This document shows positions 1 to 64,000 of a stretch of DNA of 64,000 nucleotides, one piece after another. Made by a program: the position numbers and the translations under genes. This DNA is from Bradyrhizobium sp. WSM1417. GTDB lineage: Bacteria; Pseudomonadota; Alphaproteobacteria; Rhizobiales; Xanthobacteraceae. Below the pieces are notes generated by a model. The model worked only from the letters and a program-made list of their open reading frames with translations. It was not told where the DNA came from and searched no databases. The stretch spans positions 5,443,831-5,507,830 of the forward strand of contig NZ_KI911783.1 of assembly GCF_000515415.1 (NCBI RefSeq). The letters run 5' to 3'. The stretch's first letter is position 1. Each line of letters starts with the position of its first letter.

Positions 1-2
1 TG

Positions 3-53
3 AGGGAGAATCTCGAGCTGCCGCGGCCTAAAAACCGGTTCTTCGAGGCCTGA
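3..53 (+). CDS. C-terminal end of an unidentified protein
   Basis: Only the last 16 codons are inside the window, ending ...RPKNRFFEA and a TGA at 51-53. The frame is open from the window edge and lies about 125 bases upstream of rpmG. In related genomes a NUDIX hydrolase or the rnr region often precedes rpmG, so this could be such a gene, but too little is visible to name it. Confidence 0.35.
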   Translation, partial: RENLELPRPKNRFFEA

Positions 54-177
54 TCGGGCCGATTTGGATGCTTTTCGAGCCCTAAAATCTTGACATCAGG
101 CCGTTTCTGGCTAGGTTGCCGGCCAACGCGGGCCATTTGGCCGGCTCCAGATTCCCTTCATTCCTGAGGTTCTGAAC

Positions 178-345
178 ATGGCCAAAGCGGTCACCATCAA
201 GGTCAAGCTCGTGTCCTCGGCCGACACCGGCTTCTACTACGTCGCCAAGAAGAATTCGCGCACCATGACCGACAAGCTGGTCAAGAAGAAGTACGACCCC
301 GTCGCGCGCAAGCACGTTGAATTCCGCGAAGCCAAGATCAAGTAA
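178..345 (+). CDS. rpmG: 50S ribosomal protein L33
   Basis: This encodes a 55-residue basic protein that starts [20 protein letters not shown] and contains [14 protein letters not shown] and [13 protein letters not shown], the expected bL33 pattern. It is a structural protein of the large ribosomal subunit near the tRNA exit region. The length matches the alphaproteobacterial family. This form lacks the cysteine pairs of zinc-binding L33 paralogues, so it is the C-minus type. The start is the only ATG that gives the full family N-terminus. A strong hairpin with a T-run follows 26 bases after the stop, so the gene probably ends its own transcript. Confidence 0.95.
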
Positions 346-370
346 GATTGCGGAACGTAGAAGACTTTTG

Positions 371-397
371 CGGGGCCCTTTCGGGCCCCGTTTTATT
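371..397 (+). terminator. Rho-independent terminator of rpmG
   Basis: The inverted repeat CGGGGCCC-TTTC-GGGCCCCG is followed directly by TTTTATTTT. The GC-only stem and T-tract make it a textbook intrinsic terminator. Confidence 0.9.
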
Positions 398-410
398 TTG
401 GCTCCCTCTC

Positions 411-474
411 TCGTGTCCCGGACGCGCTGCAGCGCCCAGTGGACGTGACGCTACGCTGCGACCTGGGCACGAGG
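411..474. repeat. Intergenic palindromic repeat, family 1, copy a
   Basis: The copy begins TCGTGTCCCGGACGCGCTGC and ends CTGGGCACGA, with partly complementary arms. Related copies lie at 1272-1351 and 52219-52267. The position is intergenic, between the rpmG terminator and the next gene. It is a dispersed extragenic palindrome of the kind common in Bradyrhizobium, and nothing suggests it is coding. Confidence 0.7.
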
Positions 475-598
475 GCTGAGCTCGGCGCAACGAGCCATCG
501 CCAGATTTTCTTCAACCCTCGGTTGCTCACTCCCGAATGTATGTTACCGTGCACTTACCGGGGCGGAATGTCCGTCCCGGCTTTGGAAGGACATGGTC

Positions 599-1152
599 AT
601 GAGATTCTCATCAAGCCTTGTCGTGCCTTCAGCCGTCGCTGCCTTGTCAACAATCTTGCTGTGCGCGCCGGCAGCGTCGCAAATCCCAACCGGCCCCGCC
701 GCCACGATTCCTCCCGTCACGGTCGACGCGCCGAAACAGGTGGCAAGGCCGCACGTATCGGAGCGAGGAGCAAACACAATTGCGCCGCGTCGGACTGCGC
801 CAACAGCTCGAACCTCCACCGCGCGAACGCCTTCGTATGCGCCGGGTTCTGTGATGGGGAGGATTGCCAGCCTGGAGAAAGTCGCCAGCAGCTGCAACGG
901 TGGCTGTGCATCAAGCTTCCCAAGTGGCAAGGATCCCTGGGTTGGATGCAGCCTGTCGGGCGGCAACATAGACTACGGACCTTCTCGCCAACCTGCCGAG
1001 ACACCATCACCCACAAATCCTACCTGGGTTGCGTCGAAACCAGGACGTTCCTCGGCGACAACCGAAACAAGGCCCACTGGTTGTGCAGCAGCCTGGCCGC
1101 CGGCAACAGGTTTGAGGTCGCCGATCTCAAGCGGTCAGCACGCACGCGTTAG
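599..1152 (+). pseudogene. Small secreted cysteine-containing protein, frameshifted
   Basis: The reading frame from ATG 599 gives a signal peptide (MRFSSSLVVPSAVAALSTIL, then a cleavage region ending APAASQ), a Pro/Thr-rich linker and a domain ending CSLSGGNIDYGP. The natural continuation, FSPTCRDTITHKSYLGC and then WLCSSLAAGNRFEVADL, lies in another frame that stops at 1152. Restoring one T at 982-983 (GGACCT-TCTCG to GGACCTTTCTCG) joins the halves as NIDYGPFSPTC with evenly spaced cysteines. I therefore read it as one exported hypothetical protein broken by a one-base deletion. A sequencing error is possible. The function is unknown and no other domain is recognised. Confidence 0.65.
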
Positions 1153-1620
1153 TCCATGCTGCCAGCTGGCGCGCGCGAGCACGTCGGATTCAGCGAAGCC
1201 AAGACCAAACAAGATCGCGAGATGGACTACAAACTTTCGACGGGGCCCTGTGGGCCCCGTTTCGAGCGCTCTCGTGTCCGGGGCGCGCTGCAACGCGTAA
1301 GCGTTGCTGCGCGCACCGCTGAAGAAGCGCTGCGCTGCGTCCGGGGCACGATGGGCCAGAAACGGAAAGTGGCAGTCCCGCTTCGGCTGATCACCGCCAG
1401 ACGATCGGGGCGCTCCAACTGCAACCGTTTCTTCGATGATCTTCAGTTGCCCGTTTTCGCTGGTCAGTATGGATGAGTAATAACCGCGAAACGGACGGTC
1501 TCCGACCTTGGCCTCCCACGTTCCAGCGTTGAGGCCGAAGGCGCCTTCGGTGCAAGAGAGGTGATATCGCTCGGTTCCGTTCGACACCCAGCGTTGCGGC
1601 ACCTCAATAAGCGACCCCAA
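1135..1620 (-). CDS. Hypothetical or truncated protein of unknown function
   Basis: A minus-strand frame opens near 1620 (TTG, or an internal GTG) and contains protein-like sequence such as ERYHLSCTEGAFGLNAGTW and GYYSSILTSENGQLKIIEET. From about 1355 down to the stop at 1135 it runs through the family-1 repeat and the terminator hairpin, so that tail is probably not ancestral coding sequence. The start abuts the plsY stop codon with no clear ribosome site. It may be a 5'-truncated gene or a short hypothetical gene. No family was recognised. Confidence 0.3.
   Translation of the reverse strand: MGSLIEVPQRWVSNGTERYHLSCTEGAFGLNAGTWEAKVGDRPFRGYYSSILTSENGQLKIIEETVAVGAPRSSGGDQPKRDCHFPFLAHRAPDAAQRFFSGARSNAYALQRAPDTRALETGPTGPRRKFVVHLAILFGLGFAESDVLARASWQHGLTRAC
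1238..1262 (+). terminator. Probable terminator after the frameshifted secreted gene
   Basis: The stem ACGGGGCCC-TGT-GGGCCCCGT is followed by a short TTT. It lies about 85 bases after the restored stop codon and resembles the rpmG terminator stem. Confidence 0.6.
1272..1351. repeat. Intergenic palindromic repeat, family 1, copy b
   Basis: The copy begins TCGTGTCCGGGGCGCGCTGC and ends CTGCGTCCGGGGCACGA. It has the same outer arms as the copies at 411-474 and 52219-52267 but a longer, diverged loop. It sits in the gap between two oppositely oriented coding regions. Confidence 0.7.
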
Positions 1621-1632
1621 ATAAGTCCTGTG

Positions 1633-2316
1633 CTAAACCTGCGCTTCCGCTTTCGTACCCTGGCCATTTCGAACCAGACGCGCCTCCGTTCCCGCCAAAA
1701 GCCTTTGGATGTTGGCACGATGGCGGATGATCACGTAGAGGCCGCCTCCGATCACCAGCAACCGATACGGCAATGGGTGCTCGACCGCGTAGACAAGAAC
1801 GATTGCCGTCGACGCCGCGAGCATCGAGCTCAAGGAAACGATCCGGGTCATAGCCAGCACGAAGCCAAAGGCGGCTGCAGCCCCCAATCCCACGGGCCAG
1901 GACATCGCCAGCAACACACCGAGTCCGGCGGCAGCCGACTTACCGCCCGTGAAGTTCAGCCAGATCGATCGGCTATGTCCCAACAGCACGGCAATTCCGG
2001 CCAGACAAACAGCCCACGGCACCCAGACCTGCAGATCAGAAGCTGTCGGCGACGGGGATAATTCTGCATAAAGCCAGGGACAGAACGAGCGCGCGACGAT
2101 GATGGCACCCACGCCCTTCAGCACATCGCCGACGAGCACGAACAAGGCAGGCCCTTTGCCGAGAGTGCGCAAGACATTCGTTGCCCCGGTGGATTTGGAG
2201 CCATGCCTTCGGATGTCGATACCCCTGAGCAGTTTCCCCGCCAGAAAGCCCATGGGGACCGAGCCGAGCAGATAGGCCATCAACAACCCAACCGCGCCCG
2301 TTGTCCAAAAAGCCAT
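1633..2316 (-). CDS. plsY: Glycerol-3-phosphate acyltransferase PlsY (divergent)
   Basis: The protein is a 227-residue integral membrane protein. PlsY transfers the acyl group from acyl-phosphate to glycerol-3-phosphate, giving lysophosphatidic acid at the inner membrane. Motif 1 is clear (LLGSVPMGFLAGKLLRG, then HGSKSTGATNVLRTLGKG), as are several hydrophobic segments. Motif 2 reads FTGGKSAAAGLG where the family usually has FKGGKGVAT, and the loop before it is longer, so this may be an accessory paralogue rather than the housekeeping copy. It stands alone between decayed sequences. The start is ATG at 2314-2316, which gives the full first membrane helix. Confidence 0.8.
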   Translation of the reverse strand: MAFWTTGAVGLLMAYLLGSVPMGFLAGKLLRGIDIRRHGSKSTGATNVLRTLGKGPALFVLVGDVLKGVGAIIVARSFCPWLYAELSPSPTASDLQVWVPWAVCLAGIAVLLGHSRSIWLNFTGGKSAAAGLGVLLAMSWPVGLGAAAAFGFVLAMTRIVSLSSMLAASTAIVLVYAVEHPLPYRLLVIGGGLYVIIRHRANIQRLLAGTEARLVRNGQGTKAEAQV

Positions 2317-2414
2317 GGGTTTTAGGTCCAGTTTCCTGAACGCTGTTTTATCCCCGACTTCGTCTGACCGCTATGGGTCTGAAGCGCCGCGGACGCTCGT
2401 GAGCACCCGCTTCC

Positions 2415-2475
2415 CTACGCCGTCCGCAACACCGGCGCCGGCGGCTGCGACGGCCGGAACAGCGCGAACGCGATC
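2415..2475 (-). pseudogene. Remnant of an MFS transporter 3' end (fragment A)
   Basis: Read on the minus strand this encodes IAFALFRPSQPPAPVLRTA and a stop, the C-terminus of the MFS gene ending at 10514. Its first 39 bases are identical to 6945-6983. A short stretch beyond the stop codon (TGAGC..CCCTACG) also resembles the flank of the intact gene. No more of the transporter is present on the other side. Confidence 0.75.
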
Positions 2476-2584
2476 GAAGGTCTTTGCAGGTTGAAACGCG
2501 ATCATAGTGTCCGGCTGCCCCCGCGACGGGAAGGGTTCCTTTTTTCTCGCCGCCGGTGTTTCATCTGCACGGCGGAGAACGGGC

Positions 2585-3398
2585 ATGCAGGGATCGCTGG
2601 GGGAAAAGATCGGTGAAGGCGCCTTCTCCGAAGCCTACGCCTGGGCGCCCGGTCAGGTTGTGGAAGCTATTCAAGGCTGGCGTCTCTCATCTGCTCGGCC
2701 GACACGAGGTACGCATGATCCGCGCCGTGCACGCCGCCGGCGTCCCGGTGCCGGCGGTGTTCGGCGAGGTGACGCTGGACGGGCGCTTCGGCATCGTGCT
2801 GGAGCGCCTCGACGGACCAACCCTGTGGCATCTCTCGCGGACCGGCGCGGTGACGTTCGAACAGGCGGGCGCGATCGTCGCGGCTCTGGCCATGACTCTT
2901 CACAAGACGTCCGCGCCGCCGGAGCTCCTCTCCATGCGCGCGTATATGGAGAGCGAGTTGCGGCACGACGACGGCAAGGTCCCGAAGCACATCGCCACCG
3001 ATATCCTCGCCCTGATCGAACGCCTGCCGACCGGCGACGGGCTTTGCCATTGCGACCTTAGCCCCGGCAACGTGATCATGACGGCGGAAGGCCCAAAGCT
3101 CGTCGACTGGACCTTCGCGATGCGGGGGCCCGCCGCCCTCGATCTTGGGTTCTTGCATGTCATCCTGTCCGAACTCGCCCCGGAAATAGCCGACAATCCG
3201 GAGCGGCCGCGCGCGACCAATGCGGCGGCGCAATCCGAATATGCGCGGCTGGCCGGCATGTCTCTGGCGGAGCTGACGGCGGCAATGGAGCCGTATCTGC
3301 CTATCGTCCGCACCTTCGTCGTCCTCGGAAACGTGGTGCCTGCGCTGCGGGAGCAACTGATCCAACGCATCGAAGCGGGGCTGCGCTCGAAAGACTGA
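2585..3398 (+). pseudogene. Aminoglycoside phosphotransferase-like kinase, frameshifted
   Basis: This is a small kinase of the APH/choline-kinase fold. The N-terminal glycine loop (MQGSLGEKIGEGAFSEAYAW, then APGQVV) starts at ATG 2585 in one frame, while KLFKAG...GRHEVRMIRAVHAAG and everything after it is in another. Removing one G at 2662-2663 gives APGQVVKLFKAG, restoring the lysine strand in register. The catalytic loop LCHCDLSPGNVIM (HxDxxxxN) and the metal-binding DW (KLVDWTFAM) are intact, and the frame then runs to TGA 3396-3398. Without repair the glycine loop and the catalytic domain would not be translated as one protein. The substrate is unknown. It may be a pseudogene or a base-call error. 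Confidence 0.75.
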
Positions 3399-3767
3399 AC
3401 CGTCCGCAATCCAGATTCCTGTTCGCCCTCTCAAGGCGCTCTCCATCATCGAGCAAATCTCGGCAGCCAATGGAGCCGTTTGGCACAATCGAGTTGTATC
3501 GGGAGGCGGCCGTCGCGCTTGGTACAGCCAAAATCGGCATTCTTGATACTGTTTTATAGCCGGGCGCAACGCATCTAATCGCTGACACCAGCGATCGGAG
3601 CGATCCCGATCCATCAGGATGAGTGGGAGCCCCGGTCAATGCGGACAGCGGAGATCGCGGACACGGAGACAGGAGTTCCACACGGCCTGGCATTCTGTGG
3701 ATAGCCGGTGTGTCCACGCTCTCTGCATTATTCGACCAAGAGACAAATGACCGAGGAGATAATTCCC
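3399..3767. other. Gene-free gap before the oxidoreductase
   Basis: No convincing gene is present. A 29-codon plus-strand frame at 3471-3560 (MEPFGTIELYREAAVALG...) reads like protein, but it has no ribosome site and no partner, so it could be a remnant. The 3' part should hold the promoter of the next gene, whose ribosome site GAGGAGA is at about 3752-3758. Confidence 0.4.
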
Positions 3768-4685
3768 ATGAAGGCGATCGTTGTAACGGACCAGGCCGCA
3801 GGAACGGCCGGGATGAAGCTCATGGACCGGCCCGAGCCACAGGCAGCGATAAACGACGTTGTCGTTCAGGTTCATGCGTCGGGGTTTGTACCGACTGAAC
3901 TGGCGTGGCCCTCGACCTGGACCGATCGCCTCGAACGTGACCGAACACCGTCGATCCCTGGGCACGAGCTGGCCGGAGTGGTCTCCGCCCTCGGATATGG
4001 CACGACGGGGCTATCAGTGGGACAGCGCGTGTTCGGCCTCGCGGATTGGTATCGCGACGGCACGCTGGCCGAGTATGTGGCGATCGAGGCACGCAACCTT
4101 GCACCGCTGCCGGGCGACGTCGACTTTACGGTGGGTGCGAGTCTGCCGATCTCGGGCCTGACGGCCTGGCAAGGGCTGTTCCAACACGGCCGCCTTCAGG
4201 CGGGGCAAAGCGTCCTCGTACACGGCGCGGCCGGCGCAGTCGGGTCGATGGTGACGCAACTCGCACGAGAGGCCGGCGCCTACGTCATCGGCTCCGGGCG
4301 CGCCGCCGACCGTCAGACAGTGCTCGATTTCGGCGCGAAGGAGTTCATCGACCTCGACAACGATACCCTAGGGGACGTGGGCAAAGTCGATCTGGTGTTC
4401 GATGTCATCGGCGGTGACATCCAGAAGCGATCCGCAGCACGGATCCGAGCCGGAGGAACATTGGTGACGATCGTGGGGCCGACCGAGACGCGGCCCTCCG
4501 ATGGCCTGGCGGTCGACTTCGTCGTCGAGTCCGACCGCGCCCAATTGAGTGAGATCGTACGGCGGGTGCGGGACGGACGACTGCGGACGAACATCGGCAA
4601 CGTCGCGACCCTCGACGATGCCGTCGCCGCATTAAATCCGACCAAGCGACGCAAGGGGAATACGATTGTCAACATTCGTCCCTGA
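3768..4685 (+). CDS. Zinc-independent quinone-oxidoreductase-like MDR dehydrogenase
   Basis: The 305-residue protein belongs to the medium-chain dehydrogenase/reductase superfamily. An N-terminal GroES-like fold contains IPGHELAGVVSALG and VGQRVFGLADW, and a Rossmann fold contains LVHGAAGAVGSMVTQLAREAG, typical of NADPH binding in quinone oxidoreductases. The cysteine ligands for zinc are absent. It most likely reduces quinones or alpha,beta-unsaturated carbonyls in the cytosol; the substrate cannot be read from sequence. The start is ATG 3768 after a GAGGAGA ribosome site. An upstream in-frame ATG lacks such a site. It is a single-gene unit. Confidence 0.85.
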   Translation: MKAIVVTDQAAGTAGMKLMDRPEPQAAINDVVVQVHASGFVPTELAWPSTWTDRLERDRTPSIPGHELAGVVSALGYGTTGLSVGQRVFGLADWYRDGTLAEYVAIEARNLAPLPGDVDFTVGASLPISGLTAWQGLFQHGRLQAGQSVLVHGAAGAVGSMVTQLAREAGAYVIGSGRAADRQTVLDFGAKEFIDLDNDTLGDVGKVDLVFDVIGGDIQKRSAARIRAGGTLVTIVGPTETRPSDGLAVDFVVESDRAQLSEIVRRVRDGRLRTNIGNVATLDDAVAALNPTKRRKGNTIVNIRP

Positions 4686-4740
4686 GAGACGCACGCTCAT
4701 CGATGCACGCCGCCAGCCGGCGGTCGCGGCCAAGCAGCGC

Positions 4741-4771
4741 AGCGTCCGCTGGAAACTCCAAAGCGGACGCT
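4741..4771. terminator. Inverted repeat between convergent genes, possible terminator
   Basis: The stem AGCGTCCGCT / AGCGGACGCT encloses an 11-base loop, between the ends of two convergent genes. There is no clear T-tract, so it may act as a weak bidirectional terminator or be a mobile palindrome. Confidence 0.4.
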
Positions 4772-4880
4772 CATGAGCATACGTCCAGCGCGCCGACCAT
4801 CTCGCCGAAAGGCGCTCTCACTATCGGCCGCGACCGAGACGCTCGACTGTCGGGCTGAATATCCGAAGCGGCTGCCGACC

Positions 4881-6731
4881 TTAACCACAAACCTCCAGCA
4901 TTGCCTTAGGCCTACCATCGCCAGAAGGCAGACTCGAGCCGCCGGGAACCAGCTTGCAGCCGGACCGCACCGGCCTGCACCCTGCTCCGTTGCAAAACAT
5001 CTGGCCGGTCGCCTGCGGCTTGGCCGGCGCGGACTCGACCTGCTTGCGCTGCTCGTCTCGCCTGTTCGAGTCATCTCTTGCAGCGACGGGCTTTTTCTCC
5101 GGAATCTTCTCGCATTCGTTGTCGTCGTTGACGCGATAGCCCGAGCGACACGCGATTTTCACGCAGGCGTCGCCGTCGGCTTTGAAGCCGCGATCGCACA
5201 CCAGAGGACAGACCCGACCCGGCTTTGCCTTGATCGCGTCCAGCGCGTCGAAGCTTGCAAGCTTGGCGTCGAACTTGGTGCCGGCGTACTTGTTGAACAA
5301 TGTCAGCGAGCGCTGCGACGATGCACTCCAGTCCCCATCGGCTGCCGCTGCGAAGCATCCTACCCGGCGCAATTCCGATTGCAGCAACTTCGCCGTCTCC
5401 TGCGCAGACATGCCGGGCTGCGATGCGGTCGGGGCGAGAGCGGCGATCTTCTGTTCGCCGTCTGCCTGCGTTTTCCTTTCCGCCGCCTGTTGGGCGGCGA
5501 GCTCGGCCGCCGCCTTGTCGGATGCAATCTTGTCGGCGAGCGCCTTTTCGGCGGAGAGCTTGTCGGCCAGCGCCTTGGCAACAGCAGCCTCGGCTTCCTT
5601 GCGCCGCTGCTCCGCAGCGGTCGCCTTCGCCTCCTCGGCCTGCTTGGCCTTCTCTGCGGCGAGTTTGGCATCCTCGGCCGCCTTGGCTGCGGCCGCCGCC
5701 TTGTCCTGCTCGGCCTTCCTGCCGCGCTCCGTAGCAAGCCGGGCCTTCTCGTCCTCGGCCTGCCGTGCCTTGTCGGCCGCAGCGGCGCGCGCTTCCTCGG
5801 CCGCAACCCTGCTTAATTGTCCGTTGGCAAGGCTGGCATAAAACCCATCGGGATATTGAGCCAGGAAAGCCGTCCAGACCTCTCGCGTACCGATCTGCAT
5901 CGCCAACTCATAGTCCCGGCGGATCGCGTCCTGCGGGTTCGGCTGCGGTCCAACCGTGACCGGCTTGGCGGGGACCAATGAGACATCGTTGCCACCCAGC
6001 GAACCGTAGACGTAAGGCTCCTGCTTGTAGCCGGTGCTCTTGAGAACGTCGTCGCGGACGAATCCGAAGGCCTTGCGCAGGTCGAGCCCCGGCGTCGGCA
6101 GCCGCTCGACCAGAGCTGCGGCAAACGGACTGTTTTTGGCGTCGCCATCCGAGGCCGTCGAGCCCGCCTTTGCGGCAAACGCGATCATGGTGTTGGGGCT
6201 CGTCGGCTCGATCTTGGCCAAACCACGCCCGACGGCGCGCGAGGCCACGGTGCGCTTCATCGTCCTGGCAAACGGATTGTCGCGGCACGCGTCCAGAATG
6301 ACCAGCCGAAGCTGTTTCGCAGACTCGACGGCAAACAGCGCACGATCAAGCGCGACCGTCTCGTCGAGCACATCGCCGTCCCTTTCGAGCGTCGCATCGA
6401 TCGGGATCAGATAGTTGTTTCCGTCCAGCTCGATACCGTGCCCGGCATAGTAGATGACAGCAACATCCGCATCGCGCGTTCGGTTGGCGAACTCGCGCAA
6501 CGACCTGCGCATCTCGGCAGCACTCACATTAAGCTTGACGTCAATGCTGTCGAAACCCGCCTTCTTGAACATGCCGCCGACCAGCGTCGCATCGTTCACG
6601 GGATTGGAGAGAAGCGGTGCGCTCTTGTAGGCCGAATTGCCAATGACCAGCGCGACGCGACGTTCGGCGTGCGCGACTCCGCCCAATCCCAGCAAAAGGA
6701 TCAGACATGTCACGAGTCTGAATGCGCCCAT
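4881..6731 (-). CDS. Secreted caspase-family (peptidase C14) protein with coiled coil
   Basis: The 616-residue protein has a signal peptide (about residues 1-22, ending GGVAHA) followed by a caspase/metacaspase p20 fold that begins RRVALVIGNSAYKSAPLLSN. The catalytic dyad is visible as His98 in VIYYAGHGIEL and Cys149 in VILDACRDNPF. Residues of about 300-430 form a long Ala/Lys/Glu-rich coiled coil. A Cys-rich C-terminal region follows, with CPLVCDRGF and CRSGYRVNDDNECEKIP resembling small EGF-like or sushi-like repeats. It is probably a periplasmic or exported cysteine peptidase or scaffold, in the expanded caspase-like family of Rhizobiales. The target is unknown. Confidence 0.85.
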   Translation of the reverse strand: MGAFRLVTCLILLLGLGGVAHAERRVALVIGNSAYKSAPLLSNPVNDATLVGGMFKKAGFDSIDVKLNVSAAEMRRSLREFANRTRDADVAVIYYAGHGIELDGNNYLIPIDATLERDGDVLDETVALDRALFAVESAKQLRLVILDACRDNPFARTMKRTVASRAVGRGLAKIEPTSPNTMIAFAAKAGSTASDGDAKNSPFAAALVERLPTPGLDLRKAFGFVRDDVLKSTGYKQEPYVYGSLGGNDVSLVPAKPVTVGPQPNPQDAIRRDYELAMQIGTREVWTAFLAQYPDGFYASLANGQLSRVAAEEARAAAADKARQAEDEKARLATERGRKAEQDKAAAAAKAAEDAKLAAEKAKQAEEAKATAAEQRRKEAEAAVAKALADKLSAEKALADKIASDKAAAELAAQQAAERKTQADGEQKIAALAPTASQPGMSAQETAKLLQSELRRVGCFAAAADGDWSASSQRSLTLFNKYAGTKFDAKLASFDALDAIKAKPGRVCPLVCDRGFKADGDACVKIACRSGYRVNDDNECEKIPEKKPVAARDDSNRRDEQRKQVESAPAKPQATGQMFCNGAGCRPVRSGCKLVPGGSSLPSGDGRPKAMLEVCG

Positions 6732-6944
6732 CGTAGCCCCGCGAAAGCACCGGGATAAAGTAGTATCCGGAACGTTCCCGAAAGCAACACAGTTCTGTGA
6801 CTTGGGTCACTCGGCGTTCGAACAAAGAGGCCGACGAGATTCGCGGTGATGCCCGCGACGCGCCCTGTGCCGCGGCCGACAACCGCCCCCATCGTGTTCC
6901 GAGAGGCTCCGAAAAAAGCCAGCGCCTCTGAGGTCGGTACCCCG

Positions 6945-7328
6945 CTACGCCGTCCGCAACACCGGCGCCGGCGGCTGCGACGGACGTATCAGCGCGAACG
7001 CGACCTGCACGATGCCGCCGGCCGATCCCAGCGCCACGCCGATGCGCCAGGCCATGGTGTAGGAGCCGAGCGCATCGTTGAGCACGCCGCCCCCGTACGC
7101 GCCGAGGAAGCTGCCGATCTGGTGGCTCATGAAGGCGAGGCCCTGGATCATCGCCTGCCAGCGCAGGCCGAACATCTCGGCGACCGCGCCCGCGACCAGC
7201 GGCCGACACCCATCCACAAACAGCCCATGATCGCGCCGAACAGCAAGGTCGAGGCCGGCGTTGCCAGCAGCATGAAGTACCAGGCCAGCGCCGGCGAACG
7301 CAGCACGTAAATGCCGCCGAGCAGCGCG
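6945..7328 (-). pseudogene. C-terminal fragment of an MFS transporter gene (fragment B)
   Basis: These 384 bases align with 10514-10898 of the intact MFS gene, at high identity by eye. The encoded C-terminus includes VAEMFGLRWQAMIQGLAFMS and ends SQPPAPVLRTA plus stop. One G is missing at about 7200 (GACCAGC-GGCCGAC against GACCAGCGGGCCGAC), which breaks the frame, and the first two thirds of the gene are absent. Homology stops abruptly near 7328, where a 17-base copy of a sequence inside the fragment (6969-6985) recurs at 7327-7343. Confidence 0.85.
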
Positions 7329-7453
7329 GCGGCTGCGACGGACAGCCTCCATGTCGCCTCTCGGCGACGAGTTGACCCCGAGGGACGTTGATCCTCATCA
7401 AGCAGCGAAGCAACGCAGTCCTCTACGCTCGACCTATCGGGCAGGAGCGCACC

Positions 7454-8140
7454 ATGCTTCCCTTCACGCTTGAGCAGTTCCTCAGCGTCTTCGCGGCCTA
7501 CAATATGGCGATCTGGCCCGCGCAAGTCTTTGCTTATGCGCTTGGAGCCGTCGCCGTGACCGCCCTTTTCCGGAAAGGCCGTGCCTCTGATCGCGTTGTC
7601 TCAGCCATCCTCGGATTGATGTGGCTGAGCACCGGTATTTTCTATCACGGCGTCTTCTTCTCCTCGGTAAACAAGGCCGCGTTCGCCTTTGGCGCCTTGT
7701 TCGTCATAGAAGGCGTGGCACTGCTCTACACGGGTGTCGTCCGCGGCGGACTTCACTTCGCGATGAGTTTCGGGCTTCGAGCGGTGATCGGCGGGGGGTT
7801 TATTCTCTACGCATCTCTCATCTATCCGATGATCGGAATTGCAACGGGGCATTCTTGGCCGTCGTTACCGATGTTCGGTGTAGCTCCTTGCCCTGTTACC
7901 ATCTTCACCTTCGGTTTGTTACTTATGACGACCGACCGCCTGTCCTATTGGCTTCTGGTGATCCCCTTCATCTGGTCAATCATCGGCGGGAGCGCAGCTA
8001 TCTTCCTGGACGTTCGGCAGGATTGGCTGCTTCTGGTCAGCGGCTTCATTGCCGTTCCGATCATCGTGGTCGGAAACCGACATGCACCTGCCGTACTTGC
8101 CGAGACGAGATTGACGCCCTCAACCGAATTGAGCTCATGA
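7454..8140 (+). CDS. DUF6064-type integral membrane protein
   Basis: The 228-residue protein is very hydrophobic, with about six to seven predicted membrane helices. It begins MLPFTLEQFLSVFAAYNMAI and contains FAYALGAVAVTALF and LWSTGIFYH-like segments (read as LMWLSTGIFYHGVFF). This pattern matches what I recall of DUF6064 proteins; no catalytic motif is visible. The start is ATG 7454 after GCAGGAGCGCACC. It opens a three-gene rightward unit with the next membrane gene and arsA. Base composition appears lower in GC than the flanking genes, which fits acquisition. The function is unknown. Confidence 0.7.
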   Translation: MLPFTLEQFLSVFAAYNMAIWPAQVFAYALGAVAVTALFRKGRASDRVVSAILGLMWLSTGIFYHGVFFSSVNKAAFAFGALFVIEGVALLYTGVVRGGLHFAMSFGLRAVIGGGFILYASLIYPMIGIATGHSWPSLPMFGVAPCPVTIFTFGLLLMTTDRLSYWLLVIPFIWSIIGGSAAIFLDVRQDWLLLVSGFIAVPIIVVGNRHAPAVLAETRLTPSTELSS

Positions 8141-8206
8141 TTGCAACGAGTGGCAGCGACCGCGCGCCCATGTTGGGAAGCTCCTTCCGAGAATGGACGA
8201 CTTGGC

Positions 8207-8659
8207 ATGCCTTCAGACAACAGGATTTGGAAGGCAGTTGTTGCAGGATTGTGCGGAAGCATCGCGCATTCGCTGCTGATGTACTTCAAGTCTTGGGTTG
8301 GACTGCTTCCATCATTCCAGCCCTACGAAAGCTTCCAGACGACGCTGAGCCATGTGACCGGCACGGCAATCCATCCAGTGGTGCCGTGGCTACTTTCATT
8401 CCTGAATGGCTCAACCTTCGTCAGTCTCGCCTTTGGACATCTCTATCGATGGCTGCCAGGCAATATCGGAGCGATCAAAGGACTGGCATACGGCGTGCTC
8501 GGATGGGCGACCATGGGGTTGGTGTTCTTTCCCATGATTGGGCTTGGATTGTTCGGAGTGCAGGCTGGACTTGGCATTTCGCCAGCACTGTTCTCGCTGG
8601 CGATGCTCCTGACTTACAGCGTAATCCTGGGCATCGTTTACGACGCACTCAATTCCTGA
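8207..8659 (+). CDS. Small integral membrane protein (DUF6789-like)
   Basis: The 150-residue protein starts MPSDNRIWKAVVAGLCGSIA and has four probable membrane helices. The arrangement, with a polar loop WVGLLPSFQPYESF and the C-terminal GVQAGLGISPALFSLAMLL, resembles DUF6789 proteins, which have no assigned function. The frame is open further upstream, but ATG 8207 gives the shortest form with a sensible first helix. The stop is 25 bases before the arsA start, so the two are probably co-transcribed. Confidence 0.6.
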   Translation: MPSDNRIWKAVVAGLCGSIAHSLLMYFKSWVGLLPSFQPYESFQTTLSHVTGTAIHPVVPWLLSFLNGSTFVSLAFGHLYRWLPGNIGAIKGLAYGVLGWATMGLVFFPMIGLGLFGVQAGLGISPALFSLAMLLTYSVILGIVYDALNS

Positions 8660-8684
8660 CTTGTTCGAATATGAGACCAGGCAT

Positions 8685-10469
8685 ATGACCGCTCCGGCCG
8701 CAGGACAGCCTATGATGCCACAATTTCGCGCGCTGACCGCCCCAACCCCATATCTGTTTTTCACCGGAAAAGGCGGAGTCGGCAAAACCTCTCTTGCGTG
8801 CGCCACGGCCGTTGGCCTCGCGGACCGTGGACTGCGTGTTCTCATCGTCAGCACCGATCCTGCGTCGAACCTCGACGAGATGCTCCAAGTCACTTTGGCC
8901 GATCGCCCTACGCCGGTGCCTGACGTGACCGGACTTTCGGCAATGAATATTGACCCCGAAGCCGCTGCCGAGAGTTATCGCAAGAGAGTGCTTGAACAGC
9001 TTGGACCCGAGGTTACGGCTGGAGAGCGATCGACTGTGCGCGAGCAGCTCTCCGGCGCCTGCACCACCGAAATAGCCGCCTTTGACGAATTCGTCGGACT
9101 GCTGGACGGCGATGTAGCAGGGTTCGATCATATCATATTCGATACCGCTCCGACCGGCCACACGCTACGGCTCCTTAGCCTGCCAAAGGCATGGACCGGC
9201 TTTCTCAAGGACAACGAGCGGGGCGCGTCCTGTCTCGGCCCGCATTCGGGTCTGAAGATCCAGGAGGACCGCTTTCGCAGGGCGCTTCAGGCCCTGGGTG
9301 ATTCCAAGCAGACCACAATCATTTTGGTTACCCGCGCCGATCAGGGGGCGATCCGTGAGGCGGCCAGAACATCGGGCGAACTTGATGCGCTTAATCTCTC
9401 GAACCAGATTCTCGTGGTGAACGGGCGCTTCCACGCAACTGACCCCAATGATGTCGTCGCAGCTGCCCTAGAGCGAGATCAGGACGAGGCGCTTGCCGCC
9501 ATGCCCGCGTCGCTCAAGAAGCTGTCGCGAGACGAAATTCCTTTGCTTGGCTTCGATATCGTCGGCGTGACGGCCCTGAGGGCGCTCCTTTCGCCCTCCA
9601 ATCCACCATCGGTTTTATCCAGCGAGTCAAATGCAGAACCGGTCGACCTGCCGGGCCTGGACCGGTTGGTCGATGACATCGCGCAGGGCAAGCGCGGCCT
9701 CATCATGGTCATGGGCAAGGGCGGCGTCGGAAAGACGACGATCGCTGCCGCCATCGCCGTGGGGTTGGCGAAGCGGGGTCATGCCGTCCATCTCAGCACG
9801 ACCGACCCCGCAGCTCACGTCAGTTTCGTCGTCGATGGCGTCATGCCAGGTCTGACCGTCGACCGGATCGACCCCCGGGTCGAGACGGAGCGGTATGTCG
9901 CGAAAATACTGGCGAGCCGTGGCCGTGACCTCGACGCGCAGGGTAAGGCTCTTCTGCTGGAGGATCTTGCTTCGCCGTGTACCGAGGAGGTCGCTGTTTT
10001 CCATGCCTTCTCGCATGTCGTTGCGGAGGCCCGGAGTGCCTTCGTGGTGCTCGATACTGCACCGACGGGCCACACACTCCTTCTGCTCGACGCGACCGGC
10101 GCCTATCACCGCCAAATGACAAGCCAACTTGCACCGACCGGTGCGGGACGCATCGTTACCCCGCTGATGAGGCTCCAGGATCCGACCCACACAAAGGTGA
10201 TCCTAGTGACGCTGCCGGAGACGACGCCGGTCTCCGAGGCCGCTTCCCTTCAGGATGACTTACGGCGTGCCGGCGTCGAACCGTATGGCTGGGTCATCAA
10301 CAAGAGCCTCACCGTCTCGGGCACCCGCGATCCTCTGCTGCGCCTTCGGCTCGACAAGGAGCAGACGCAGATAGCTCGCGTTCAGAGCGGGCTCGCAAAA
10401 CGCGCCTTTATCATCGGCTGGCGAGCAAAGCCGCCAACCGGTGTGGAACAGCTTCGTGCTCTAACATGA
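8685..10469 (+). CDS. arsA: Two-domain ArsA-family ATPase
   Basis: The 594-residue protein contains two fused ATPase halves, each with a P-loop (FFTGKGGVGKTSL near 26-37; MVMGKGGVGKTTI near 344-356) and a switch motif DTAPTGHTL. ArsA energises the ArsB arsenite/antimonite efflux pump at the inner membrane. The three cysteines that bind metalloid in the plasmid R773 enzyme (113, 172, 422) have counterparts here at 126 (LSGACTTEI), 183 (ASCLGPHSGL) and 432 (SPCTEEVAVF), so metalloid control is likely kept. No arsB, arsD, arsR or arsC is in the window. The start is uncertain: TTG 8661, ATG 8685 and ATG 8712 are in frame. Confidence 0.9.
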   Translation: MTAPAAGQPMMPQFRALTAPTPYLFFTGKGGVGKTSLACATAVGLADRGLRVLIVSTDPASNLDEMLQVTLADRPTPVPDVTGLSAMNIDPEAAAESYRKRVLEQLGPEVTAGERSTVREQLSGACTTEIAAFDEFVGLLDGDVAGFDHIIFDTAPTGHTLRLLSLPKAWTGFLKDNERGASCLGPHSGLKIQEDRFRRALQALGDSKQTTIILVTRADQGAIREAARTSGELDALNLSNQILVVNGRFHATDPNDVVAAALERDQDEALAAMPASLKKLSRDEIPLLGFDIVGVTALRALLSPSNPPSVLSSESNAEPVDLPGLDRLVDDIAQGKRGLIMVMGKGGVGKTTIAAAIAVGLAKRGHAVHLSTTDPAAHVSFVVDGVMPGLTVDRIDPRVETERYVAKILASRGRDLDAQGKALLLEDLASPCTEEVAVFHAFSHVVAEARSAFVVLDTAPTGHTLLLLDATGAYHRQMTSQLAPTGAGRIVTPLMRLQDPTHTKVILVTLPETTPVSEAASLQDDLRRAGVEPYGWVINKSLTVSGTRDPLLRLRLDKEQTQIARVQSGLAKRAFIIGWRAKPPTGVEQLRALT

Positions 10470-10513
10470 ACATTGCGAAGGCTCAGAAAGCCGGCACCTA
10501 TGAGCCCCTCCCC

Positions 10514-11752
10514 CTACGCTGTGCGCAATATCGGCGCCGGCGGCTGCGACGGCCGGATCAGCGCAAACGCGATCTGAATGATGCCGCCGGCCAATCCCAG
10601 CGCCACGCCGATGCGCCAGGCCATGGTGTAGGAGCCGAGCGCGTCGTAGAGCACCCCTCCTCCGTAGGCGCCGAGGAAGCTGCCGATCTGGTGGCTCATG
10701 AAGGCGAGGCCCTGGATCATCGCCTGCCAGCGCAGGCCGAACATTTCGGCGACGGCGCCCGCGACCAGCGGGCCGACACCCATCCACAAGAAGCCCATGA
10801 TCGCCCCGAACAGCAAGGTCGAGGCAGGCGTCGCCGGCAACATGAAGTACCAGGCCAGCGCGAGTGAGCGGAAGATGTAGATTCCGCCGAGCAGCGCGAG
10901 CTTGTTCCAGCGCTGACCGGCCCAGCCGAAGAACAGCGAGCCGAGCACGTTGAAGCCGCCAATCATGCCGAGCGTCTGCGCGCTCAGCATCGGATCGAGG
11001 CCGCAGATCGCGAGATAGGACGGCAGATGCGTCGTGAGGAACACGAGCTGCATGCCGCAGACGAGATAAGCGCAGGTCATGACCACGAACGACCCGTTGC
11101 CGAACGCGGTCTTCGCCGCGATCAGGGCCGTGGCATCGACGATCTCATCACTCGCGGGCTTCGGCAGCGGGACCGCGTCGACGCGCCCGGCATACCAGGC
11201 CGCCGGGATCATCAGCACCGACATCACGACGAAGCCGGCGAGCCCGACGCGCCAGCCAAAGCCCTCGTTGAGCATCTGCCCGATCGGCGCCGACAGCAGC
11301 GCGCCGAGCGAGCCGGCACCGGAGACGATGCCGAGCACGGTCGAGCGCACCGTTGGGGGCACCGCGCGCGCCGCCACCGACATCGCGATCGCGGCCGCGG
11401 TGCAGGCGAGCGAGGTGCCGATCAGCACACCGGCGCCGATCATGATGGCGACGAGACCGTTCGCGGTTGCCATCAGCACCAGGCCCGCGATGTACATGAA
11501 CGAGCCTGCGATCATGATGGGACGGAAGCCGTAGCGCGTGGTCATCGCGCCGGCGAGCGGCTGGAGAAAGCCCCAAGCGAGGTTCTGCATGGCCAGCGCC
11601 AGCGTGAAGTCGGAGATCGACAGATGGATGTCGTGGGTCAGCGGCTGCATGAAGATGCCGAGGCTCTGCCGCAGCCCCATGCTCAGCGTCAGCATGATCG
11701 AGGCGCCGATCAGGATGGGCAATGTCGGGCGCAGGACCTGCAACAGGGGCAT
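10514..11752 (-). CDS. Major facilitator superfamily transporter
   Basis: The 412-residue, 12-helix MFS protein is probably a drug or metabolite exporter of the inner membrane. It starts MPLLQVLRPTLPILIGASIM after a good ribosome site (AAGGGAGAACAAA). Typical features are the loop WGFLQPLAGAMTTRYGFRP between helices 2 and 3 and the duplicated six-helix halves. It is transcribed divergently from a TetR-family gene with a palindrome between them, so local repression is likely. Its last 61 and 385 bases recur as fragments at 2415-2475 and 6945-7328. The substrate is unknown. Confidence 0.85.
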   Translation of the reverse strand: MPLLQVLRPTLPILIGASIMLTLSMGLRQSLGIFMQPLTHDIHLSISDFTLALAMQNLAWGFLQPLAGAMTTRYGFRPIMIAGSFMYIAGLVLMATANGLVAIMIGAGVLIGTSLACTAAAIAMSVAARAVPPTVRSTVLGIVSGAGSLGALLSAPIGQMLNEGFGWRVGLAGFVVMSVLMIPAAWYAGRVDAVPLPKPASDEIVDATALIAAKTAFGNGSFVVMTCAYLVCGMQLVFLTTHLPSYLAICGLDPMLSAQTLGMIGGFNVLGSLFFGWAGQRWNKLALLGGIYIFRSLALAWYFMLPATPASTLLFGAIMGFLWMGVGPLVAGAVAEMFGLRWQAMIQGLAFMSHQIGSFLGAYGGGVLYDALGSYTMAWRIGVALGLAGGIIQIAFALIRPSQPPAPILRTA

Positions 11753-11813
11753 TTTGTTCTCCCTTATCGGCGCGGCGCGCGCGCCGTGGTCTGCAATATC
11801 AGTTGATTTTGGT

Positions 11814-11829
11814 TACACAGACCTGTGTA
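11814..11829. promoter_or_regulatory. Probable TetR-family operator
   Basis: The perfect palindrome TACACAG-AC-CTGTGTA lies between the divergent MFS and TetR genes, about 53 bases from the TetR start and 62 from the MFS start. Size, symmetry and placement fit an autoregulatory TetR operator. Confidence 0.65.
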
Positions 11830-11881
11830 CTTAGGCTATGGTTAGCGTGCACTGTCAAGCGAACAGGACATTCACCGCCGC

Positions 11882-12490
11882 ATGGCTCCCCCGCCCGCCC
11901 CACAGACGATGAAAGAGCGGATCCTCGAGACCGCCGACAAGTTGTTCTATCTGCAGGGCATTCGCGCCATCGGTGTCGACACCATCGCGGCCGAGATCGG
12001 CATCTCCAAACGCACGCTCTACAACCACTTCCCCTCCAAGGACGCGCTGATCGCGGCCTATCTGGAGCGCCGCTTCGTGCAGCCACGCCCCTCGGACAAG
12101 CCCGCGGCCGAGCAGATCCTCGCAACATTCGATTCGCTGGAACGCCGCTTCGCCGCAAAAGATTTTCGCGGCTGTCCGTTCGTGAATGCGGTCGCCGAGC
12201 TTGGCCCGGCGGATCGCGCCGTGAAGAAGATCGCCATCGCCTTCAAGGAAAGCCGCCGCATCTGGTTTCGCGACCGCCTCAACGATCTCGGCGTTGCGAA
12301 CGCGGAAGCGCTCGCAACGCAGCTCGTGCTGCTGGTCGACGGCTCGATCGCGCAGGACCTCGTCCGCGACGATCCCGCAATGGCCCGCGCCGCGAAGGAC
12401 GCGGCGACGGTGTTACTCCGGAATGCGGGGGTGGATGTGGGAGATGAGGCTGCGGTGAAGTCAGGCAAGCGGCCGGCCCGGCATCCCTGA
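11882..12490 (+). CDS. TetR/AcrR-family transcriptional regulator
   Basis: The 202-residue protein has an N-terminal TetR DNA-binding domain (MKERILETADKLFYLQGIRA, then GVDTIAAEIGISKRTLYNHF, the helix-turn-helix) and a C-terminal ligand-binding domain containing DFRGCPFVNAVAELG. That segment is typical of the TetR_C_16/YxaF-like group. It probably represses the divergent MFS gene through the palindrome at 11814-11829 and releases it on ligand binding. The ATG at 11882 gives the standard N-terminus; no strong ribosome site precedes it. Confidence 0.85.
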   Translation: MAPPPAPQTMKERILETADKLFYLQGIRAIGVDTIAAEIGISKRTLYNHFPSKDALIAAYLERRFVQPRPSDKPAAEQILATFDSLERRFAAKDFRGCPFVNAVAELGPADRAVKKIAIAFKESRRIWFRDRLNDLGVANAEALATQLVLLVDGSIAQDLVRDDPAMARAAKDAATVLLRNAGVDVGDEAAVKSGKRPARHP

Positions 12491-12715
12491 CGCAGCTGAA
12501 GGGTCAACCCGATCCGCTCGCCGCAAGAAGGCGGATCGGAGAGCACGCACCGCAGTCTCCACCCCAGTTTGCCATGCTTCACCTTCGACCTCTCCAAGAG
12601 AGCGCGCCGATATCCCTGAGGGAGTGCACGCGGCGCAGGTTTCCGTGCGGGAACTTTTGTGCACTTTTACACTTATCTGTACTGCCGCGATGGTGCGCGA
12701 CAGAGGGTGGGGCCA

Positions 12716-13108
12716 GTGCAAGATAGCCAATTGTTGCTAGTCCTCATTGTAGAGGACGAAGCTCTCATCCAAGAGATGGTGGGCGAGGCCCTCGTAGACG
12801 GTGGATTTCAGACCGAGATTGTTTCATCAGGCGAGGACGCGGTTGCCCTGCTGAAAGGCGACCCTACCAAATACCGCGCGTTGCTCACCGATGTTCATTT
12901 GGCCGGTAAGCTCACCGGCTGGGACGTTGCAAAGCAAGCCCGAGAGATCAATCCAGAGATGCCGGTGGTCTATATGACCGGCGCTGGAGCCGATCAGTGG
13001 CCCTCTCACGGCGTGCCCAATAGCGTTCTGCTGAGCAAGCCCTTCGCGCCCGCCCAGGTCGTTACGGCAGTATCGCAGCTGCTCAACCAAGTCCCACCTT
13101 CGCATTGA
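12716..13108 (+). CDS. Single-domain response regulator
   Basis: The 130-residue protein is a stand-alone receiver domain: acidic pair VLIVEDEALI, phosphoacceptor Asp in ALLTDVHLAG, Thr in VVYMTGAGA and Lys in VLLSKPFAP. There is no output domain. Such proteins relay phosphate or act on other proteins; the partner kinase is not nearby. The start is taken as GTG 12716 because AGAGGGTGGGG lies just upstream, and the in-frame upstream extension is unlike a receiver domain. Confidence 0.8.
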   Translation: MQDSQLLLVLIVEDEALIQEMVGEALVDGGFQTEIVSSGEDAVALLKGDPTKYRALLTDVHLAGKLTGWDVAKQAREINPEMPVVYMTGAGADQWPSHGVPNSVLLSKPFAPAQVVTAVSQLLNQVPPSH

Positions 13109-13155
13109 TCTGGTCTTGATCAAAGTCGCCTGCCGAGGGACAGCTGGTGTGACGC

Positions 13156-13294
13156 ATGAGCGATGATCCACCGACGCCCAAGCCAGAAGTGAAGCTCGGC
13201 GAGAGGGATGAGAACCCGGCGGTGCATCATCGAAGAGTATGCCGCGAACGTCCGCGAATTGATCAGGAAGCTCCGCTACAAGCTGAACTCCTGA
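13156..13294 (+). pseudogene. Small conserved protein, frameshifted
   Basis: The first frame gives MSDDPPTPKPEVKLGERDEN. A second frame gives IIEEYAANVRELIRKLRYKL and a stop at 13292-13294, a C-terminus I associate with a short rhizobial hypothetical family in which ERDEN is followed shortly by IIEEYA. Removing one G within CCCGGCGG (13216-13222) joins them as ERDENPRCIIEEYA. The unrepaired frame would run on to 13338 with unlikely sequence. It is either a broken gene or a base-call error. The function is unknown. Confidence 0.6.
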
Positions 13295-13362
13295 AGCGAG
13301 TGGAGGAAAAGGAACCATCGTCATTTCGGCGTAGTTGATCTTCTTTACACCCGGAGAAGGTC

Positions 13363-13962
13363 ATGAATCGAAAATCGCTTCTTCTTACAGCCGCACTGTC
13401 CTTCGCTGTTGCCGCGCCCGTCCTCGCACAAGGCGGCGGAGGAGGTGGTGGTGGTGCCGGTGGAGGCGCGGGTGGCGGGGCCGCGAGCGGCGGCGCGTCC
13501 GGATCATCCGCGAGCTCAGGTGCAGGCACTGGCACGTCTGGCGCCGCCAATGGAGGCCCCTCGGCGCCATCCGGCATGGGCACAAACGGAACCTCAACCG
13601 GCGCTCACACGAACAACTCTCCAACCAATCCGAACGTTCAGCCCCCGACGCCGAACGGGAATACCGCGAGCACACCGGCCGCACCGGCCAGCTCGGGCAC
13701 GAGCGGCACCGCGTCCGGGTCGACACAGACGGGTACGCCAAACGGGACCGACAGGTCCGGCATCACGGCAACCAACGGTGCCAACAGCGACAACAGGGGC
13801 CAGATGAGCCCCGCGGAGCAAGCAAGAACCGGAGTCAAGACGCTTCCGCAAGATCAAACTCCAGGAGCGGTCAGTGCGCCCGGCGTTGGCGTCGGTCATG
13901 CGGCGAACGGCTTGCCGATCGGCACGCCTGGTTCGGGGACCAGCAACGTCGATCAGAAGTAA
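13363..13962 (+). CDS. Secreted Gly/Ser/Thr-rich low-complexity protein
   Basis: The 199-residue protein has a clear signal peptide (MNRKSLLLTAALSFAVAAPV, cleavage near VLAQ) and a mature part made almost wholly of Gly, Ser, Ala, Thr, Asn and Pro. An N-terminal run of eight glycines is followed by GAGGGAGGGAASGGASG. No cysteine or folded domain is visible. The start has a strong ribosome site (GGAGAAGG). It is probably an intrinsically disordered envelope or matrix protein. The role is unknown. A good terminator follows. Confidence 0.75.
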   Translation: MNRKSLLLTAALSFAVAAPVLAQGGGGGGGGAGGGAGGGAASGGASGSSASSGAGTGTSGAANGGPSAPSGMGTNGTSTGAHTNNSPTNPNVQPPTPNGNTASTPAAPASSGTSGTASGSTQTGTPNGTDRSGITATNGANSDNRGQMSPAEQARTGVKTLPQDQTPGAVSAPGVGVGHAANGLPIGTPGSGTSNVDQK

Positions 13963-13985
13963 CGCGGACTTGCGCCGTCTCCATT

Positions 13986-14009
13986 GGGCCCGCCACGGCG
14001 GGCCTTTTC
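13986..14009 (+). terminator. Rho-independent terminator
   Basis: The stem GGCCCGCC-AC-GGCGGGCC is followed by TTTTCC, 24 bases after the stop of the Gly-rich gene. Confidence 0.8.
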
Positions 14010-14120
14010 CGTGACGTCCCGAAGGGAGTGGACGAGGCCTAGGGCTGCGAGAGCGAGAAACGGGTAAACTTGGCATCAGGCGACCCTGCCGATACACTGG
14101 TTTCTTTTTGGGGCGTGCCC

Positions 14121-14492
14121 ATGATTAGATTTTCCTCATTGCTATCATTTTCATTTCTGATCATCTGCACCCCGGCCGCGGCTGACGAGATGAAGATCCA
14201 ATTCACGTTTGGACCTCCGCGGCCCTGCACCACCGTCTTTCCAAATCCCGAAATCAAGATGAAAAGTGTTCCGCCTGGCACGCGCACGATCGTCGTCAAG
14301 TTTCGCAGAGAGAAGAACTACGAGATGGGCGGCCAGGAGATTCCATTTCCCTCAGACAACATCGTGAAGCCGGAGAGCTTACGAACCTGGGGCCCCTGCA
14401 ATTCCGGCCTGTACACTTACGAAATCATCGCGAAGTCCAGCACGGGCGCGGCCCTGGCCAAGGCAGAATGGTCGGAGCCGTATCCTCCCTGA
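14121..14492 (+). CDS. Small secreted protein, possibly PEBP-like
   Basis: The 123-residue protein has a signal peptide (MIRFSSLLSFSFLIICTPAA, cleavage near AAADE). The mature part includes FTFGPPRPCTTVFPNPEIKM, a segment VPPGTRTIVVKF, a GGQEIPFPSDN turn and GPCNSGLYTYEI. The order resembles short phosphatidylethanolamine-binding (YbhB/RKIP-like) proteins (SPEI...VPxGT...HGG...GPCP...HxY), but the DPD and HxW ligand motifs are altered, so ligand binding is doubtful. Two cysteines could form a disulfide. It stands alone. Confidence 0.6.
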   Translation: MIRFSSLLSFSFLIICTPAAADEMKIQFTFGPPRPCTTVFPNPEIKMKSVPPGTRTIVVKFRREKNYEMGGQEIPFPSDNIVKPESLRTWGPCNSGLYTYEIIAKSSTGAALAKAEWSEPYPP

Positions 14493-14737
14493 CTTGAAAG
14501 GTGGGCGCCGGCTGGTCCGCCGTGGCGTGCCGCTCCTCGCCTGCGCGATGACAGCGGAGTTCGTGGGATGTTCGGGAGGCTAGCAGGATGCTCCTGTTTT
14601 GCCCGACGAGTCAAACGGCGTTGCTGTCTGCATCAACCCGTTTTGCGGCTGACGTAAGCCATTGATCCGACTAGCGTCGGCTACTGTGCATGGGGTTGTT
14701 TTCGCGCTTTTTTTTGCGCCGGCCTGTGCGAGCGGCC

Positions 14738-16111
14738 TCACGCTGCGTGCGAGACCACGCGATTGCGGCCGTCGTGCTTGGCGCGATACAGCGCGGTGTC
14801 GGCGCGCTTGAGGACGTCGCCAACCGCCTCGCCCTTCTGCTCCAGCGTGGTCAGGCCGATCGAGATCGTGACCTCGATGCGCTTGGTGCCCTTGTGGATC
14901 GCAAAGGGCTCGCCGGCGATCGACCGGCGCAGGCGCTCGGCGACCATGCCGGCGACGTGGAGATCAGTCTCCGGCATCACGATGACGAACTCCTCGCCGC
15001 CGTAGCGACAGGCAAGGTCGATGCCGCGGATCGACTTGCGCACCCGCACGGCGAATTCGCGCAGCACGTCGTCGCCGGCGTCGTGGCCGTAATTGTCGTT
15101 GATCGATTTGAAGTAGTCGATGTCCAGGATCATCAGCGCCAGCGGCTTGCCGCGGGTCGCGGCCTGCTCGGCCAGCGTTGCGAGATGGCTCTCCATGTAG
15201 CGGCGATTGTGCAGCCCGGTGAGCGCGTCCGTGATCGCCATCTCGATCGAGTTCTGCACGTTGTCGCGCAAATGGTCGGTGTAGCGGCGGCGGCGGATCT
15301 GGGTGCGGGCACGCGCCAGCAGCTCGATCTTGTCGATGGGACGCAGCAGATAGTCGTTGACGCCGATCTCAAGCCCACGCAGCAGCCGCGTCGCGTTCTC
15401 GGGGTCGGCGATCGCCAGGATCGGCACATGCCGCGTGCGCTCCAGCGAGCGCGCCTGGCTGCACAGCCGAAGGCCGTCGAAATTGTTGAGATCGAGCGAG
15501 ACGATCAGCAGATCGTAATTGCCCTCGGCGGCGTGGAACAGCGCCTCCGTCGGGTTCGGCTCGACGTCGATGGTGTGCTCGGCGGCGAGGATCGTCGCCA
15601 GCCGCTCATACGAGGACTGGCGGTCGTCGACCAGCAGGATGCGGCCGCCCTTGCCGGTGTCGGAGATTGCACTGCGCTCGGGCGCCTGCATGCCGATCTC
15701 GAGCGAGGTGATGGCGCGCATGCGCAGCTCGTCGGTCATCATCTTCAGCCGCGTCAGCGAGCGCACGCGCGCGATCAGCACGACGTCGGAGACGGGCTTT
15801 GTCAGGAAATCGTCGGCGCCGGCTTCCAGCCCGCGGTTGCGGTCGGACGGGCTGTCGAGCGCGGTGACCATCACGACGGGAATGTGATGCGTGGCCGGAT
15901 CGGTCTTGAGGCGGCGGCAGACCTCGAAACCGTCCATGTCCGGCATCATGACGTCGAGCAGGATGATGTCGCATTCGGCGCGGGCGCAGATCGCCAGCGC
16001 CTCGGTGCCGTTCGCGGCAGTCATCACGTCGAAATATTCGGCGGACAGGCGGGCTTCGAGCAGCTTGACGTTGGCAGGGACGTCATCGACGACGAGAATA
16101 CGCGCGGACAC
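14738..16111 (-). CDS. pleD: PleD-type diguanylate cyclase response regulator
   Basis: The 457-residue protein has the domain order receiver 1 (VVDDVPANVK; Asp in ILLDVMMPDMDGF; Lys in FLTKPVSD), a degenerate receiver 2 (ILLVDDRQSSYER) and a GGDEF domain with active-site RYGGEEFVIVMPE. An RxxD inhibitory site (RGID) lies five residues before GGEEF, so product inhibition by c-di-GMP is expected. PleD makes c-di-GMP on phosphorylation and controls the motile-to-sessile transition and polar development in alphaproteobacteria. It starts with GTG at 16109-16111 after AGGAAG, 14 bases downstream of divK, in one operon. Confidence 0.95.
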   Translation of the reverse strand: MSARILVVDDVPANVKLLEARLSAEYFDVMTAANGTEALAICARAECDIILLDVMMPDMDGFEVCRRLKTDPATHHIPVVMVTALDSPSDRNRGLEAGADDFLTKPVSDVVLIARVRSLTRLKMMTDELRMRAITSLEIGMQAPERSAISDTGKGGRILLVDDRQSSYERLATILAAEHTIDVEPNPTEALFHAAEGNYDLLIVSLDLNNFDGLRLCSQARSLERTRHVPILAIADPENATRLLRGLEIGVNDYLLRPIDKIELLARARTQIRRRRYTDHLRDNVQNSIEMAITDALTGLHNRRYMESHLATLAEQAATRGKPLALMILDIDYFKSINDNYGHDAGDDVLREFAVRVRKSIRGIDLACRYGGEEFVIVMPETDLHVAGMVAERLRRSIAGEPFAIHKGTKRIEVTISIGLTTLEQKGEAVGDVLKRADTALYRAKHDGRNRVVSHAA

Positions 16112-16125
16112 TGTGAACTCACTTC

Positions 16126-16491
16126 CTATCCGATGAAACGTCGGACCGTCTCAATGAATTTGCCGACCGAGATCGGCTTGGACAAATAGGCCTCGCAGCC
16201 GCCCTCGCGGATGCGCTCTTCGTCGCCCTTCATCGCGAACGCCGTGACGGCGACGACGGGAATATTGCGCAGCTCCGGATCGTCCTTGATCCAGCGCGTC
16301 ACCTCCAGGCCCGAGACCTGCGGCAATTGGATATCCATCAGCACGAGGTCGGGCCGCATCTTGCGAACGAGGTCGAGCGCCTCGTAGCCGTTGCTGGTGC
16401 CGGTGGTCTGATAGCCGTGCGCCTCCAACAGGTCGCGGAAGAGCTTCATGTTGAGCTCGTTGTCTTCCACGATCAGGACGGTCTTAGCCAT
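16126..16491 (-). CDS. divK: DivK cell-cycle response regulator
   Basis: The 121-residue single receiver domain is close to Caulobacter Div[21 protein letters not shown], phosphoacceptor Asp in [16 protein letters not shown], Thr in [14 protein letters not shown] and Lys in [11 protein letters not shown]. DivK is phosphorylated by DivJ/PleC-type kinases and steers the CckA-ChpT-CtrA phosphorelay at the poles. It is the first gene of the divK-pleD pair, with a strong ribosome site (CAGGAGGGCGGG) before ATG 16491. Confidence 0.95.
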
Positions 16492-16743
16492 CCCGCCCTC
16501 CTGATTGGTCCGCAGACCGATGCATGTGACGCCTCAGGCGCCGGTCGCCGGCGCTTCGAAAACTGGATTCAAACTAGCCTCGAATTCGCTTGAGTTTCGT
16601 TAAACCCGAGGGCCGACTTTCTGCGATGTGGTTTCCAGTTGCTTGTCGGGGCCGCAAGACTTGGGCAAGAGACTTGGGAACGAGACTCGGGCATGGTGGC
16701 CCAAAGTAGACACCGAAAGTTAACGGAAAGGCAAACCGGCCAC

Positions 16744-17055
16744 GTGAAAAAGCCTGTTCACAACCCCCGCGAAGTCGCTGAAATCGTTGCGCTTCAGGCG
16801 CTGTCTTTCGTCGCGGGCGAGCCCGAGCGGCTGGGCCTGTTCCTGGCCGAGACAGGGGTCGGCCCGGAGATGCTGCGCAACGCCGCCTCGGACCCCAATT
16901 TCCTGCTCAGCGTGCTCGATTTCGTGATGCGCGACGACGCCACCGTGAAGGCCTTTGCCAGCACTGCGGAACTGCATCCGACCAATGTTGCCGCAGCGCG
17001 GCAGGTTCTCGGCGACGCGCTCGGCGACCCCAATTGGGAGCGCGACGTGCCGTGA
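16744..17055 (+). CDS. DUF3572 family protein
   Basis: The 103-residue helical protein begins MKKPVHNPREVAEIVALQAL (GTG start) and contains FVAGEPERLGLFLAETGVGP and FLLSVLDFVMRDDATVKAF, the DUF3572 pattern found beside dinB or divK in Rhizobiales. The function is unknown. The frame is open further upstream; GTG 16744 gives the usual family length, with GGAAAGG about 15 bases before it. Its stop overlaps the dinB start (GTGA), so the two are translationally coupled. Confidence 0.8.
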   Translation: MKKPVHNPREVAEIVALQALSFVAGEPERLGLFLAETGVGPEMLRNAASDPNFLLSVLDFVMRDDATVKAFASTAELHPTNVAAARQVLGDALGDPNWERDVP

Positions 17056-18341
17056 CCTCCCTGGAGACGGCCGGGCCCCGCTGCTTCTGCCGGGATTGTT
17101 CGGCCGATCTGGATATGGGCGTGCGGCGCTGTTCCGCCTGCGGTTCCCCCCGCCTCGCCCGCCACCGCGCGCTCGCAAGCCTGACCATCGCCCATATCGA
17201 CTGCGACGCCTTCTACGCGACCGTCGAGAAGCGCGACAATCCCGACATCGCCGACAGGCCCGTCATCATCGGCGGGGGCAAGCGCGGCGTGGTGTCGGCC
17301 GCCTGCTACATCGCGCGGACCTACGGCGTGCGCTCGGCCATGCCGATGTACAAGGCGCTGGAAGCCTGCCCGCATGCAGCCGTGATCCCGCCGAACATGA
17401 CGAAATATGTCCGGGTTGGGCGCGAGGTGCGCCAGGCCATGCAGGCGCTGTCGCCGCTGGTCGAGCCGCTCTCGATCGACGAGGCCTTCCTCGATCTCTC
17501 CGGCACCGAGCGGGTGCACGGTATGATTCCGGCCAAGGTGCTGGCGCGGTTCGCACGCAACATCGAGCGCGACCTCGGCATCAGCGTCTCGGTCGGCCTC
17601 TCCTGCAACAAGTTCCTGGCGAAGATCGCCTCCGACCTGGACAAGCCGCGCGGGTTTGCTGCGCTCGACCAGGAGGAAGCGCGCTTGATGCTGGCGGAGA
17701 AGCCGGTCGGTTTCATTTTCGGCGTCGGACCCGCGACGCAGGAGCGTCTGGTGCAACGCGGCTTCCGCATCATCGCGGACCTGCAGAAGGCCGACGAGAT
17801 CGAGATGATGCGGCAGTTTCCGAGTGACGGCCGCAGGCTGTGGCGACTCGCGCGCGGCATCGACGACCGCCGCGTCGAGCCCGATCGGGGCGCCAAGACG
17901 ATTTCGAGCGAGACCACGTTCGAGACCGACATCCGGGATTTTGCGACGCTGGAGAAGATCCTGTGGCGGCTGTGCGAGAAGACGTCGTCTCGCCTCAAGA
18001 GCAGCGAGCTCGCCGGCCTGACCGTCACGCTGAAGCTGAAGACCGCTGATTTCCGCCAGCGCACGCGCTCGCAGTCGATCACGGCCCCGACGCAGCTTGC
18101 CGCAAAGATCTTCTCGATCTGCCGCGAGATGCTGGCGAAAGAGATCGACGGCACAGCCTTTCGCCTGATGGGCGCCGGCGTCAGCGCATTGCGCGAGGGT
18201 TCAGTCGCCGACGACACCGACATGCTCGACCGCCGTGCCGCCCACGCCGAGCGCGCGGTGGACAGCTTGCGCAAGAAATTCGGCAGCGCCGCAGTGATCC
18301 GTGGCATCGCGTATGAGGGGCCGGAAAAGGCGCAGGAGTGA
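17052..18341 (+). CDS. dinB: DNA polymerase IV (DinB) with N-terminal zinc ribbon
   Basis: The 429-residue Y-family translesion polymerase has the palm motifs AHIDCDAFYATVE and LSIDEAFLDLSG, which carry the catalytic acids, then helix-hairpin-helix and little-finger regions (GVSVGLSCNKFLAKIASD is present as VSVGLSCNKFLAKIASD). Residues 11-30 form an extra CxxC...CxxC zinc-ribbon-like segment (CRDC and CSAC) before the usual start, as in several rhizobial DinB proteins. The GTG start overlaps the DUF3572 stop by four bases, and the next gene overlaps its stop, making a tight three-gene unit. Confidence 0.92.
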   Translation: MTSLETAGPRCFCRDCSADLDMGVRRCSACGSPRLARHRALASLTIAHIDCDAFYATVEKRDNPDIADRPVIIGGGKRGVVSAACYIARTYGVRSAMPMYKALEACPHAAVIPPNMTKYVRVGREVRQAMQALSPLVEPLSIDEAFLDLSGTERVHGMIPAKVLARFARNIERDLGISVSVGLSCNKFLAKIASDLDKPRGFAALDQEEARLMLAEKPVGFIFGVGPATQERLVQRGFRIIADLQKADEIEMMRQFPSDGRRLWRLARGIDDRRVEPDRGAKTISSETTFETDIRDFATLEKILWRLCEKTSSRLKSSELAGLTVTLKLKTADFRQRTRSQSITAPTQLAAKIFSICREMLAKEIDGTAFRLMGAGVSALREGSVADDTDMLDRRAAHAERAVDSLRKKFGSAAVIRGIAYEGPEKAQE

Positions 18342-18748
18342 TGACAGGCGAACGCGATCTCGACGCGCTGCTGAGAGACATGAAGCCGGAGATGCGGCCG
18401 GGCATTTTCGTGTTCTGCACGATCCCGACAAGCCAGTCGATTCCCGCGGCGCTCAGCCCTTTGCTGACGTTCCGCGAGCAGGAAGGAACGACGCTCGTGA
18501 TCCCACGCGAACAGGCCGAAGCGGCGGGACTACGCTACGCATTCTCATCGTGCCTGATCACCCTGACGGTTCACTCCGCACTCGATGCGGTGGGCTTTCT
18601 GGCCGCAATCACGGCACGCCTCGCCGCAGCCGGCATCAGCGTGAACGCCGTGTCGGCGTTCCACCACGATCATCTGTTTGTGCCGGCTGACAGAGCGGAC
18701 GAAGCGATGGTTCTTCTGCGAGAGATGTCCAACGCGACACACTTGTAG
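18341..18748 (+). CDS. ACT-domain protein
   Basis: The 135-residue protein has two tandem ACT-like halves: an N-terminal part (PGIFVFCTIPTSQSIP) and a C-terminal part with TVHSALDAVGFLAAITARLA and GISVNAVSAFHHDHLFVP. It resembles the small ACT_7/CASTOR-like family that binds amino acids. Its ATG overlaps the dinB TGA, with AGGAG just upstream, which decides this start over the GTG three bases earlier. The ligand is unknown, and a link to DNA repair is only positional. Confidence 0.75.
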   Translation: MTGERDLDALLRDMKPEMRPGIFVFCTIPTSQSIPAALSPLLTFREQEGTTLVIPREQAEAAGLRYAFSSCLITLTVHSALDAVGFLAAITARLAAAGISVNAVSAFHHDHLFVPADRADEAMVLLREMSNATHL

Positions 18749-18757
18749 CGAAAGATC

Positions 18758-19159
18758 TCAATCCGCGACCGCCACCGCCTCGATCTCGATCATCCATTCC
18801 GGCGCGGCGAGCGCCGAGACGCCGACCAGGGTAGAGGCCGGCGGCTCCATGCCTTCGAAGAAGGCCGAGCGGGCCTTGCCGATGATCGGGCGCAGCTCCG
18901 GCTTGTAGTTCACGACGAAGGTCGTGATCTTCACGATGTTGGCGTAGCCCGCGCCGGCTGCTTTCAGCGCGTGCCCGAGATTCTGCATCACCTGCGTCGT
19001 CTGCGCGGCGATGTCGCCCTCGCCGACGATCCGTCCCTCCTCATCCACCGACACCTGGCCGGAGATGTAGATCGTCTGCGCCCCCGTGGCGGTGACGACA
19101 TGCGAATAGGCGGGATTGTGATGCAAGCCGCTGGGGCGGAGATGATCGAGCTTGGGCAT
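18758..19159 (-). CDS. RidA family protein
   Basis: The 133-residue YjgF/YER057c/UK114-fold protein contains TIYISGQVSVDEEGRIVGEG, QNLGHALKAAGAGYANIVKI and ASTLVGVSALAAPEWMIEIE. Classic RidA hydrolyses reactive 2-aminoacrylate; its key arginine precedes a C-terminal EIE. Here the ILxRATV-like segment reads ASTLVGVSALA, lacking that arginine, so this is probably a different Rid subfamily with unknown substrate. The start ATG follows GGGAGG. It is convergent with the ACT gene. Confidence 0.85.
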   Translation of the reverse strand: MPKLDHLRPSGLHHNPAYSHVVTATGAQTIYISGQVSVDEEGRIVGEGDIAAQTTQVMQNLGHALKAAGAGYANIVKITTFVVNYKPELRPIIGKARSAFFEGMEPPASTLVGVSALAAPEWMIEIEAVAVAD

Positions 19160-19225
19160 GATGAGCCTCCCGGATGTTTGTGGTTGGGGAGGAGCGTAGC
19201 CAGAGACCGCGTTGCAGGCCAGCCC

Positions 19226-20071
19226 TCAATTGCAGGGCTTGCTGTCCTTCGCGTCGAACTTGCCCATCGCGCCCGAAATCACAAAGTCGTTGTAATCGAG
19301 CACAAGCTGGCGCGAGACACCGTTCTCGTAGAGCTCGAACGCCATCGCGTAGACCGGCGTCTGCTCGCCTTCCTTCTGCTGGGCCTCGCGGTCGAAATAG
19401 CTGACGGTGACGGGCCAGCGCTTGAGCGACTTCATGTGCTCGTCTGACGTCGACGGATCGGGCGAACCTTCGCGCTCGGCCGGGATCGGCTGGCCGATCA
19501 CGGTCAGCGTGTTGTAGACCTTCTGGCCATCGTCGGAGCCGTCATAGACGGAGAGCTCGAGCAGCGACTTGCCGTCCTTGGCGGCGGCAATGATGCGCTG
19601 GATCTGTTCGGTCGGAAACACGATCTTGCCGTCGAGCGTGAAACTCTTCGGCGCCGGCAGCTTCAGCTTGACGTTGATGTGGTCGCCGTCGCGCTCCGCC
19701 GAACCGTCGACCCGGCCGGCGTCAGCCTCGTTCATCCGCGTCTCGATCTTGAAGCGGTAGCTTTTACCGCCGGCGTCCTCCCAGGAATTGGAGCGGAGGT
19801 CGCTGAGCGTGACCTTGCCCTCGCCGCTGTCGAGCTCGGAGACCTGGCGGAATTCGGAGGTGTAGCCCTCGCACGAACTTCCCGTGAAATTGTAGAGGAT
19901 GCGACCGCGCGCGCTGTTGACCGAATTGGAGCGCGATTTCACCAGGCTCAAATCATAGAGCGCCTGATGCGCGAGGAACGGACCGTTCGCGGCCAGCGCT
20001 CCGCCTTCCGGGCCGAGAGCGGCCGCCGCGAGCGCCGTCACACCGAGCGAAGTCCGGAAAAGTTGCAGCAT
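19226..20071 (-). CDS. eipB: EipB family periplasmic cell-envelope integrity protein (DUF1849)
   Basis: The 281-residue protein has a signal peptide (MLQLFRTSLGVTALAAAALG, cleavage near ALAAN) and a beta-rich mature domain with LAHQALYDLSLVKS and YNFTGSSCEGYTSEFRQVSE. Cys67 and Cys280 (SKPCN at the C-terminus) match the conserved disulfide pair of Brucella EipB. EipB forms a beta-spiral in the periplasm needed for envelope integrity in Alphaproteobacteria. The start at 20071 is chosen because an AGGGACCAG site precedes it and it begins the signal peptide. An in-frame ATG further upstream would bury it. Confidence 0.9.
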   Translation of the reverse strand: MLQLFRTSLGVTALAAAALGPEGGALAANGPFLAHQALYDLSLVKSRSNSVNSARGRILYNFTGSSCEGYTSEFRQVSELDSGEGKVTLSDLRSNSWEDAGGKSYRFKIETRMNEADAGRVDGSAERDGDHINVKLKLPAPKSFTLDGKIVFPTEQIQRIIAAAKDGKSLLELSVYDGSDDGQKVYNTLTVIGQPIPAEREGSPDPSTSDEHMKSLKRWPVTVSYFDREAQQKEGEQTPVYAMAFELYENGVSRQLVLDYNDFVISGAMGKFDAKDSKPCN

Positions 20072-20304
20072 GTCTGGTCCCTGGGGAAAGCGCAGATTCG
20101 ACATTTTAATGAACGTTCCATTGCGTCGCAACTGAGGCCGTTTCACGTAAAGTTGCGGCCCTTGCGTTGAACCTCCTGCCCTGCCTCAACCAATTGCCAC
20201 CCCCGACGGTTGCTTGCATGTGGCGGCACGATGGGCGAAACAGGGCCCGCCCGCGCTGCAAGTGATGCGCCCGGGCGGATGGATTTTGGACAACGAGGTC
20301 GGAC

Positions 20305-20772
20305 ATGGCGGGCACGGTCGAGCAGAAGTTGGCGGAACAGGGCATCAAGCTGCACGAGGCCCCCACCCCCGTGGCCAATTATGTGCCGTTCGTGCGCACC
20401 GGTAATCTGCTGTTCGTCTCGGGTCAGGTTTGCTTCGATCCGGCCGGCAAGCTGATCGCCAAGGGCAAGCTCGGCGCCGGCGTGACCATCGAAGACGGCG
20501 CCGCGGCCGCCCGCGGCTGCGCCGTCAACCTGCTGGCCCAGGTCAAGGCGGCGCTCGGAGACCTCGACAAGGTCGTGCGCGTGGTGCGCCTCGGCGGCTT
20601 CATCAACTCGGCGCCGGACTTCCTGGACGGGCCGAAGGTCCTCAATGGCGCCTCCGACCTGATGGTCGCCGCCTTCGGTGACAAGGGCCGTCATGCCCGT
20701 ACCACCGTCGGCGTCGCCTCCCTGCCCGCGGATGCGGCGGTCGAGGTCGAAGGCGTGTTTGAGGTCGCCTGA
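20305..20772 (+). CDS. RidA family protein, long YjgF-like group
   Basis: The 155-residue protein contains VRTGNLLFVSGQVCFDPAGK, CAVNLLAQVKAALGDLDKVV and HARTTVGVASLPADAAVEVE. The motif HARTTVGVASLP keeps the arginine (Arg in HART) typical of the YjgF_endoribonc-like group of about 155 residues. It probably has imine or enamine deaminase activity, or an unknown hydrolase role, in the cytosol. It lies 5 bases before the glycerophosphodiesterase and is likely co-transcribed with it. Confidence 0.85.
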   Translation: MAGTVEQKLAEQGIKLHEAPTPVANYVPFVRTGNLLFVSGQVCFDPAGKLIAKGKLGAGVTIEDGAAAARGCAVNLLAQVKAALGDLDKVVRVVRLGGFINSAPDFLDGPKVLNGASDLMVAAFGDKGRHARTTVGVASLPADAAVEVEGVFEVA

Positions 20773-20777
20773 GGCGA

Positions 20778-21524
20778 ATGCGCGCTCCTGATTGGCTGAC
20801 AGCCCGCCCGGTCGCCCATCGCGGCCTGCACGACATTTCCCGCGGCATCGTCGAGAACATGCCGGGCGCGGTGCAGGCTGCGATTGCGGGCAATTTCTCG
20901 ATCGAGGTCGACATCCAGCTCTCCGCCGACGGCGAGGCCATGGTGCATCACGACCATGCGCTCGGCCGGCTTACCGAGGCGACCGGCCCGCTGGTCGAGA
21001 AGACCGCAGCCGAGCTAAAGGCGCTCACGTTCAAGGACACGGCCGAGCGGATGATGTCGCTTGGCGACCTCTGCGCCCTTATTGGTGGTCGCGTGCCGCT
21101 GGTGATCGAGGTCAAGAGCCATTTTGACGGCGACCGCAAGCTGGTGAAGCGGATGGCCGAGGTGCTGGCGTCCTATGACGGTCCAGCCGTCGGCATGTCG
21201 TTCGACCCGGACCAGGTGCTGGCGCTGCGCGAGCTGCTGCCCTCCCGCCCCCGCGGCATCGTCGCGCAGCGGAGCTATCAGGACGACTACTGGGCCCACC
21301 TGACCCAGCAGCAGCGCGACAGCATGCTGTACCTGCGCCACGGCTTCCAGACCCGGCCGCATTTCGTCGCCTTCAGGGTCGACGACCTGCCCGCCCCCGC
21401 CCCCTGGATCGCCCGCAATCTGTTCGGCTGCGCCCTGCTCGCCTGGACCGTGCGCACGACCGAGCAACGGACGCGAGTGGCGCAACATGCGGATGAGATG
21501 ATCTTCGAGGGCTTCGTGCCGTAG
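20778..21524 (+). CDS. Glycerophosphodiester phosphodiesterase family protein
   Basis: The 248-residue TIM-barrel protein has the GDPD signature: PVAHRGLHD with the catalytic HRG, GIVENMPGAV, and SIEVDIQLSADGEAMVHHD carrying the Glu/Asp metal ligands and second His. It hydrolyses glycerophosphodiesters to sn-glycerol-3-phosphate and an alcohol. It lacks a signal peptide, so a cytosolic UgpQ-like role is likely. The start ATG lies five bases after the upstream stop, with TGAGGCGA overlapping as the ribosome site. Confidence 0.9.
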   Translation: MRAPDWLTARPVAHRGLHDISRGIVENMPGAVQAAIAGNFSIEVDIQLSADGEAMVHHDHALGRLTEATGPLVEKTAAELKALTFKDTAERMMSLGDLCALIGGRVPLVIEVKSHFDGDRKLVKRMAEVLASYDGPAVGMSFDPDQVLALRELLPSRPRGIVAQRSYQDDYWAHLTQQQRDSMLYLRHGFQTRPHFVAFRVDDLPAPAPWIARNLFGCALLAWTVRTTEQRTRVAQHADEMIFEGFVP

Positions 21525-21578
21525 GCTTGATGTTTCCCACTCTTGAAGTCGCTGCTGCAATGCACGATCTTGGGCACG

Positions 21579-22820
21579 ATGACACCATCCGAAATCACCC
21601 TTGAGGCCGTGCCTTCCATTGGCGAAGTATCGCCGGACGACTGGGACGCCTGCGCCAATCCCGGCAAGTCTTGTAACGGGTATGGCAAAGGAACCTCATC
21701 CGGGCTTCCAGGCGATTCCCTCGGCCTCTCAAAGCCCGCCTATAACCCGTTCGTCTCCCACGCGTTTTTATCGGCAGTTGAGAAATCGGGTTCGGCAACG
21801 ATCCGCACCGGCTGGGGTCCGCGGCATCTCGTGGCCAAGATCGACGGTCGCGTCGCCGGCGTCGTGCCCTGCTATCTGAAATCGCATTCGCAAGGCGAAT
21901 ATGTCTTCGACCGCGGCTGGGCGGATGCCTATGAGCGCGCCGGCGGGCGCTATTATCCGAAGCTGCAGGTTTCGGTTCCCTTCACGCCGGCCACGGGACC
22001 GCGGCTGCTGGTCCGCGACGGCGTTGACCGCGAGCGCATCACGGAGGCCTTGGCGAGCGGGCTGGTGGCGCTGTGCGGCGTCAGCAAGGCTTCCTCAGTG
22101 CACGTCACTTTCGCCCGCGAGGCGGAGTGGAAGCTGCTCGCCGAGCACGGCTTCCTCCAGCGCACCGACCAGCAGTTCCATTGGCACAACGAGGGTTTTG
22201 CGAGTTTCGACGATTTCCTGGCGACGCTGAACTCCCGCCACCGCAAATCGATCAAGCGCGAGCGGCGCGATGCGCTGGCAGCCGGGATCACCATCCACTG
22301 CCTCACGGGCAAGGACATCACCGAAGATGCCTGGGACGCCTTCTTTCAATTCTACATGGAGACCGGCTCACGCAAATGGGGCCGGCCTTATCTGACGCGG
22401 GAATTCTTTTCGCTGATCGGCGAGACCATGAGCCAGGACGTGCTGCTGGTCATGGCACGCCGCAACGAGCGCTGGATCGCGGGCGCGATCAACTTCATCG
22501 GATCGGACACGCTGTTCGGCCGCAACTGGGGTGCGGTCGAGCATCATCCCTTCCTGCATTTCGAGGTCTGCTATTATCAGGCGATCGACTTCGCCATCAA
22601 ACTCGGGCTAGCGAACGTCGAAGCCGGTGCGCAGGGCGAGCACAAGATCGCACGCGGCTACCTGCCGCGAACCACCCACTCCGCTCACTTCATCGCCGAT
22701 CCGGGCTTGCGCCGCGCCATCGACGATTACCTCAAGCGCGAGCGCGCCTATGTCGCGGAAGCCGGACGTGAGCTGGCCGGGCTCGGACCGTTCCGCAAAG
22801 GCGCCGACGAGGCGCCTTGA
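21579..22820 (+). CDS. FemAB/GNAT-like protein (COG3146, DUF482)
   Basis: The 413-residue protein is of the peptidogalycan biosynthesis/N-acyltransferase-like group. Markers are PFVSHAFLSAVEKSGSA, GWGPRHLVAKIDGRVAGVVP, TLNSRHRKSIKRERRDALAAG and ERWIAGAINFIGSDTLFGRN. The fold is a double GNAT like FemX, but the true reaction is not established. The start is ATG 21579 (MTPSEITLEAVPSIGEVSPDDWDAC...), where family similarity begins. It is followed by the HIT gene in the same direction. Confidence 0.85.
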   Translation: MTPSEITLEAVPSIGEVSPDDWDACANPGKSCNGYGKGTSSGLPGDSLGLSKPAYNPFVSHAFLSAVEKSGSATIRTGWGPRHLVAKIDGRVAGVVPCYLKSHSQGEYVFDRGWADAYERAGGRYYPKLQVSVPFTPATGPRLLVRDGVDRERITEALASGLVALCGVSKASSVHVTFAREAEWKLLAEHGFLQRTDQQFHWHNEGFASFDDFLATLNSRHRKSIKRERRDALAAGITIHCLTGKDITEDAWDAFFQFYMETGSRKWGRPYLTREFFSLIGETMSQDVLLVMARRNERWIAGAINFIGSDTLFGRNWGAVEHHPFLHFEVCYYQAIDFAIKLGLANVEAGAQGEHKIARGYLPRTTHSAHFIADPGLRRAIDDYLKRERAYVAEAGRELAGLGPFRKGADEAP

Positions 22821-22871
22821 CGGTTCGTTGCGGCTGGTGACAGTAAGCGAAAATTCCAGGGAGCCGCCGCC

Positions 22872-23300
22872 ATGACCGCCTACGACCCCAACAACATTTT
22901 CGCGAAGATCCTGCGCGGTGAATTCTCCTGCCACAAGGTTTACGAGGACGAGCACGTGCTCGCCTTCCTCGATATCATGCCGCGGGTGCCGGGCCACACC
23001 CTGGTGATTCCAAAAGCCCCTGCCCGCAACATCCTCGACATCAAGCCTGACGACTACGCCCATGTCGCCCGCGGCGCGCACAAGATCGCTGCCGCAGCGA
23101 TGACGGCGTTCAAGGCCGACGGCATCACCGTGCAGCAGTTCAACGAGGCGGCCGGCGGACAAGTGGTGTTTCATCTCCACATGCATGTGATGCCGCGCCA
23201 CGACGGCGTGGCGATGCTACCGCCCGCCAGCCGCAAGGAAGACGTCAAGGTGCTCGAAGAGAACGCGACCAAGCTGATCGCGGCGCTGAAGGCGGGGTAG
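22872..23300 (+). CDS. HIT family protein
   Basis: The 142-residue histidine-triad protein has IFAKILRGEFSCHKVYEDEH, a central DIMPRVPGHTLVIPK and the HIT motif VVFHLHMHVMPR. Members are nucleoside phosphoramidate or dinucleotide hydrolases acting through the central histidine of HxHxH. It is cytosolic. The ATG follows AGGGAGCCGCCGCC. The nucleotide substrate is unknown. Confidence 0.92.
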   Translation: MTAYDPNNIFAKILRGEFSCHKVYEDEHVLAFLDIMPRVPGHTLVIPKAPARNILDIKPDDYAHVARGAHKIAAAAMTAFKADGITVQQFNEAAGGQVVFHLHMHVMPRHDGVAMLPPASRKEDVKVLEENATKLIAALKAG

Positions 23301-23311
23301 CTTTCTCCGCT

Positions 23312-23397
23312 CGTCATTGCGAGCGCAGCGAAGCAATCCAGACTGCCTCCGCGGCTACAGTCTGGATTGCTTCGTCGCAAGAGCTCCTCGCATGACG
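23312..23397. repeat. Intergenic hairpin repeat, family 2
   Basis: Perfect 16-base arms GAAGCAATCCAGACTG (23330-23345) and CAGTCTGGATTGCTTC (23358-23373) sit within the longer unit TCATTGCGAGCGCAGCGAAG ... CGCATGACGGAG. This sequence type is scattered between genes in Bradyrhizobium genomes. Only this copy is in the window. It lies between convergent genes and could also fold as a terminator-like hairpin. Confidence 0.75.
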
Positions 23398-23408
23398 GAG
23401 GAGAGACT

Positions 23409-23900
23409 TCACTCCGTCTGGAAATCCCCCGGCTGCGGCGCGGCCAGCGGCGTGAACTCGCAACGATCCGGTTTGATGTCGATCAGCGGGGTGTTGTCGA
23501 GGCAATCGAGCCCCCGCACCAGAATCGCATTGCCCTCGATGCCGACCAGCTTCACGATCGACGTGCCGATCGGATTGGGGCGCACCGGCGAGCGCAGCGA
23601 AAACGTGCCGCGGGTCTTCTCGTTGTTCTTAGGGCTTTGCAGGACGATGTCGCGGCGCGACTTGTCGAGCCAGTAGAGCACTTCGAGATTGCTGTAGAAG
23701 TCGACGCCCTTGATCGCCGGCACGAACGGCTCGAAAATTTCGAGGCGGCATATCGGGCCGTCATGCCGGCCCTGGCGCGGGGTCTCCATCCGCGAGCTCC
23801 AGGGCGTGCGGATGCGGCCGATGAAGACGAGGCCGGCATCCTGCGTCGGCGGCAGCTCGATGGAGACTTCGCCCTCGCGGAGCTGGTTTTCGCGAACCAT
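23409..23900 (-). CDS. trmO: tRNA (N6-threonylcarbamoyladenosine(37)-N6)-methyltransferase TrmO
   Basis: The 163-residue protein is of the TsaA-like/UPF0066 family. FIGRIRTPWSSRMETPRQGR opens the fold and RSPVRPNPIGTSIVKLVGIE is the signature. TrmO uses S-adenosylmethionine to methylate t6A37 of certain tRNAs. The usual C-terminal extension is short here. It is a single gene, convergent with the HIT gene. I rely on the RSPxRPNPIG motif for the call. Confidence 0.88.
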   Translation of the reverse strand: MVRENQLREGEVSIELPPTQDAGLVFIGRIRTPWSSRMETPRQGRHDGPICRLEIFEPFVPAIKGVDFYSNLEVLYWLDKSRRDIVLQSPKNNEKTRGTFSLRSPVRPNPIGTSIVKLVGIEGNAILVRGLDCLDNTPLIDIKPDRCEFTPLAAPQPGDFQTE

Positions 23901-23931
23901 ATTTCCAATTCCCTGCTGTTCGCCGGTGGTT

Positions 23932-24282
23932 TTAGCCCAACCACCACTTGCCGGCCAGCATGAAGACTTCGCCCGCGACCACGCCCGCGAAGATCGAGCG
24001 GCGCGTCAGCAGGAAGACGACGAGGCCGGCGCCGACCGCACCGTAGCGTAAGGCATCCGGCACGCTCGCAAGCGCCCCGGGCGGCTCGACCACGATCTGG
24101 GCGATGACGCCGGCCAGGATCGCGGTGGCGACCGCCCGTACCCAGACCAGAAGCTCGGAGCCCTCGTCGATGCCGCCGCCAAACCACAGGCCCAGCATGC
24201 GCCATATCTGGTTGGGAACAACGCCGGCGACGAACAGCACCACCAGCGCGTGCCAGTCGCCAACGAGCTGCGCAAAGCTCAT
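23932..24282 (-). CDS. azlD: AzlD domain protein, branched-chain amino acid exporter small subunit
   Basis: The 116-residue, about four-helix membrane protein begins MSFAQLVGDWHALVVLFVAG and contains WVRAVATAILAGVIAQIVVE. The ATG overlaps the azlC stop (24279-24282), giving the azlCD pair. Together they form a LIV-E type exporter of branched-chain amino acids or analogues. Confidence 0.85.
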   Translation of the reverse strand: MSFAQLVGDWHALVVLFVAGVVPNQIWRMLGLWFGGGIDEGSELLVWVRAVATAILAGVIAQIVVEPPGALASVPDALRYGAVGAGLVVFLLTRRSIFAGVVAGEVFMLAGKWWLG

Positions 24283-25109
24283 GCGCGCACCTCCCGCCAC
24301 CAATGCACGCCATAGGCAATCGTGCCGGCCACGAGACCGCTGACGAGGATGTCGAGGCCGGAGTTCATCTTCGCGGCCAGCGGATAAAGCAGAACCCCGA
24401 GCGCGAGGGCGACGACATCGGCGACCTCGCGGCTGTTGCGTGCGGTCGAGAACAGGAAGGACAGCGGCGTCAGCAAGAGGATCGCCGCCCCAAGCGTCTG
24501 GGTCAGATTGGCGGCAAGGAAATAGCCGACCGTGTTGGCGGTGAGACACACCGAGACAAGACCGAAGCCAAGTCCGTTGACGAAGGCGATCCGGCGTTCA
24601 CGCGGCACCTGCGGCAGGAAGCGATGGCATTCGACCCACAGTGTCACCGCGGTGAGATGCGCCGCGAAAAACAGCTCGCGCCGTTTCGTCGTCGGCGTGC
24701 GCATCAAGGGCAGCACCGAGACCACCATCGGAAACAGACGGATCGCACTGACGGTGACCGCGATCGCCGACTGGATGATCGTCGCGCCGGAGCCGAGCGT
24801 GGTGATCAGGATGATCTGCGCCGGCCCCGCCCAGACGAACAGCGTCGAGCAGAGCGCCCAGAGCAGGCTGAAATGGGTATCGTGGGCGAGCGCGCCAATG
24901 CCGAGATAGGTTGCGAACAGGACGAGGGTGAGGATCGTCTGCGTGATCGAGCGCAGTCCCCACGCAAAGGCGCGCCAGGGACTTTGCCATTGAGGTGAAT
25001 CGAGCGGAGGAAGCGCCACGGGAGTCTTGGCCGGATGAGGAATCGTGCCCGCATAACGGGCAATGCGGCGCCTCGCGTCAAGGAAGCGCGCGGCGGGGCT
25101 GGCATGCAC
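24279..25109 (-). CDS. azlC: AzlC family permease, branched-chain amino acid exporter large subunit
   Basis: The 276-residue integral membrane protein contains FAWGLRSITQTILTLVLFAT, a helix-rich core with VWAGPAQIILITTLGSGATI and SAIRLFPMVVSVLPLMR, typical of AzlC/YgaZ. It works with AzlD, whose gene overlaps its end. The first 45 residues are polar and poorly conserved, so a later start is possible. Confidence 0.88.
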   Translation of the reverse strand: MHASPAARFLDARRRIARYAGTIPHPAKTPVALPPLDSPQWQSPWRAFAWGLRSITQTILTLVLFATYLGIGALAHDTHFSLLWALCSTLFVWAGPAQIILITTLGSGATIIQSAIAVTVSAIRLFPMVVSVLPLMRTPTTKRRELFFAAHLTAVTLWVECHRFLPQVPRERRIAFVNGLGFGLVSVCLTANTVGYFLAANLTQTLGAAILLLTPLSFLFSTARNSREVADVVALALGVLLYPLAAKMNSGLDILVSGLVAGTIAYGVHWWREVRA

Positions 25110-25124
25110 GCTGGGACAGATACC

Positions 25125-26147
25125 CTACCCGCTCACGCCGCGGTTCTTCAGCACGAAGCACGCCCCGCCAGCCTTGCGGATGCGACCGCAGAGTTCATCC
25201 GCCTCGCTCCGCGTATCGGCGCCGATACGCACCTGGTAGAAGGCGCGCGTGCCACGGCTGCGCATCACTGAGCTCAGCAGGCTCGGATCACGTTCGCCGA
25301 TCACGGCGCCCAGCCGCGTGACCGCGCGGGAATACATCGCCAACGCCCGGTTGCGGTCAAAGCCCGCGGCGAGCTGCACGCCCCAGATCTTTGCAGCCGC
25401 AAGCTCCACATGCTGCTCGAGCTCGGCGACGAAGGCATTCGGCGCGCGCTTCAACAGCGCCATCAGATCGCGGCAGCTTGTCGGTGGCGCGATGGGCGGC
25501 CCCTTGCCGGTCGCGCCTGCCTTGGCCCACGCATCGACGCTCGTGCCAGTGATGGCAAGAACGTAATTGCGGGTCTGCTCCGGCATGCCGCCGGTGCCGG
25601 CGAGCCATTCCTGCACCCGGCGCGGCCCGGCATTGTAGGCGGCGGCGGCCAGCCCGAGATTGCCAAACTGGTTGCGCAGCTCGTTCAGGAATTCCGCCGA
25701 CTTCGGCAGCGCCTGCACCGGATTGAAGGGATTGAGCAGCCCGCGCTCGCTCGCGGTGCCCGGCATGAACTGCGCGATCCCTTGCGCGTGTTCGCCGCTG
25801 CGCGTCATGGGCCCCACCGCGTCGGCCTGGAAGCGGCTCTCCTGCCAGATCACGCGGGCGAAGAACTCCAGCGGCAGATTGGCATCGCGCGCTGCGGCCT
25901 CGACGATCAGGCAGATCGATTCCCGCGTGTCGCTCTCCCGCGCATCCGCGGGCTTCGCCGGCGGCGTCGCGAGCTCTTCGACGCTGGGGACAGCGACATC
26001 GGTCTTAGCGGGCGAACTGTCCCACGCCGCGGCCTGTGTCGCCGAGACGAGCAGCGCGGGGATGATGCACATCGCCATCTGCACCCATCCTGTGCAGGCA
26101 TGGCGGTGGCGCGCCGCGGCGCGGCATGCGACAGTGTGATCTGCCAT
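25125..26147 (-). CDS. Lytic transglycosylase with C-terminal SPOR domain
   Basis: The 340-residue exported protein has an N-terminal hydrophobic signal (IPALLVSATQAAAW) and an SLT domain with catalytic Glu in FFARVIWQESRFQADAVG, then GEHAQGIAQFMPGTASERGL and LAAAAYNAGPRRVQEWL. A C-terminal SPOR domain (TRAFYQVRIGADTRSEADEL) binds denuded septal peptidoglycan. It cleaves the MurNAc-GlcNAc bond and probably acts at division sites. Start ATG 26147 is taken because the signal follows it; ATGs inside the signal region (MAMCIIP) are alternatives. Confidence 0.88.
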   Translation of the reverse strand: MADHTVACRAAARHRHACTGWVQMAMCIIPALLVSATQAAAWDSSPAKTDVAVPSVEELATPPAKPADARESDTRESICLIVEAAARDANLPLEFFARVIWQESRFQADAVGPMTRSGEHAQGIAQFMPGTASERGLLNPFNPVQALPKSAEFLNELRNQFGNLGLAAAAYNAGPRRVQEWLAGTGGMPEQTRNYVLAITGTSVDAWAKAGATGKGPPIAPPTSCRDLMALLKRAPNAFVAELEQHVELAAAKIWGVQLAAGFDRNRALAMYSRAVTRLGAVIGERDPSLLSSVMRSRGTRAFYQVRIGADTRSEADELCGRIRKAGGACFVLKNRGVSG

Positions 26148-26210
26148 GTTGTGGCATCGTGCCATGGTTCGACGAGTTGCCAATATATGCTGCCTGACCT
26201 GCTTCTCCCA

Positions 26211-27239
26211 ATGCGTTACCCCGCCAAACGGATCCGCGCGATCCTTGTCCTCGCCGCGCTCATCCTGAGCGTCGCGCCAGCCGCCGCGCAGGTGGCGTCT
26301 CAAGTCGCGTCTCAAGTCACATCCCAGGTCACTTGGCGCATGACCACGGAATATCCAGAGAATAACATCTCCGGGATTGGACTCTCGACTTTCGCCAGCC
26401 GCGTCTCCGACCGTACCCACGGTTTCGTGACCGTGACCAACGCCTTCGACAACCAGCTCAAGATCAACTCGGGCGAGATGCCGCGCGCGGCGCTGGACGG
26501 CCGGATCGCGGGCGGTGATGCCTTCGCGGGCGCGCTCTCGGGCCTCGATCCCGTGCTCGGGCTGTCCACCCTGCCCTTCCTAGTGCAATCGGTGGATCTC
26601 GCCCGTGCCACCAATCTGCGGGCGCGCCCGCTCTATGAGAAGGCGCTCGCGGCGCGCGGCCTCAAGCTGCTGTATGTGACGATTTGGCCGGCCACGGGCC
26701 TCTGGTCGGAGCGGCCGCTCGAAGGCGCCGACGACCTGCCAAAACTGAACTTGCGAACCTACGATGCCAATTCCACCGAGGTCATGCGCGCGGCCGGCGC
26801 GAACGCGCAATTCCTGCCGATGGACGCGGCGCTCGCCGGACTGAGGGAACACCGGCTGAATGCCTTCCTCACCTCCGGCGACGGCGGCGCGGGGCGCAAA
26901 TTGTGGGACTTCCTGCCGCATTTCACGGCCATCAACTACGCGATGCCAGTCTCGATCGCCTTCGTCCGCAGCGACGCCTTTGCCGAACTGTCCGAGCCGA
27001 TGCAGCGCGAGGTGCTGGCCGCGGCGGCCGAGACAGAACAGAGCCAACTCGCGCTACTGACCCACCGCACCATCGAGAACTATGCGCGCATGCGCGACAA
27101 TGGCGTCCATATCGCCGAGCCGGCGCCAGCGTTCATTGTCACGGAGTTGCGGAAGGCAGCAACGAACGCGATCACCGCCTGGGAAACCCGGGCAGGCGCG
27201 GAGGCGACCGCCATCGTCGAATGGGCGAGACAGCAATGA
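26211..27239 (+). CDS. TRAP transporter substrate-binding protein (DctP-like), orphan
   Basis: The 342-residue periplasmic binding protein has a signal peptide (KRIRAILVLAALILSVAPAA, cleavage after AAAQ). It then shows the DctP fold: WRMTTEYPENNISGIGLSTF, ARPLYEKALAARGLKLLYVT and WDFLPHFTAINYAMPVSIAF. No dctQ/dctM membrane genes are nearby, so it may serve a remote transporter or act in signalling. Four 12-base units (26289-26336) encode QVASQVASQVTSQVTW at the mature N-terminus. ATG 26187 is an alternative start. Confidence 0.88.
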   Translation: MRYPAKRIRAILVLAALILSVAPAAAQVASQVASQVTSQVTWRMTTEYPENNISGIGLSTFASRVSDRTHGFVTVTNAFDNQLKINSGEMPRAALDGRIAGGDAFAGALSGLDPVLGLSTLPFLVQSVDLARATNLRARPLYEKALAARGLKLLYVTIWPATGLWSERPLEGADDLPKLNLRTYDANSTEVMRAAGANAQFLPMDAALAGLREHRLNAFLTSGDGGAGRKLWDFLPHFTAINYAMPVSIAFVRSDAFAELSEPMQREVLAAAAETEQSQLALLTHRTIENYARMRDNGVHIAEPAPAFIVTELRKAATNAITAWETRAGAEATAIVEWARQQ

Positions 27240-27294
27240 GGGAGCGCTATCGGCATCAGCAATGAACGCTCCGCTGGTGTCGCTGCCTACTGCC

Positions 27295-27495
27295 TTAGTT
27301 TTTGATCGGAACCGGGATTTCGCCCCGGATGGCGCGGTCGAGGGCATCGATCAGCGCCTGGATCTCGATAAACTTGTTGCGCGCGCGCTCGGCCGTGTCG
27401 CGCACAAAGGGAGCGGCCAGCACTTTCGCATGCGCATCCCTGTCCTCGATCATGCGATCACGGGCCTTCTTCAGAGTTTCAAGTCGCTCGCTCAT
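27295..27495 (-). CDS. Small helical protein of unknown function
   Basis: The 66-residue protein begins MSERLETLKKARDRMIEDRD, followed by an amphipathic coiled-coil-like helix pair (ERARNKFIEIQALIDALDRA). The ribosome site CAGGAGAGGCCGG before ATG 27495 is strong. It looks like a short conserved rhizobial hypothetical. No domain is recognised. Confidence 0.7.
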   Translation of the reverse strand: MSERLETLKKARDRMIEDRDAHAKVLAAPFVRDTAERARNKFIEIQALIDALDRAIRGEIPVPIKN

Positions 27496-27572
27496 CCGGC
27501 CTCTCCTGAAAAAATCGTCTCGATCTCTCGTCCGGACTCGTCGATCAACGCGAACGCGGCGAACGAGCCCCC

Positions 27573-27868
27573 TCAACAGCCGCGGCAGATGTTCTTCAGC
27601 TTCGCTGCGGTTCTGGCCTCTTCCGCCACGAACGGGTCCTTGTAGGCAGCACGGGACCTATCGTTCTCCGCAGCAGCGGCCTTTTTTCCTTCGGAGGAAA
27701 CGCAGCATCGTAGCAGGCGAGACGTCCGCTCGTGCTTTCGATCGCCCGGCAGTCCGGTCCTGCCGCGACAGCCCCTTGCGGCAGTGTGCCAAGTATCAAT
27801 GTGCCAAGCATCGACGCGGCAAGAAGCGCTCTCCGGCGGATCCGGTCGACCAGACGAAATCGAGTCAC
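27573..27868 (-). pseudogene. Small secreted Cys-containing protein, -1 frameshift at an A6 run
   Basis: The GTG start at 27868 follows GCAGGAGCG. The first frame gives a signal peptide and RAIESTSGRLACYDAAFPPK. The second frame gives ENDRSRAAYKDPFVAEEART, then KNICRGC and a stop. The frames meet at GAAAAAAGG (T6 at 27682-27687 on the plus strand): a seventh A, or a -1 slip after GAA AAA, yields PPKEKKAAAAEND and one continuous protein of about 98 residues. It could be a pseudogene, a base-call error in a homopolymer or a recoded gene. The function is unknown. Confidence 0.65.
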
Positions 27869-28099
27869 GCACGCTCCTGCTCAGTCGGCGGGAGCGCTGG
27901 TGACCCTCAGTCACCGGTCGATGCCAATGGAAGGCGGTGATGGCGCGACTCTACGCTTCCCTCCCGCAAATAGCGAGCTTTAAGGGATACGCGGTATCAA
28001 GAAGCCGATTTTCGGCGTGGCAATGGTTGCGCGTTTGCCTTGGTCCGCGGCCTCGTTTAGGTCTGGCATAGACGGCGGTATCAACACAGGCGCGGCAAC

Positions 28100-28738
28100 A
28101 TGGTGACGATCTATTTCGACCTCGACGGCACGCTGACCAACCCGAAGCCCGGGATCACGCGCTCGATCCAGTACGCCCTGGAGCGGCTCAACGTCGCGGT
28201 GCCGAGCGAGGACGAGCTGACCTGGTGCATCGGCCCGCCGCTGCATGCCAGCCTGCAAAAGCTCACGGGCAGCGCGGAACTCGCCGACCGGGCGCTGCTG
28301 CTCTATCGCGAGCGCTTCAGCGATGTCGGCCTGTTCGAGAACGAGGCCTATGCCGGCATCATGGACACGCTGACCACGCTTGCCGCGACCACACCGCGCA
28401 TGTTCGTGGCGACCAGCAAGCCCGCGGTGTACGCCACCCGCATCGTCGAGCATTTCGGCCTGAAACCGTATTTCGAGCGCGTGTTCGGCTCCGAGCTCGA
28501 CGGCACGCGCGTCGACAAGCGCGACCTGCTGCGTTACGCGCTCGACGAGGCCAAGGTCGATCCCGCCAGGGCGATCATGATCGGCGACCGCAGCCATGAC
28601 GTGGTCGGCGCCCGCACCAACGGCATGACCGCGATCGGCGTCCTCTATGGCTACGGCAGCGAGGCCGAGCTGCGACACGCCGGGGCGCATCACATCTGCG
28701 CCGCGCATCCCGAGCTGCTCGGCCATTGCGTGATCTAG
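28100..28738 (+). CDS. HAD-family phosphatase, phosphoglycolate phosphatase-like
   Basis: The 212-residue haloacid dehalogenase superfamily hydrolase has motif I IYFDLDGTLTNPKPG (nucleophile Asp), motif II FVATSKPAVYATRI, and motifs III/IV with IMIGDRSHDVVGARTNGM. The cap domain lies between residues of about 17 and 85. It is probably a soluble phosphatase of the Gph/PpaX type with unknown natural substrate. It is convergent with the aldoxime dehydratase gene, with only 4 bases between their stops. Confidence 0.88.
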   Translation: MVTIYFDLDGTLTNPKPGITRSIQYALERLNVAVPSEDELTWCIGPPLHASLQKLTGSAELADRALLLYRERFSDVGLFENEAYAGIMDTLTTLAATTPRMFVATSKPAVYATRIVEHFGLKPYFERVFGSELDGTRVDKRDLLRYALDEAKVDPARAIMIGDRSHDVVGARTNGMTAIGVLYGYGSEAELRHAGAHHICAAHPELLGHCVI

Positions 28739-28742
28739 TCGA

Positions 28743-29783
28743 TCAAGCGTCGGCGGCCTCCACCGCCGCCAGCATGCCGGTCCTGGCGTGACAGTTCAGA
28801 TATTCGAAGAACTGCTCGTCGGCAGCTGCCACGGTGACCTCGTGGTGGAGCCGCAGTTTTGCCGAGGGGCCGAGCGTCGACAGGTACTTCATCGCGGCGC
28901 CGAATATCCTGACGTGGGTCGGATGCGACTCCGCCCACCGCTCCAGCGCGGCCAGGCTTTTCCACCAGCTTTGGCCGTAGGACTTTTCACTCACATCCCC
29001 GCCGGCTGCAAGCACGCGCATGTAACGGTTGGCGTAGCAGCCGATGCCGAGGCCGTCATCACGCAGGAAATCCATGCCCTCGCGCAACACCGGTTCGACG
29101 TCGTCGAGATAGAGCTTTCGCTCGGACGACTCTGTATCGCTCCAATCCTGGCCTGATCGGATCAGACAGAGATTGTCGTGCGCCCGCACGCGCAGCCGCG
29201 CGCCGTCGCGGATCAGCTCGGGATTGCCGCCCGGCGACATTGAATCGGTCTGCGACAGCGGGATGCGGTCACGCATGCCGCCCCAATAGGCGTGCTCCTG
29301 CACCTCGCCGCTCATGCCGCCGGCGATAGCGGCGACGCCCTCGGGCCGGCCGAGCGAGGAAAACAGCGTCTCGTGCCGCGCCACCATGGGGCGCAGCACC
29401 TCGATGAAAGTGCCGATGCCCTCGCGCTGCGTTCCGGTCCAGGCCTCGCGCGCCGGCGCGAACCATTTGTCGAACCGCGTAATGTCGTCCCAATAGGCCA
29501 CCGAGACGACGTTCTCATAGCCGGCCTGATCAACATATTGCGCGCGGTCCCAATGCGAGGGCCCACCTTCCGCGGCAAACCGCGCCGCGATGTCGGCGAG
29601 CGCGTCCGTTGCAGCCGCCGGCGCCGTGCCGCGATATTGCAGGCCGAAATAGGCCATCACGACGCGGTTCACGGCAGGCTTATAGCGCGCCACGAAGGAC
29701 GGATATGGCGGCTGGTAATCGTCCGGCACGCGCTTGTGGCGCGTGCGCGGGATCTCGAGATGCAGAGGAATTGCGGATTCCAT
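28743..29783 (-). CDS. oxd: Aldoxime dehydratase, heme-containing
   Basis: The 346-residue protein is of the phenylacetaldoxime dehydratase family, which converts aldoximes to nitriles plus water using a ferrous heme b. Family segments are VVMAYFGLQYRG, SVAYWDDITRFDKWF, RLRVRAHDNLCLIRSGQDWS, CYANRYMRV and SLAALERWAESHPTHVRIFG. Histidines in HPTH (287/290) and LHHE (313/314) are the likely proximal heme ligand and distal catalytic residue; I could not align which is which. It sits 27 bases downstream of the nitrilase with its own strong site AAGGGGAGGC, so the nitrile made here is passed to that enzyme. Confidence 0.9.
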   Translation of the reverse strand: MESAIPLHLEIPRTRHKRVPDDYQPPYPSFVARYKPAVNRVVMAYFGLQYRGTAPAAATDALADIAARFAAEGGPSHWDRAQYVDQAGYENVVSVAYWDDITRFDKWFAPAREAWTGTQREGIGTFIEVLRPMVARHETLFSSLGRPEGVAAIAGGMSGEVQEHAYWGGMRDRIPLSQTDSMSPGGNPELIRDGARLRVRAHDNLCLIRSGQDWSDTESSERKLYLDDVEPVLREGMDFLRDDGLGIGCYANRYMRVLAAGGDVSEKSYGQSWWKSLAALERWAESHPTHVRIFGAAMKYLSTLGPSAKLRLHHEVTVAAADEQFFEYLNCHARTGMLAAVEAADA

Positions 29784-29810
29784 GAGCGTGCCTCCCCTTG
29801 ATTGCGGCGA

Positions 29811-30827
29811 TCAGCTCGTCGCCGCGGCAATGTCCGTGGGCTCGACGGTGTCCACCGGCAGTGCAAACTGCTCGACGCGCTGGTATCGCTTTTTGTTGAG
29901 CAGGAGCCGCGTGACGTCGGGGCGCGAATAGTGCCCGGCTGGATCAGCGGCGTTCTTGGCAACACCGATGGCGCCAAGATCGATCTCGGCAATCAAGAGG
30001 CCCTCCTGGTCCGGCGCGAGCTTATCGCCGATCTGGCTGCCGTCGGGACCATAGATCGCAGCGAAGCCACCACCGGCATGCAGCAGCGCATGCTTGTCCG
30101 GCCGATCACAGAGTTCGTCGATCATCGCTTGCGAGACCGTCGCGCATGGCGCGAGCACGAAGCAGGAGCCCTCCACAGCATAGACGCGCGAGGCGGCGTT
30201 GTTCACCTCGGCACCAAGCGCCGGGGCGAAGGGATCGTAGAGCGAAAAGCTCGGCCAGGCCGCGACATGGACCTGCTCGTTCTGGGCATACATGGCGTAT
30301 TTCGACAGCGGCTGGAGATGCTCCCAGCAGCACAATGCGCCGATGCGGCCGATGTCGGACCGCGCATGCACGGCGAGATCGCTGCCGTCGCCCTCGCCAT
30401 AGACCGTGCGCTCGGCATGGGTCGGCCGCAGCTTGCGGCGCTTTGCGATGGTCTCGCCATCGGGCCCGATCAGCCATTGCGCGAGATAAAGACTGCCGCC
30501 GTCGCGCTCGGAGAGGCCGAGCACGGCAGTGAGCTTGGCCTTGCGCACGGCATCACGCAGCCGCTCGGCGTGTGGACTGTCATAGGACAGCGAATTGTCG
30601 AAATAGCGCTGCACGAAGCCGCGGCCGATCGCCCAGGCCGGGGAATCCATCCAGATGTGCCAGGGGTAGCCGGGGATGAAGGCTTCCGGAAAGGCGATCA
30701 GCTTGGCGCCCTTCTCGGCGGCGTCCCTGATCAGGGCGATCGACTTGTCGATCGAGGCGTCGAGATCGAGCCAGGCGGGCGCCGCCTGCACCACTGCGAC
30801 CTTGTATTTCGGATGTTCGATGCCCAT
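29811..30827 (-). CDS. nit: Nitrilase
   Basis: The 338-residue carbon-nitrogen hydrolase is of the nitrilase branch. The catalytic triad is Glu48 (LIAFPEAFIPGYP), Lys132 (RRKLRPTHAERTVYGEGDG) and Cys167 (IGALCCWEHLQPLSKYAMY). It hydrolyses nitriles to carboxylic acids and ammonia; related Bradyrhizobium enzymes prefer arylaceto- or hydroxy-nitriles. It is the first gene of the nit-oxd operon, with AGGGAGGCGGGA before the ATG, and is divergent from an AraC regulator. The WEH in place of WEN near the active site is typical of bacterial arylacetonitrilases. Confidence 0.92.
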   Translation of the reverse strand: MGIEHPKYKVAVVQAAPAWLDLDASIDKSIALIRDAAEKGAKLIAFPEAFIPGYPWHIWMDSPAWAIGRGFVQRYFDNSLSYDSPHAERLRDAVRKAKLTAVLGLSERDGGSLYLAQWLIGPDGETIAKRRKLRPTHAERTVYGEGDGSDLAVHARSDIGRIGALCCWEHLQPLSKYAMYAQNEQVHVAAWPSFSLYDPFAPALGAEVNNAASRVYAVEGSCFVLAPCATVSQAMIDELCDRPDKHALLHAGGGFAAIYGPDGSQIGDKLAPDQEGLLIAEIDLGAIGVAKNAADPAGHYSRPDVTRLLLNKKRYQRVEQFALPVDTVEPTDIAAATS

Positions 30828-31023
30828 TCCCGCCTCCCTTGCCGGTTGATCGGAAGCCAGGTCCGATGCAGTCTATTTGACCAAGCCGGGCGGCGGGCGC
30901 TCGACCACGGCGGAACAAAAACTCGACCGGACGGAATCGCCGGCCCGGTACGGGATTTGCCTCCGTCAGTGGGGACCTGCGCCGACACGCGATTTTGCGG
31001 GATGTGAAAGGGAGGCTCTGCAG

Positions 31024-31980
31024 ATGCCAGTCCAGTTCACCACGGACGACAGCCCAGGCCACCGCCGCCTTGCGCTCTGGCAGGATATCGTCTGCGACGT
31101 CTTCGTCGGGCTCGACTGCAAGTCCGATCTTGGCAGCGCCTTTCGCGGCTCGGTCACCCGGGCGCCACTGGGCAAGGCGGAATGCTCCGAGGTCTGCTCC
31201 GACCGTCAGCAAGTTTTGCGCACGCCGTCGCGCATCGCGCGCTCGGATCAGGACTTCATCCTGATCGCGCTCGGCAATCGCGGCGCCGGCGGCGTGGTGC
31301 AGGACGGCCGCGAGGCCGTGGTCAATCCGGGAGAGTTTGCGCTCTATGACACCACCCGTCCCTACGAGCTGAAATTCGACGGCATCTTCACGCAGACCAT
31401 CTTCAAGGTGCCGCGCGAGATGCTGCAGCGCCGGCTCGGCGCGACCGAAACTCTTACCGCCACCTCTTTCGGGCCGGACTCGCCACTGCAGAGGATCGCC
31501 TACGATTTCATCTACCGGCTCTGCCAGAGCGCGGATCAGATCGATCCGCACCACGCCGCCGCTCTGTCGGAACAGGCCGTCGATGTCCTGGCGATGGCAC
31601 TGGGCGAGCGGCTGGGCAAGACGCCGCTGCCGTCCTCGACCCATCGCTCCGCCCTGCTCTACCGATTGAAGGCGCATATCCGGGCTCATCTTGCCGATCC
31701 CGACCTCTCGCTGTCCGAGACCGCAGCGGCGCTCGGCATCTCGTCCCGTTATGTCAACGATCTCCTCGCCGACGAGGACACTTCGTTCCAGCGCTACGTC
31801 CTCGGTGAGCGCCTCGCTCAATGCAGGCGCGACCTCGCCTCCCCCGTGCTCGCGCACCGCCACATCAGCGAGATCGCCTTCGCCTGGGGCTTCAACGACC
31901 TCTCGCATTTCGGCCGCGTCTTCCGCGAGCATTTCGGGATGTCACCGCGCGACTTCCGGCAGAGCCAGTCGCGGCATTGA
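31024..31980 (+). CDS. AraC-family regulator, NitR-like
   Basis: The 318-residue protein has an N-terminal AraC_binding_2 (cupin-like) sensing domain (HRRLALWQDIVCDVFVGLDC, then AVVNPGEFALYDTTRPYEL) and a C-terminal pair of helix-turn-helix motifs (SLSETAAALGISSRYVNDLL; ISEIAFAWGFNDLSHFGRVF). This architecture is shared with NitR, the nitrilase activator of Rhodococcus. It is divergent from nit-oxd and most likely activates that operon in response to a nitrile, aldoxime or related inducer. ATG 31024 is chosen because AAGGGAGG stands 11 bases upstream. Confidence 0.9.
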   Translation: MPVQFTTDDSPGHRRLALWQDIVCDVFVGLDCKSDLGSAFRGSVTRAPLGKAECSEVCSDRQQVLRTPSRIARSDQDFILIALGNRGAGGVVQDGREAVVNPGEFALYDTTRPYELKFDGIFTQTIFKVPREMLQRRLGATETLTATSFGPDSPLQRIAYDFIYRLCQSADQIDPHHAAALSEQAVDVLAMALGERLGKTPLPSSTHRSALLYRLKAHIRAHLADPDLSLSETAAALGISSRYVNDLLADEDTSFQRYVLGERLAQCRRDLASPVLAHRHISEIAFAWGFNDLSHFGRVFREHFGMSPRDFRQSQSRH

Positions 31981-32078
31981 CGTCCGGGCAGCCAATGGCC
32001 CGAGCCTTCGTTTCAGGCGAAGGCGATGCTCGTGAATTCCAGATTGTCAGGTGCAGCTGCCGGGATCAGGCTCTGCAC

Positions 32079-32315
32079 ATGAGAACCAACGCGACGATAA
32101 GCGGATCGGAGGTCTTGCTCGGCGTGATCGCGATCCGGCTCGCGGTGCTGGTCGCGGTGGGCTGGGGCCTGATGTTCCTGCCGCAGCAGGCGCGCGAGAG
32201 CGAGGTCGCCTGCCTTCAATCGCCACTAGCGAGGAGCGCGGCTCGGCTTCCCGCGACGACGGTCGATCCGCACGTGATTGACGCAGCATTCGATGACATG
32301 CGTTTGCACGACTAG
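32079..32315 (+). CDS. Possible small single-helix membrane protein
   Basis: The 78-codon frame starts MRTNATISGSEVLLGVIAIR and has one hydrophobic segment (AIRLAVLVAVGWGLMFLP). There is no clear ribosome site and no recognised family. It lies in a 450-base gap between the AraC gene and an aldo/keto reductase. It may be a real hypothetical gene or chance; the rest of the gap shows nothing. Confidence 0.3.
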   Translation: MRTNATISGSEVLLGVIAIRLAVLVAVGWGLMFLPQQARESEVACLQSPLARSAARLPATTVDPHVIDAAFDDMRLHD

Positions 32316-32430
32316 GCCTCTCCCAAGCAAGGCCGGTATGTGAGCGGGGCGTAGGACACGGCGCGTGCTTGCACTACCATCCGGCGCAGAGGTCGCGGGA
32401 TAAATCAGCGGTCAGCCGAGGAGCAAATCG

Positions 32431-33456
32431 ATGGAATACCGACGCTTGGGCCGCTCGGGCCTCATGGTGCCCGCCTTGAGTCTTGGGACCGGCACTTTCG
32501 GCGGCGCGGGCCGCCTCGCTGCGTGGGGCGCGACTGACGCGACCGAAGCGCGGCGCCTTCTGGATATCTGCCTCGATGCCGGCGTATCGATGTTCGACAC
32601 CGCGAACGTCTATTCGCTCGGCGAGTCCGAGCGCGTTCTGGGCGAGGCCATCAAGGGCCGCCGCGACAAGGTGCTGGTCTCCACCAAGGCGACGTTCCGC
32701 TTCGGCGATGGCCCCAACGACGTCGGGTCGTCGCGGCAGCATCTGCTCGCGGCCATCGATGCTTCGCTGAGCCGGCTCGGCACCGATTACATCGACCTGT
32801 TCCAGCTCCACGGCTTCGATGCCTTCACCCCGCCTGAAGAGGTGCTCGCCACTCTCGACGTGCTCGTGCGCGCGGGCAAGATCCGCTACGTCGGCGTCTC
32901 GAACTTTTCCGGCTGGCACCTGATGAAATCGCTTGGCGTTGCCGACAAGCATGGCTTCCCGCGTTACGTCGCCAACCAGACCTATTATTCGCTGATCGGG
33001 CGCGACTACGAATGGGAGCTGATGCCGCTCGGCCTCGACCAGGGCCTCGGCGCGGTGGTCTGGTCGCCGCTCGGATGGGGACGCCTCACCGGAAAGATCC
33101 GCCGCGGCCAGCCAAAGCCTGACGTAAGCCGCTTGCCCCAGACCGCCGAGTTCGGTCCACCCGTGCCGGACGAGCACGTCTATCGCGTCGTCGATGCGAT
33201 CGACGAGGTCGCCAAGGAAACAGGCAAGAGCGTCTCGCAGATCGCGCTGAACTGGCTGCTGCAGCGTCCGACCGTCTCGACGCTGATCATCGGCGCGCGC
33301 AACGAGACGCAGCTGCGCGAAAATCTCGGCGCGGTCGGCTGGTCATTGACCAAGGACCAGATCGCCAAGCTTGATGCGGCGAGCAAGGTGACGCTGCCTT
33401 ATCCTTACTGGCACCAGCGCACGACCTTCACCGACCGCAATCCACCGGCGGTCTAG
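32431..33456 (+). CDS. Aldo/keto reductase
   Basis: The 341-residue TIM-barrel NADPH-dependent oxidoreductase has the catalytic tetrad visible as Asp and Tyr in SMFDTANVYSLGESERVLGE, Lys in VLVSTKATFRF and His in IDLFQLHGFDAF. RYVGVSNFSGWHLMKS and a C-terminal cofactor region (TLIIGARNETQLRENL) also fit. It is in the YajO/Tas-like group with a longer C-terminus and probably reduces aldehydes. The start ATG follows CCGAGGAGCAAATCG. It is monocistronic. Confidence 0.92.
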   Translation: MEYRRLGRSGLMVPALSLGTGTFGGAGRLAAWGATDATEARRLLDICLDAGVSMFDTANVYSLGESERVLGEAIKGRRDKVLVSTKATFRFGDGPNDVGSSRQHLLAAIDASLSRLGTDYIDLFQLHGFDAFTPPEEVLATLDVLVRAGKIRYVGVSNFSGWHLMKSLGVADKHGFPRYVANQTYYSLIGRDYEWELMPLGLDQGLGAVVWSPLGWGRLTGKIRRGQPKPDVSRLPQTAEFGPPVPDEHVYRVVDAIDEVAKETGKSVSQIALNWLLQRPTVSTLIIGARNETQLRENLGAVGWSLTKDQIAKLDAASKVTLPYPYWHQRTTFTDRNPPAV

Positions 33457-33543
33457 CGGCCAGGGCGCCGGCGCAATCCGGCTTGAGCTGCATCAAGCCG
33501 GACCGCGCCGACAGTGGCATCGTGCGCTCCCGCGAGGCAGCCG

Positions 33544-33705
33544 ATGCGCCGATTTGCCATGAAGGCCCTGTTCACGGCTCTCAATCTCAGCCGCGCCGAG
33601 CGGAGCGGAATCGATTGGGACCGCACCATCCGGATTGTCTCGACCGCGGTGACGGTTGGGCTCGCCGCGCTCTATGTGTTCGGGAAGTCGACCTCGCGCT
33701 GGTGA
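33544..33705 (+). CDS. Short single-pass membrane protein
   Basis: The 53-residue frame starts MRRFAMKALFTALNLSRAER and has one helix (RIVSTAVTVGLAALYVFG). Positive residues precede the helix, giving a likely inner-membrane topology. There is no family match and only a weak ribosome site. Confidence 0.45.
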   Translation: MRRFAMKALFTALNLSRAERSGIDWDRTIRIVSTAVTVGLAALYVFGKSTSRW

Positions 33706-33853
33706 GCCCGCGAAGGCCGTTCCGACCCATGCCCGCGGTGCCGGGAGACCCGCGCCCGGTGCAGGAACCGCCCGTATCCTGCCGGGTTGCGATGCATCTC
33801 GCAATTTTCTAATCCGGAGACGAACCACGGCCCGAATCAAGCACGCCGCCATC

Positions 33854-35275
33854 ATGTCGCCAGCCCCCATGGAGCACGCCGACGGCCTGCCGCAGCCGCA
33901 GCGGGGCCAGGCGGTCCTGACCATTGCGCTCGGCATCATCATGGCAGTGGTCGACAGCGCCATCGCCAACGTCGCGCTGCCGACGATCGCGGCCGACCTC
34001 GACGCCAGCCCGGCGTTCTCGATCTGGATCGTCAACGGCTACCAGCTCGCGATCACGATCTCACTGCTGCCGCTGGCTTCGCTCGGCGAGATCGTCGGCT
34101 ATCGCCGCGTCTATCTGGTCGGGCTGGTGCTGTTCACGCTTGCCTCCGCATTCTGCGCGCTGGCGCACACGCTGCCACTCCTCACGATTGCACGCATCGT
34201 GCAGGGGTTCGGCGCGGCCGGCATCATGAGCGTCAACGCGGCGCTGGTGCGTTTCACTTACCCCCGCAGCCAGCTCGGCCGCGGCATCGGGCTCAACGCC
34301 CTCGTCGTTGCCTTCTCGGCCGCGGTCGGCCCGACGCTCGCCGCCGGCATCCTCGCGTTCGGCAGCTGGCCCTGGCTGTTCGCCATCAACGTCCCGCTCG
34401 GCGTGCTGACATTGGTACTGGGCCTGCGCAGCCTTCCGCACACCAAACCCGCGAGCCATTCCTTCGACTGGCAGAGCGCGGCGCTGTCCGCGATCACCTT
34501 CGGCGTCGGCATCGCGGCCGTCGATAGCGTCGGTCATGGCGAAGCCGCGATCACCTGCCTCGTGCAGTTCGCCATCGCGCTCGTCGCCGGCGCGCTGCTG
34601 ATCTACCGCGAGACCCACATGGCTTCGCCGCTGCTGCCGATCGACCTGTTGCGCATTCCGGTGTTCGCCCTGTCGATCGCGACCTCGATCGCCTCGTTCT
34701 GCGGGCAGATGCTGGCTTTCGTCGCGATCCCCTTCTACCTCCAGAGCCGCTTCGGCTATTCGGCGGTGCATATGGGCCTCTTGATCACGCCATGGCCGAT
34801 CGCGGTGGCGTTCGCGGCCCCCCTCGCCGGCCGCCTGGTCGAGCATTATCCGGCGGGCCTGCTCGGCGGCATCGGCCTCGCGCTGTTCGCCTGCGGCCTC
34901 GCTGCGCTCGCCTTGCTGCCGGCGGCGCCCACGCCGCTCGACGTGATCTGGCGGATGGCGCTGGCCGGCGCCGGCTTCGGCCTGTTCCAGACCCCCAATA
35001 ACCGCACCATGATCGCAGCCGCCCCGCGCGAGCGTGCCGGTGGCGCCAGCGGCATGCTGGGCACGGCGCGGCTGCTTGGGCAGACCACCGGCGCAGCGCT
35101 GGTCGCGCTGTTCCTCGGCCGCTATCCGATCGAGGGAACCAGGATCGCGTTGCTGACCGGCGTCGGCTTCGCGCTCTGCGGCGCGGCGCTGAGCATGTTG
35201 CGGCTGTCGCCCGCAGGCGCGCGCGGCGCCGAGCATGTTCGGGTGCAGGACGACCAGCGCCTGCGCGGCGAATAG
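33854..35275 (+). CDS. DHA2-family MFS efflux transporter
   Basis: The 473-residue, about 14-helix drug:H+ antiporter family 2 protein contains LTIALGIIMAVVDSAIANVA with the DHA2 motif (VDxxIxNVALP), WIVNGYQLAITISLLPLASL, GEIVGYRRVYLVGL and GFGAAGIMSVNAALVRFTYP. It exports unknown hydrophobic compounds through the inner membrane, often with an HlyD-type partner, but no partner gene is adjacent. The start is chosen at ATG 33854; ATG 33869 is also possible. Confidence 0.9.
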   Translation: MSPAPMEHADGLPQPQRGQAVLTIALGIIMAVVDSAIANVALPTIAADLDASPAFSIWIVNGYQLAITISLLPLASLGEIVGYRRVYLVGLVLFTLASAFCALAHTLPLLTIARIVQGFGAAGIMSVNAALVRFTYPRSQLGRGIGLNALVVAFSAAVGPTLAAGILAFGSWPWLFAINVPLGVLTLVLGLRSLPHTKPASHSFDWQSAALSAITFGVGIAAVDSVGHGEAAITCLVQFAIALVAGALLIYRETHMASPLLPIDLLRIPVFALSIATSIASFCGQMLAFVAIPFYLQSRFGYSAVHMGLLITPWPIAVAFAAPLAGRLVEHYPAGLLGGIGLALFACGLAALALLPAAPTPLDVIWRMALAGAGFGLFQTPNNRTMIAAAPRERAGGASGMLGTARLLGQTTGAALVALFLGRYPIEGTRIALLTGVGFALCGAALSMLRLSPAGARGAEHVRVQDDQRLRGE

Positions 35276-35321
35276 CGCGTGACCACTTGGGATGGCCAAT
35301 TTCGGCTGGGTCCGCCCCTCC

Positions 35322-35867
35322 TCACATCTTCACCATCTCGGTGCGATATTTCGGCAGCAGTGCTGCGATCAGCTTGCCTTTCTCGGCCATCTCTTCCGGA
35401 GTCGGCTTCGGCGGTGGCGACGTGCGGCCTTCGACGGGAAAGCCAACCGCCAGGAAGAATTCGTCCTGTCCCGCTGGCGTGCACATGCAGAGCATACGAG
35501 CCGTCTTGCCGGATACGTTCTTGAACGCGTGCGGTGCGTTGGCCGGAACGTTGACGGTCGACCCGGCACTTACGGTGTGGGACTTACCGCGAAAGGTGAA
35601 TTCAAGTTCGCCTTCGAGCAGCGTGAACATTTCCTCGAAGTCGTGGCGGTGCGGCGGGGGCCCGCCGCCGGCGGGCACCAACATGTCGACCAGGCAATAG
35701 CGTCCCGCGGTCTGCGCGCCCGACACCAGGACCGTGTAGGTGCCGCCGGCCACAGAGATATGCGGCACGTCAGCGCCGTCGGGATCGGCGACCGTCAGGG
35801 CGCGGCCGGGATCGTCGGCGGGGATCGAGGGAGCCGACGAGGAATTTGCAAAAGGCGTTTTGGTCAT
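35322..35867 (-). CDS. Cupin domain protein
   Basis: The 181-residue single-cupin protein has motif 1 PPPHRHDFEEMFTLLEGELE (His, His, Glu metal ligands) and motif 2 STVNVPANAPHAFKN (His ligand). A proline-rich stretch and the helix MAEKGKLIAALLPKYRTEM end it. It could be a small dioxygenase, isomerase or binding protein; nothing specifies the substrate. It is convergent with the MFS gene and separated from clpA by a terminator. Confidence 0.85.
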   Translation of the reverse strand: MTKTPFANSSSAPSIPADDPGRALTVADPDGADVPHISVAGGTYTVLVSGAQTAGRYCLVDMLVPAGGGPPPHRHDFEEMFTLLEGELEFTFRGKSHTVSAGSTVNVPANAPHAFKNVSGKTARMLCMCTPAGQDEFFLAVGFPVEGRTSPPPKPTPEEMAEKGKLIAALLPKYRTEMVKM

Positions 35868-35901
35868 ATCGGATCTTCTTGCTCATATTCGACCGCCAAC
35901 G

Positions 35902-35930
35902 AAAAGGCCGGCTTTTCAGCCGGCCTTTTC
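35902..35930. terminator. Bidirectional terminator after clpA
   Basis: The sequence AAAAGGCCGGC-TTTTCA-GCCGGCCTTTT gives a perfect stem with A-run before and T-run after. It lies 18 bases past the clpA stop. Confidence 0.9.
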
Positions 35931-35947
35931 AATTCATCGCGTGCAGA

Positions 35948-38353
35948 TCAAGCCTTGACCAGCGGGCTCTTGGTCGGCCCCTTCGAGCCGCCGGGGCCGC
36001 CGGGCTTGGACTTGCCCGGCGGGCGCTTGCGGGCTCCCGGGAGCTTCTCCTGCTTCGGCGTGACCGGACCCTCGACGAACTCGAACCCGATCTTGTCCTT
36101 AGTCTCGTCGGCCTCGTCCTTGACCAGAACGACGCGGACATGGCCGCCACCCTTGAGTTTGCCGAACAGCACCTCGTCGGCCAACGGCTTCTTGATGTGC
36201 TCCTGGATCACGCGAGCCATCGGACGTGCGCCCATCTGCTCGTCGTAACCATGCTTCACCAGCCAGGTCTTGGCGGGATCGGACAGCTCGATGGTGACAT
36301 CGCGATCGCCGAGTTGCGCTTCGAGCTGAAGCACGAACTTCTCGACCACCGTACCGATCACCTCGACGCTGAGATGGCCGAACGACACGACGGCATCGAG
36401 ACGGTTGCGGAATTCCGGCGCGAACTGCCGGTTGATCGCCTCGTGGTCGTCGCCTTCCCGCTTCGAGCGCGTGAAGCCGAACGCCTGCTTGGCGAGATCG
36501 GACGCGCCCGCATTCGTGGTCATGATCAGGATCACGTTGCGGAAGTTGACCTGCTTGCCGTTGTGATCCGTGAGCCGGCCGTGATCCATGATCTGGAGCA
36601 GCACGTTGTAGAGATCTGGATGCGCCTTCTCGATCTCGTCGAGCAGCACCACGCAATGCGGATGCTGGTCGACGCCGTCGGTGAGCAGGCCGCCCTGATC
36701 GAAGCCGACATAGCCGGGAGGCGCGCCGATCAGGCGCGACACGGTATGCCGTTCCATGTATTCGGACATGTCGAAGCGCAACAGCTCGACGCCGAGCGAC
36801 GCCGCGAGCTGCTTTGCGACCTCGGTCTTGCCGACGCCGGTCGGACCCGAGAACAGATAGCAGCCGATCGGCTTCTCCGGCTCACGCAGGCCGGCTCGCG
36901 CCAGCTTGATCGAAGCGGCGAGCGACTCGATCGCCTTGTCCTGACCGAACACGGTGCGCTTGAGGGTCTGCTCGAGATGCTTGAGCACCTCGGCGTCGTC
37001 CTTCGACACGCTCTTCGGCGGGATCCGCGCCATCGAGGCGATCGTGGTCTCGATCTCCTTGATGCCGATGGTCTTCTTGCGCTTGTTCTCGGCGACCAGC
37101 ATCTGCGCCGCGCCGGATTCGTCGATCACGTCGATCGCCTTGTCCGGCAGCTTGCGGTCGTGGATGTAGCGCGAAGAGAGCTGCACCGCAGCCTCGATCG
37201 CCTCATTGGTGTATTTCAGCCGGTGGTAGTCTTCGAAGTACGGCTTGAGGCCCTTGAGGATTGCGATCGCGTCCTCGACCGTCGGCTCGTTGACGTCGAT
37301 CTTCTGGAAGCGCCGCACCAGCGCGCGGTCCTTCTCGAAGTGCTGCCGGTATTCCTTGTAGGTGGTCGAGCCCATGCAGCGGATGGTGCCGGAAGCGAGC
37401 GCGGGCTTGAGCAGGTTCGAGGCATCCATCGCCCCGCCCGACGTCGCGCCCGCACCGATCACGGTGTGGATCTCGTCGATGAACAGGATGGCATTGGGAT
37501 GCGCCTCGAGCTCCTTCAGCACCTGCTTCAGGCGTTCCTCAAAGTCGCCGCGATAGCGCGTACCGGCGAGCAGCGTGCCCATGTCGAGCGAGAACACGGT
37601 CGCAGCCGCCAGCACCTCCGGCACCTCGCTGTCGACGATGCGCTTGGCCAGGCCCTCCGCGATCGCGGTCTTGCCGACGCCGGCTTCGCCGACGAACAGC
37701 GGATTGTTCTTCTGCCGGCGGCACAGCACCTGGATCGCGCGGTTGATCTCGGAATTGCGTCCGATCACCGGATCGATCTTGCCGTCACGCGCCTTCTTGT
37801 TGAGGTTGACGCAATAGGTCTCGAGCGCCTCGCCCTTCTTCTTGGCGTCGTCGCTGCCCTTGGTTTCGGTCTCTTCGTCGACGCCGCGCACGGGGCGTGC
37901 CTCGGAGACGCCCGGTCGCTTCGCGATGCCGTGGCTGATGTAGTTGACGGCGTCGTAGCGCGTCATGTCCTGCTCCTGCAGGAAATACGCGGCATGACTC
38001 TCGCGCTCGGCAAAGATCGCGATCAGCACGTTGGCGCCGGTCACCTCTTCCCGACCGGACGACTGCACGTGGATCACCGCGCGCTGGATCACCCGCTGGA
38101 AGCCTGCGGTCGGCTTGGCGTCGTCGGCGCCGTCCGTTACCAGGTTCTCGAATTCGGTCTCAAGATAATTGACCAGGCTCGTGCGGAGCTTGTCGAGGTC
38201 GACGCTACAGGCGCGCATGACGGCGGCTGCATCGGAGTCGTCGATCAGGGAGAGCAAAAGATGCTCGAGCGTCGCGTATTGGTGATGACGCTCGTTTGCG
38301 ATCGCCAGTGCACGATGCAGGGATTGTTCAAGGCTTTGGGAAAAAGTCGGCAT
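35948..38353 (-). CDS. clpA: ATP-dependent Clp protease ATP-binding subunit ClpA
   Basis: The 801-residue Hsp100 unfoldase has an N-terminal double Clp-N repeat ([20 protein letters not shown]), AAA1 with Walker [20 protein letters not shown], and AAA2 with Walker [20 protein letters not shown]. There is no ClpB-type middle domain, which separates it from ClpB/ClpC. It unfolds substrates for ClpP and receives N-degron proteins from ClpS, encoded just upstream. A basic Pro/Gly tail of about 30 residues extends the C-terminus. ATG 38353 follows AGAGGAC. It is 295 bases downstream of clpS. Confidence 0.97.
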
Positions 38354-38463
38354 TCGCGTCCTCTATGGCCCCCACCATCATGATCGCCATCGCCCGGTCA
38401 GGCAACAACAACCTTTGTCACATATAGTTATACAAGATCGCGGCGAAAGACCGGTTCCGCGAC

Positions 38464-38607
38464 TCAGGCGGCTGCACAGCTGAGGTATTTTTCGATGCAA
38501 AACCCGTTCCGATCTGGGCGCGGTCGGCAGCGGTCCGAAATTCCGTAGTTTTGCCGTCTGTAACGAACATCGCGCGCAGACATCACGCGGCAATCACACT
38601 GCGACAT
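38464..38607 (-). CDS. Possible 47-residue protein between clpS and clpA
   Basis: A minus-strand ATG frame begins MSQCDCRVMSARDVRYRRQN and ends GFCIEKYLSCAAA. It is basic and has five cysteines. It lies in the clpS-clpA gap, in the same direction as both. There is no clear ribosome site and no recognised family, so it may be chance. Confidence 0.3.
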   Translation of the reverse strand: MSQCDCRVMSARDVRYRRQNYGISDRCRPRPDRNGFCIEKYLSCAAA

Positions 38608-38648
38608 GCACAAGAATCGGCTTCGAACGCGCCGTAACGTGTCGTGTC

Positions 38649-39041
38649 TTACTTCTTTTCCATCACGCATTGCAGCGGATGCTGGTGCTTGCGAGCGAAA
38701 TCCATCACCTGCGTCACCTTGGTCTCGGCGATCTCGTAGGTGAACACGCCGCACTCCCCGATCCCGTGATGATGAACGTGCAGCATGATCTTGGTTGCAG
38801 CCTCGGCGTCCTTCTGGAAGAATTTCTCCAGCACATGAACGACGAATTCCATCGGCGTGTAGTCGTCGTTCAGGATCAGCACACGGTACAGGTTCGGCCG
38901 TTTGGTCTTCGGCTTGACCTTGGTGATGACGGACGTGTTTGGCGCGGAGGGACCGCCGGAACGGTTCTCGTCGTTGCTCATCAGGGCAGCGTGGGCGGCG
39001 GCGGCCGCGGACGGATCTGGTCTGGAAGACAGTTGCGGCAT
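38649..39041 (-). CDS. clpS: ATP-dependent Clp protease adaptor ClpS
   Basis: The protein has 130 residues, or 110 if the internal ATG at 38981 ([10 protein letters not shown]) is used. The ClpS core begins [20 protein letters not shown], with the [10 protein letters not shown]-degron pocket, and continues [20 protein letters not shown] and [14 protein letters not shown]. It docks on the ClpA N-domain and delivers proteins with bulky N-terminal residues to ClpAP. Neither start has a good ribosome site, so the N-terminus is uncertain. It lies upstream of clpA in the same direction. Confidence 0.93.
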
Positions 39042-39468
39042 GGCTCAGGCGTTCAAATTCCCCACGGAAGCGTATGGCGGTTCGCCGCGCAGCCCCGGCT
39101 TTCGGAGCTTCGCACAGGCGCACCGCCTTGTTGGATCGCCGCTTCCAGCCGGTCCGGTCCAAGCCGGATCGGCCTCACCGAATATGGGCCTGCTCCCGGC
39201 TCGCCGCAAGCGTGCGACAGCTCGGCCGATGCGGCCACGGCGGTCCCGATTCCCGGTCCGGGCGATCCTCACCAAGGTTAATCAATCCGGACTGATTTGA
39301 CAAAAGCTTCCGCCCCGCCGGTTTAGAAGATGTTGACCAGGAACCCGGCCGGTAACGCGGCTGCGGCGGTTTCGCGCGGGCTATCTCCGGTTTTCTACGG
39401 ACCAATTTACCGTGTGTTCAACGGCGTGGCGCGAAAAAGGGCAAAGTCACAGATTTCCGGGAATCGTC
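39042..39468. other. Divergent promoter gap between clpS and the vWA gene
   Basis: No gene is supported in these 427 bases. A TTGACA (39297-39302) followed after 19 bases by TTTAGA (39322-39327) is a weak candidate promoter for the rightward vWA gene. The rest is GC-rich, and frames through it have shadow-like composition. Confidence 0.4.
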
Positions 39469-40767
39469 ATGTCTCGCCTGCCATTCGTCAGCCGTATTGG
39501 TCGACACCTCGCCCGGTTTGCAGCGGCCGAACAAGGCAATATCGCCGTGATCTTCGCCATCGCGCTGCTCCCGGTTTTAGGCTTCGTCGGAGCTGCAATC
39601 GATTACAGCCGCGCGGCCCAGGCTCGTTCCGCAATGCAGGCGGCCCTCGATTCGACCTCGCTGATGGTCTCCAAGGATCTGTCGTCCGGCAACATCACGA
39701 CCTCGCAGATCAGCACCAAGGCGCAGGCTTATTTCAACGCCCTGTTCACTGCCACCAACGCCCTGCCGTCGGTCAGCATCGCGGCCACTTACACCGCAAG
39801 CACCAGCATGGGCTCCACCATCGAGGTCACCGGCACCGGCACCTACACGACCGCCTTCATGAAGGTCGCAGGCTTCCCGACGCTCGACGTCGGCGCCAAT
39901 TCCACCAGCGCTTGGGGCCTGGTGCGCATGCGCGTGGCCTTGGTGCTCGACAACACGGGGTCGATGGCCGACGACGGCAAGATGGCGGCGATGCAGACCG
40001 CCGCGAAGAGCCTGGTCGACCAGCTCAGCCCGCTCGCCAAGACCGATGGCGACGTCTACATCTCGATTGTTCCGTTTGCCAAGGACGTCAACGTCGGCGC
40101 CAGCAACCACAGCAAGTACTGGGTCGATTTCAGCGATTGGGACGCGGCCCGCGGCACCAGGTTCGCCAACCACAACACATGGACGGGATGCGTGGTCGAC
40201 CGCGACCAGGACTACGACACCAAGAACACGACGCCCACGAGCGGCAACGCGGGAACGCAGTTCCCGGCCGAACAGTACTCCTACTGCGACCCCGGCAGTT
40301 CGTCCTATCTGCAGCCAATCATGCCGCTGAGCTACGACTGGAGCTCACTCAAGAGACGGATCGACGCCATGAAGCCCACGGGCAACACCAACCAGGGCAT
40401 TGGCCTCGCCTGGGGCTGGATGACGCTATCGACTGGCGATCCCATGAACGCGCCGGCCAAGGACACCAACTACACCTACAAGGACGCGATCGTGCTGCTA
40501 TCCGACGGTCTTAACACGCAGAACCGCTGGTACAGTAACGCCTGGCAAATCGACGCGCGGCAGAAGAAGCTGTGCGACAACGCCAAGGCGGCGAACATCA
40601 CGATCTATACGGTGCAGGTGAACACCGGCAGCGATCCGACCTCCAGCGTGCTGCAATATTGCGCGAGCGGCACCGACAAGTTCTATCTGGTGACGAAGGC
40701 AGATCAGACCGTCTCGGTGTTCAAGGACATCGGCACGTCGCTGTCGAAGCTGCGCGTGGCGCGCTGA
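39469..40767 (+). CDS. TadE/TadG-like pilus assembly protein with vWA domain
   Basis: The 432-residue protein begins with a TadE/G-type N-terminus (RFAAAEQGNIAVIFAIALLP, one membrane helix with a prepilin-like acidic residue). A von Willebrand A domain follows, with the metal site VALVLDNTGSMADDGKMAAM and DAIVLLSDGLNTQNRWY. Such proteins are Tad pilus or surface-associated. No cpa/tad genes are adjacent, so it is an orphan copy. ATG 39469 begins MSRLPFVSRIGRHL; earlier in-frame codons are not family-like. It is convergent with the phasin gene. Confidence 0.88.
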   Translation: MSRLPFVSRIGRHLARFAAAEQGNIAVIFAIALLPVLGFVGAAIDYSRAAQARSAMQAALDSTSLMVSKDLSSGNITTSQISTKAQAYFNALFTATNALPSVSIAATYTASTSMGSTIEVTGTGTYTTAFMKVAGFPTLDVGANSTSAWGLVRMRVALVLDNTGSMADDGKMAAMQTAAKSLVDQLSPLAKTDGDVYISIVPFAKDVNVGASNHSKYWVDFSDWDAARGTRFANHNTWTGCVVDRDQDYDTKNTTPTSGNAGTQFPAEQYSYCDPGSSSYLQPIMPLSYDWSSLKRRIDAMKPTGNTNQGIGLAWGWMTLSTGDPMNAPAKDTNYTYKDAIVLLSDGLNTQNRWYSNAWQIDARQKKLCDNAKAANITIYTVQVNTGSDPTSSVLQYCASGTDKFYLVTKADQTVSVFKDIGTSLSKLRVAR

Positions 40768-40788
40768 GATCGACACCCCGCGACAAAC

Positions 40789-40819
40789 AAAAAAGCCCGG
40801 CTGCTTCAGCCGGGCTTTT
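40789..40819. terminator. Bidirectional terminator between the vWA and phasin genes
   Basis: The sequence AAAAAAGCCCGGCT-GCTTC-AGCCGGGCTTTT serves both convergent genes. Confidence 0.92.
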
Positions 40820-40841
40820 GATTCCAGGTCGTCAAAGAACG

Positions 40842-41180
40842 TTAGTTGGCGGCCGGAGTGAATTTCGACACGATGGTCTCGACCGGCTTGAACGCCTGCT
40901 TGGCGAGGTCGCTGTAAAGGCCGGCGATCTTCTGCGATTCCGCGACGAAGGACTCGTAGGCGGAACGGGCGAATTCGGTCTGCGCTTCGACGGCCTTGTC
41001 CAGCGACTTCACGCCGGAAAGCTTCTCGACGAAGGACTTGGTGTCTTCGAACGACTTCTTGGTGTAGTCGCCATAGGCGCTGGCGATCGCCTGAAGGCCG
41101 TGCTGCATCGAGGTCGCGGAGGCGACGTACTGCTCGAAGTGCTCTTTCCCGTAGCCTTGAAAGTCTTCAACCTTGAACAT
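40842..41180 (-). CDS. phaP: Phasin family protein
   Basis: The 112-residue helical protein is of the Phasin_2 family: MFKVEDFQGYGKEHFEQYVA, ASAYGDYTKKSFEDTKSFVE and KAVEAQTEFARSAYESFVAE. Phasins coat polyhydroxybutyrate granules and affect their size and number. The start has AAAAGGATTCCG before the ATG. Two TGC-N3-GCA palindromes in the promoter suggest control by PhaR, which responds to PHB. Confidence 0.92.
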   Translation of the reverse strand: MFKVEDFQGYGKEHFEQYVASATSMQHGLQAIASAYGDYTKKSFEDTKSFVEKLSGVKSLDKAVEAQTEFARSAYESFVAESQKIAGLYSDLAKQAFKPVETIVSKFTPAAN

Positions 41181-41242
41181 TCGGAATCCTTTTCCCTAGC
41201 TCTCGTCGGGAAGCCCCGGCTCCCTGACCCTGCTCACAATTA

Positions 41243-41284
41243 GTGCAACGCACAAAAAAGTCAAGAATTTTGTGCGTCGCACAA
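41243..41284 (-). promoter_or_regulatory. Phasin promoter with two PhaR-like operators
   Basis: Two inverted repeats, GTGC-AAC-GCAC (41243-41253) and TTGTGC-GTC-GCACAA (41270-41284), have centres 29 bases apart. On the minus strand a TTGACT -35-like box lies between them, and TAATTG lies about 16 bases on, overlapping the edge of the first repeat. PhaR is known to bind TGC/GCA-type repeats at phasin promoters, so autoregulated repression is likely. Confidence 0.6.
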
Positions 41285-41568
41285 ATTGCATGCTAAATTA
41301 GCCGGTATTCCCGGGGTTTCCCGCAATGGTTCCTTAAGCTTTTGGAAACCGCGGCCCCCTACTTTGATTCCTTGGACGTGTTCAACTTCCACAAGCGGCC
41401 AAAAGCCGTTGGAGAACATCACCTTAGCCAGAACAGCGGCTCGGGCCCAACGTCCCCCGCGGCGAACACCTGCGGAGGGACAGCCTGAGCAGGTAATGAT
41501 CCCGGGTCCGTTGGGCACAATTTCGCCTCACGAGCCGGTGATCAAGTCAGAAACGGGGACGGGGTTTC

Positions 41569-43413
41569 ATGCTTCGTAAAAACTTGTCTTCCTCGCGCTT
41601 GGCGCGGGTTGGCGTTTTTGGGCTTCTTGCGGTCACCAGTGCGGTCATCTTCACCACAGATGCTGCCGAGGCGCGGCGCCACCGCCGTCACTACGCGCAC
41701 CACCGCGTGCAGCGCGATGTGTCCGAGAGTTCCAGCCCGAAATTCGCGTCGATCATCGTCGATGGCAATTCCGGTTCCGTGCTTCAGGCCACGAGTCCCG
41801 ACGGGATCCGCCATCCGGCCTCGCTGACCAAGATCATGACGCTCTATCTGCTGTTCGAGCGTCTCGAGTCCGGGAAGATGAAGCTCGACACCGAAATGCC
41901 GGTGTCGCAGCACGCCGCCGATCAGGATCCAACCAAGCTGAACCTGCGTGCCGGCCAGACCATTCGCGTCGAGGACGCGATCAAGGGTCTCGTCACCCGC
42001 TCAGCCAACGACGCAGCCGTTGTGATCGCGGAAGCGATTGGCGGCGACGAGGACGACTTCGCCCAGATGATGACGCGCAAGGCGCGTTCGCTCGGCATGT
42101 CCAGGACGGTTTACCGCAACGCCAACGGTCTTCCCAACGACGAGCAGGTCACGACCGCGCGCGACCAGGCCACGCTCGGCCGCGCCATCCAGGAGCGCTT
42201 CCCGCGCTACTATCGCTATTTCGCGACCTCGACGTTCAACTGGCGCGGACAGTCGATCCGGAACCACAATCATCTGCTCGGGAATGTCGAGGGCGTGGAC
42301 GGCATCAAGACCGGCTACACCCGGGCCTCCGGCTTCAATCTCGTGAGCTCGATGCGCCGCGGCAACCGCCACCTGATCGGCGTGGTGCTGGGCGGCCGCA
42401 GCGGCGGCTCGCGCGACGCCATCATGCGCAACCTGCTCGCGGAGAACCTCGACAAGGCCGCGACCACCCACACCGTCGCCGCGGTCACCGAACGCAACGG
42501 CTCCGACGCCGCTGCCGAAGTCGCTGATGCGTCGGATACCCCGGCCCGCCCCGCTCCGCAGGTTCAGGCTGCCCCTGCTCCCGAAGCAGCCCCGTCGCGT
42601 CTCGCCGCCCGCCTCTCGACGCTTGCGGCCGCGACTGCTGCGGTGCCGCCGGCTCAGCCCAGATCTGAAGCCAACAAGCCTGACGTTCGGCCGACTGAAT
42701 CCAGGATCGAGCCTGCGCCGCTCACCAATGGCGTGATCTCGAGCCAGCCGCTCTCGATCATTCCCGGCTCGTCCGAGCCGATGAAGCCGGTCCGGGTCAA
42801 GACCGTCCAGGTCAAGGCCGGCGCCGTGAAGGTCGCCTCCGCCGCCCCGGCTCAGATCGCACCGCAAGTCACGAGCACGATCGCGTCCCGCTCCGACGTC
42901 GCCGAAACCTCCGGCGCCGTCGTGGCCCGGGCAGACCTCATCAACAAGCCCGAGGTCGCCAGCCAACCGGAAGCTCCGAGAGCCGAGATCGGCCGTTCCG
43001 AGCTGCCGCGTCAGCCGGCGGGCTTCGGCACCGGCAATGGCATCCTCGGCGTATTGCCGGCCGCCACCGCCGCCGCACCCGCCCCGGCTGCTACGAAGCT
43101 TGCGTCAGCCGACCCGGCGCTGCAGCCGGTCCAGATGAGCGCCACCACGAAGCCGGTCGTCACCCACAGCGGCTGGATCGTCCAGGTCGGCGCGCTCGAG
43201 AGCGAGAACGAAGCCCAGCAGCGTATCGACGCCGCGCGCAGCTCGGCTCGCGGCCTGCTCAGCAAGGCCGATCCGTTCACCGAACCGGTCGTCGCGAAAG
43301 ACAATCGCAAGCTCTTCCGCGCTCGCTTCGCCGGGCTCGACCGCGACCAGGCGGAAGCCGTCTGCCGCACCCTCAAGCGCGCCGATATCTCCTGCATGAC
43401 CGTCCGCAACTGA
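41569..43413 (+). CDS. D-alanyl-D-alanine carboxypeptidase with C-terminal SPOR domain
   Basis: The 614-residue exported penicillin-binding protein is of the DacA/DacD class. After a signal region (GVFGLLAVTSAVIFTTDAAE) come SxxK in RHPASLTKIMTLYLLFERLE, SxN in VTRSANDAAVVIAEAIGG and KTG in GVDGIKTGYTRASGFNLVSS. It trims the terminal D-Ala of peptidoglycan stems. Residues of about 310-520 are a long Ala/Pro/Val-rich linker, and the last 75 residues are a SPOR domain (HSGWIVQVGALESENEAQQR) that would target it to septa. It is monocistronic with a strong terminator. Confidence 0.92.
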   Translation: MLRKNLSSSRLARVGVFGLLAVTSAVIFTTDAAEARRHRRHYAHHRVQRDVSESSSPKFASIIVDGNSGSVLQATSPDGIRHPASLTKIMTLYLLFERLESGKMKLDTEMPVSQHAADQDPTKLNLRAGQTIRVEDAIKGLVTRSANDAAVVIAEAIGGDEDDFAQMMTRKARSLGMSRTVYRNANGLPNDEQVTTARDQATLGRAIQERFPRYYRYFATSTFNWRGQSIRNHNHLLGNVEGVDGIKTGYTRASGFNLVSSMRRGNRHLIGVVLGGRSGGSRDAIMRNLLAENLDKAATTHTVAAVTERNGSDAAAEVADASDTPARPAPQVQAAPAPEAAPSRLAARLSTLAAATAAVPPAQPRSEANKPDVRPTESRIEPAPLTNGVISSQPLSIIPGSSEPMKPVRVKTVQVKAGAVKVASAAPAQIAPQVTSTIASRSDVAETSGAVVARADLINKPEVASQPEAPRAEIGRSELPRQPAGFGTGNGILGVLPAATAAAPAPAATKLASADPALQPVQMSATTKPVVTHSGWIVQVGALESENEAQQRIDAARSSARGLLSKADPFTEPVVAKDNRKLFRARFAGLDRDQAEAVCRTLKRADISCMTVRN

Positions 43414-43433
43414 TCTTTCGCACCGCTCCAATC

Positions 43434-43462
43434 AAAATGCCCGCGCCTTGCGCGGGCATTTT
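43434..43462 (+). terminator. Terminator of the D,D-carboxypeptidase gene
   Basis: The stem AAAATGCCCGCG-CCTTG-CGCGGGCATTTT lies 21 bases after the stop. Confidence 0.92.
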
Positions 43463-43636
43463 CATTTCGGGACGCGGTGACCGACGAGGCTGTTCCACGA
43501 CAACCTCTCGTCAAGGATTTACGGTTAAAACTTTACGCAAGGGATCGACCACGCCGACAATGGCGGGCATCGGGGCGACGGCAAACAGAGCAAACGGGGC
43601 TCACACGGGACGAGCGTTTGTAGCGTGGTGCCGGAG

Positions 43637-44362
43637 TTAGCCGTTATGCGTGCGAAGCAGAGTATCCTTGGCCTCGTTTACACGGGCAGCGAGATACGTC
43701 GAGCCCCCCTGGTCGGGATGCAGTTTCTTCATCAGGGACTTGTGAGCCCGGCTGATGTCGTCACGCCCCGCCCCCGGCTGCAGGCCAAGGATCTGATAGG
43801 CCTCCTCCGTCGTCATTTTGCCGGTCGCCACCGTGCGGCGCTGCCCCCCTGCCGCGTCGCCCTGCGCGTTCTGACGCCAAGCGGGAAACCGGCGGTCCAG
43901 ATAGCTTTCAAGTAGGGCCACGCTCTCGGCGTCGAACGCCGGGACCATTGCCAGCAGGGCCGCGAGATCGAACTCATCGAGATCGCGCCCGGCGTGAGGC
44001 CCGGCGACGACCCGGCCTCCGAGCTGGCCGGAATCGTGATCGAGCCGCATATCCAGGAATTGCGAGCGCACGCGCGACGCCTGACCGGCCGGGCGCGTCG
44101 CGCCGGCGCCGAACAGCCCGCCGATATTGCCGAAGCCGGCGTTTGCCATCGGTGTCCAGCCCAGGAGCCCGGCGCCGAATATCCCGAGCGGAATCGCCAC
44201 CACCAGTTCGCCCTTCAAGCCGGTGAACGCTGCGACAGCCAGCGCGACCACGCCGCCACCGAACCTGATCGCGCGCGCAAGCACGGCCGGATTGGCCGAA
44301 CGGAACATCTGGAGCAGCAGATAAAGGGTGATAACAGCGATAGCGCCGGCGATCAGGGTCAT
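43637..44362 (-). CDS. Membrane-anchored DnaJ-domain protein
   Basis: The 241-residue protein has two or three N-terminal hydrophobic segments (MTLIAGAIAVITLYLLLQMF; GLKGELVVAIPLGIFGAGLL), a charged middle and a C-terminal J domain of about 55 residues (TTEEAYQILGLQPGAGRDDI, then HKSLMKKLHPDQGGSTYLAA with the HPD). The C-terminal, Pam18-like placement is unusual for bacterial DnaJ proteins. It should recruit and stimulate a DnaK at the membrane. It is preceded by a vWA gene in the same direction 70 bases away. Confidence 0.85.
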   Translation of the reverse strand: MTLIAGAIAVITLYLLLQMFRSANPAVLARAIRFGGGVVALAVAAFTGLKGELVVAIPLGIFGAGLLGWTPMANAGFGNIGGLFGAGATRPAGQASRVRSQFLDMRLDHDSGQLGGRVVAGPHAGRDLDEFDLAALLAMVPAFDAESVALLESYLDRRFPAWRQNAQGDAAGGQRRTVATGKMTTEEAYQILGLQPGAGRDDISRAHKSLMKKLHPDQGGSTYLAARVNEAKDTLLRTHNG

Positions 44363-44432
44363 GGCCGGAATATAGTCGGCCTACCACCAAAAAGCATCGT
44401 GTCCTTGCGCCCCCGCCGACCGCGCGCCCGCG

Positions 44433-45182
44433 CTACTTCATCTGGCCGATCAGCCTGGCCGCGCCACTGGCGGTCTTCGCCAATTGCAACAGCGCCTCGC
44501 GTCCGCCGGCCGCGTAGGCAGCGGCTGCGCGCAACAGCTCGCGCAACTGCGCCGCCGCACCCGGATCGAACCGGCACCAGGCGCCCCCGGTCAGGCGGGC
44601 GATCTCGCGAAAGGCCTGCTCGGCCACCGCGTCATGGCCTTCCTGAAATACGAACACAGGCACCTTGAGCATGCCGAGCTCGCCGGCCTTGGCGCAGAGC
44701 TCGTCGACGTTCTCCTCCATGGCGTCGCCGACGAAGACAACGGCGCGCACGCCGGATGCGACTGCCTCGCGCCGCGCCTCGCTCAGCACCTTGCGGATCT
44801 GGGTGTCGCCGCCACGGCAATCGATCTTGCTCATCAGCGCCGCAAGCCTGGCGCTGTCGGAGATCCATCCCGTGGCGCGACACTCGTTGAAGCCGCGATA
44901 ATAGACGAGCCGGATGTCGAGACTACCGAGCGCGGCGGTCTCACGGAACATTTCGGCCTGAAGTGCGCAAGCCATGTCCCAAGTCGGCTGCCGGCTCATC
45001 GTCGCATCCAGCGCGAAGATCAGCCGCCCTTTCGCACCAGGCGCATGCGGTGACAGCGCGCGCGCGTTTGCGACGAAGGCGGCGATGTCCTCCGAGGTCG
45101 AGGTCCCCGCCTGCGGCACAGTGCCAGCTGGTTGCGTCGAGACGGCGTCGCGGCCGCGCGGTTTGATGGGTTCGCCCGACAT
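44433..45182 (-). CDS. vWA-domain cytosolic protein
   Basis: The 249-residue protein has no signal peptide. A von Willebrand A-like fold shows KGRLIFALDATMSRQPTWDM (a DxTxS variant of the MIDAS), SKIDCRGGDTQIRKVLSEAR and VRAVVFVGDAMEENVDELCA. The N-terminal 45 residues are low-complexity. ATG 45182 is preceded by AAGGTCAAGGA. It probably scaffolds a protein complex. Pairing with the downstream DnaJ-like gene suggests a joint role, but this is inference. Confidence 0.8.
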   Translation of the reverse strand: MSGEPIKPRGRDAVSTQPAGTVPQAGTSTSEDIAAFVANARALSPHAPGAKGRLIFALDATMSRQPTWDMACALQAEMFRETAALGSLDIRLVYYRGFNECRATGWISDSARLAALMSKIDCRGGDTQIRKVLSEARREAVASGVRAVVFVGDAMEENVDELCAKAGELGMLKVPVFVFQEGHDAVAEQAFREIARLTGGAWCRFDPGAAAQLRELLRAAAAYAAGGREALLQLAKTASGAARLIGQMK

Positions 45183-45303
45183 TCCTTGACCTTGGCGTGA
45201 ACGGCTAATGTGGTCAGCGCATGCCGCCCGGTCAATGTGCAAAGCCCCCGCAGGCGGAAGCCGGCGGAGGTTTTGAAAAGCGGTGTCAACGACGAGGAAG
45301 GCG

Positions 45304-46164
45304 TCAGCTCTTGGCAGGCGCCATCAAAGCGACCGGCCCGGGCTCCAGAATCTTGGGCGGGGACGATTGCGTGTCGACCGGCGCCACTTCGCTGTCGGTC
45401 GCGCTCAGGAACTTGTCGAGCATGCCCTGGATCGAGTTCTTGGCAGCGTCCGGACCGGTGTCGCGCATGTCGTTGTGCTGGAATTCGGTCTTCACGACCT
45501 GGATGCCGGCCTTCTCGCATTCCTCGTCGGTGGGGATCACGCCCGCATCGGCCTTGAACTGCGGATCGGTGGAGCGGAACGACAGGATCTTGAACTTGCC
45601 GGCGGTGACGAAGGGCACGCGAAGATTGTCGAGCGTGACGACTTTCTTGACCTCATCAGGATACTGCTTGGCGAAATACATCGTGATGTCGCCGCCCATG
45701 GAGTGGCCGACCATCGTCACTTTTTCGTAGTCGGCGTTGGGCTGAACCTTCTTCATCTCCTGCATGGCGAGATGGATGTTGGCGACGCCGCGCAGGATCT
45801 GCGGCAGCCGGCCGACATAGATCTCACCGGGCTTGGTCACCATCGGAGGATCGGCCGGCAAATCATGCTGCGGGCTGACGACGAGGTAGCCGCGCGCAGC
45901 GAAAATGTTGGCGAGGAAGCCGTACTCGGTATTCTTGACGGTGTTGCCGTGGTTGATCACGGCGACCGGCATCGTGATCATGCCGGCATTGGCCTGCATT
46001 TCCTTGTCACGACGGATCGCGATATCGACGGGCACCGCACGGTTGTCGCGCGAGGCATCGTAGAAGGTGATGGTCTCGTGCCTGATCGCCCACTTGCTCG
46101 CCGTGAAATAGGCGACGCCGCAGAGGGCACTGACCGAAACCAGAACGGCAATTCCACGCTTCAT
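45304..46164 (-). CDS. Exported alpha/beta hydrolase
   Basis: The 286-residue protein has an N-terminal hydrophobic anchor or signal (MKRGIAVLVSVSALCGVAYF) and an alpha/beta-hydrolase fold: VAVINHGNTVKNTEYGFLAN with the oxyanion region and the nucleophile elbow VTMVGHSMGGDITMYFAKQY. The catalytic Asp probably lies in SFRSTDPQF and the His in TEFQHNDMRD. It acts in the periplasm or at the membrane on an unknown ester. The start follows GAGGACGAAA. Confidence 0.85.
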   Translation of the reverse strand: MKRGIAVLVSVSALCGVAYFTASKWAIRHETITFYDASRDNRAVPVDIAIRRDKEMQANAGMITMPVAVINHGNTVKNTEYGFLANIFAARGYLVVSPQHDLPADPPMVTKPGEIYVGRLPQILRGVANIHLAMQEMKKVQPNADYEKVTMVGHSMGGDITMYFAKQYPDEVKKVVTLDNLRVPFVTAGKFKILSFRSTDPQFKADAGVIPTDEECEKAGIQVVKTEFQHNDMRDTGPDAAKNSIQGMLDKFLSATDSEVAPVDTQSSPPKILEPGPVALMAPAKS

Positions 46165-46510
46165 TTTCGTCCTCAGCCTCAGGCTCTTGTGGCCTGAACC
46201 CCTGTTGAAAATCGTGTTCTTCCGGAGCTCTTCGGCCCCTGGTCGCCTATTCCCTAATATATGTCACAGGCGCGTGACAGGAAGGCTAAATATTGTGAAC
46301 CATCAGCCCTTTCATTGTGCGGCGCACACGCTTCTTGGGCACCTCGCTCTCACGCGGCTACGTCAGGCTGCACGTCACCTTCCGACGCAACCTGTCTCGA
46401 TTGGGTTCAATTTTGCAGTAAACGCGGGGTGAAAACGGTTGAGCGCGAGCTCGGTTCCCCCCGGAAGACCGGCCGCTTTGATCGACTGGAAGTAGCGATA
46501 TACCGCCGCC
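46165..46510. other. Gene-free gap between the hydrolase and mipZ ends
   Basis: No gene is supported. An inverted repeat TGTCAC-AGGCGC-GTGACA lies at 46262-46279, about 100 bases upstream of the hydrolase start, and could be a regulator site. Nothing else stands out. Confidence 0.4.
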
Positions 46511-47434
46511 TCAGGCGCCGAGGATGTCGTGGACCTCGAGCGGCTTGTCGACCTGGTTGAACCACTCGGCGCGGTTGGCGGCGCGGCGGCGTCCGCGCTC
46601 GTCGAGCGGAAGCTTGAGCTGGCGGAGCAGGCTGGTCACCTCCTCCCGTGCGGTGAGATGGCCGAGATTGGGCCGCATGCCGAGCGTGGCCTCGTCGATC
46701 TCGTCCAGCGCGGTCAGGCCGCGCGGGAAGAACTCGCGATAGACGACGCGTTCGGCGAAGCCGTCGACGTAGCGGAAGCCGAGCCGTAGTGACAAATCCT
46801 TCAACCCATCGGCAACGAGTTGCTTGTTGCGGGAGCCGAGCATCGACAGGCGGTTGCGCACGACAATCCAGTCGGTAGTCGCGCCATCGAGCTGGCGGCG
46901 CTTGCGCCTGACATCCCGCACCATCTCAGCGTAGTGGCTCTCGCCCGTCACCGCGTAATTGGCGGGATCGACGGTGCCGAGCACGTCGAAATCGAGGAAG
47001 CTGTCGTTGATCGGGGTCACCAGCGTGTCGGCCATCGAGTGCGCAAGCCGCATCAGGTAGCTGTCGGTGCCGGGCGTATCGATGACGATGAAGTCAAAGC
47101 TGCTCTCGACCGCCGAGACCGCCTCCATGAACTGAAGGAACTCCGAATTCTCGTTCTCGGCGACCTGCATGGTTTCGCCGAGCTTGATGCAGCGATGCAG
47201 CGGCAGTTCGAGGTCGAGCTTGGTGCGGCGCGCCCAGGCGGAACGGTTGTTGATGTAGTGGGTAAAGCTCTGCTGACGGCAGTCTAGGTCGATGGTGGCG
47301 ACGCGCTGGCCGGCTTTCAGTAGCGCGACTGCGATGTGCAGGGCGGTCGTCGACTTGCCGGAGCCGCCTTTCTCGTTGCCGAGCACGACCACATGCGCCG
47401 AGCCGGACTGGCCTTGGCTAGCTTGCACAAGCAT
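46511..47434 (-). CDS. mipZ: Division-plane positioning ATPase MipZ
   Basis: The 307-residue ParA/MinD-family ATPase has the deviant Walker A VVVLGNEKGGSGKSTTALHI, a MipZ-specific ATIDLDCRQQSFTHYINNRS and switch II FIVIDTPGTDSYLMRLAHSM. MipZ forms a bipolar gradient from the ParB-bound origin and blocks FtsZ assembly away from midcell in alphaproteobacteria lacking MinCD. The adjacent divergent panC matches the Caulobacter neighbourhood as I recall it. ATG 47434 follows TTGAGGATCGCG. Confidence 0.93.
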   Translation of the reverse strand: MLVQASQGQSGSAHVVVLGNEKGGSGKSTTALHIAVALLKAGQRVATIDLDCRQQSFTHYINNRSAWARRTKLDLELPLHRCIKLGETMQVAENENSEFLQFMEAVSAVESSFDFIVIDTPGTDSYLMRLAHSMADTLVTPINDSFLDFDVLGTVDPANYAVTGESHYAEMVRDVRRKRRQLDGATTDWIVVRNRLSMLGSRNKQLVADGLKDLSLRLGFRYVDGFAERVVYREFFPRGLTALDEIDEATLGMRPNLGHLTAREEVTSLLRQLKLPLDERGRRRAANRAEWFNQVDKPLEVHDILGA

Positions 47435-47714
47435 CGCGATCCTCAACACCCCTAACGAATATCTTCGAGTTGGCCGCGTCTGCGGTCAAGTGAAATGCGT
47501 GACAGGCAATACAAATCGCGGCGCGCCGTCCTTCATCATGAATCGCCGCGCCGCTTCGCGTCTGTGATCCAGCCCACAATGTCGCGACACTTGCGCGGCT
47601 TTGCGCGGGATGCTGTGCCGCATCCAGATGCGTGGCGTCCATCGTCGCCGCTTGTTAAGGTTAGTCCGCCGGGCGCCGGGACGCGCCCGCCGATTCCCAA
47701 CCCGTCGAGTTCTG

Positions 47715-48566
47715 ATGTCACGCAGCCCCTTGATCGCCCGCACGGTCCCCACCCTGCGACGCGCCGTCGACAATCTTCGCAAGCGAAAGGCCACGATCGC
47801 GCTGGTCCCGACCATGGGAGCGCTCCATGACGGCCACGTGTCGCTGGTGCGCCAGGCCAAGCGGCGCGCGAGCCGCGTCGTGGTGTCGATCTTCGTCAAC
47901 CCGACCCAGTTCGCGCCGACCGAGGATTTTGGCGCCTATCCGCGAACCTGGAAGGCCGATCTCGCCAAGCTCGCCGCCGAGGACGTCGATATCGTCTGGC
48001 ATCCCGGCGCCGAGTCCATGTATCCGGAGGGCTTTGCCACCCGCATCCTGCCGGAGGGACCGGCGCTGGCCGGCCTCGAGGACCGCTTCCGCCCGCATTT
48101 TTTCGGCGGCGTCGCCACCGTCGTCGGCAAGCTGTTCACGCAGTGCCGGCCGGATCTCGCAATCTTCGGCGAGAAGGATTTTCAGCAGTTGCGGGTGGTG
48201 GCGCAGATGGCCCGCGACCTCGACCTCGGCGTCAAGGTGATCGGTTCCCGCACCGTGCGCGAGCGCGACGGGCTCGCGATGTCCTCGCGCAACGTCTACC
48301 TGTCGCCAGAGGAGCGGCAGACCGCAATCACGCTGTACCGCGCCATGAACGAGAGCGCCGGGCGCATCCGCGCCGGCGAAGCGGTCACGGCCGCAATGGC
48401 ACGCGGTGCCGCGATGATCACGGCGGCCGGCTTTGAGCTCGACTATTTCGAGGTGCGCCATGCAGCGACCCTGGCGCCTGTCACCTCGCGCAAGGACGGC
48501 CCCTTGCGCATCCTGGTCGCGGCCAAGCTCGGCACGATCCGGCTGATCGACAATATCGCGGTTTAG
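47715..48566 (+). CDS. panC: Pantothenate synthetase (pantoate-beta-alanine ligase)
   Basis: The 283-residue cytosolic enzyme joins pantoate and beta-alanine with ATP in coenzyme A synthesis. Motifs are [20 protein letters not shown] (HxGH of the nucleotidyltransferase fold), [31 protein letters not shown] and [14 protein letters not shown] (KMSKS-like). ATG 47715 begins [16 protein letters not shown]. Its stop overlaps that of the convergent DUF1489 gene by three bases. Confidence 0.96.
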
Positions 48567-49003
48567 AGCAGCCCGAGATCGCGCAGCTCGCGCCGCATCG
48601 GCTCCGGCATCGCCGCGATCGAGCCGGCGGCGGACTTGCCGAGATCGGGCGGCACCGAATCGTCGGCGAGATAGCGCCAGCCCTGGAACGGGCGCATCGG
48701 CCGCGGCGACACCGGGATCACCTTCGGCTGCATCACGATCCGGCAGCGCCCGATGCCGTCCTTGTCGCGGAACGGCTCGATGCCGATGATCTTTTCGCGC
48801 GCGGCGACCTCACCCTTGATCACCCAATAGAGCGACCCACCCGACAGGATCTCGGCGTCGCGCTTGGGCACCATGCGGGTGATGTGGATGTGATGTTGCG
48901 GCAGACCCTTCTTCTTGGCGGTCTGCATCCGTTCGGCGGTCCACTCCTTCAATTCCTTGATGGATTCGCAGCCGACGGCGAGCTTGATCAGATGTAGTGG
49001 CAT
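48563..49003 (-). CDS. DUF1489 family protein
   Basis: The 146-residue protein starts [20 protein letters not shown] and contains [40 protein letters not shown] and [18 protein letters not shown]. This is the DUF1489 pattern, a conserved alphaproteobacterial cytosolic protein of unknown function. ATG 49003 is preferred over the TTG two codons upstream. Confidence 0.88.
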
Positions 49004-49045
49004 GCCCAAGCATTAGCCGGGCAGCCACGCATTTGGAATGCCGAT

Positions 49046-50020
49046 CTACTCGTTATCCGCAGGCGGGGGAGCTGCGGCCGGCGGCGTGAGCGGAACCGGT
49101 GCTGCCGCCGGCGCCCGCGCAGCCTTCGGCGCAGGCGGCTTCTTCGCGGCGGGAGCTGCGGCCTGTGCCGAGGCCGCTGCCGGGGCGCGCGGAGCCGGCG
49201 CGGCCGCTGCGTTCGCGGTGGGCGCCGCCTGGCGCGTCGGCGGCTCCGGATTCATGATGCTGACCGGAGGCGTCGACGAGGCACTGGGGAACTCCGCATT
49301 GGTCGGCTTGCCCGTCGGCATCGACTGCGGCAGTCCGGCAAGCGCGGCAGTGGCCGGCAACGATTGCGCCGCTGCAGGCGTATTCCAGGTCGGCGCGTAG
49401 CGCGCGACCAGCGTGTCGTAGAGATGGGAATCCATGTTGGCGGCGACCTGCTGCTGGTCGGTCAGCGAGCGGAAGGCGGCGCAGTCGAACTGGGTGCAGC
49501 CGTCGCGCACGACCAGTACCTGCGCGACCAGGCCGTAGCGATCACGCTCCAGCGATCTGCGCAGCACCTTGATGTCGGGCGTCAGGCCCTTCTCGGCGGT
49601 CGCGGCATCGCCGAGCGCCGTCAGCCGGTCGATCCTGGCCGCGGTGGTGGAGACGGCCGCCGCCGCCGCGTCAGGCGCGCCGAACAGCGCCTTCTCGCAG
49701 CCCATGGCCACGGCATCGCCGGCGAGATCGTCGAGACAGGACAGCGCCGGCAGGCTCGCGGTCATCGCGGCCTGCCCGCGGGCCTCGGTCGGCGTGGTCT
49801 GCCCCGCCGGTCCATCGACACGCACGACGGCAGCCAACGCGATGGCAATGGCCAGCAGTGCAACAACGGTCAGCGCACCGTTGGCGACCGATCGCTCGGC
49901 GCGCAGCAGCGTGACCAGGAGGATCAGTCCGAAGAAGCCGGCGGCCGCCAGCATCATCCACATTGGAAAGCCCGGCGAACGCCAGATTTGGTCGAGCGAC
50001 GAGGCCCATGCCCAGTTCAT
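49046..50020 (-). CDS. Membrane protein with Ala/Pro-rich tail, function unknown
   Basis: The 324-residue protein has two N-terminal helices (WMMLAAAGFFGLILLVTLLR and GALTVVALLAIAIALAAVVR) and a conserved middle with four cysteines (PALSCLDDLAGDAVAMGCEK; VRDGCTQFDCAAFRSLTDQQ). A low-complexity Ala/Pro C-terminal third follows. The middle is probably periplasmic with two disulfides. I recognise it only as a rhizobial hypothetical. Confidence 0.75.
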   Translation of the reverse strand: MNWAWASSLDQIWRSPGFPMWMMLAAAGFFGLILLVTLLRAERSVANGALTVVALLAIAIALAAVVRVDGPAGQTTPTEARGQAAMTASLPALSCLDDLAGDAVAMGCEKALFGAPDAAAAAVSTTAARIDRLTALGDAATAEKGLTPDIKVLRRSLERDRYGLVAQVLVVRDGCTQFDCAAFRSLTDQQQVAANMDSHLYDTLVARYAPTWNTPAAAQSLPATAALAGLPQSMPTGKPTNAEFPSASSTPPVSIMNPEPPTRQAAPTANAAAAPAPRAPAAASAQAAAPAAKKPPAPKAARAPAAAPVPLTPPAAAPPPADNE

Positions 50021-50179
50021 GCGCGACGTCCCCTCACGCGAGCAGAGAGCGAATGGTCAAAGCGAGCACCGAGAGTCGGCAACTGCCCCCGCCCCACCTT
50101 TTGAAGCTGAAGCGGGCCTTTTGACGGCGGCAGGATACAATTCCCCGGGGACGCGCCAATGCGCGGATAGCGTCGGCCT

Positions 50180-50383
50180 TCAGGACAGCGCGAGCTGGCT
50201 TTCCTTGGCGACGCGTTCGAAGGCTTCGGTCGAGCTCTTGATCCGGTACTGACAGTCGTCACCATCGGTCGGCAGCAAGCGGATGATCTCATACGAGCCG
50301 CTGGCAGCAGGGCGTGCGACATTGCTGGCCGTGAACAACACGCGCGATCCAATAGGGAATTTGTGCTTCAACACCCTCTCCAT
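50180..50383 (-). CDS. Small conserved hypothetical protein
   Basis: The 67-residue protein starts MERVLKHKFPIGSRVLFTAS and contains SGSYEIIRLLPTDGDDCQYR and EAFERVAKESQLALS. It looks like a compact beta-barrel (SH3/KOW-like: GSRVLF...YEIIRLLP...YRIK). I recall similar short proteins in many alphaproteobacteria. The function is unknown. Confidence 0.75.
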   Translation of the reverse strand: MERVLKHKFPIGSRVLFTASNVARPAASGSYEIIRLLPTDGDDCQYRIKSSTEAFERVAKESQLALS

Positions 50384-50712
50384 CACTCAAACAACGCCTG
50401 CCACGCCCATGGTCCCACTGCGTTGGCCGGCCGGAAACCCGGCTGCTGTATAGCATGAGGCAGGCCTTTTTGGCCAGCAGTATGCGACATGGCAAACGTG
50501 CGAATTTTGCAGTTATTTCAGAGTGATGCCGCCAGCCGATGATACCGTTGGAACCGGTTCTTCAGGCGCTATAGAGCAAACGGCCGTCGGGGCTGGCGTG
50601 ATCCACCGCCTTGGGCGGTTCCTGGGCCGTGAGGTCCCTCTCCTTGCCGACCACTCGGGCGATCGAGCGCCGCCGGCTTGCTGCGTCAAGCGAGCCCGAT
50701 CGCAACCACAGA
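50384..50712. other. Gene-free gap upstream of the small conserved gene
   Basis: Frames here are extensions or shadows of the GST gene. The 5' part presumably holds the promoter of the small gene ending at 50180. No repeat or hairpin of note was seen. Confidence 0.35.
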
Positions 50713-51375
50713 TTACACGGTCTCGAACTTTTCGATGACGAGCGTTTCGGCGAGCGCGTCCCGGGTCCATTCCTGGAATGCCGGCAGCGCCAGCATCGTG
50801 TCCATGTAGGCCCGGGTCTCCGGCGTGACCTCGATCGCGTAGGTGCGAAAGCGGTGCACGACCGGGGCATACATCGCATCGGCCGCGCCGAAGCGCCCGA
50901 ACAGGAACGGTCCATTGGCGCCATACCGGGTCCGGCACTCGCGCCAGATCTCCTGCACGCGCGCGATATTGGCCTCGGCGTCCGCCGACAGCGTCACAGG
51001 GCGCACCGGGCGGTGCAGGTTCATGCCGCATTCGTTGCGAAGGGCCATGAAGCCGGAATGCATCTCGGCGCACACCGAACGGGCATGGGCACGGGCGGCG
51101 GCATCGTCAGGCCACAGCTTCACTTCCGGGTAGCGCTCGGCGAGGTATTCGATGATGCTGAGCGAATCCCAGACCGTGGTGTCGCCGTCGACCAGCACCG
51201 GAACCTTGCCGGCGCGGCTGAACGAGATGATCTGCTCCTTGTCCGCGGGATTGTCGGTGTAGAGCGGGATCAGGGTCTCCACGAACGGGATGTCGTTGGC
51301 GCGGAGCGCGAGCCACGGCCGCATCGACCATGACGAGTAATTCTTGTTGCCGATTGCGAGTTTCAGCGCAGCCAT
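50713..51375 (-). CDS. Glutathione S-transferase family protein
   Basis: The 220-residue protein has an N-terminal thioredoxin-like domain (LKLAIGNKNYSSWSMRPWLA with the SSWSxRP active-site loop; AGKVPVLVDGDTTVWDSLSI with cis-Pro and the DS glutathione contact) and an all-helical C-terminal domain (FGAADAMYAPVVHRFRTY). It resembles the YfcF/maleylacetoacetate-isomerase-like group of cytosolic GSTs. ATG 51375 begins at family similarity. It is divergent from the DUF599 gene. Confidence 0.9.
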   Translation of the reverse strand: MAALKLAIGNKNYSSWSMRPWLALRANDIPFVETLIPLYTDNPADKEQIISFSRAGKVPVLVDGDTTVWDSLSIIEYLAERYPEVKLWPDDAAARAHARSVCAEMHSGFMALRNECGMNLHRPVRPVTLSADAEANIARVQEIWRECRTRYGANGPFLFGRFGAADAMYAPVVHRFRTYAIEVTPETRAYMDTMLALPAFQEWTRDALAETLVIEKFETV

Positions 51376-51499
51376 GTCATCAGTCCTTCTCGATCCGCCT
51401 TGAAGCGAGCCGCTTTTAACGCCATCGCCTGCCGCCAATCAATCGTTGCTGCACCTCGCCATGCGTGGCAAGCGTTGCGATCCTCGCCAGGAGACAGAC

Positions 51500-52213
51500 A
51501 TGAGCAGGCATTGGGTCGACATCACCGCCGTCGGCTTCTTCATCATCGAGTGGCTGGTCTACGCGCTGACGCTGGAGCATTCGGCCTATGGCCGCGACAG
51601 CCTGTCGGCGCGCATGAACCGCTACCGCGAAGTGTGGGTGCGCCGGCTGCTCGACCGCGACGCGCGCATGGTCGATATGCAGATCATGGCCTCGCTGCAG
51701 AACGGCACTGCCTTCTTCGCCTCCACCAGCCTGATCGCGCTCGGCGGCGCGCTGGCGCTGCTGCACGCGACCAACGACGCGATCACGATCTTGAGCAAGC
51801 TGCCGATCGATCTCAGCACCTCGCCGGCGATGTGGGAGCTGAAATGCGTCGGCCTCGTCCTGATCTGCGTCTACGCCTTCTTCAAATTCGCCTGGTCGTA
51901 CCGCCTGTTCAACTATGTCGCGATCCTGTTCGGCGGCATGCCGGCGGCCTCGCAGCGTGACACGCCGGAGGCCGAAGCCCACGTGATCCGCACCTCGCGC
52001 CTGTTCGAATCCGCCGGCCGCCATTTCAACCGCGGCCAGCGCGCCTTCTTCTTCGCACTCGGCTATCTCGGCTGGTTCGTCAGCCCCTGGGTGTTGTTCG
52101 TGACCACGGCAGCCGTGGTCATCGTGACCTGGCGCCGGCAATTCGCCTCGAGCGCGTGGGAGGCCATGGCGCCGGAGGTGGTGGATGGCGAGGAGATGAA
52201 GCGCGGTCGTTGA
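51500..52213 (+). CDS. DUF599 integral membrane protein
   Basis: The 237-residue protein has four helices: ITAVGFFIIEWLVYALTLEH, LIALGGALALLHATNDAITI, GLVLICVYAFFKFAWSYRLF and WFVSPWVLFVTTAAVVIVTW. It also has the DUF599 loop RMNRYREVWVRRLLDRDARM. It sits in the inner membrane; the function is unknown. The start ATG follows AGGAGACAG. A family-1 repeat begins right after its stop. Confidence 0.88.
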   Translation: MSRHWVDITAVGFFIIEWLVYALTLEHSAYGRDSLSARMNRYREVWVRRLLDRDARMVDMQIMASLQNGTAFFASTSLIALGGALALLHATNDAITILSKLPIDLSTSPAMWELKCVGLVLICVYAFFKFAWSYRLFNYVAILFGGMPAASQRDTPEAEAHVIRTSRLFESAGRHFNRGQRAFFFALGYLGWFVSPWVLFVTTAAVVIVTWRRQFASSAWEAMAPEVVDGEEMKRGR

Positions 52214-52218
52214 CGCGC

Positions 52219-52267
52219 TCGTGTCCCGGACGCGCTGCAGCGCACTTGCGCTGCGTCCGGGGTACGA
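52219..52267. repeat. Intergenic palindromic repeat, family 1, copy c (compact form)
   Basis: TCGTGTCCCGGACGCGCTGC pairs with GCGCTGCGTCCGGGGTACGA around a short loop, a near-perfect hairpin. It is the simplest copy and shows that the family at 411-474 and 1272-1351 is palindromic. It lies 6 bases after the DUF599 stop, so it may also end that transcript. The remaining 52268-52622 shows no gene. Confidence 0.78.
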
Positions 52268-52622
52268 GGGCGGAGTGTGGCGGACAAGTCGCTGCGCTCG
52301 CACTGACGCAGTATGAGGCGGCAGCGCCACTTCTCCAGCTCGCATGAATTACAGACATAGCTTCGCACTCTCGCGGCGCATTTCGCCCGTATCTTTGCCT
52401 GGTCACTCACCCTCTTATCCAAGAGGGCACAGGGAAGACTGCGATCATAGTCCTAAGCCGGCGGTCTCGGCCTGCTATGTGTAGCGATTGCCGTACGGGA
52501 AGTCCGTAAAGCCGCTTTGATCTATCTCAATTCTCTGACAGGAGCGGGCATCAGTTTGAGAGAGTCGCGTCCATCGCTTCGCCGCGCCGGCCGGGCGGTT
52601 GGGCGCTTCCAGGGAGCTCGAT

Positions 52623-52844
52623 ATGATCAAGTCGCTCGGAATTGCCACGTTCGCCTTCTTCTTCGCAGTATCGGCTCAGGCGATGACACCTGCCCCGATT
52701 GCACAGCCCGAAAGCCTGATTACGGAAGTCGCTGCTGCCTGCGGCGTCGGTAGGACACGTATCAACGGCGTGTGCGTCGCACGGACCACCGTCCGCCAAA
52801 CCCGTCGGGCGGTCCGCAGATGTGTGAGAGGGACAACGTGCTGA
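52623..52844 (+). CDS. Small secreted Cys-containing protein
   Basis: The 73-residue protein has a signal peptide (MIKSLGIATFAFFFAVSAQA) and the mature part AAACGVGRTRINGVCVARTT, then RRAVRRCVRGTTC. It has four cysteines and is strongly basic at the end. It matches a short exported rhizobial family recalled by its GRTRxNGVCVARTT motif. A strong ribosome site AGGGAG precedes ATG 52623. Confidence 0.75.
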   Translation: MIKSLGIATFAFFFAVSAQAMTPAPIAQPESLITEVAAACGVGRTRINGVCVARTTVRQTRRAVRRCVRGTTC

Positions 52845-53257
52845 TTGGCTGTCCTCAAGGACAATACGCAAAGTGGTGCGTCGCGATTAGAATTCTAGAG
52901 TACCGACCCCAACGGTACATCGACGCCCCCACCGGCCTCAGTCTTTCCAGACTGAGGCCGTCTTGCGCCTGAAAGGTTGGACGGACCGGTTACCTTGTGG
53001 GATTTATCGACGCGGGGAACAACTCCAACCGCAACGATGATGCCGGTACGCCAACAATCAGCCTTCGAGAGCCGGTCATCGTCAACTGACGAAGCCGACG
53101 CTGCAGGTGAATAGCGCAAACGCAAAAAGCAAATGTTTACGCAATTTACCACTCGACCATCAACGCGATGGTCTTCATTTTCTCGTCTGATAATTACCTT
53201 GCGCGCCTTGTTTGGTCGGATGCTCGGAGTGGTCCTGTCGTAGTGGAGGTGGCCGGC
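52845..53257. other. Gap before the polysaccharide operon
   Basis: No gene is supported. It contains the terminator at 52934-52964 and an AT-richer stretch after 53080 that probably holds the promoter of the operon starting at 53258. An in-frame ATG at 53168 exists but has no ribosome site. Confidence 0.45.
52934..52964 (+). terminator. Rho-independent terminator
   Basis: The stem GGCCTCAGTCT-TTCC-AGACTGAGGCC is followed by GTCTT. It isolates the secreted Cys-protein gene from the operon downstream. Confidence 0.8.
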
Positions 53258-54523
53258 ATGTCCGAAATGGTGGAAGTGCTCGCCGGAACGAGTTTATTTC
53301 TACTCGCCTTCTCGCTGCTGATATTCGACATCCCCCGCTACACCTTATCGCTGGTGTCTCTTGCTCTGTTCAGCTCGAAGCGGCGAAGCGCCAGCGGGAC
53401 GGTTTGCCAGGCGACAGTAAGCGTGATTATCCCGACATTCAACGGCGGCTCCGGGCTTGGTCCTTCGATCAGCTCGCTGCGCCGGCAAACCCTGCGACCT
53501 GTCGAAATCATCGTCGTCGACGACGGCTCCACCGACGAAACACGCGCGGTCGCGGAGCGGGCGAGAGCGCAGGGCCTGGTTGACATGGTCATCTGCCATG
53601 GGACCCGCTGCGGCCGCAGCGCTGCCATCAACGCTGCAGCACGGTTTGCCCGCGGCGCTCTGCTTTTGACCGTGGATGCCGACACTGTCTTCGAACCGAA
53701 CGCGGTTGAGCGCCTCGCTGCTGCGTTCGGCGATCCGCTCGTCGCCGGCGCAAGTTGCAGCATCGCGATCAGCAACGAGCGCGACTCGATATGGACAGGA
53801 CTTCAAAGCGTCGAATACCTGATGTCGATCACCGCGGGGCGGTCGATCCTAGACGTGGTGGATGCGATCGCGTGTCTGTCCGGCGCCTGTTCCATGTATC
53901 GCCGGGATATTTTCGCGCAGCAGGGCGGGCTCGACGTCGGCCCGGGAGAGGATATGGAGTACACCTTGCGGCTTCGCAGGCTCGGCTATGTCATTCACTT
54001 CGTGTCCGATGCCTGGGCGGAAACAGCCGCCCCCGCAAGTGGCATAAGTCTGTTGCGCCAGCGTGCGCGCTGGGATCGCGATGCTCTGCGCATCCGCTTC
54101 ATGATGTATGGCGAGCTGAGTTTTCGCCACCCGCTAGAGCGTTTACCGGACACAATCCAACGGCTGGACTTCATCGTCTTCGATCTCGTTCCGACGCTCA
54201 GCCTGCCATTCTACTTGGCCTACATTGTGCTGTTGTTCGGCTCGGATGCCGTGTTGTTTCTTTCGGCGATATACGTGCTGCTGCTCTGGATCTCGGTCTT
54301 CAATATGGCACTTGTGTTCGCCCTATTCCATCGATCCGTCGGAACGTTTGGCTGGAAGATGGCTCTGATCTTTCCCTTTTACCAGGGTGTCTATCTCAAG
54401 TGCGCCCGGTTCTTTTCCTACTCTTCGGAAATCATCTTTGCCTCGTCGCGGAACGATGATTTCGTGCCGCCGCGCGTTCGCCGTGCACTATTCGGCGATC
54501 GGACGAAGGAAGTGGCCAAATGA
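53258..54523 (+). CDS. Processive family-2 glycosyltransferase, polysaccharide synthase
   Basis: The 421-residue membrane protein has one N-terminal helix (GTSLFLLAFSLLIFDI), then a GT-A catalytic domain: VSVIIPTFNGGSGLG, VEIIVVDDGSTDETR (D), LLLTVDADTVFEP (DxD), GLDVGPGEDMEYTLRLRR (catalytic ED) and SLLRQRARWDRDALR (QxxRW, the processive mark). About three or four C-terminal helices form the channel. This is the BcsA/Alg8/NodC/HasA class, and no PilZ domain is present. ATG 53258 is set by GGAGGT 7 bases upstream. It overlaps the next gene by ATGA. The product polymer is unknown. Confidence 0.9.
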   Translation: MSEMVEVLAGTSLFLLAFSLLIFDIPRYTLSLVSLALFSSKRRSASGTVCQATVSVIIPTFNGGSGLGPSISSLRRQTLRPVEIIVVDDGSTDETRAVAERARAQGLVDMVICHGTRCGRSAAINAAARFARGALLLTVDADTVFEPNAVERLAAAFGDPLVAGASCSIAISNERDSIWTGLQSVEYLMSITAGRSILDVVDAIACLSGACSMYRRDIFAQQGGLDVGPGEDMEYTLRLRRLGYVIHFVSDAWAETAAPASGISLLRQRARWDRDALRIRFMMYGELSFRHPLERLPDTIQRLDFIVFDLVPTLSLPFYLAYIVLLFGSDAVLFLSAIYVLLLWISVFNMALVFALFHRSVGTFGWKMALIFPFYQGVYLKCARFFSYSSEIIFASSRNDDFVPPRVRRALFGDRTKEVAK

Positions 54524-55572
54524 CCATCACCCTAACACGGCTCGATCCCCATATCCCCGACCCCATCGAGAGCCGTCGGCGCGCGGCCGGACGGGCTGTC
54601 CGCGCCGCCTACGCGACAATCGTATTTGGCATACTCGCATTCTTTGTAGTCTATTTCGGCAGGCCACTCCTCTATCTCGGCGGCCCCGGTAGCGTGTCCT
54701 CGCCGAGATATTTGGTTTCACTGCCTTACATCGTGCAGATTAATAGCATCAGCGTGCTGAGAGGTGCATCGGTCAGGGCCGGCGAAGAAATCGGAAGGGT
54801 TCGGTCTCCGCAGCACGATGAAATCGTCGCTACCTATATGCGCTCACTTGCGGACATTGCCGGCCGCAGGGCGGAATTGCGTGTCAAGGCCCGGGTTGCG
54901 CGCGAATCGCTCGACGCGGCGCGTTCTCATCTGCGGCTTGCTGAGGAAGCTGTCGAGCTTATCGCAACCTCATCGGCTGCGAGCCTGAATTACCGCATAG
55001 ACATGTCCCGGGAGCGCGCCCTGGCGAACAAAGCCGTGGTCTCGCAGGAGGCGGAATCCGCCGAAGCCACCACTCAACTGGCTGCTCTCGACGAATTCAG
55101 CCGGCAACTCGGTGACCGCCTCGAAAAGGTTGAAAGCAGCTTTGCCGGCGGGAGAGTCTTTGCGCCCATAGCTGGCATCGTCGCGAACAATCCTGCGCGT
55201 GCCGGCCAATCGCTGGTGGCGGGCACCCCGATTGCAGAAATTCTCGACCCCACGGATGTCTTCGTCGACTGGTACGTTCCTAACGAACGCCTGTCCGATC
55301 CAAAAGTCGGCAACGAAGTGTTTGTCCTGTTCGGCAACCGGCGAATTCTGGGCGAGATCATTGAAATCCTGCCGGTGTCAGATGTGTACCCGGGACCGGG
55401 CTCGTCAGTGGCGCGCGAGCGTACCGCGTCGCAAATCGCGCGAATTAGGTTCAGCCCAGGCGCGCATCTCCCGGCGCTGAACTCGGCCGTCGACGTCCAC
55501 ATGCACTATACGCAACTCAGCGCGCGGATCGCTTCCGTGCTGGTGGGAATATTCGGGCTCGACGAGCTGTGA
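54520..55572 (+). CDS. HlyD/Alg44-like periplasmic adaptor
   Basis: The 350-residue protein has an N-terminal helix (AAYATIVFGILAFFVVYFGR), a biotinyl-lipoyl-like half (INSISVLRGASVRAGEEIGR), and an alpha-helical hairpin of about 100 residues. It closes with the return half GRVFAPIAGIVANNPARAGQ and a beta-barrel (VFVDWYVPNERLSDPKVGNE). Membrane-fusion proteins of this kind, such as Alg44 and BgsB, partner with synthase glycosyltransferases to carry the polymer through the periplasm. No PilZ domain is seen. Translation is coupled to the synthase gene. Confidence 0.88.
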   Translation: MTITLTRLDPHIPDPIESRRRAAGRAVRAAYATIVFGILAFFVVYFGRPLLYLGGPGSVSSPRYLVSLPYIVQINSISVLRGASVRAGEEIGRVRSPQHDEIVATYMRSLADIAGRRAELRVKARVARESLDAARSHLRLAEEAVELIATSSAASLNYRIDMSRERALANKAVVSQEAESAEATTQLAALDEFSRQLGDRLEKVESSFAGGRVFAPIAGIVANNPARAGQSLVAGTPIAEILDPTDVFVDWYVPNERLSDPKVGNEVFVLFGNRRILGEIIEILPVSDVYPGPGSSVARERTASQIARIRFSPGAHLPALNSAVDVHMHYTQLSARIASVLVGIFGLDEL

Positions 55573-55590
55573 GAGGGAGCGGGGTGCAGC

Positions 55591-55857
55591 ATGCAGATCG
55601 AAGGGACTCAAACGAATTGCCCGGCTTGCGGCTCATCCGCTCTGATCTCGTTTCCGGTATTCCACCACATGATCTGCGCCTATGTTGGTCCGGAGTATGA
55701 CTTCGCACCAAGCATCGCGGGATATACGTGCCCGAAATGCTGCCGCGAGATTGTGTCGGCTGACCCAGCTTGCGAGATCGTGGGCACTAGCGCGCGGTGC
55801 ACAAGGTGTTGGGTTGAGATGGTGGTGTCCCCAGCGTGTGCTCCGGCTGGTTTGTAA
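55591..55857 (+). CDS. Small zinc-ribbon protein, TackOD1-like
   Basis: The 88-residue soluble protein has CPACGS at 10-15, then FHHMICAYVGPEYDF, YTCPKCCREIVS and ARCTRCWVEM. Three CxxC knuckles plus the H/C pair give two zinc sites. The order Cxx C..HxxxCxYxGPExxF..Y.CPKC..CxxC resembles the TackOD1 output domain as I recall it. It begins 18 bases after the adaptor stop behind GAGAGGGAG, so it is the third gene of the operon and possibly its regulator or assembly factor. The role is unproven. Confidence 0.65.
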   Translation: MQIEGTQTNCPACGSSALISFPVFHHMICAYVGPEYDFAPSIAGYTCPKCCREIVSADPACEIVGTSARCTRCWVEMVVSPACAPAGL

Positions 55858-56167
55858 GGATTAGCGGCGATCTCGGCTTGTCCGTCCCCAGACGCAAAGT
55901 TGGACGTACGGTTGCCGCGTCCACCGCAAGCCCGGCCCGCGAACGTGACGACCACAAGATCGCCCCTCAAGGATGAGCCGGGATGGACGACACATCCGCC
56001 AACGGAACTTCGGTAAAGAGGAATATATCTGCGCGAGCGGATTGACGGGGGCGACACAGGCGCGGTCGCGTAGCGCGGATGGAGCGCGGCGCAATCCGGG
56101 AAGGTGCCAGACGCAGCGCGAGCGGCCCCGGATTGCTCTGCGCTCCATCCGGGTGACGGGCCATCTG
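55858..56167. other. Gap holding a family-3 repeat
   Basis: No gene is supported. The 3' part is the repeat at 56071-56156; the 5' part (55858-56070) shows nothing clear, including no T-tract terminator for the operon. Confidence 0.4.
56071..56156. repeat. Intergenic palindromic repeat, family 3, copy a
   Basis: The arms TAGCGCGGATGGAGCGCGGC and CTCTGCGCTCCATCCGGGTGA are imperfectly complementary. The same family occurs at 58566-58650. It lies just past the stop of the TolA-like gene. Confidence 0.72.
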
Positions 56168-57160
56168 CTAGCCGCCGAAATCCCGCGGCGAGAACGGCAG
56201 GTCCATCACCTTCCATTCCCCGTATTTGTCGGCCGGCAGCATCTTGTAGGGCTGGCAGGCCTGAAGCGCGCTGATGGCGGACTTCACGAGCGCCACGCCC
56301 TTCGCGGACGGCGGGGCTTCGATCAGGATCGGCTCGCGCGCCAGCGTGCCGTCGGTCGCGAGCACCGTGCGCAGCTTGATGTTGACGTTGTCGGTCGGCG
56401 CGACGCCCGCCGGCAGCTTGGCGCAGCTTCGCAGGTGACGACGCAACTCGGCGATGATTTCGGCCGGCAGCTTGGCCGCGATTGAATCCTTGGCATCGCC
56501 GCCATCGTCCTTGGGAGCGTCTTTCGGCAGCTCCGTCGGCATTTCCGGCGGCAGGCCCAGCATGACGCCGTACTTGACGGTGACATCGGGCTCCGGCGCC
56601 TGATAGGCCGGGGGCGGCGCGGCCGCTGGCTGCGGCATCGCTTGTGGCAGGAGTTGCGGCGCCGGGGGCTGCGGCGTCGCCTGAGGTGGTGGCGACTGCG
56701 ATGGCTGTGGCTGTGGCGGTTGAGGCTGCGGTTGCGTCTGCGCGTTTGCCTCGCGCTGCGGCTGCTGCTGAGGCGTCTGTGAAGGCTGTGGCTGCGGCTG
56801 TTTTTGCTGCGGCTGTTCGGGCGAGGCCTGCTGCTTCGAGGACGGTGCTGCGGCCTGCTGCTTCGCCTCGGGCTTCGGCGCGGCAGCCGCCTTGTCCTTG
56901 TCGGTGAAATCCAGCTTCGGCAGTTTCAGGTCAGGGGTCGGCTCCGGCGGCTTCGCCTTGAGTTTCTCCTCTGCCTTCTCCTCGGCCTTGGCCTCCTCCT
57001 GCTTCACCTGCTCCGGCGTCACGATGCTGACGGAAACCGTTTCGGGCGGGCTGGCGTGAAACGGATGGACTTCGCTGATCACGATGATCAGCGCGACCAG
57101 CGTCAGATGGGCGATCGCCGACGCTGCAATGTCCGTCCGTATGATCTTCCGCAGTTCCAT
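56168..57160 (-). CDS. TolA/TonB-like envelope protein
   Basis: The 330-residue protein has an N-terminal anchor (SAIAHLTLVALIIVISEVHPF), a Lys/Glu stretch, a Gln/Pro-rich linker of about residues 95-190 and a C-terminal globular domain with SCAKLPAGVAPTDNVNIKLR and ACQPYKMLPADKYGEWKVMD, the TolA/TonB C-terminal pattern. It should span the periplasm to the outer membrane. No tolQ, tolR, exbB or exbD is adjacent, so it is an orphan or an alternate TolA. ATG 57160 begins MELRKIIRTDIAASAI. Confidence 0.85.
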   Translation of the reverse strand: MELRKIIRTDIAASAIAHLTLVALIIVISEVHPFHASPPETVSVSIVTPEQVKQEEAKAEEKAEEKLKAKPPEPTPDLKLPKLDFTDKDKAAAAPKPEAKQQAAAPSSKQQASPEQPQQKQPQPQPSQTPQQQPQREANAQTQPQPQPPQPQPSQSPPPQATPQPPAPQLLPQAMPQPAAAPPPAYQAPEPDVTVKYGVMLGLPPEMPTELPKDAPKDDGGDAKDSIAAKLPAEIIAELRRHLRSCAKLPAGVAPTDNVNIKLRTVLATDGTLAREPILIEAPPSAKGVALVKSAISALQACQPYKMLPADKYGEWKVMDLPFSPRDFGG

Positions 57161-57209
57161 CGCCTGACTTCAGGTTGCCAAGCTGGTCCTAGCATACGGC
57201 AGCCCCCTC

Positions 57210-58028
57210 TCAATCCCATTTTGGCGCGAAGCCGAAATCGGTCAGGCGACCCTTGGGACTGGCTAGCGCCGCGATTTGGGCCATCTCGTCGTCCGAAAGC
57301 TCGAAATCGAATATCTCGATGTTTTCCGACAGGCGTTCGACGCGCGAGGTGCGCGGGATCGCAGCGACATTCTGTTGCACCAGCCAGCGCAGGCAGACCT
57401 GCGCCGGCGTCTTGTGATGCAGACGTCCGATCTCGGCGAGCGTCTGGTCGGTCTTGATCCGCCCCCTGGCGATCGGGCTGTAGGCGACCAGCGCGAGCCC
57501 GTGCTGATCGCAGGCCGCCCTCACCTTCGCCTGGTCGAGATAAGGGTGGTATTCGACCTGGTTGCAGGCCAGCGGCTCCGGCGACAACGCCACCGCCTGT
57601 TCGATCAGCGCGACGGTGAAATTGGAGACGCCGATGTGGCGGGTCAGGCCCATGCGCTTGGCATGCGACAACGCCCCCAGCGTCTCCTCCAGCGGCACGT
57701 GCGAATTGGGCCAGTGCAGCAGCAAGAGATCGACGGAGGGAAGCCGCATGCGCACCAGACTCTCCTTGACCGAGCGTTCGAGATCGTGGGGCGCGAAATG
57801 ATTGGTCCAGACTTTTGTGGTCAGGAAGATGTCGTCGCGGCGCACGCCTGAGGCACGCAAGCCGTCGCCGACCTCGCGCTCATTCTCGTAGACCTGTGCA
57901 GTGTCGATGTGGCGATAGCCGAGCCGCAGCGCCTGCTCGACCACACGCGCGCACATGCGCCCGCTCAGCTCCCAGGTTCCCAGCCCGATCGCCGGTATTC
58001 TTGCGCCGTTGGTCTCGACGAACAGCAT
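57210..58028 (-). CDS. Aldo/keto reductase, DkgB-like
   Basis: The 272-residue NADPH-dependent reductase is of the AKR5 type. Tetrad: Asp and Tyr in RHIDTAQVYENEREVGDGLR, Lys in IFLTTKVWTNHF and His in VDLLLLHWPNSHVP. HIGVSNFTVALIEQAV, NQVEYHPYLDQAKVRAACDQ and AIPRTSRVERLSENIEIFDF complete the signatures. It probably reduces 2,5-diketogluconate-like or methylglyoxal-like carbonyls. ATG 58028 follows AGAGAGGATTCCTC. Confidence 0.92.
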   Translation of the reverse strand: MLFVETNGARIPAIGLGTWELSGRMCARVVEQALRLGYRHIDTAQVYENEREVGDGLRASGVRRDDIFLTTKVWTNHFAPHDLERSVKESLVRMRLPSVDLLLLHWPNSHVPLEETLGALSHAKRMGLTRHIGVSNFTVALIEQAVALSPEPLACNQVEYHPYLDQAKVRAACDQHGLALVAYSPIARGRIKTDQTLAEIGRLHHKTPAQVCLRWLVQQNVAAIPRTSRVERLSENIEIFDFELSDDEMAQIAALASPKGRLTDFGFAPKWD

Positions 58029-58186
58029 GAGGAATCCTCTCTGTCGCGGTCGCCCCAATCATCATCCCGACGTCATTATGAACCCGGCTAGCGACACTGC
58101 CAACGGGCGACACCGGCCGCCGAGCCGGATATTGCGCGCAATGCTAACGGGAGGTTCGCGCAAAGGCTTGACGCCAGGCCTTGACG

Positions 58187-58498
58187 TCAGGCTTTGGCGA
58201 GCGCCTGGAACACGGTGTCGGGCGCATGCGCGATCACGGCGAGCAGCGCGCGGGCGGGTCCCCGCGGGGCGCGCTTGCCCTGCTCCCAGTTGCGGATGGT
58301 CTCGACGGGAACGCCGAGCTTCGCGGCGAACTCCATCTGGGTCAGGCAGGCACGGCGGCGCAAATCGCGCACGGCGAGCGAGCTGGCTTCGGCCGGCGCT
58401 GCGTTAGATACCGGCTGGATTGGAAACGGCTGGACCGGAAACTCCTGCCCATCCCGCAACTCGACAATCCGTCCGTCCGCCTTCAGCCGCACACGCAT
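58187..58498 (-). CDS. XRE-type helix-turn-helix protein
   Basis: The 103-residue protein has an N-terminal beta-like segment (MRVRLKADGRIVELRDG), a linker, and the helix-turn-helix RRRACLTQMEFAAKLGVPVE, then TIRNWEQGKRAPRGPARALL. The shape is like MqsA/HigA-type antitoxins or NadS-like regulators. No toxin-like gene adjoins it, so it may act alone. The internal ATG 58498 has GGGGGA upstream; ATG 58504 is the alternative. Confidence 0.8.
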   Translation of the reverse strand: MRVRLKADGRIVELRDGQEFPVQPFPIQPVSNAAPAEASSLAVRDLRRRACLTQMEFAAKLGVPVETIRNWEQGKRAPRGPARALLAVIAHAPDTVFQALAKA

Positions 58499-58565
58499 GC
58501 TCATTCCCCCAAGCAAGGCGATGATGCGGCAGGCCGCTTAAGTTCGGATTAAAGATGATGGCCAG

Positions 58566-58650
58566 TAGCCCGGATGGAGCGCAGCGCAACCCGGGGCGTC
58601 TCTGGAGCCGACGCATCCGCCCCGGATTACGCTGCGCTCCATCCAGGCTA
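58566..58650. repeat. Intergenic palindromic repeat, family 3, copy b
   Basis: The arms TAGCCCGGATGGAGCGCAGC and GCTGCGCTCCATCCAGGCTA are near-perfect over 20 bases, with CCCGGGG and CCCCGG further in. It lies between the XRE gene and the mgtE stop. Confidence 0.8.
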
Positions 58651-58666
58651 CGGATTTCAACAGCTC

Positions 58667-60088
58667 CTACCTCAACCCGAACCACAACGTCGCGATGCCC
58701 AGGAAGGAAAAGAAGCCGACGACGTCAGTCACCGTTGTCACGAACGTGCCTGACGCCACCGCCGGATCGGCTCGCACACGTTCGAGCGCCATCGGGATCA
58801 GGATGCCGCCGAGCGCGCCGGCGAACAGGTTCACGATGATGGCGAGCCCGATGACGAGGCCCAGGCCCGGGATCCTGAACCAGGCCACCGCGGCGACGCC
58901 CGTGATCACGGCAAAGGCGAGACCGTTGACGAGGCCGACCAGGCCCTCGCGCATCACCACGCGCCAGGCATTGGAGGAGCCGAGCTCGCGCGTCGCCAGC
59001 GCGCGCACCGCGACCGTCATGGTCTGGGTCGCGGCATTGCCGCCCTGGCTTGCGACGATCGGCGCCAGCACGGCAAGCGCCACCATCTTCTCGAGCTGGC
59101 CCTCGAACAGGCCAAGCACGGAGGACGCCAGAAAGGCGGTGGCGAGATTGACCAGCAGCCAGTTGAACCGCGCGCGTGCAATGGTGAACACGGTGTCGGA
59201 CAGCTCTTCGTCGCTGTTGACGCCGCCGAGCGCCTTGAGGTCCTCGTCCGCCTCTTCCTCGATGACGTCGACGACATCGTCGACGGTGATGACGCCGACG
59301 AGGCGGTCCTGGGTGTCGAGCACCGGGGCTGCGACGAGATTGTACTTGCCGAACATGCGCGCCACCTCCTCCTGGTCCTCCAGGACGGAGACGCGGCGGC
59401 GATCCTCATCGGTCAGCTCGGCAAGCGCCACCGGACGGCGTGCACGCAGCAGCACGTCGAGCGAGACCGCGCCCTGCCAGTGCTGCTCCTTGTCGACGAC
59501 GTAGATCTCGTAGAAGCGGTCAGGCAGATCCGGCGTCTCGCGCATGTAGTCGATCGCCTGTCCGACGGTGAAATCCTGCGGCACGGCGATGAACTCGGTC
59601 TGCATCCGGCGGCCGGCGGAGTTTTCCGGATAAAGCAGGCTGCGCTCGAGCACGACGCGCTCCTTGAGCGGCAGCTTCTCGAGGATCTCCTCCTGATCGG
59701 CCTGATCGAGCGTTTCCAGCAGCTCGACCGCGTCGTCGGATTCGAGCTCGCGCACACCTTCCGCGACCGTCTGCGGCGGCAGTTCCTCGAGGATTTCCTC
59801 GCGCACGCCCTCGTCGAGCTCGTTCAGCGCGGAGAAGTCGAAATCGCGCCCCGTCAGTTCGACCAGGCGGACCCGATCGTCAGGCTCGAGAGCCCCGATG
59901 AGATCGCCGAGATCGGCCTCGTGCAGCTCGGCAACGCAGGCGCGCAGCGCGGCGCTGTCGGCGGCCTCGATCGCATGGGCAATTTCCGCGACGAATTCGT
60001 GACGAATTTCGCCGTCTTCATTGCGCATCGGTACGTGGTCGAGTACCGATTCCGCGGCAGACGCGGCACCGTCCAGATGTTCATCCAT
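58667..60088 (-). CDS. mgtE: Magnesium transporter MgtE
   Basis: The 473-residue protein has an N-terminal superhelical domain (LHEADLGDLIGALEPDDRVR and repeats of the EILEELPP type), two CBS domains (DFTVGQAIDYMRETPDLPDR; LVAAPVLDTQDRLVGVITVD), a connecting helix and five membrane helices with APIVASQGGNAATQTMTVAV, the pore signature. It is a Mg2+ channel gated by cytosolic Mg2+. ATG 60088 starts MDEHLDGAAS, where the family N-terminus begins. It is divergent from the first deacetylase gene. Confidence 0.95.
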   Translation of the reverse strand: MDEHLDGAASAAESVLDHVPMRNEDGEIRHEFVAEIAHAIEAADSAALRACVAELHEADLGDLIGALEPDDRVRLVELTGRDFDFSALNELDEGVREEILEELPPQTVAEGVRELESDDAVELLETLDQADQEEILEKLPLKERVVLERSLLYPENSAGRRMQTEFIAVPQDFTVGQAIDYMRETPDLPDRFYEIYVVDKEQHWQGAVSLDVLLRARRPVALAELTDEDRRRVSVLEDQEEVARMFGKYNLVAAPVLDTQDRLVGVITVDDVVDVIEEEADEDLKALGGVNSDEELSDTVFTIARARFNWLLVNLATAFLASSVLGLFEGQLEKMVALAVLAPIVASQGGNAATQTMTVAVRALATRELGSSNAWRVVMREGLVGLVNGLAFAVITGVAAVAWFRIPGLGLVIGLAIIVNLFAGALGGILIPMALERVRADPAVASGTFVTTVTDVVGFFSFLGIATLWFGLR

Positions 60089-60171
60089 GGCGCGCCTCGC
60101 CGTTCGACAGGTTGGAACGAGTGGTCTGAGCTGATGGTTCAGGCAATACCCACAAGGCAACTCCGAGCGCA

Positions 60172-60978
60172 ATGACAAAGATGCTTCGACTGAGGTGGAC
60201 CTCGATGGCGGCGGGCGCAGCCCTCGCCGCCCTCACCGGCATTGCCTCGACTGAAGCCGCCGAGTGCCCGCGCAAGGACGCGCTCGGCACCTCCCGCGTT
60301 CTGAGCGTCGACGCCAAGACCACGCCGCGCGTGGGCCTGAAGAGCTTTCCGCAGACGTTGGCCCTCGCCGATCACGAGGTCGTGCTGACCTTCGATGACG
60401 GACCGTATCCACCGACGACCTCGAAGGTATTGGCGGCGCTGGCGCAGGAATGCGTGCGCGCGACCTTCTTCCTGATCGGCCTGCACGCCTCCGAACACCC
60501 CGAGATGGTCAAGCGCATCGCCCGCGAGGGCCACAGCATCGGCCACCACACCTTCTCGCATCCGTTCATGGCGCGGATCCCGCTCGACAAGGCGAAGAGC
60601 GAGATCGACCGCGGCATTGCCGCCGACGAGATGGCGCTGCACGGCACGCCGACGACGACACCCTCGACGCCGTTCTTCCGGTTTCCCTATTTCGAAGCGA
60701 CGCAAGCCGAGCTCGACCTGCTGCAGTCCCGCGGCATCGTCGTGTTCGGGGCTGACCTGTGGGCCAGCGACTGGAACGAGATGACGCCGGAGCAGGAATT
60801 GAAGCTCGTCACCGAGCGGCTCGCCGCCGCCGGCAAGGGTATCATCCTGTTCCACGATCCCAAGGCGCGCACGGCCGCGATCATGCCGGCCTTCCTGCGG
60901 TATCTGAGGGAGAACGGCTATCGGGTGGTTCACGTCGTGCCGGCGGGCGCATCGCAGAAGAGTGCCGACGCGCATTGA
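60172..60978 (+). CDS. Exported polysaccharide deacetylase (NodB fold), copy 1
   Basis: The 268-residue protein has a signal peptide (SMAAGAALAALTGIASTEAA) and a CE4 domain: VVLTFDDGPYPPTTSKVLAA with the catalytic base and metal Asp, GHSIGHHTFSHPFMARI with the metal histidines, TPFFRFPYFEATQAELD, and GIILFHDPKARTAAIM with the catalytic-side His. It deacetylates N-acetyl sugars in peptidoglycan, chitin-like or secreted polysaccharides. A second deacetylase gene follows 178 bases later. Confidence 0.9.
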   Translation: MTKMLRLRWTSMAAGAALAALTGIASTEAAECPRKDALGTSRVLSVDAKTTPRVGLKSFPQTLALADHEVVLTFDDGPYPPTTSKVLAALAQECVRATFFLIGLHASEHPEMVKRIAREGHSIGHHTFSHPFMARIPLDKAKSEIDRGIAADEMALHGTPTTTPSTPFFRFPYFEATQAELDLLQSRGIVVFGADLWASDWNEMTPEQELKLVTERLAAAGKGIILFHDPKARTAAIMPAFLRYLRENGYRVVHVVPAGASQKSADAH

Positions 60979-61156
60979 TGCCGGAATGTCACGCCGGCGC
61001 AAAATGGGGTGATTTGGGCCCTATTAACAGTCTGTTCATGCTACGCCATGCAAGTATTGAGGGGACTTGCAACGGCAAAGGCTCTTGCGCCTGAACCGTT
61101 TGCTGATGTCTCGGACCTACTATGGCGGCAATCGCATAAGAGGGCAGACGGGGTTC

Positions 61157-62461
61157 ATGATCGGAAGTAGCGTTGTTGCTCGGACGCGATCGTGGATCGT
61201 CCTTTGCCTTGGTGGATTCCTCGGCGGATTTTTGGGTGTCCTGACCATCGGCTCGCCGGCCATTGCGGCCGACTGCCCCGGCCATCCGGACGCGCTCGGC
61301 ACCTCCCGTACGCTCGTGGTCGACCCGCACGAGCATCCCCGCATCGGCACCATGCAGTACCGCGAGACGCTGCCGCTGAAGGACCATGAAGTCGTCCTGA
61401 CCTTCGACGACGGTCCGTTGCCGAAATATTCCAACCAGGTGCTGCAGATCCTCGCCGACGAGTGCATCAAGGCGACCTTCTTCATCATTGGCGAACAGGC
61501 CAAGGCGAACCCGGAAGGCGTGCGCAAGCTGGTCGCAGCGGGCCATACCGTCGGCACGCACAGCATGAACCATCCGCTCACAATGGACCGGATGCCGCTC
61601 GACAAGGCCGAGGCGCAGATCAATGGCGGCATCGAGTGGACGTCGGCCGCAATGACCGATCCGTCCAAGCTCGCGCCGTTCTTCCGCATTCCCGGCCTGA
61701 TGCGCGCCGACGGCGTCGAGAACGTTCTGATCTCGCGCGGGATCCAGGTCTGGAGCGCCGATTTCCCGGCCGACGACTGGCGCCATGTGTCGTCCGATCG
61801 CGTCTATCAGCTCGCGATCCAGCGGCTTGAGGCCAAGGGCAAGGGCATCCTGCTGCTGCACGACATCCAGGCCCGCACGGTGGCGGCGTTGCCGAAGATC
61901 ATCCGCGATCTCAAAGCGCGCGGCTATCGCATCGTGCACGTGGTGCCCGCGACCCCCGAGCAGCCGGCGACGCCGACCACTCCGGTGGAATGGCTGCTGC
62001 ATCCGCCGACCGAGACCACACCGATTGCGCGCTGGCCGGCCGTGCCGAACTTCGTGTTCGCGCACACCGAGAGGCTTCCGGCGCCCTCGCTGGCCGACCT
62101 CAACGCACAGGCCGCGCATCAACTGCTGCTGCCGCGCAAGACCATGGCCCTCGCCAATGTCGCGGCCACCCTGCCCGTGCCCGGCCGCGATCTCTTTGCG
62201 ATCCCCGAGGGCTCGGTCGAGGTGCTGCTGTCGACGACCTTGTCGCGGCGTGCCGCGACGCGCCTGGCCATGGCGGCCGAGACGCCCCGTGCGGCCAAGG
62301 GCAAAGCCGGCAAGTCGCGCGCTCCCCGCACCGCGCGCGCTGCTCATGGCACACCGAAGCATGCCGCAGAGACCGAGGGCACTGCAGCTAAGAGCGCCGC
62401 GCCCAAAAGCACTACGCCGCGCCCGACCCGTGTGGCGAGCCTGAAGAAGCGCGCGCAGTAG
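61157..62461 (+). CDS. Exported polysaccharide deacetylase (NodB fold), copy 2 with basic tail
   Basis: The 434-residue paralogue of the preceding gene shares DCPGHPDALGTSRTLVVDPH, VVLTFDDGPLPKYSNQVLQI, GHTVGTHSMNHPLTMDRM, APFFRIPGLMRADGVENV and GILLLHDIQARTVAALP. It extends by about 150 residues into an Ala/Pro/Lys-rich C-terminus that could bind anionic cell-wall polymers. A signal region (WIVLCLGGFLGGFLGVLTIG) lies after ATG 61157; ATG 61106 is possible. The pair probably arose by tandem duplication. Confidence 0.88.
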   Translation: MIGSSVVARTRSWIVLCLGGFLGGFLGVLTIGSPAIAADCPGHPDALGTSRTLVVDPHEHPRIGTMQYRETLPLKDHEVVLTFDDGPLPKYSNQVLQILADECIKATFFIIGEQAKANPEGVRKLVAAGHTVGTHSMNHPLTMDRMPLDKAEAQINGGIEWTSAAMTDPSKLAPFFRIPGLMRADGVENVLISRGIQVWSADFPADDWRHVSSDRVYQLAIQRLEAKGKGILLLHDIQARTVAALPKIIRDLKARGYRIVHVVPATPEQPATPTTPVEWLLHPPTETTPIARWPAVPNFVFAHTERLPAPSLADLNAQAAHQLLLPRKTMALANVAATLPVPGRDLFAIPEGSVEVLLSTTLSRRAATRLAMAAETPRAAKGKAGKSRAPRTARAAHGTPKHAAETEGTAAKSAAPKSTTPRPTRVASLKKRAQ

Positions 62462-62464
62462 AAC

Positions 62465-62839
62465 CTACTGTCGCATGATGTTGGCGACGCAGAGCAAGAC
62501 GATCAGCGCCAGGAAGAACAGGTCCATATAGGACTTGACCTCGCCGTCGCGCCGCAGCCGGGCGACGTCGAGCACGACCTGCCTGCGCGCGTTCGTTCCG
62601 CCCGCGCCGTCATTGATCGGCCCTTGCAGCCGCTTGGTCTCAGCCTCCAGCCGCTCGATCTTCTGGTAGAAGTAGAACGCCCGCAGCGTCGAGGCCGCGC
62701 GCATGCCGGTATAGACCAGCACCAGGATCGCGATGATCGCCCGGTTCTGGTATTTCTCCATGAAATTCAGGCTGAAATAGACCATCGCCATGAATGCGAA
62801 GTTGGTCACGAAGCGATAGACGAAGCTTAGAAAGACCAT
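62465..62839 (-). CDS. Small membrane protein of unknown function
   Basis: The 124-residue protein has three hydrophobic segments (FMAMVYFSLNFM; AIIAILVLVYTGMRAA; LFFLALIVLLCVANIM) and a charged middle EKIERLEAETKRLQ-like helix (QKIERLEAETKRLQ). It overlaps nothing and is convergent with deacetylase copy 2, with 3 bases between stops. No family is recognised. Confidence 0.75.
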   Translation of the reverse strand: MVFLSFVYRFVTNFAFMAMVYFSLNFMEKYQNRAIIAILVLVYTGMRAASTLRAFYFYQKIERLEAETKRLQGPINDGAGGTNARRQVVLDVARLRRDGEVKSYMDLFFLALIVLLCVANIMRQ

Positions 62840-63112
62840 GCGGGCTCAAGCCTTGAAGGGTGGCGCAACCGGACCGTGTTGCAAATGCGGGGATCAGGAG
62901 CCCAGACCGGAACAGCCGGCCTGAATGCCATGCAGGCCCGTCTACGCCAACTTTGTTTCAACAAAGATACTATTGCCCCGGCAATGCCGCCTTTTAGCCA
63001 CGCCCGGCCATAATGCAAGCTGCAGCACGGCCGCCGGTCCGGTCCGCGCGCCTGCCGGCTGCAACGGCTCCTTGGAGATTTGGCGGAAGTCCCGATAGAC
63101 TGGGGCCGCCAC

Positions 63113-63385
63113 ATGTGGGGTCTGCCGATGCCGAAGAAGGGAATCACCGGCCACGACGACTGGGTTCTGACCGAGGCGCTCGCGACTGCGCTGGTCGCGC
63201 TGGAGCAGCTCGACACCAAGCACCAGCCGAGCGCGCACATGGACGACATCCGCAAGATGCTCTCGAACGGCAAGGAGCCGGCGGCGGTGAGCCTGCATCT
63301 CGCCCAGGCCAAATGCCGGCTGTTTCCCGACCTCGATCCGCTGGAGATCTACCGGGAATACGGCATCGGCGAGGAATATGGCTGA
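63113..63385 (+). CDS. Small cytosolic protein of unknown function
   Basis: The 90-residue protein begins MWGLPMPKKGITGHDDWVLT and contains ALATALVALEQLDTKHQPSA, DDIRKMLSNGKEPAAVSLHL and FPDLDPLEIYREYGIG. It is helical, soluble and well composed. The start is unclear: the frame is open to TTG 63080, and ATG 63113 lacks a strong ribosome site. Confidence 0.65.
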   Translation: MWGLPMPKKGITGHDDWVLTEALATALVALEQLDTKHQPSAHMDDIRKMLSNGKEPAAVSLHLAQAKCRLFPDLDPLEIYREYGIGEEYG

Positions 63386-63406
63386 GGCTGCGGCTAGCCG
63401 TCGGAC

Positions 63407-63595
63407 CTAAGGCCCGCCGGCGATCGATCCGGCGATCACCATGACCAGCGCGGCCAAGTCGATCTTGCCGTTGACGATCAGCTCCTCCGAGGCTTTCGCG
63501 TCGTCCGCCCGTTCGACCTTCAGCGATTGCGGCCGGTTGGCCGCCTGCCGCTTCAGCTCCTCGACGATGGCTTCCGTGAGTTTCTCTTCCAGCAT
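63407..63595 (-). CDS. Small protein downstream of the copper-binding gene
   Basis: The 62-residue protein begins MLEEKLTEAIVEELKRQAAN and ends GKIDLAALVMVIAGSIAGGP with a C-terminal hydrophobic segment. GAGGAC precedes ATG 63595. It starts 10 bases after the stop of the copper-binding gene and is likely in its operon. No family is recognised. Confidence 0.6.
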   Translation of the reverse strand: MLEEKLTEAIVEELKRQAANRPQSLKVERADDAKASEELIVNGKIDLAALVMVIAGSIAGGP

Positions 63596-63605
63596 GGGCT
63601 TGTCC

Positions 63606-63935
63606 TCAGGCCGCCATCGCACGGCAGGATTGTGCGCAGGAGCGGCACATGGCGACGCACTCGTCCATGCCGCCGACCCGCTCGCAATCCTCGGCGCATT
63701 CGCTGCAGATTTCGGCGCATTCGCCACATGTGTGCCGGTGATGCGGCGTATTGATCAGCATGAAATGCGCCGCCGTCCGGCACATTTCGGCGCACGCCAT
63801 CATCAGGCGGAAATGCTTGGGTTCGACGTGCTTGCCGCCGGTCTCGAGGCAATGGTTCATCGCGGTGCCGAGGCAGGTCTGATAGCAGCTCATGCACAGC
63901 GCGATGCAGCGCGTCATGTCTTCGGATTGAGCCAT
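63606..63935 (-). CDS. Four-helix bundle copper-binding protein (Csp, DUF326)
   Basis: The 109-residue Cys-rich protein begins MAQSEDMTRCIALCMSCYQT and contains HHRHTCGECAEICSECAEDC and CVAMCRSCAQSCRAM. Cysteines spaced i, i+3/i+4 along four helices line the core and hold many Cu(I) ions. There is no signal or Tat peptide, so it is the cytosolic Csp3 type for copper storage. TGGAGACACCGG precedes the ATG at 63935. A small gene follows 10 bases downstream. Confidence 0.92.
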   Translation of the reverse strand: MAQSEDMTRCIALCMSCYQTCLGTAMNHCLETGGKHVEPKHFRLMMACAEMCRTAAHFMLINTPHHRHTCGECAEICSECAEDCERVGGMDECVAMCRSCAQSCRAMAA

Positions 63936-64000
63936 CCGGTGTCTCCAATGCTCGCCCCCTGCCCCGGTCAACCAGGGGGATGTTGTGATCGTTCCTGCCG

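Follow-up and report, generated by a model that had tools for sequence, protein, structure and literature searches.

What does an 88-amino-acid zinc-ribbon protein do when its gene stands directly behind those of a glycosyltransferase (GT) and an HlyD-type adaptor? The question is raised by a three-gene operon of Bradyrhizobium sp. WSM1417 (genome in a single contig of 8.05 Mb), located in the 64,000-nucleotide stretch of DNA that was analysed (the window). The explanation favoured here, at a probability of roughly 0.6, is that the operon is a minimal mobile unit for the synthesis of a poly- or oligosaccharide, in which the ribbon, as the retained core of a TackOD1 regulator, governs the state of the synthase. 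The features concerned are as follows (positions in the window).

52440..55870, unstranded: transferred block of 3.4 kb (blastn block ends at 52440 and at 55867/55873 in L017/L019)
52599..52844, + strand: small ORF in the transferred block, secreted-type by eye (homologues in L016, L017/L030, L019 and L029 among the compared loci)
53258..54523, + strand: GT2 membrane synthase of QxxRW type, 421 aa (Pfam PF00535 1.4e-30, PF13641 6.5e-25)
54520..55572, + strand: HlyD/membrane-fusion adaptor, 350 aa (Pfam HlyD_3 5.5e-12, HlyD_D23 6e-10, both above cut-off)
55591..55857, + strand: 88-aa zinc-ribbon protein, TackOD1 core (Pfam PF18551 8.2e-8)
55618..55629, + strand: CxxC knuckle (C10, C13), invariant in 15 aligned sequences
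55663..55677, + strand: HHxxC knuckle (H25, H26, C29), invariant in 15 aligned sequences
55729..55740, + strand: CPKC knuckle (C47, C50), invariant in 15 aligned sequences
55798..55809, + strand: CxxC knuckle (C70, C73), invariant in 15 aligned sequences

The preliminary description of this DNA had reported a QxxRW family-2 synthase, an adaptor overlapping it by ATGA and, 18 bases on, an 88-residue protein with three CxxC knuckles; genes and spacing were found as described, with the reading frames of GT and HlyD overlapping at 54520-54523 and 18 nt separating the HlyD gene from the 88-aa ORF. A longer synthase ORF would open at 53168; the start at 53258 is supported because five relatives (L021-L024 and L035) begin at residue 31 of the 53168 ORF and a GGAGG lies upstream, at 53245-53249, 8 nt ahead of the ATG. 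The catalytic motifs of the synthase were all intact (DDGS 88, DADT 140, GPGED 228 and QRARW 268, the last confirming the QxxRW type) and its hydrophobic segments fell into two groups, N-terminal and C-terminal; the combination of D, DxD, ED and QxxRW with membrane segments is that of a processive-type GT2. The adaptor is of the ordinary HlyD type, with a single N-terminal hydrophobic segment (residues 25-54, by hydropathy), and supplies the periplasmic or inner-membrane partner that belongs to synthase-dependent exopolysaccharide systems.

No Pfam match to PilZ or GGDEF was observed at E<=1 in the synthase, the adaptor or the ribbon (the HMMER filters drop most matches above 0.1), in line with the earlier remark that no PilZ was visible, and the 421-aa synthase has no C-terminal extension; as judged by these searches, input domains are absent here. 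No outer-membrane channel was recognised among the scanned ORFs beside the operon, which covered part of the neighbours. In Methylocystis the HlyD-like gene is followed, two genes on, by one of the TolC family.

The third protein had been likened to TackOD1 (PF18551), introduced in 2018 as an output domain of archaeal response regulators; the accessible part of that paper gives it five CxxC and one HxxC in about 200 aa and terms its function "obscure" (Galperin et al., PMC5847659). The likeness held in a profile search, if marginally, as the ribbon scored 32.5 bits against a Pfam cut-off of 32 (34.1 bits in the genome scan); among its homologues, those from Microvirga and Phyllobacterium scored 53.9 and 66.0 bits, and one from Mesorhizobium (L031) 29.7 bits, under the cut-off. 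In profile-profile comparison, ribbon residues 6-80 matched long bacterial TackOD1 proteins with a probability of 98.5% (E 3e-15). The ribbon shares the CxxC/HxxC zinc knuckles described in the accessible part of PMC5847659 but falls short of the complete domain: it retains three of the five CxxC together with the HxxC and aligns to positions 89-154 of the 188 in the profile only, its knuckles corresponding to the second to fifth of the long TackOD1 proteins, with the first and last missing. On these alignments the window ribbon is a partial, core-only TackOD1. What the preliminary description missed is its resemblance to the leftover core of a larger TackOD1 regulator, of the kind fused to GGDEF-fold or receiver domains. 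The nearest named match of the ribbon was from a Bradyrhizobium (98% over the ribbon).

In an alignment of 15 ribbons, the window's own sequence counted in, all eight presumed zinc-ligand positions were invariant, as were AYxGPxxDF, R52, E62 and G65; the ribbon would thereby hold two complete zinc sites. An AlphaFold model (pLDDT 87, pTM 0.72) showed no close likeness among solved structures. Invariant ligands would be expected if the ribbon itself sensed zinc level or redox and so switched the synthase, an input gained after others were lost; the knuckles, however, are also present in the full-length proteins, some of which have other inputs, and are then more simply taken as structural, so that such a sensor is considered unlikely. 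The dN/dS ratio of the ribbon was 0.18-0.35 in seven of nine pairs (the remaining two were saturated) and that of GT and HlyD 0.08-0.19 in all nine, by which measure purifying selection acts on the ribbon, less strongly than on GT and HlyD, and the ribbon evolves faster. A decaying, functionless remnant would likewise show a ratio above that of its neighbours, and a few cassettes are indeed decayed (see below); the idea is hard to square with a ratio of 0.18-0.35, with the invariant ligands and with retention of the ribbon beside synthases across several genera, and it is given hardly any weight.

In other proteobacteria, synthases of this kind occur together with larger TackOD1 regulators, whose genes almost always precede that of the GT. 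On the same strand and at most 2.5 kb away, 44 of 50 long TackOD1 proteins had a GT2 gene of this family (42 of 48 after leaving out two loci found through GT), with TackOD1 upstream in 43 of those 44. Genes of HlyD type were detected close to 40 of the 50, among them 39 of the 44 linked to GT2, using a profile made from alphaproteobacterial cassettes which other HlyD genes may escape. The six exceptions were L063 (GT on the other strand), L064, L065, L147 (in whose genome a GT of the family occurs at another place, L187), L160 (a 3-kb contig) and L164. Pfam TackOD1 was matched at E<=0.001 in 5 of 198 genomes of the family, 13 of 337 of the class and 13 of 349 of the phylum, and above the cut-off in 4, 7 and 11 genomes, respectively.

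In the reverse test, a GT of the family was present at E<=1e-70 in 24 of 249 genomes of the order, and TackOD1 or a ribbon was located within <=1.5 kb of 23 of 26 GT places (one split gene being counted twice), a result that is not independent of the first since TackOD1-linked loci, some from these very genomes, had served to build the GT profile. At the other three places TackOD1 was further along the contig (L162), elsewhere in the genome, or not found in the available piece (L196, the weakest GT match). The trio was also carried on plasmids of Phyllobacterium, Methylocystis, Plesiomonas, Rhodobacteraceae and Roseibium (alpha- and gammaproteobacteria), annotated there as a hypothetical protein, diguanylate cyclase or response regulator, followed by a glycosyltransferase and then HlyD or a hypothetical protein; eight of 17 matched plasmid records were inspected, besides two examined earlier, and GT2 adjoined TackOD1 in six of the eight. 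The Roseibium surroundings contained a CHASE-domain protein, two Hpt proteins and a diguanylate cyclase. In the other two of the eight plasmid records, both from the archaeon Haladaptatus, no GT was found near TackOD1. These associations suggest that the bacterial job of TackOD1 is the control of such synthases, and the proposal that control or assembly of the window's synthase would run through the ribbon is backed by this strong genomic association.

Neighbouring genes varied between loci, with galE beside one record and an undecaprenyl-phosphate glucose phosphotransferase beside another, a hint of hexose polymers. The best NCBIfam match of the window synthase was NodC (TIGR04242), at 95.8 bits against a cut-off of 550, and the synthase was not assigned to NodC. 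A short, NodC-like oligosaccharide signal might nonetheless be the product instead of an exported polymer, given the rank of that match and two carriers whose records give a legume as source, Sinorhizobium medicae (Medicago) and Microvirga VF16 (Vachellia); the distance of the score from its cut-off, the HlyD adaptor and the marine sources of long-form relatives (Roseibium, Palleronia) point away from it, and it is judged very unlikely.

The inputs of the long proteins were compared in a set of 58 (the 50 and eight from plasmids, some being fragments). A receiver domain was detected in 24, using a profile built from five Pfam-confirmed receivers, and 34 were receiver-less; a GGDEF motif, sought with a simple pattern in the last 200 residues, occurred in none, and RxxD stood at the I-site position in 26 (22 of the 34 receiver-less and 4 of the 24 receiver-bearing proteins), all these counts being approximate, given the fragments and an alignment that is loose here, most of all where a receiver is present. 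The receiver-TackOD1 combination is listed for archaea in the accessible part of PMC5847659; here it was also seen in bacteria, in relatives whose genes adjoin a synthase of this kind. In a model of the receiver-less L062 protein (pLDDT 83.6, pTM 0.58) the C-terminal third had a GGDEF fold (Foldseek 1.1e-7 to SiaD), and a profile of 16 receiver-less long proteins matched solved GGDEF domains at 9.6e-15; by model and profile, the receiver-less relatives have a GGDEF fold without the GGDEF motif, and their RxxD is possibly a c-di-GMP I-site.

Among 11 long proteins searched against Pfam, GGDEF was above the cut-off in two (L066 and L070), below it in two (L026 and L027) and unlisted in seven, including all five receiver-bearing ones, and Response_reg was above the cut-off in five; L066 matched PelD_GGDEF weakly (18.2 bits, cut-off 27). 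As GGDEF is weakly recognised by Pfam across the long proteins, a c-di-GMP input would not be general, and the architectures suggest a constant TackOD1 part that takes its input from either c-di-GMP or phosphorylation.

The short form, a GT gene followed by HlyD and then the ribbon, was found at 18 loci in several Hyphomicrobiales genera, including a Sinorhizobium medicae plasmid, a different genus of the family (L025) and one more Hyphomicrobiales family (L136); the expectation of a conserved three-gene order, with ribbon homologues adjoining GT2/HlyD genes, was borne out. In one of the 18 (L016) the synthase is split over two frames, and two further copies are decayed: in L019 HlyD is missing along with some of the GT, and L081 consists of adaptor pieces and the ribbon only. 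The short-ribbon profile matched 30 of 347 genomes of the order, and within the genus the ribbon was present in 10 of 146 genomes (the window's own included, one partial). Flanking genes were common only within groups of related strains.

In a maximum-likelihood tree of 59 GTs, rooted at midpoint only, all 17 short-form synthases lay on one side of a branch (100/100), and their neighbours in the tree were GTs paired with full-length TackOD1. The simplest history of these sequences would be one reduction plus relocation of the core to the 3' end; the L140 genome has a second TackOD1 gene downstream of the HlyD gene, possibly a step toward the short form. A ribbon that always adjoins and follows GT and HlyD (18 loci), and has no input domain left, could also be a constitutive assembly or stability factor of the synthase-adaptor complex with no regulatory role. 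The occurrence of the core in the receiver and GGDEF-fold proteins of relatives argues for a regulatory history, and a purely structural part is regarded as rather unlikely.

The operon had also been said to look AT-richer than its flanks and to fit acquisition, and both points stood. Its GC content was 0.600 compared with a mean of 0.641 (sd 0.020) for the 64-kb window, the range to which this comparison applies, and 13 of 307 stretches of 2.6 kb were as low or lower; GC3 was 0.72, 0.68 and 0.65 in GT, HlyD and ribbon, respectively, compared with 0.91 in the nearby DUF599 gene. The region at about 6.2-10.6 kb of the window is equally AT-rich. None of seven relatives inspected (L098-L104, drawn from 12 having the flanking gene) had a match to the cassette at the site it occupies in the window: in L098 and L099 the flanks were about 240 nt apart with the cassette absent, and the other relatives held different DNA there. 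One of the seven (G007) has a short-form cassette elsewhere in its genome.

The block from 52440 to about 55870 is common to B. canariense, where its genomic context is different, and the L019 copy is without the middle of the block. Since the relatives inspected have no cassette at the site, the B. canariense block stands in another context and both GC and GC3 are low, the unit is concluded to have moved as a block, and by these comparisons the operon is a horizontally moved unit. The small ORF at 52599..52844, which had no Pfam match for 52623-52841, is probably outside the synthase system. Of the terminator and repeat said to bound the segment, the repeat (56069-56158) is real, with a second copy at 58565-58651; terminators were not above chance in a shuffle test (3 found, 3.6 expected).

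Working at the inner membrane, the GT2 enzyme would, in the favoured explanation, polymerise a nucleotide sugar and pass the chain outward, and the HlyD adaptor would take it across the periplasm. The ribbon, as the remaining core of a TackOD1 regulator, would act in the cytoplasm as a subunit held together by zinc, binding the synthase and determining its state. Relatives have synthases of this kind too; there TackOD1 would make them responsive to c-di-GMP in some cases, by way of a dead GGDEF domain carrying an I-site, and to a phosphorelay in those with a receiver domain. In the window form the input domains are gone and the output part is left, so that the synthase would be permanently licensed, or controlled in trans or by transcription. 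Counting against this explanation are the proteins that have no RxxD (12 of the 34 receiver-less and 20 of the 24 receiver-bearing), TackOD1 without GT in Haladaptatus and GT with no TackOD1 found at L196, the decayed L019 and L081 and the two-frame GT of L016, the marginal Pfam recognition and faster evolution of the ribbon, and the lack of a recognised outer-membrane channel in the part of the neighbours scanned.

In the literature searched, TackOD1 and PF18551 occurred in PMC5847659 alone, the accessible part of which mentions "some bacteria" without a link to synthases and places TackOD1 in thaumarchaeal type IV pilus loci; the phrase "thaumarchaeal output domain" was not found. The main text of an operon survey, as far as accessible, mentioned neither HlyD nor zinc (PMC7112194). 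No description of a TackOD1-GT2-HlyD system was found in the literature searched, which left out most subscription papers, so that a prior description is possible. There is about an even chance that TackOD1 is a general synthase-coupling module of an undescribed class of bacterial polysaccharide machines: its zinc knuckles would form the output domain that holds the GT2 synthase, with inputs (c-di-GMP via a dead GGDEF, phosphorylation via a receiver, or none) exchanged or lost and the window holding the smallest form. Its frequent place beside the GT2-HlyD pair (44 of 50, in the proteobacteria sampled) provides TackOD1 with a function that can be tested, and regulated polysaccharide synthases gain one more candidate class beside those for cellulose, alginate, Pel and PNAG. 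With the output part isolated in the 88 residues of the short form, binding and activation become simple to test, and the receiver-bearing, GGDEF-fold and input-free versions form a natural experiment on the evolution of synthase control.

Among known systems, Alg8-Alg44, BcsA-BcsB and PgaC-PgaD each combine a GT2 QxxRW synthase with an accessory inner-membrane or periplasmic partner. The window unit has the same combination of synthase and partner and differs in that neither a PilZ nor a PgaD-like partner was found and a TackOD1 core takes third place. An unannotated GT/HlyD pair on pSymB, which we take to be BgsA/BgsB from its position, has HlyD first, in contrast to the GT-first order of the window, and its GT is 669 aa long compared with 421 aa here (22.8% identical over 346 columns); the window synthase was not assigned to BgsA, as it has no C-terminal c-di-GMP-binding cytoplasmic domain.

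As described in the accessible parts of two papers, BgsB-BgsA, which serves mixed-linkage beta-glucan in Sinorhizobium/Rhizobium, is like the window unit an HlyD-like and GT2-type pair of Hyphomicrobiales with no predicted PilZ, and BgsA is activated by c-di-GMP at its C-terminus (PMC9495663, PMC5567048). PelD and BcsE are degenerate-GGDEF c-di-GMP receptors acting on polysaccharide synthases, according to the accessible part of PMC8461298. The PelD-like GGDEF-fold part is absent altogether from the window's short form, and in the long relatives a zinc-knuckle TackOD1 replaces the GAF and membrane parts of PelD and the synthase is a GT2 with an HlyD partner, not PelF (GT4), as far as Pel is described there. 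Within the same limits of that source, part of the long relatives would, as proposed here, resemble PelD and BcsE in having a GGDEF fold without the catalytic motif, an RxxD I-site and a role in the control of an exopolysaccharide synthase.

A GC content of approximately 0.59-0.60 (2.6-kb windows) was found at window positions ~6200-10600, an AT-richness equal to that of the cassette, and this stretch is possibly a further acquired segment. The genes to the right of the cassette are bracketed by two copies of a dispersed, REP-like inverted repeat of approximately 85-90 bases:

56069-56158 of the window, copy 1
58565-58651 of the window, copy 2

A short-form cassette in decay was observed on Microvirga sp. 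VF16 plasmid pMVF16-5 (locus L081), where pieces of the adaptor remain together with the ribbon and no synthase was found in the cassette. Proteins with TackOD1-like knuckles are also encoded on archaeal plasmids, with no glycosyltransferase found in their surroundings:

L165 and L166 (Haladaptatus plasmids), 5851-6852, TackOD1-like-knuckle proteins

In one Hyphomicrobiales genome (locus L140), an additional TackOD1 gene lacking a receiver domain lies 3' of HlyD (11069-12412). The compact locus of a Roseibium plasmid (L169), which encodes a CHASE protein, REC-TackOD1, GT2, an HlyD-like protein, two Hpt proteins and a diguanylate cyclase, is well suited as a model for input tests.
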